Shown here: piece by piece, positions 1 through 15,391 of the stretch
How positions within the stretch are numbered: the stretch's first letter is position 1
Layout of the letters: the number at the start of each line of letters is the position of its first letter
NCBI GenBank assembly: GCA_014189675.1
Contig: DVAE01000039.1
Location: 1-15,391, forward strand
DNA: 15,391 bases
Direction: 5' to 3'
Source of the DNA: Candidatus Undinarchaeales archaeon SRR5007147.bin71
GTDB taxonomy: Archaea > Undinarchaeota > Undinarchaeia > Undinarchaeales > Undinarchaeaceae
Translations under genes and position numbers: made by a program
The notes under the pieces: model-generated
What the model saw: the letters and a program-made list of their open reading frames with translations, nothing else
What the model was told of the DNA's origin: nothing
Databases searched by the model: none

Positions 1-570
1 TGAGCCTGTTGATTCATCGCTGGGAACACTAAGAAGCATCTCTGCTTCAGCAACATCATTTCCACTTGAATAGCTCAGATTTTTAATGAGGTTTGGATTC
101 ACAGTAGTAAAGTTTTGGAAACTTGTCTGGGAAGTTCCCCAGTTGAAAACGCTGCTGTTTCCTGAGCCGCAGACGTCTGTGGAGCAATTGCCTGCTTTGA
201 ACCTGAAGGTGTTTGTATTATTCCCACTACCTGTGCCGCTGAAGGGGCTCTGATTCATTTTAATTGTTAAGTCTATTCCAATATTTCCTCCATTAACGAG
301 AATGAAGGGGTTTGGAGCATCGTTTGTTGTATTGTTTGCCGTACCCTGGACAAGTGCGCCAAAGTTTATAGTCGCAGATGAAAGAGACAGTGTAATAGTT
401 TCAGAAACATTGACAGATGCCATCAGAGTCGTGTTGTTAGCTCCGGCTGTTGTGAAACCTGACAGTGATATGTTAAATGAACCCACAGAGGAACGAATCA
501 AGATAATCACTATTATTGCAGCCGGAATAATTGCCAGAATTGCTATATGTGTCTTTATTTTTCCTTGCAT
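1..570 (-). CDS. Secreted/membrane-anchored surface protein, paralogue of the next gene (C-terminus cut by window edge)
   Basis: Open for 190 codons from an ATG at 570 to the window edge with no stop, so the C-terminus is missing. By comparison with the neighbouring paralogue only some 15-20 residues are lacking. The N-terminus has a short basic stretch (MQGKIKTH) and a hydrophobic helix at about residues 8-26, a signal or anchor segment. The remainder is Asn/Ser/Thr-rich with many N-x-S/T sequons, suggesting an extracellular glycosylated domain. It shares GFTTAGANNTT, ASVNVSE, a FG...(TT)xD..PxP block, an N-P-N-x-I-(K/R)-N-(L/I)-x-Y block and VPSDE with the 209-residue protein upstream, and the same blocks with the last ~150 residues of the 1657-residue protein. 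It starts 48 bases after the previous gene and no convincing TATA box precedes it, so it is probably co-transcribed. Function unknown; a structural surface or filament-like component is a guess. Confidence 0.8.
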   Translation of the reverse strand, partial: MQGKIKTHIAILAIIPAAIIVIILIRSSVGSFNISLSGFTTAGANNTTLMASVNVSETITLSLSSATINFGALVQGTANNTTNDAPNPFILVNGGNIGIDLTIKMNQSPFSGTGSGNNTNTFRFKAGNCSTDVCGSGNSSVFNWGTSQTSFQNFTTVNPNLIKNLSYSSGNDVAEAEMLLSVPSDESTGS

Positions 571-618
571 AGTGAAATTGGTATGACGCGAAACCAAGCG
601 TAGCAAACAAAGCCACCA

Positions 619-1248
619 CTACTTTAGGAGTAGATAACCTCTACTTACTCCAGTGAATTTAAGAATTGAAGTGTAGTTTCCTGCAGGCTCATCAGAGGGA
701 ACTGTAATTTTTAGATGTATAGCACAGGTGTCGTTTGCTGCAACATATCCAATGTTGCGGATTATTTGATTAGGATTTGGAGTAGAATTAATGTCTGAAA
801 AGCTTGTGACATTCCTTCCGCTTCCTCCATGGTTGCATCCTGCATTATCTCCACCTGTTACATTGGCGACTTTTATCTGGAAACTTCCCGCAACATCTGT
901 TGTGAACAAGTCAGTAGCTTTCTCTACTGAAACATTCAGTTCAATATTACCATCATTAGTAAGGATAAGTGGATCAGGATTTCCGTCAGTTGTATCGTCT
1001 GAAGCTCCAGGGGTAAGCGGAGCGTCCTCTCCGAATTTTAGTACAGAGGCGTTAAGGGACATTATAACATATTCGCTGACATTGACAGAGGCTGTTGCAG
1101 TTGTATTGTTAGCTCCGGCTGTTGTGAAACCTGTAATGAAAGGTACAGGACCGCCAGAAGTAAGTATTGCTGTCGTTCCAAGAACTGAAACAATAGCTAC
1201 AAGAGTAAGAACAAATGCAGCCGTTCCTGATTCTATTTGTTTTGCCAT
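619..1248 (-). CDS. Small anchored surface protein with the repeated C-terminal domain family
   Basis: A 209-residue protein. Residues about 9-30 form one hydrophobic helix (TAAFVLTLVAIVSVLGTTA), a signal peptide or N-terminal anchor. The rest is predicted extracellular, rich in Asn, Thr and Ser with many sequons. Residues about 60-205 match in order the C-terminal domain of the 1657-residue protein: SLNASVLKFG, TTDGNPDPL, NDGNIELNVSVEKATDLF, FSDINS, IIRNIGY, NDTCAIHLKITVPSDEPAG. Two cysteines, in AGCNHGG and NDTCAI, have counterparts in that protein. The hydrophobic helix is too ordinary to claim a pilin-type cleavage site, and no K/R-G processing motif is seen. The gene has its own TATA box at 1278-1287. 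No known family recognised; a secreted beta-sandwich subunit is the likeliest type. Confidence 0.85.
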   Translation of the reverse strand: MAKQIESGTAAFVLTLVAIVSVLGTTAILTSGGPVPFITGFTTAGANNTTATASVNVSEYVIMSLNASVLKFGEDAPLTPGASDDTTDGNPDPLILTNDGNIELNVSVEKATDLFTTDVAGSFQIKVANVTGGDNAGCNHGGSGRNVTSFSDINSTPNPNQIIRNIGYVAANDTCAIHLKITVPSDEPAGNYTSILKFTGVSRGYLLLK

Positions 1249-1277
1249 GTTTTTACTACTCTAACGTGAAAAATATG

Positions 1278-1287
1278 CTATATATAC
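1278..1287 (-). promoter_or_regulatory. TATA box of the 209-residue surface gene
   Basis: GTATATATAG on the gene strand, centred about 35 bases before the ATG at 1248, which gives a short leader of roughly 8-10 bases. The leader includes CGTTAGAGTAGTAAAA, which resembles the leader of the large surface gene. Confidence 0.6.
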
Positions 1288-1297
1288 TTTATTGCAA

Positions 1298-1531
1298 TCA
1301 CGTGGATTCTTCTGAAATTATGTCGACTTTCACCTCACCAGTGGTTTCTATGCCGACTACAGAATCCGGAGAAACTACAGTAACTGAAACTGTGGCAGAG
1401 CCTGAATCTACAGAGGTCGGAAGAGATAGAAATCCAAGACTCTGGAGAACTAATGTAGTTCCAATAACTGATATGAACACAATCGCAATGAGCAACACGG
1501 AAAAAGACCTCACAGACATTGTTTCTTTCAT
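1298..1531 (-). CDS. Short single-helix surface protein, possible minimal member of the same family
   Basis: A 77-residue protein starting at the ATG at 1531 (MKETMSV). A longer reading from 1588 would overlap the end of the large surface gene, and a TATA box at 1553-1560 lies about 25 bases before 1531, so transcription should begin at or very near this ATG (leaderless). An alternative ATG four codons later is possible. Residues about 9-30 are a hydrophobic helix ending VISVIGTTLVLQ-like, close to VSVLGTTAILT in the 209-residue neighbour. After it comes SGSATVSVTVVS, which resembles TTATASVNVSE there. The protein then stops, so it keeps only the anchor and first strand of its paralogues. It may be a real short subunit or a decayed copy; the intact promoter favours the first. 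Confidence 0.65.
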   Translation of the reverse strand: MKETMSVRSFSVLLIAIVFISVIGTTLVLQSLGFLSLPTSVDSGSATVSVTVVSPDSVVGIETTGEVKVDIISEEST

Positions 1532-1552
1532 AATTCGGGATAAGCCGAGTAA

Positions 1553-1560
1553 GTATATAA
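1553..1560 (-). promoter_or_regulatory. TATA box of the 77-residue surface gene
   Basis: TTATATAC on the gene strand (AAGCTTATATACTT context), just after the TAA of the large upstream gene. Its centre is about 25 bases before the ATG at 1531, which fits a leaderless archaeal transcript. Confidence 0.6.
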
Positions 1561-1562
1561 GC

Positions 1563-4500
1563 TTAACCAGATTTCGCTCCAGTAACAAAAACCGTGGCGT
1601 TCTTCAGTCCAGGAGGCTCCTCACTTGGAATTTTGACAGAATATTCAATCTCGCAGACATCACTTCCGTCAATATAAGACAAGTTTCTGACAACTTCATT
1701 TATTGAAGTGTTGATAACGCTGAAATTTCCTCCGACACAGCGGCCGCCGGAACCTGTCCCTACACAGCAAGCTGTAGAACCACTTGTGTTGGCTACCATG
1801 ACTCCGAAGTTTACAGTCGCGCCGGAGCCTGAACCATCCCCTGTACTAAAGAGACTGGCATTCTTCTCAACTGATAGATTTACATCAACATTTCCTGTGT
1901 TGTTAACAACACAGGGCGCTGGAGAGCCGTCCGTAGTGTTGTCAGCCTGACCCGGAATCATATTTCCGAAACTGACATCGCAGTTGGACAGAGTCAGAGT
2001 AACAACTGCTCCAGTACTTACGTTGTTAGACCTGTTGGTAGTTCCATTAGCTATTAAATCAATAGGAGTAATGTTTACGTACCATACATCGCCCTCATTT
2101 GTCTCACTAGAAAGCATTACATCATATTTTGCTGAGCCGGCGTTGTAAAGTTTTGTGATTTGTTGCACACTAAGAGCTCGGTTGTAAACAATAACATCAT
2201 CTATATCTCCATCATAATAGGAAGTTCCGGCGAGAGTTTGAGTGTCCTTTACTCTTCCAATTGTCTGATTAGAGTTAGGATCGGATGCTCTCTTGCCAGG
2301 AATGTCTATCTGAGTATGAGGAATTCCTATAAGATCTGGACTACCGTCATAATACAGATTCAAGTCAATAGCTGTCTTTACAAGAGTAATCATATGCCAG
2401 TTTCCATCTGCAATATTATTAATTCCAGTTATGGTATCCTTAGCGACATCATCACAGATTATGAATTCGGCAACAGAAGGGGGTCCTGCCTTTTGGTAAA
2501 GGAAGTACATTGCACCAAGAGGACCAGCACCACAACCGCCCCCTACCTCCATTGCCTCATCAAGTACCTGGAAAATTCCCTGTTTTCCAGTAGCTGAAGT
2601 CCTCAGCCAAAGGTTCAGACTAAAGGGAGAAGCTCCTGCAAAACTAAAGTCAGCACTATAAGGTATTGAAACATATTCATTTGTACCGCCGAAATTGTAG
2701 AAGTTATTTGCAGGACCGCCTGTAGTCCACGTCAGAGCTCCACCCATTATACTTCCATCGCGCTCTGCGCCTGACCAGTCCTGTACAGCAACATTTAGAG
2801 TTCCATTTCCTATTTCAAATGGCATATTCAGCACTGTTATTGAACTTTCATTGACAACCCAGTTGAAGACATTAATTACCGTGTCATTGTCCACATCATT
2901 CGTCGACTGGTTGTAGGCCGTAAGATTTGCATCAGTCCTGTTGAGAGGGTCATCAGTCGCATTGAGGATTGGAGAAGCCTGAGTAGGGACAGAGTTCATT
3001 ATTGTAACAGTCGCAGAAGTTTTTGTTGGACCGCTCCTGTACTTGTCAATAGGAGTAACATTGACCTTCCAAATCTCTCCGCGCTTGAGCTCCTCAGCTA
3101 CAGTGACATTGTATTTTGGAGTTCCGGAATTGTAAATTGCAGAAATCTGCTGAGCAGTCAAAGTCCTGTCGTAAACTGTAAGTTCATCAACAACTACATC
3201 GCTGTAATTGCCTCCGTAGCTACTGCCCCCATAACCCTTTCCGATGTAGAAAGGATGAGCATTAGTTTTTAGTGTGGCAGATATTGCCTTAGAACTGACC
3301 TGCGTTCCGTTCACGAAGAGCCTCATAGTCTTTCCATCATAAGTTCCAACTATATGCTGATAGGAAAGACTTGCAGAGTTGACATGATTTATTGAACTTC
3401 CTTGGTCGGAGGCGTTAGCAATCCAGAAAGACAGAGTCTTTCCTGATGGATTACTGGTTCCGTAGAGCTCAAACCAGTAAGGTCCGGCCCAGTGAGTAGA
3501 TGTGTTTGCCTTTCCCAAAATTATTGTTGAATATGAAGCAGGAAGGGCAGTGATATTGAGCCAGAAGCTGATTGAGATATTCTGAGTTATATCTAATGAG
3601 TTGCTGTCTGATATATTTATGAAATCGTCTACCCCGTCGAACTTGTAGCAGCCACCTCGCTTGCAGCTTGCGTTTGACATATGAGTCGGTCCGCTAACAA
3701 GACCAGAGCTTCCATTCCCGTAGTTGTTGACGCCCGTAGAGTTATTGACATCGAATGCCATATTTACCACAGCGATTGAAGTGTTGTTGACAATCCAGTC
3801 ATAATTGTTGTAAACGGCAACGCTGTTATTCTGGTTTGTGGACTGGTTCCATGCTGTGAGATTTGCACTGCTAGTATTGTTCGGATTGTCCGTAAGATTG
3901 AGGAGGGGAGTCGTATGACCGGGCTGGTCCCAGCCACCGGCTCCGCTACCGGAGAGATTCATTATTTTGTAGCTTGACCCCTCTATATAGAACTGGAAAC
4001 CTCCTTTTGACGTTCCGCTTAAAGCCTCAGGATGTGAGAAAGTGACGACCTTTGAACAGCTTGATGAAACCTGAGAAGTCGCATTTGCATCCGGACAAAT
4101 GTAACCGCCGGCTCCAGTTAGTGGGAAATATATAGTGTGATTGGCAGAATCAGGACCGGAAACACTAGTAAAATTTATTGCGGTTTTTAGATAGCTAGCA
4201 TCTATTACAAGAGTAGTAAGGTTGATTAAGGAAGTAGAGAATGGGACATTCAACGCCAGCCTGACTCCGTGTGTTGAGTGAGTGAAGTTGATTATTTGGT
4301 CAGTGCTGTAATTGCTGCTGTTTGAAAGGGTCGTGTTTGCTGAGCCATTTACAGTGTAAGCTGAAGTTGTACTCTCCGTTCCAAGGATAAATTTGTGATC
4401 ATTATTTGTTATAGTAACTGTTGCCGCACTAGGGCTTCCGACTGTGTAACCTGTGCCAGAAGCGAGAGTTACAGTGACTATTTCGGCTTCGTCGACGCGT

Positions 4501-6536
4501 GAATCATACAGAGGAGTGACAGTTACAACAACATTGCCCTCTGTGTTGAGGACTGTTGCAGAGGTACCAATGCTTGTATAGTCAGTTCCTGCTGTGGCAT
4601 TTCCGGAGACAGTAAAACTTATTGCCAGATTTCCTGAGGCGGCTGAATCAAGAGTTATTGTGAAGCCACCAGTTGTTAAACCTGCTTCTGTTGCAGTTGC
4701 ATCAGAGGCCGTTATGGTTGCTACTGGATCTTTAGCACCACCTGTGTAAACAGCGCATAACACAGAGAAGGGAGGCCCCATGTTAGTGCACTCTTGACTA
4801 GAACCAGGAGCTCCAGTTGAGAAGCAGTTCGTTCCATTTTGGAATACAGAAGGAAGTCCAGTCAGCATATCGCAAGTAACCCCTGGACCACCACCGTATG
4901 CTGAAGTGTCGCAATCATTTGGATGGTTAGGCTCGTCAGTACAAGGGTCATAAGCAAAATCAACATCATTATACAAGTCATTGCCAAATTCAAATCTCTG
5001 GCTAAATATTTCGGCGGGCATCTCAGATATCGTATGACTGATACTTCCGGTGTAATCACAGGAATAGTTGTAAACAATAACACTGGGACCATCAATAATC
5101 GGAGTCAAGGTAGCAATACCGCATTTTATCCAGTTGAAGGAAAGTACTGAATCTGCTAAACTGTCTTTGCTTATGTTCAGCGTCCCCTCACCCGTTGTGT
5201 TGAAGTAAACAATCCAGTCCTCACCGGTGGCCCCAGTATGCCATGGATTTATTACAGTGATATCAAAGACAATAATAAATTCCTGAGTAGAGAGGTGGGG
5301 AACGACCCAGGACATTTTATCAATGAGCCCATCGCCGTTCTCGTCGTAGAAACTTAGATTGAAATCTGCTCTTTCAGTGACATCAGTTTTAACACCGTCA
5401 ATAATCCAGAAGAGATGGACCTGCTCTGGCTCGAGGTCAGGAACTGTTGCATAGGTGAGAACATTTTCGTAATGGTAGTCCGATGAAACCTTAAGAGTTT
5501 TTGTGAGCCTGCCGTCAGCCTCTGAAAGATTTGATTCCTCGACGACTGGACCGTCTGTAACATACTCTAGTTCAAAGGCTTCTGACTCAAGGCTTTCTAG
5601 CTGATACTCGTAATCGACAGCTTGCCCCTCTACAGTATCAGAAACTGAGAACTCATTTGGAGCTGCATAACTTGTGAAAGTGACACTCTTCGCACCATCA
5701 GGTATGTCAATGCTGACCTCCAGAGTTCTAGAACGCTTTTCTGTATTCTGAACTTTCACCTTCTTTGTCCATACAATATCTTCTCCGGCGACTATTTGAG
5801 AAGATTCCAACTGAAGGTCCTGCATTTCCTGTTCGTCTGCCAGCTCAGTAGCAGCCGCAGGAGAACTTCCGGCTCCATCCGATATTACAAGACCATAGAA
5901 TATTGAATACTCAGATGCAATATTTATTTCATCTATTTCAAAGAGACCTAAAACAGCAGCAATATCAGCCTCAGGACCGGCAGTGAAGTGAACAAGTACT
6001 TCTTGACATTCTCCTCCTGAAATAATCTTGTCAGTAAGAGTAAAATCAACTTCCTCTCCATTACCAGAGAGAATGAATATTCCGTCTTTGCATACCCCTG
6101 GCTTATTGTTTCTGAAGACTATACTATGAGAAACTTCCCTTTGACCAGCTGCTATTTGCAGAAACTCTACATTTTCCCAGCTCGTGGAAACTTTTTGACC
6201 AGCTGCAACAAGACCTGTTGGCGCGTCCGATAAAGGAGAAGACAGAGCCACAGCAATAAGAGCAAGAAGAACCAGAGAAAGACCTATTGATTTCGGGTCA
6301 AATTTTGGTCTGCGGTAGCCACCTAGAGGACGTGCGGGAATTTTCCTTACTGGAGATGGAGAATTGGAAGAAGGAGTTGTAGTATTATTTTTTGAAATAG
6401 CTTTTTCCCTGAGATATTCCGTCGGGTCACGACCTATATATATTGTACGAACTTTTCCCTCAGAGTCGCGTACGCTGTCATAATAATAGGGACCTACTTT
6501 CTTCCCGCCTTTTTTGATATAGCGTTTATAGACCAA
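1563..6536 (-). CDS. Giant membrane-anchored surface protein with Calx-beta and two LamG-like domains
   Basis: A 1657-residue protein. Residues 1-40 (YKRYIKKGG, GPYYYD, GKVRTIYIG) are a basic, probably cytoplasmic head; 50-80 are a Ser/Pro/Arg linker; 84-101 form one transmembrane helix. The rest should be extracellular, with many N-x-S/T sequons. About 240-425 are beta-rich and end in NGDGLIDKMSWVVPHL, a calcium-loop-like DxNGDG segment. About 530-600 are Cys-rich. About 604-712 look like a Calx-beta domain (ATEAG, GTDYT, VDEAEIVTVTL, ATVTITNND). About 929-1136 and 1240-1466 are LamG/concanavalin-like sandwiches (YKFDGVDDFINI, ISISFWLNI, VGTYDGKTMRLFVNG, VDELTVYDRTLTAQQI). About 1510-1657 are the domain shared with the downstream small proteins. 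The start is TTG at 6536, because no ATG or GTG in frame precedes it and the YKRYIKK head would otherwise be lost. A role in adhesion or host contact is inferred. Confidence 0.88.
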   Translation of the reverse strand: MVYKRYIKKGGKKVGPYYYDSVRDSEGKVRTIYIGRDPTEYLREKAISKNNTTTPSSNSPSPVRKIPARPLGGYRRPKFDPKSIGLSLVLLALIAVALSSPLSDAPTGLVAAGQKVSTSWENVEFLQIAAGQREVSHSIVFRNNKPGVCKDGIFILSGNGEEVDFTLTDKIISGGECQEVLVHFTAGPEADIAAVLGLFEIDEINIASEYSIFYGLVISDGAGSSPAAATELADEQEMQDLQLESSQIVAGEDIVWTKKVKVQNTEKRSRTLEVSIDIPDGAKSVTFTSYAAPNEFSVSDTVEGQAVDYEYQLESLESEAFELEYVTDGPVVEESNLSEADGRLTKTLKVSSDYHYENVLTYATVPDLEPEQVHLFWIIDGVKTDVTERADFNLSFYDENGDGLIDKMSWVVPHLSTQEFIIVFDITVINPWHTGATGEDWIVYFNTTGEGTLNISKDSLADSVLSFNWIKCGIATLTPIIDGPSVIVYNYSCDYTGSISHTISEMPAEIFSQRFEFGNDLYNDVDFAYDPCTDEPNHPNDCDTSAYGGGPGVTCDMLTGLPSVFQNGTNCFSTGAPGSSQECTNMGPPFSVLCAVYTGGAKDPVATITASDATATEAGLTTGGFTITLDSAASGNLAISFTVSGNATAGTDYTSIGTSATVLNTEGNVVVTVTPLYDSRVDEAEIVTVTLASGTGYTVGSPSAATVTITNNDHKFILGTESTTSAYTVNGSANTTLSNSSNYSTDQIINFTHSTHGVRLALNVPFSTSLINLTTLVIDASYLKTAINFTSVSGPDSANHTIYFPLTGAGGYICPDANATSQVSSSCSKVVTFSHPEALSGTSKGGFQFYIEGSSYKIMNLSGSGAGGWDQPGHTTPLLNLTDNPNNTSSANLTAWNQSTNQNNSVAVYNNYDWIVNNTSIAVVNMAFDVNNSTGVNNYGNGSSGLVSGPTHMSNASCKRGGCYKFDGVDDFINISDSNSLDITQNISISFWLNITALPASYSTIILGKANTSTHWAGPYWFELYGTSNPSGKTLSFWIANASDQGSSINHVNSASLSYQHIVGTYDGKTMRLFVNGTQVSSKAISATLKTNAHPFYIGKGYGGSSYGGNYSDVVVDELTVYDRTLTAQQISAIYNSGTPKYNVTVAEELKRGEIWKVNVTPIDKYRSGPTKTSATVTIMNSVPTQASPILNATDDPLNRTDANLTAYNQSTNDVDNDTVINVFNWVVNESSITVLNMPFEIGNGTLNVAVQDWSGAERDGSIMGGALTWTTGGPANNFYNFGGTNEYVSIPYSADFSFAGASPFSLNLWLRTSATGKQGIFQVLDEAMEVGGGCGAGPLGAMYFLYQKAGPPSVAEFIICDDVAKDTITGINNIADGNWHMITLVKTAIDLNLYYDGSPDLIGIPHTQIDIPGKRASDPNSNQTIGRVKDTQTLAGTSYYDGDIDDVIVYNRALSVQQITKLYNAGSAKYDVMLSSETNEGDVWYVNITPIDLIANGTTNRSNNVSTGAVVTLTLSNCDVSFGNMIPGQADNTTDGSPAPCVVNNTGNVDVNLSVEKNASLFSTGDGSGSGATVNFGVMVANTSGSTACCVGTGSGGRCVGGNFSVINTSINEVVRNLSYIDGSDVCEIEYSVKIPSEEPPGLKNATVFVTGAKSG

Positions 6537-6549
6537 TGCAAAGCACCAT
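6526..6549 (-). other. Seven-codon leader ORF overlapping the TTG start of the giant surface gene
   Basis: ATG at 6549 opens MVLCIGL followed by TAA at 6526-6528. It is out of frame with, and spans, the TTG start at 6536. It could be a translated leader that couples or dampens initiation of the large protein, or merely a chance ATG. The sequence shows only the ORF, not its translation. Confidence 0.3.
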
Positions 6550-6556
6550 TTTAGTA

Positions 6557-6603
6557 GTGTAACGCCACATAGTACTGGTTACACCCTGAAAATGTAGTGT
6601 AAC
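6557..6603. promoter_or_regulatory. Three phased GTGTAAC motifs: probable operator of the giant surface gene
   Basis: GTGTAAC occurs at 6557-6563 and 6597-6603 and, inverted (GTTACAC), at 6578-6584. The outer two sit in identical 13-bp repeats, GTAGTGTAACGCC, at 6554-6566 and 6594-6606, exactly 40 bp apart. The centres are about 21 and 19 bp apart, close to two helical turns each. The set lies between the TATA box (6607-6616) and the start codon, covering the expected transcription start, which is a typical place for a repressor. The adjacent TrmB-like gene is the obvious candidate regulator, but that link is inference. Confidence 0.55.
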
Positions 6604-6606
6604 GCC

Positions 6607-6616
6607 GTTTATAAAC
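6607..6616 (-). promoter_or_regulatory. TATA box of the giant surface gene
   Basis: GTTTATAAAC, a perfect 10-bp palindrome, touching the end of the outer 13-bp repeat. Transcription should start near 6585, leaving a leader of about 50 bases, longer than for most genes here. Confidence 0.55.
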
Positions 6617-6632
6617 CTTGTTTAATAAGTGA

Positions 6633-7394
6633 TTATTTGCTGTTCTGCCAGACTGTTTCGAAGAGTCCTGCGAAAGAACCTGCCAAGGATGAATCACGTA
6701 TCCACAGCGCAGATTCCCCGCCTTTTAGGAATGCGAGAAGTTCTTCCCCATCTTTCACAAGAAACCTTCCGTGGCTTCTTTTTGAAGCTCTTGAATCAGA
6801 TGAGTAATTTAGATTTTTTGAATCGGGGGCTTTTCCGCCTGAATTAATTATAAGACGAGAACTAACTCCTCTTTTCCGTGCTCCGTCAATATGACCAGAA
6901 CAATGTTTTTCAAAATGACCGGCGCTTTCTCCGCTGGCTATCTTCACAATCGAAGATTTTGAATCAGAAATCATATTTTTCATCTGACTGTATATATTTG
7001 ACCTGCCGCGGATTATTCCGATCATGTTGTCATCCTCAGAACCTTCAGTTCCGTGGATGCTGCTGAGACTTTTCAAAAGACTTCCCTTTATCCTTTCAAA
7101 CTCAGAAAGCCTTTCCTTGTGATCCGCCTCGTAATTTGAAACTATACTACCAAGAAGCTTGTCAGGAGCTGTTGCAGTATACTTCACAGGTCTTCCAACC
7201 TGAATAAGAGCAAAGCCCTTCTTCTCCAGACTTATAAGAACATCATAAACTCTGGACCGTGGAACCTCAGACTTTGATGCGAGCTCGCCGGCAGTAGAGC
7301 TTCCCATTTTAAGAAGCGCCGTATATAGCTCTGATTCATACTTGTTTAAGCCAACGCGGTTCAGCAAATTAAGGACATCTGAATTTTTACTCAT
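6633..7394 (-). CDS. TrmB-family transcriptional regulator
   Basis: A 253-residue cytoplasmic DNA-binding protein. Residues about 8-78 form a winged helix-turn-helix of the TrmB/sugar-specific type (LNKYESELYTALLKMG, then STAGELASKSEVPRSRVYDVLISLEKKGFA). The wing ends with VGRPVKYTATAP, a common TrmB feature. Residues about 80-115 are a helical linker that could dimerise. The C-terminal half (GIIRGRSNI, SSIVKIASGE, ARKRGVSSRLIIN, HGRFLVKDGEELLAFLKGGESALWI) resembles the phospholipase-D-like effector-side domain of short TrmB members, without a separate sugar-binding module being obvious. It lies between DNA ligase and the giant surface gene, all on the minus strand, and has its own TATA box, giving a nearly leaderless start. 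A local regulator of the surface locus is plausible from position and from the operator-like array 24 bases or more after its stop codon; the ligand is unknown. Confidence 0.85.
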   Translation of the reverse strand: MSKNSDVLNLLNRVGLNKYESELYTALLKMGSSTAGELASKSEVPRSRVYDVLISLEKKGFALIQVGRPVKYTATAPDKLLGSIVSNYEADHKERLSEFERIKGSLLKSLSSIHGTEGSEDDNMIGIIRGRSNIYSQMKNMISDSKSSIVKIASGESAGHFEKHCSGHIDGARKRGVSSRLIINSGGKAPDSKNLNYSSDSRASKRSHGRFLVKDGEELLAFLKGGESALWIRDSSLAGSFAGLFETVWQNSK

Positions 7395-7420
7395 TTCCCA
7401 CAGGTACAGTTACTAAGGTG

Positions 7421-7431
7421 GTATATAAAAG
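7421..7431 (-). promoter_or_regulatory. TATA box of the TrmB-like regulator
   Basis: CTTTTATATAC on the gene strand, centred about 32 bases before the ATG at 7394, so the leader should be only a few bases. The expected start site lies in an imperfect dyad with CCAC at 7398-7401 and GTGG at 7418-7421, which could allow autoregulation, but the symmetry is weak. Confidence 0.6.
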
Positions 7432-7453
7432 TTTTATTATTATAGAGTAGTGA

Positions 7454-9124
7454 CTATTTTCTCTGTATTTCATAGAGACGAGCCACTCTTTCTACACTAT
7501 CCGCATCCTCAGGACCTTTGTCGTCCCTAATTTGCTTGACTCGTGGAAAGCGAAGAGCGAACCCAGATCTATAAGTAGGAGATTTCTGTATCTCCTCATA
7601 GCCAACTTCTACAACGAGCTTCGGCTTTATCTCGACATTAGAAACATTATCCTTTGTGATAAGTGGTTTAAGAATCTCTGTAAGTTTTTTAAGGTTCTCA
7701 TCAGTGAGCCCCGTAGCCACTTTGCCGACTTCTACAAATTCTGATGTATCAGGATCGCGAGCTCCGAGAATGAATGAACCGAGCCAGCTTGCTCTGCGAC
7801 CTTCACCCCAAATTGCCCCTATTATTACCAAATCCAGGCTTTCCATTTCCGGCTTCAGCTTGTACATGTGCTTCACCCTCGAGCCCGGAGTATATTTTGC
7901 TTTGAGATTTTTCGCCATAAGACCTTCGTGCCCCATAGAAAGAGCACGGTCATAAAATCTCGTTATTTTTTTCCGTTCACCAGAAATAAGCTGCTCAGAA
8001 AGAGAAAACTTTGAGCCAGCAGGCTTTACTGACTTTACAAGAAGCTTTCTGCGTTCCTCAAATGGAGAATCCAGAAGGGATTTTCCATCAAGATATAAGA
8101 TATCAAAGAGATTGACAGTGACAGGAATTTCCCTCGAAAGCTCTTCGATGTCATATTTTCGCTTTATCCGGCGGGACAGCTGCTGAAATGGGAGTGGCCT
8201 CCTTGTATTTGGATCTATACCAACCGCTTCGCCTTCAAGTATGCAGTCTTTTGCACTAATGGACTCTGAAGCAAGTTCAACTATATCATAAAACTGCTTA
8301 CTTACATCATCCAGTCTTCGTGTGAAAACGCGGATCTCACTCCCTTTTTTATGTATTTGAACACGCATCCCGTCGTATTTTATTTCCCATGCGGCAATTC
8401 CGCCCATGTCATCAACAGCTTTTTCTATACCCTCTGTTTTCTGCGCAAGCATTGGTTTCAAGGGACGCCCAACTTCCAGAGAAAGCTTCTTCAGACCACT
8501 TTCACCTTGTTCTCTGGCCAGTGTAGCTACTTCGCCGAAGTCATTACGTATATTATGAGCCCTTTCGACAAGAGAGGACTCAATACCATAGGCCTTCGCT
8601 ATAGAATCTCGCATAGTTCCTTCTCCGACGCCCAGACGCAGAGTCTGCAATATAGTTCGAGTTATGTATTTTCCTTCCTCAGGACTTGCCGAAGACAGGA
8701 GCTCAGAGATTACAGACATTCTTTTTTCAACAGATCCAGATCCCCCAATAGTCGGTATTTTTTGGAGCTTTGAATAAACATCATCTAGGCTCAGACTTTT
8801 TTTATGGAGAGTTGTTTGCTTTCTCTTTTCGAGTATTTTCTCTGCGGCATCACCGAGATCCCCGGTTTTTCTAGAAACTGACTTTATTTCAGACTCAGAT
8901 ACCCCTGAAATCCTGGTAAGAGTTTTTATCATTATGCTGTCAGCAACACCGAGCTCCGTTTCGTCCCACTCAGGAAATATTCTTCCTTGGAAAAGCATAG
9001 CAAGAATCACTATATCCTCGTCAGACGCAGATTTTAAAAGCTTTGCAACGATGGAGGTTTTTTCAAGTTTTTTTCTTGTAGAACCGAGCTTTCTGTAAGA
9101 ATCAACAAGTTTTCCGTACTTCAT
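7454..9124 (-). CDS. lig: ATP-dependent DNA ligase (archaeal LigI type)
   Basis: A 556-residue ligase that seals nicks in DNA during Okazaki fragment joining and repair, working with PCNA in Archaea. Residues 1-200 are the N-terminal DNA-binding domain (TLRLGVGEGTMRDSIAKAYG at about 161-180). The adenylation domain follows: motif I, KYDG, with catalytic Lys249 (249-252); FTRR at 267-270; motif III around LEGEAVG (296-302); motif IIIa NLFDILYLDG (338-347); motif IV EGLMAKNLKAKY (400-411); motif V YKLKP (421-425). The C-terminal OB-fold contains IGAIWGEGRR and ends with ALRFPRVKQIRDDK (523-536), motif VI. Length and the position of the catalytic lysine are normal for euryarchaeal-type ligases. 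The start at 9124 is supported by a TATA-like TTTAAATA at 9145-9152, about 24 bases upstream, implying a leaderless transcript. It is transcribed away from the transporter gene. Confidence 0.96.
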   Translation of the reverse strand: MKYGKLVDSYRKLGSTRKKLEKTSIVAKLLKSASDEDIVILAMLFQGRIFPEWDETELGVADSIMIKTLTRISGVSESEIKSVSRKTGDLGDAAEKILEKRKQTTLHKKSLSLDDVYSKLQKIPTIGGSGSVEKRMSVISELLSSASPEEGKYITRTILQTLRLGVGEGTMRDSIAKAYGIESSLVERAHNIRNDFGEVATLAREQGESGLKKLSLEVGRPLKPMLAQKTEGIEKAVDDMGGIAAWEIKYDGMRVQIHKKGSEIRVFTRRLDDVSKQFYDIVELASESISAKDCILEGEAVGIDPNTRRPLPFQQLSRRIKRKYDIEELSREIPVTVNLFDILYLDGKSLLDSPFEERRKLLVKSVKPAGSKFSLSEQLISGERKKITRFYDRALSMGHEGLMAKNLKAKYTPGSRVKHMYKLKPEMESLDLVIIGAIWGEGRRASWLGSFILGARDPDTSEFVEVGKVATGLTDENLKKLTEILKPLITKDNVSNVEIKPKLVVEVGYEEIQKSPTYRSGFALRFPRVKQIRDDKGPEDADSVERVARLYEIQRK

Positions 9125-9144
9125 AGACTACAATATAAGCCCTG

Positions 9145-9182
9145 TATTTAAATTATTAATGCAAATATAAAGACTTATAAAG
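9145..9182. promoter_or_regulatory. Divergent promoter pair for DNA ligase and transporter
   Basis: The 83-base gap holds TTTAAATA on the minus strand (9145-9152), 24 bases before the ligase ATG, and CTTATAAAG on the plus strand (9174-9182), about 30 bases before the transporter ATG at 9208. A second AATATAAAG about 10 bases upstream of the latter is an alternative. Both transcripts should have almost no leader. Confidence 0.5.
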
Positions 9183-9207
9183 AGAGGACAACTCAAGGGA
9201 AAAAGAG

Positions 9208-10926
9208 ATGGTAGCTAAAAAGGTGTCTAAAAAGCTGAAAAAGATCATCAATGGTAATGGCAAGAAGAAGAATGAAAAAAAGAAGAATGGCCAACCAGAT
9301 GAGAGTAAAACAGCTGAAAATGAGGAACCTCTTGAGGACATAGTCCGCGAGACAGAAGAAGAGCGGATGAAAGTAGAGATAAAGGAAGCGAAGACTCGAG
9401 ACTCTATTAGCAAGCACCTTCAGAAAGTCACAAAGGAACTTGATGCAATTGGGAAAAAGGAAGTCGACGTCACCGGAATAGAGAGAATGCGCGTCGAAAT
9501 CTCAAAACTTAAGGAAGAGATTACCGACGTTGAGAAATTCAGAGAAGATATAACAAAGAAACGATATTTCGGCCTGTTTTCCATAATAATATTTCTTCTT
9601 CTTCTGATAATTCCCATGCCCGGGCTGAGTATGTTGGGACAAAGGGCAATAGCGATTTTCGTGTTTATAATCATACTTTGGGTATCAGAAGTAGTTCCCT
9701 TACCTGTTACGGCTTTCCTTCCCGGAATATTACTGTATTTCTTTGGAATATATTCTACACCTACAGAGTCCTTCAAGACCTATGCACATCCTGCAGTATT
9801 CTTTATTATAGGTTCTCTTCTGCTTGCTCAGGGGCTTACACAAAGTGGTATTGCGAAGAGACTCGCCATTAAGATTCTTACTTATTCAAGAAATAACGCT
9901 AATCTCCTTCTCCTCCTTTTTGTCACAGTTTCCGCATTCCTTGCAATGTTCATATCTGACCATACAGTCGCTGCGATGCTAATACCAGTTGCTATACTCA
10001 TAGTCAGTATGATGGAATTGAAGGGACCATTCAGAATAGCCCTAGTTCTTGCTGTGGCATTCGGAGCCAGCATCGGAGGACTTGCCACACCATCTGGAGG
10101 AGCAAGAAATGCTGTGACTCTGGGTTTCCTTCAGGAGTTAGCAGGCGTTGAGCTCTCATATTTCACATGGATGAAAGCTGCGGCACCTTTGACTCTGATA
10201 ATGATACCAATAATCTGGATAATTCTGAGAATAACTTTCCCCCCTCCAAAGGATTTCACGATTGAAAAAGTACTTACAGAACTAAAGAAAACTGTAAAGC
10301 CAATGAGTGCCAGACAGTGGAAGGCACTTGGAGTATTCGCATTTACAATTCTCCTCTTTATTACCAGTTCAAGCCTCATAGACTTAGGAACGATAGCTAT
10401 ATTCGGTTCAATACTCATGTTCCTGGCAGGTGTCATAGATTGGGAGGAGGCTGAACGGAGCATACCCTGGGGAATCATGTTCATCTATGGAGCTGCGATA
10501 ACGATGGGTATATCTCTCAAAGATACTGGAGCAGCAGAGTGGTTAGCAAGAGGGGCCTTACACATTCTTCCCTCTGAATCTCCACTACTTATCATGCTCA
10601 GCATAATAATTGTTGCCGCGATAGCAACGGAATTCCTCAGCGGCGGAGCGTCCGCAGCAATACTCATCCCTATATCTCTTAACATAGCTCTCATCTCAAA
10701 TATAGATCCAGTTTTAATAGCCTTGGTAACTGCGATACCTACTGCATTCGCCTTCTTAACAGTTTACGGAACTCCTCCAAACACAATGGCATACTCAACA
10801 GGCTACTTCAAACAGAAAGACCTTCTTAAAGCTGGCCTGATGGTTGAGATACTAATATTATTGGCACTATACACACTAGTAAAGACTTACTGGATAACAA
10901 TAGGAATCTGGACTGGAACATTCTAA
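9208..10926 (+). CDS. DASS/SLC13-type anion permease with charged N-terminal extension
   Basis: A 572-residue integral membrane protein. Residues 1-118 are Lys/Glu-rich, probably cytoplasmic and partly coiled coil, an extension I do not expect in the family. From about 119 to 572 come roughly a dozen hydrophobic segments with the inverted-repeat plan of divalent-anion:Na+ symporters (SLC13, related to the ArsB/NhaD ion-transporter clan). The re-entrant signature of the first half reads ISDHTVAAMLIPVA (249-262), then GGLATPSGGARNAV (290-303). The second half reads LSGGASAAILIPIS (477-490), then YGTPPNTMAYSTGY (520-533). The family's usual S-N-T sodium and substrate motifs are altered to S-D-H-T and S-G-G-A, and G-T-P-P-N is kept only in the second half, so ion coupling and substrate may differ. 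Candidates are dicarboxylate, sulfate or another anion; the sequence does not decide. Confidence 0.85.
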   Translation: MVAKKVSKKLKKIINGNGKKKNEKKKNGQPDESKTAENEEPLEDIVRETEEERMKVEIKEAKTRDSISKHLQKVTKELDAIGKKEVDVTGIERMRVEISKLKEEITDVEKFREDITKKRYFGLFSIIIFLLLLIIPMPGLSMLGQRAIAIFVFIIILWVSEVVPLPVTAFLPGILLYFFGIYSTPTESFKTYAHPAVFFIIGSLLLAQGLTQSGIAKRLAIKILTYSRNNANLLLLLFVTVSAFLAMFISDHTVAAMLIPVAILIVSMMELKGPFRIALVLAVAFGASIGGLATPSGGARNAVTLGFLQELAGVELSYFTWMKAAAPLTLIMIPIIWIILRITFPPPKDFTIEKVLTELKKTVKPMSARQWKALGVFAFTILLFITSSSLIDLGTIAIFGSILMFLAGVIDWEEAERSIPWGIMFIYGAAITMGISLKDTGAAEWLARGALHILPSESPLLIMLSIIIVAAIATEFLSGGASAAILIPISLNIALISNIDPVLIALVTAIPTAFAFLTVYGTPPNTMAYSTGYFKQKDLLKAGLMVEILILLALYTLVKTYWITIGIWTGTF

Positions 10927-10943
10927 TACTAAAAAGGGAGGGA

Positions 10944-10969
10944 GGCTCCTAGGATTCAACCCAGGAGCC
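10944..10969. terminator. Hairpin terminator between the convergent transporter and ftsZ genes
   Basis: GGCTCCT (10944-10950) pairs with AGGAGCC (10963-10969). Two further G-C pairs lie inside after one A-C mismatch, with loop ATTCAA. On the minus strand it is followed by CCTCCC and then TTTTT, a good terminator for ftsZ. On the plus strand the following bases are only moderately T-rich. Confidence 0.55.
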
Positions 10970-10982
10970 AGTAGGTGGTTTA

Positions 10983-12074
10983 TTATGTGTAGTCTATTTT
11001 CAACTCTTTCATCATTTCAGGAGCTTCAAGACCTGATGTGGAATTTTTTTCCGGAACATCTTGTGAGCTGTGCCTGCCGAGAATGTGCGGAGACGTGACA
11101 CCAGTTACGATTGTCATGACTCTTATTCGCCCCTCAAGTTCAGGATCAACCCGTGCACCCCATATCACCTGGGCACTTGGGTTAAGCTCACTGGATATCA
11201 AATCCCCTGCCTGTGTAACTTCAGACAGAGTCATTCCAGGACCCCCTGCTATATGTATCAGAGCACCGGTTCCGCCATTGTAGTCAACGTCAAGAAGTGG
11301 GTGCTGCATTGCGCTTTTCACAGCCTCCTCAACTTTATTGGTGGTATCGGATTCACCGATTCCTATCATGGCAACTCCGCCGCCAGTCATTATTGACTTT
11401 ATATCAGCAAAGTCCAAATTGACCAAGCTGGGGACAGTTATTATTTCTGAGATTCCCTTTATCATGGTCGCGATAAGCTCATCGCAGACAGCAAATGCCT
11501 GCTCAAGAGGCAGGTTTGGAACTTGTTCGACAAGCTTATTGTTGTCTATTACAATTACAGTATCCGCCACTTGCCTCAGCTCTGACAGACCTTCTTCTGC
11601 CTTTAGGAGACGAGCTTTCTCTAGGTCAAAGGGCGTCGTAACTGTTGCGATTACTATCGCGCCTTCCTTCTTGGCGATGTCCGCCAATATTGGAATTGCG
11701 CCAGTCCCTGTACCGCCGCCTAGTCCGCAAGTCAGGAACACAAGATGAGCCCCTTTCATGACTTCACGAATCTCATTCCTGCTGTCTTCTGCAGCCTTGC
11801 GGCCAACCTCAGGATAACCTCCAGCGCCAAGCCCCTCTGTGAGCTTGTAACCGAGCAGTATCTTCGTATCGGCCTTGATAGACTCAAGATGCTGCATATC
11901 TGTGTTTACTGCCACGGTCTCTGCGCCGTGAACGCCACCCATTGTCATGAGTCGGCTGATAGAGTTGTTGCCCGCGCCACCGGCGCCAACAACGACAATT
12001 TTTGCTTTTCCGACAGCGGGTGCTGCCGAATGTTCTGGTTCGCGATTCATCGCGTTTTTTACTAAGAATTCCAT
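10983..12074 (-). CDS. ftsZ: Cell-division GTPase FtsZ
   Basis: A 363-residue tubulin homologue that polymerises into the division ring at mid-cell. Residues 1-23 are a variable N-terminal tail. The GTPase domain runs from about 24: VVVGAGGAGNNSISRL (27-42), then the tubulin signature GGGTGTG (119-125) and TTPFDLEKA (146-154). The T7 loop is NLDFADIKSIM (219-229), whose acidic residues complete the GTP site of the neighbouring subunit. The C-terminal domain covers about 230-330, with GGTGALIHIAGGPGMTLSEV and ARVDPELEGRIRVMTIVTGV. A short linker leads to a terminal peptide, MKELKIDYT, probably the site for a membrane tether such as SepF; that role is inferred. The start is well supported by GGAGGG at 12081-12086, six bases before the ATG, the clearest ribosome-binding site in the window. 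I cannot say firmly whether it is FtsZ1 or FtsZ2. Confidence 0.97.
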   Translation of the reverse strand: MEFLVKNAMNREPEHSAAPAVGKAKIVVVGAGGAGNNSISRLMTMGGVHGAETVAVNTDMQHLESIKADTKILLGYKLTEGLGAGGYPEVGRKAAEDSRNEIREVMKGAHLVFLTCGLGGGTGTGAIPILADIAKKEGAIVIATVTTPFDLEKARLLKAEEGLSELRQVADTVIVIDNNKLVEQVPNLPLEQAFAVCDELIATMIKGISEIITVPSLVNLDFADIKSIMTGGGVAMIGIGESDTTNKVEEAVKSAMQHPLLDVDYNGGTGALIHIAGGPGMTLSEVTQAGDLISSELNPSAQVIWGARVDPELEGRIRVMTIVTGVTSPHILGRHSSQDVPEKNSTSGLEAPEMMKELKIDYT

Positions 12075-12080
12075 TTTTTT

Positions 12081-12086
12081 CCCTCC
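12081..12086 (-). promoter_or_regulatory. Shine-Dalgarno site of ftsZ
   Basis: GGAGGG on the gene strand, six A residues before the ATG at 12074. It stands out because most other genes here look leaderless and lack such a site. Confidence 0.75.
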
Positions 12087-12096
12087 GTTTCACTTT

Positions 12097-12140
12097 TGAG
12101 TGGTGACAAGGCTTTATATACCTAAGAGTGTTACCACTCA
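12097..12140. promoter_or_regulatory. ftsZ promoter: TATA box inside a 12-bp inverted repeat
   Basis: TGAGTGGTGACA (12097-12108) and, inverted, TGAGTGGTAACA (complement of 12129-12140) match at 11 of 12 positions. Between them lies CTTTATATACC (12111-12121 region). Read on the minus strand it is TATATAAAG, about 43 bases from the ftsZ ATG, giving a leader of roughly 17 bases with the ribosome-binding site. Read on the plus strand the box has the usual archaeal orientation (CTTTATATA) and would start a transcript near 12142. The symmetry suggests a two-way promoter or a regulator site. Confidence 0.5.
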
Positions 12141-12142
12141 TT

Positions 12143-12362
12143 AATAAAATTTAATGGATAAACTCCTGAATAGGACTTATCTATAATTCGACTCACACTC
12201 GAAACAAAGCAAATCAAGACATCAGCGGCAACTGATGTTTGGCAAAGACTTGCTCTCTTTCTGTTGGCTAATTTTCTATTCAGGAATCTCTTTATATATC
12301 CATTGTTGTTCTGGAGAATATACTTTAACTTGTTATTTTATTTTGAAAAAATAAGATTTTTT
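12143..12362 (+). ncRNA. Candidate structured non-coding RNA in the ftsZ-asnS intergenic region
   Basis: No ORF of note lies in this stretch. AATGGATA plus TCCTGAATAG (12153-12173) recurs inverted at 12276-12304, giving 8 + 10 perfectly paired bases with an asymmetric internal loop of 3 versus 11 bases. Inside is a 7-bp stem, ACATCAG/CTGATGT, at 12219-12238 with loop CGGCAA, extendable by two pairs. On the plus strand the TATA box at 12112-12120 would start a transcript near 12142, and an A/T hairpin followed by six T residues (about 12331-12362) could end it. It matches no RNA family I recognise: not SRP, RNase P or 5S RNA. A minus-strand RNA or a small inverted-repeat element are alternatives. 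Confidence 0.3.
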
Positions 12363-12379
12363 ATGGAATTTCCCTAAAG

Positions 12380-12389
12380 CTTAATAAAT
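12380..12389 (+). promoter_or_regulatory. TATA box of asnS
   Basis: CTTAATAAAT centred about 26 bases before the ATG at 12411, giving a leaderless transcript. There is no ribosome-binding site before this ATG. Confidence 0.5.
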
Positions 12390-12410
12390 GAAGGCGCCTC
12401 ATAAACAAGT

Positions 12411-13700
12411 ATGAAGAAAACTATCCCGATTAAGGAGGCGCTTTCGACGAAGAATGTTGGAAAAACTGTAAACATAAGAGGTTGGGTTCATCGAGAACGT
12501 GGAAGCAATAAATTCAAGTTTTTTGTAATAAGAGATGTGAGCGGGACAATACAGGCCATTGTAAAAGCAGAAGATAAAAAGCTTTTCAAGATTGCCGAAG
12601 ATGCAACGATGGAATCTTCAGTTATTGTTTCTGGAAAAATAAGAAAAGATGAGAGAGCCCCAACAGGCTATGAACTTCAAGTAAGAGATCTCGAAATAGT
12701 AGGGAAATCAGAGACATTTCCAATATCAAGAGATAAAAGCGAGGAGTTTCTTCTGGACGTCCGGCACCTGTGGGTGAGGTCAAGAAAACTTACAAACGTT
12801 TTCAAAATACGCTCAACAGTTGTGGGTGCGATACATGACTATTTCAGGAAAAATGAATTCTTAGAAACGCAAGTTCCTGTTCTGACACCGACAGCATGTG
12901 AAGGAGGAAGTTCACTGTTCAAGGTCGATTATTTCGGAGATACAGTATATCTAACGCAGAGCTGGCAACTCTATTCTGAAGCTCTGGCCGCATCTCTTGA
13001 GAAGCTTTACACAATAGCCCCGAGTTTCAGAGCGGAGAAATCGAGAACTCCACGTCATCTGACTGAATACTGGCACGCTGAAATGGAAGTCATATACTGC
13101 GACCTTCCTCAATTGATGAAATACGGAGAAGAGCTGGTCTCATATGTCTGCCAGGAAGTGGCACGGAAAAATACCGACGAGTTGAAGGAGCTTGGACAGG
13201 ACCCTAGAGAATTGAAGAAAATAAAGGCGCCTTTCCCGAAGATAACTTACAAGGAAGCTCTGGACATTCTGGCAAAGAACGGGATGAAGGTGAAGTACGG
13301 AAAAGACCTGAGAACTCTCGAAGAACGAGAACTTGTGAAGCATTTTGAAAGACCTGTATTTGTCACAAACTATCCAAAGGAGATAATGGCCTTCTACAAA
13401 CCTGAGGATCCCAAGAATCCAGGAACCGCCCTTTGCTTTGACTTAATAGTGCCAGAAGTAGGGGAGCTGATAGGAGGCTCAGTCAGAGACCTTGATGTAG
13501 ATGCAATGAAAAAAGTTCTGACAGACGAAGGAGAAGATTTGAGCACCTATGACTGGTACTTCGACACAAGGAAGTATGGAGCAGTACCTCATGCAGGATT
13601 TGGAATGGGTGTCGAAAGGCTTGTAATGTGGATATGCGGTCTTGAGCACATAAGGGACGCAATACCATTTCCGAGAACGATTAATAGGAAAGCGCCATGA
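12411..13700 (+). CDS. asnS: Asparaginyl-tRNA synthetase
   Basis: A 429-residue cytoplasmic class IIb synthetase that charges tRNA-Asn with asparagine using ATP. Residues about 18-98 are the anticodon-binding OB-fold (VNIRGWVHRER, VIRDVSGTIQAIV). The catalytic domain shows motif 1 near FLETQVPVLTP (150-160); the EGGSSLFKVDYFG segment (164-176), then YLTQSWQLYSEA; motif 2 around FRAEKSRTPRHLTEYWHAEME (207-226 region); and motif 3 GFGMGVERL (396-404), with the ending DAIPFPRTINR. ACEGGSS, HLTEYWHAEME and the IRDAIPFPRTINR tail point to AsnRS rather than AspRS. Length is normal for archaeal forms. Its presence implies direct charging of tRNA-Asn rather than dependence on transamidation. Its stop overlaps the next gene's start as ATGA. 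Confidence 0.95.
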   Translation: MKKTIPIKEALSTKNVGKTVNIRGWVHRERGSNKFKFFVIRDVSGTIQAIVKAEDKKLFKIAEDATMESSVIVSGKIRKDERAPTGYELQVRDLEIVGKSETFPISRDKSEEFLLDVRHLWVRSRKLTNVFKIRSTVVGAIHDYFRKNEFLETQVPVLTPTACEGGSSLFKVDYFGDTVYLTQSWQLYSEALAASLEKLYTIAPSFRAEKSRTPRHLTEYWHAEMEVIYCDLPQLMKYGEELVSYVCQEVARKNTDELKELGQDPRELKKIKAPFPKITYKEALDILAKNGMKVKYGKDLRTLEERELVKHFERPVFVTNYPKEIMAFYKPEDPKNPGTALCFDLIVPEVGELIGGSVRDLDVDAMKKVLTDEGEDLSTYDWYFDTRKYGAVPHAGFGMGVERLVMWICGLEHIRDAIPFPRTINRKAP

Positions 13701-14410
13701 GCAAAGCAAGGACCGGAAGTAAAGCACCGAAAAAATCCAAGAAAAGAGCTTCTAAGAAGAAAGTTGTTGAAGAGGCAGGAATTGAAATTATAGAGCCCGA
13801 GGATGTGAAAACAACAGCTCAGGCTCGAAAAGTAAAGCCAATAAAAGTCGTCCTTGAAGAAGATAAGACCGATGAAGAACTTGAGACTCCCAAAGACCTA
13901 CAAGAAAAGAAAGTAGAAGAAGTTCTTGAAACCCTGGGAGAAGCTGTAAGTCAGGAAGTCAGTACAAAAATAGAGAAAGATATAAGAAAAATAAATAAGA
14001 ACCCAATTACTTTTACGCTTGAAAGCCCGAAGGTTCGGAACCAGATAGGAAACCTTAAGGAAGTTGCCGGTTCCGGTTTGCATAGCACCCGGAGAAATGT
14101 TATAATTTTCTATGAAAGAGCCAGCATAATAGGAGACAGGACCAGAGGCTTCCTTTACCTTCTTCTTGGGATGTCTATATTTTTCACAGGATTCTTCGCA
14201 ACGCAGGAAAACCTTCTGACATTTAGGGATATTATAGCCACTCTGATGACGGAATGGATAGGAAGACTTCTTGTTGTTTTTATAGGACTGTCTTTGGGTG
14301 CTTTTGGAATGGACAGAATGTTCCCGGGACATCTAGAGAAGTGGAAAAAGCTTACAGTTCCCAAAGTGCGGAAGAAATACACTCAGAAGAAGCTGAACGA
14401 AGTCGGCTGA
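13697..14410 (+). CDS. Two-helix membrane protein with charged N-terminal half, coupled to asnS
   Basis: A 237-residue protein of no family I recognise. Residues 1-22 are very basic (SKKRASKKK-type), about 23-100 are Lys/Glu-rich and probably disordered or coiled coil, and about 100-148 are amphipathic. Two transmembrane helices follow at about 151-168 (GFLYLLLGMSIFFTGFFA) and 187-205 (LLVVFIGLSLGAFG), forming a hairpin with both ends on the same, probably cytoplasmic, side. A basic tail comes last (KKLTVPKVRKKYTQKK). The ATG overlaps the asnS stop by four bases (ATGA), so the genes are almost certainly co-transcribed and translationally coupled. The stop codon TGA at 14408-14410 is the first base triplet of direct repeat A, so the gene runs exactly up to the boundary of the putative integrated unit. 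The role is unknown. Confidence 0.75.
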   Translation: MSKARTGSKAPKKSKKRASKKKVVEEAGIEIIEPEDVKTTAQARKVKPIKVVLEEDKTDEELETPKDLQEKKVEEVLETLGEAVSQEVSTKIEKDIRKINKNPITFTLESPKVRNQIGNLKEVAGSGLHSTRRNVIIFYERASIIGDRTRGFLYLLLGMSIFFTGFFATQENLLTFRDIIATLMTEWIGRLLVVFIGLSLGAFGMDRMFPGHLEKWKKLTVPKVRKKYTQKKLNEVG

Positions 14411-14437
14411 TGAAAAACCCGTGAAGCGCCCCGACTG
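14408..14437. repeat. Direct repeat A: 30-bp copy of tRNA-Glu 3' end and flank (distal att-like site)
   Basis: Thirty bases identical to 15169-15198. It runs from TGATGAAAAACCC to GCCCCGACTG; the last ten bases are the 3' end of tRNA-Glu. It begins at the TGA stop of the upstream gene and ends five bases before the stop codon of the glutaminase gene. Flanking bases on both sides differ from copy C, so 30 bp is the full identity. Confidence 0.85.
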
Positions 14438-14442
14438 AACAT

Positions 14443-15024
14443 TTACTTATTATTTATATCGCATATTTTTATAAAATTATCCAGAATCTGTTCTCCAATT
14501 TCTCCAGATGCTTCAGGATGGAATTGAACTCCATAAATCTCTTTCGACTTATGTTTCATTGATTCAACTCCACAAGATTCTGATCTTGCCACTAAGTCAA
14601 AATTGTAAGGGATTTCACTTACACAATCTGTATGAAATTCATGAGCTTGAAATTCTTTAGGTACTCCTTTGAATAATTTGTTACTTTTAACAATAACAAT
14701 TGTTTCATTTTTCTCAACTTTTGAAGGTAATTTTTCCATTCTTCCATCAAAAGCTTCTGCAATTGTTTGGTGACCAAAACAAATACCTAGAGTAGGAACA
14801 TTCAAATCAAGTAAAACTGCTAAATCAATATCAATCTTTTCAATATCAACTGCCTCATCGTATAACAAAGGTCCTCCACTCATGATTACACCTTTAAATT
14901 TATGTTCCATCACGGATTTTAAGCTAGAATCTGGACGGGCAATTATGTATTTTATTTTTCTCTTTTTAAAATAAGCTATTAATTCTGGAGTATGTTTACT
15001 TCCATTATCAATCAATAATAACAT
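14443..15024 (-). CDS. guaAA: GMP synthase glutaminase subunit (class I glutamine amidotransferase)
   Basis: A 193-residue protein that hydrolyses glutamine and passes ammonia to the separate ATP-pyrophosphatase subunit converting XMP to GMP, as in Archaea with split GMP synthase. Evidence: LLLIDNGSKHT at the N-terminus; oxyanion strand VIMSGGP (46-52); nucleophile elbow LGICFGHQ with Cys82; HTD at 131-133, matching the GuaA His-x-Asp segment; LVARSESCGVESMKHK; and YGVQFHPEAS with the catalytic pair His169 and Glu171. Length is as usual for the stand-alone subunit. The synthetase partner is not in the window. The gene is much more AT-rich (about 25-33% G+C in lines I counted) than asnS (about 42-50%). 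It has its own TATA box, and its stop lies five bases from repeat A. Another amidotransferase role is possible, but the GuaA motifs fit best. Confidence 0.85.
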   Translation of the reverse strand: MLLLIDNGSKHTPELIAYFKKRKIKYIIARPDSSLKSVMEHKFKGVIMSGGPLLYDEAVDIEKIDIDLAVLLDLNVPTLGICFGHQTIAEAFDGRMEKLPSKVEKNETIVIVKSNKLFKGVPKEFQAHEFHTDCVSEIPYNFDLVARSESCGVESMKHKSKEIYGVQFHPEASGEIGEQILDNFIKICDINNK

Positions 15025-15048
15025 AATAATGTTAGATATGTCTGAAAA

Positions 15049-15057
15049 CTTTAAAAG
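15049..15057 (-). promoter_or_regulatory. TATA box of the glutaminase gene
   Basis: CTTTTAAAG, centred about 29 bases before the ATG at 15024. The unit therefore carries its own archaeal promoter and need not rely on read-through from tRNA-Glu. Confidence 0.55.
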
Positions 15058-15105
15058 GGTTTCTTATTCAGTTTTCCATTTTACCAATCTCCTAAAAAAC
15101 AGACA

Positions 15106-15135
15106 GAAAAACCCGTGAAGCGCCCCGACTGGGAT
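15106..15135. repeat. Direct repeat B: internal copy of tRNA-Glu 3' end and flank
   Basis: Thirty bases from GAAAAACCCGTG through GACTGGGAT, identical to 15173-15202 in the tRNA region. It reaches five bases further into the tRNA than copy A, and a degenerate match continues (CCGTGAACC against TCGAACC), so it preserves roughly the last 25 bases of a tRNA-Glu. It starts 67 bases from the matching base of copy C. Confidence 0.8.
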
Positions 15136-15148
15136 CCGTGAACCAATC

Positions 15149-15165
15149 TTTTTGCTTCGCAAAAA
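15149..15165. terminator. Perfect TTTTTGC/GCAAAAA hairpin between repeats B and C
   Basis: Seven base pairs with a TTC (GAA on the other strand) loop, starting 24 bases beyond the 3' end of tRNA-Glu on its strand. It could terminate tRNA read-through or be part of the recombination-site architecture. Confidence 0.4.
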
Positions 15166-15168
15166 CAT

Positions 15169-15198
15169 TGATGAAAAACCCGTGAAGCGCCCCGACTG
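15169..15198. repeat. Direct repeat C: tRNA-proximal copy
   Basis: Identical to repeat A. Bases 15189-15198 are the last ten bases of the intact tRNA-Glu; 15169-15188 are its immediate downstream flank. On the tRNA strand the flank contains CACGGGTTTTTC, whose five T residues (15174-15178) probably terminate the tRNA transcript. Each repeat copy therefore carries a terminator as well as tRNA sequence. Confidence 0.85.
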
Positions 15199-15262
15199 GG
15201 ATTCGAACCCAGGTCACCAGGATGAGAACCTAGTATGATTGGCCGGACTTCACTATCGGGGC
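15189..15262 (-). tRNA. tRNA-Glu (anticodon CTC)
   Basis: A 74-base cloverleaf. The acceptor arm GCCCCGA/TCGGGGC is fully paired. The D-arm contains GTCCGGCCAATCAT, typical of archaeal tRNA-Glu. Anticodon stem CTAGG/CCTGG encloses TTCTCAT with anticodon CTC. The T-arm is CTGGG-TTCGAAT-CCCAG. CCA is not encoded. A TATA-like CTTTAAAAC on the same strand lies at 15291-15299. The 3' end is the target of the repeats downstream. Confidence 0.95.
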
Positions 15263-15290
15263 ATTAGGGATTTCTTGATGTTTCCACCCC

Positions 15291-15326
15291 GTTTTAAAGA
15301 TTTTGTTTTGGCGCAAGCTTTAATAA
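15291..15326. promoter_or_regulatory. Divergent TATA boxes of tRNA-Glu and tRNA-Ala
   Basis: CTTTAAAAC on the minus strand at 15291-15299, about 33 bases before tRNA-Glu, and CTTTAATAA on the plus strand at 15318-15326, about 32 bases before tRNA-Ala. Confidence 0.5.
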
Positions 15327-15353
15327 CGAGACGCCACATTTATCCAATTCAAT

Positions 15354-15391
15354 GGGCCCGTAGCTCAGCTCGGTAGAGTGCTACCCTGGCA
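15354..15391 (+). tRNA. tRNA-Ala (anticodon GGC), 5' part only
   Basis: The first 38 bases before the window ends. GGGCCCG acceptor strand, TA, D-arm GCTC...GAGT with GG in the loop, then CTACC as the anticodon stem and C-T-GGC-A. T33 places GGC at 34-36, an alanine anticodon. The 3' half cannot be checked. Confidence 0.8.

Follow-up and report, generated by a model that had tools for sequence, protein, structure and literature searches.

Which DNA lies between the direct repeats behind tRNA-Glu(CTC) of Candidatus Undinarchaeales archaeon SRR5007147.bin71, and how could it have arrived there? Large islands classically land at tRNA genes, with one integrase reading one att site. A preliminary description of the window (the whole stretch analysed here, 15,391 nt of contig DVAE01000039.1) had proposed a single-gene unit without integrase, inserted at the tRNA 3' end between two perfect 30-bp repeats in the way of tyrosine recombinases. 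In this study, the locus was compared among six genomes of the order (G000-G005), of which G000 is the source genome and G001 and G002 belong to the same genus. The source assembly is 83% complete; the compared genomes are also incomplete, and parts of G002 are masked.

Repeats and units at the tRNA-Glu locus

Copy A (14408-14437) matches copy C (15169-15198) in all 30 bp, as had been described. A third copy, B, which had been overlooked, lies between them, and thus the interval is not a single-gene unit but is split into two serial units (Table 1). In the direction of the tRNA, tRNA-Glu(CTC) is followed first by the non-coding unit of 67 bp, then by the 694-bp gene unit and copy A. Copies A and B share 26 bp, and B and C agree in 32 of 33 bp; a 24-mer shared by the repeats was reached in 0 of 200 shuffles and is not expected by chance. 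The question whether the 30-bp repeat is found elsewhere was answered by a search of the 623,718-base assembly, in which the tRNA-Glu repeat is restricted to this locus. The outer end of copy A overlaps or abuts the stop codon of a conserved upstream gene, which anchors synteny with the relatives, and copy A starts at CAG and not at tRNA position 59.

Table 1. Features of the tRNA-Glu locus in window coordinates.
Feature	Position	Strand	Evidence
tRNA-Glu(CTC), target gene, intact	15187..15262	-	ARAGORN; RF00005, 56.8 bits
Copy C, intact tRNA-Glu 3' end from position 59 plus flank	15169..15202	-	
Mini-element, 67-bp non-coding unit (C to B), shortened family 1 member	15106..15172	-	nhmmer E 5.4e-8 against a family 1 model that included this copy among its members
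Hairpin TTTTTGC-gaa-GCAAAAA of the mini-element	15149..15165	-	read from sequence
Copy B, displaced tRNA-Glu 3' end, from T-loop position 59 (ATCCCAGTCGGGGCGC...)	15106..15138	-	repeat comparison
Cargo unit, 694 bp (start-to-start distance, A to B)	14412..15105	-	absent from G001 and G002
TATA-like box CTTTTAAAG, about 25-33 nt before the glutaminase ATG	15049..15057	-	read from sequence
Class-I glutamine amidotransferase, 193 aa, GMP synthase subunit A-like	14443..15024	-	PF00117, E 3.6e-33
Copy A, outer tRNA-Glu 3' end plus flank, CAGTCGGGGCGCTTCACGGGTTTTTCATCA in tRNA sense	14408..14437	-	30/30 identical to copy C
Upstream gene, conserved, 237 aa, membrane protein-like	13697..14410	+	93% identical in G002, 86% in G001

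Both congeners possess an empty tRNA-Glu site, in which the stop codon of the upstream gene, a short spacer (8 nt in G001, 15 nt in G002) and the tRNA-Glu 3' end follow each other. The ancestral junction that had been proposed is therefore right in outline; only its spacer of 20 bases has to be corrected to 15 in this genome. When 761 bp were removed in silico, the identity of the 90 nt behind tRNA-Glu rose from 0.51-0.52 to 0.79 with G001 and to 0.92 with G002. The empty site in both congeners and the base composition of the cargo gene, whose GC3 (0.175) is the lowest among 419 long ORFs, bear out the earlier claim of a foreign insertion at the tRNA-Glu 3' end.

The cargo unit has a GC content of about 30%, versus 41% for the genome. 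Its glutaminase contains the motifs GICFGHQ and FHPE and ends with a stop codon 5 nt from copy A; the best NCBIfam match was GMP synthase subunit A with 148.9 bits, below the cut-off of 198. The TATA-like box, read from the sequence, is possibly the gene's own promoter, giving a leaderless transcript. In G001 and G002 the glutaminase has weak matches only (30-31% identity, E about 1e-11). A GMP synthase C-terminal domain was not detected in the genus; the gene looks foreign and without its usual partner. No close relative was present in viral contigs, plasmid and phage matches were distant (<60% identity), and relatives on GTDB contigs reached 28-37% only. A patescibacterial relative (37%; L063:4804-5558) is encoded in the same orientation as a tRNA-Ser that precedes it by about 100 bp; it has no tRNA-end copy and was therefore not counted as support.

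Two further observations concern the window itself. The next contig (G000:C20:1-141) overlaps the window end (15250-15391) by exactly 141 bases. This overlap starts one base after 15250, where tRNA-Glu has T and both congeners have A, and it looks like a branch of the assembly graph at a strain variant. At 1563-6536 a 1657-aa protein with Laminin_G_3 domains (PF13385) is predicted, and its gene is followed on the same strand by smaller ORFs at 619-1248 and 1298-1588.

Mini-element families and tRNA 3'-end copies across the genome

The 67-bp unit is one of many. An independent BLAST comparison matched it to the element behind tRNA-Thr (E 2.8e-5), and a genome-wide nhmmer search returned nine copies of family 1 and three of family 2. 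Family 1 is found behind Arg, Thr, Val, Phe, Ile, Pro-tgg and Glu-ctc tRNAs and, inverted, behind Leu-tag and Leu-gag, and family 2 behind Lys, Trp and, in part, Leu-caa. The distance to a tRNA 3' end is -3 to 41 nt for all 12 copies. Most of them had gone into the models, which makes their detection, but not their location, a matter of construction; no extra copy was found away from tRNAs. The two inverted elements (G000 C9:13818-13900 behind tRNA-Leu(tag) and C30:5986-6057 behind tRNA-Leu(gag)) have no detected tRNA-end copy.

The mini-elements are 40-110 bp long and without genes; one unit, that at Glu, carries a single gene. From one tRNA to another, their inner 40-100 bp are similar. We drew a three-helix structure from seven fuller family 1 copies and tested it on the same copies: 93% of cells pair and 9 of 20 pairs are changed on both sides. 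The covariation score of 0.324 compares with 0.169 for shuffled alignments; it was reached by none of 500 shuffles and exceeds all slid controls. RNAalifold on a mixed set of ten sequences gave little covariation energy, and the count on the seven copies is the stronger test. For the hairpin class of the tRNA-Glu mini-element, covariation support comes from these longer family members. Short, non-coding, multi-copy elements with inverted arms and a flanking duplication resemble MITEs. As to an autonomous parent with such ends, the family 1 core had no match in viral contigs (exact 25-mer) or outside the genus among 61 genomes, the tRNA-flank 24-mer was not found in viral contigs, and Rfam searches of seven sources at the gathering threshold matched only tRNA, SSU rRNA and SRP RNA. 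The head of the cargo unit was considered as a family 1 relative and rejected, since the similarity (E 0.012, 2.6 bits) is too weak to use and sequence is not clearly shared; only its position and the shared repeat connect the cargo unit with the mini-elements.

The 3' flanks of all 39 tRNAs were then listed. With a window of 250 nt and at most one mismatch, 10 of the 39 have their own 3' end repeated downstream and none upstream, with Ser-tga and Glu-ttc as looser cases. A scan of 79 tRNAs from other archaeal genomes, with slightly different settings for window and mismatches, gave no such copy within 300 nt. In most cases the duplicate starts at GTTC(A/G)A|N, at T-loop position 59; its other end varies from +0 to about +25 nt beyond the tRNA, and the blocks measure 17-40 bp. 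Every detached 3'-end copy sits just behind its own tRNA, and in each element copy the 3' end is that of the host tRNA (for family 1: Arg, Thr, Val, Pro, Phe, Ile and Glu). With the same pattern behind many isoacceptors, the direct repeat at tRNA-Glu cannot be regarded as the private att site of one integrated unit. A dispersed repeat unrelated to tRNA was likewise rejected, because the detached 3'-end copies are found only behind their own tRNAs and the family copies only behind tRNAs.

Empty sites extend this observation beyond tRNA-Glu. For nine tRNAs (Arg-gcg, Trp, Phe, Glu-ctc, Ile-gat, Val-tac, Lys-ctt, Thr-tgt and Pro-tgg), the 90 nt behind the tRNA matched those of at least one congener with an identity of 0.79-0.96 once the unit was removed, compared with about 0.5 before. 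The source genome and G002 have the Pro-tgg unit in common, and behind Val-gac, Leu-caa, Pro-ggg and others the congeners have their own units. In G005, from another family of the order, units of different sequence and similar layout lie behind Lys, Gln and Ser tRNAs (L171, L181, L185), and a unit of different sequence behind a Cys tRNA of G003 (L192) is a possible case. In these G005 and G003 units, all from other families of the order, GC-rich hairpins adjoin the tRNA-end copy. Exact tandem double units were observed in the source genome, 84 bp behind Pro(ggg) (C35) and 58 bp behind Ser(tga) (C32). Behind tRNA-Val(cac) (C24, 2442-2516) lies a tRNA-like 3' half, GGTTGCAGGTTCAAATCCTCAGCCGTGGCGC, that is mismatched to the neighbouring tRNA.

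Possible routes of insertion

The insertion itself is well supported. To explain it, we favour, with some reserve, serial insertions at tRNA 3' ends by a mini-element family that spreads across tRNAs with a recombinase supplied in trans from a helper replicon. The mini-element next to tRNA-Glu and the glutaminase unit outside it represent two serial insertions, whose order we infer, and the cargo unit may have used the same route. Each mini-element insertion leaves the tRNA intact and places a second copy of its 3' end, from position 59 onwards, on the far side. The putative site-specific recombinase would recognise the T-arm and join the element at the 58/59 boundary, and the covarying hairpins might be the ends that it recognises in folded form. 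Its helper replicon would be absent from this assembly.

As stated in the preliminary description, no integrase lies beside the tRNA-Glu insertion. No tyrosine recombinase, the enzyme class to which it had pointed, was found: at a threshold of E <= 0.001, PF00589 and the SSV-type integrase PF16795 had no match in this genome and five relatives of the order. The lack of PF00589 matches means that no XerA-like protein was detected either, even in G003, which is 98% complete. Cas1 (PF01867) and reverse transcriptase (RVT_1) also had no match in G000-G005. At 83% completeness of the source genome, the helper could be unbinned, and the mover is probably supplied in trans. Besides these searches, the two inverted family members behind Leu tRNAs speak against the favoured reading, as do the lack of clear mini-element sequence in the cargo unit and the CAG start of copy A. 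Furthermore, a cognate 3' end at each tRNA is not expected from one fixed att site, whereas target duplication or RNA copying would predict it.

The negative recombinase searches would suit trailers of the E. coli tyrT/rtT type, in which a tRNA 3' end and a trailer RNA gene are duplicated locally and spread by homologous recombination without a dedicated enzyme. The same layout is present at tyrV of E. coli K-12, where three 178-bp repeats start with 19 nt of the tRNA from the T-loop; in addition, the Pro-ggg and Ser-tga units are exact tandem duplications and the hairpins covary. We nevertheless consider this origin unlikely: the empty sites show the gain of whole units at about nine unlinked loci while the element is present behind other tRNAs, a shared inner sequence is combined with the host's own 3' end at every locus, a match that would be lost by plain recombination between loci, and Rfam returned no trailer family at the gathering threshold. 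Somewhat less likely still, a Cas1-like casposase or a different transposase could have made a staggered cut around the T-arm and duplicated the target site, with the mini-elements as its non-autonomous derivatives. This would account for the cognate copies, the hairpin arms could be terminal inverted repeats, and the casposase of A. boonei targets the tRNA-Pro 3' end via the T-loop motif TCAAATC (PMC6614799). There, however, the duplications are 14-15 bp long and start 8 bp past the motif (PMC6614799), whereas here blocks of 17-40 bp start inside it, and Cas1 was missing from all six genomes.

The fixed start at position 59 and the variable end fit an RNA-mediated copying, in which reverse transcription of a tRNA precursor halts at the modified A58, switches template to the hairpin RNA and is followed by insertion. 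m1A58 blocks reverse transcriptase, the cDNA stop and a variable trailer end would give the two boundaries (59, and +0 to about +25), and the 3' end would be kept cognate. Since no RVT_1 was found in the six genomes and E. coli, whose tRNAs to our knowledge lack m1A58, has the same boundary, this course of events seems very improbable. Lowest in probability we place decayed remnants, that is, independent ordinary tRNA-integrated islands reduced to their ends, with the glutaminase as the last gene of one of them. tRNA fragments from integrations of 9-23 kb are common in archaea (PMC9897764), and the Glu unit would be a single-gene remnant. The inner cores are, however, alike across tRNAs and the sites are recent, their flanks matching the empty sites at 0.9+ identity, which makes independent decay to the same core unlikely for the mini-elements; for the cargo unit alone it is possible.

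Relation to known tRNA-associated elements

Judged by the sequence tested, E. coli tyrV/rttR is the closest precedent. Its repeats begin GGTTCG|AATCC, at the same place of the T-loop as the duplicates described here, and both kinds of unit lie directly behind a tRNA gene, contain the tRNA 3' end from the T-loop and can be tandem. In contrast, one tRNA locus was examined there, while here one family is found behind many isoacceptors with empty sites in sister species; moreover, the E. coli copies include CCA, and the sequences are unrelated, without an Rfam match to the RNA family known for those repeats.

Mobile integron cassettes consist of a single gene, promoter-bearing or promoterless, between repeat sites and without an integrase of their own. 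The cargo unit shares the single gene and the repeat sites, but no integron-type integrase was found here and the sites are tRNA 3' ends, not attC. With islands and IMEs of the Islander type, the units share the insertion at tRNA 3' ends, a direct repeat that restores the tRNA, the displaced fragment on the far side and the empty attB site in relatives (PMC4383910). Islander-type elements carry a tyrosine integrase (PMC4383910, PMC9897764), whereas here elements of 40-110 bp are free of genes and no integrase was detected in element or genome. The same element also occupies many tRNAs, each with its cognate fragment, instead of one fixed att specificity per family. Family 2 casposons (A. boonei; PMC6614799) are similar in being archaeal, in entering tRNA 3' ends, in T-loop recognition and in their direct repeats, but differ in the offset and length of the duplication and in the Cas1-type casposase, which was not found here.

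A search of the open-access literature found no description of the pattern, which is weak evidence of novelty. A new class of element is possible. Tentatively, this could be a class of mobile DNA made of gene-free hairpin elements that insert behind any tRNA isoacceptor and copy the host 3' end from the T-loop; it is equally tentative that its enzyme would be none of the usual recombinases and that single cargo genes could be carried. In summary, very small structured elements occupy many tRNA genes of one small archaeal genome and differ between sister species. They may also help to place the puzzling E. coli rtT repeats in an evolutionary context. If their mobility is true, they would be a simple case of how an element can use any tRNA as a harmless target, and a model for the path from tRNA trailer to mobile DNA and for the arrival of single genes in reduced archaeal genomes.
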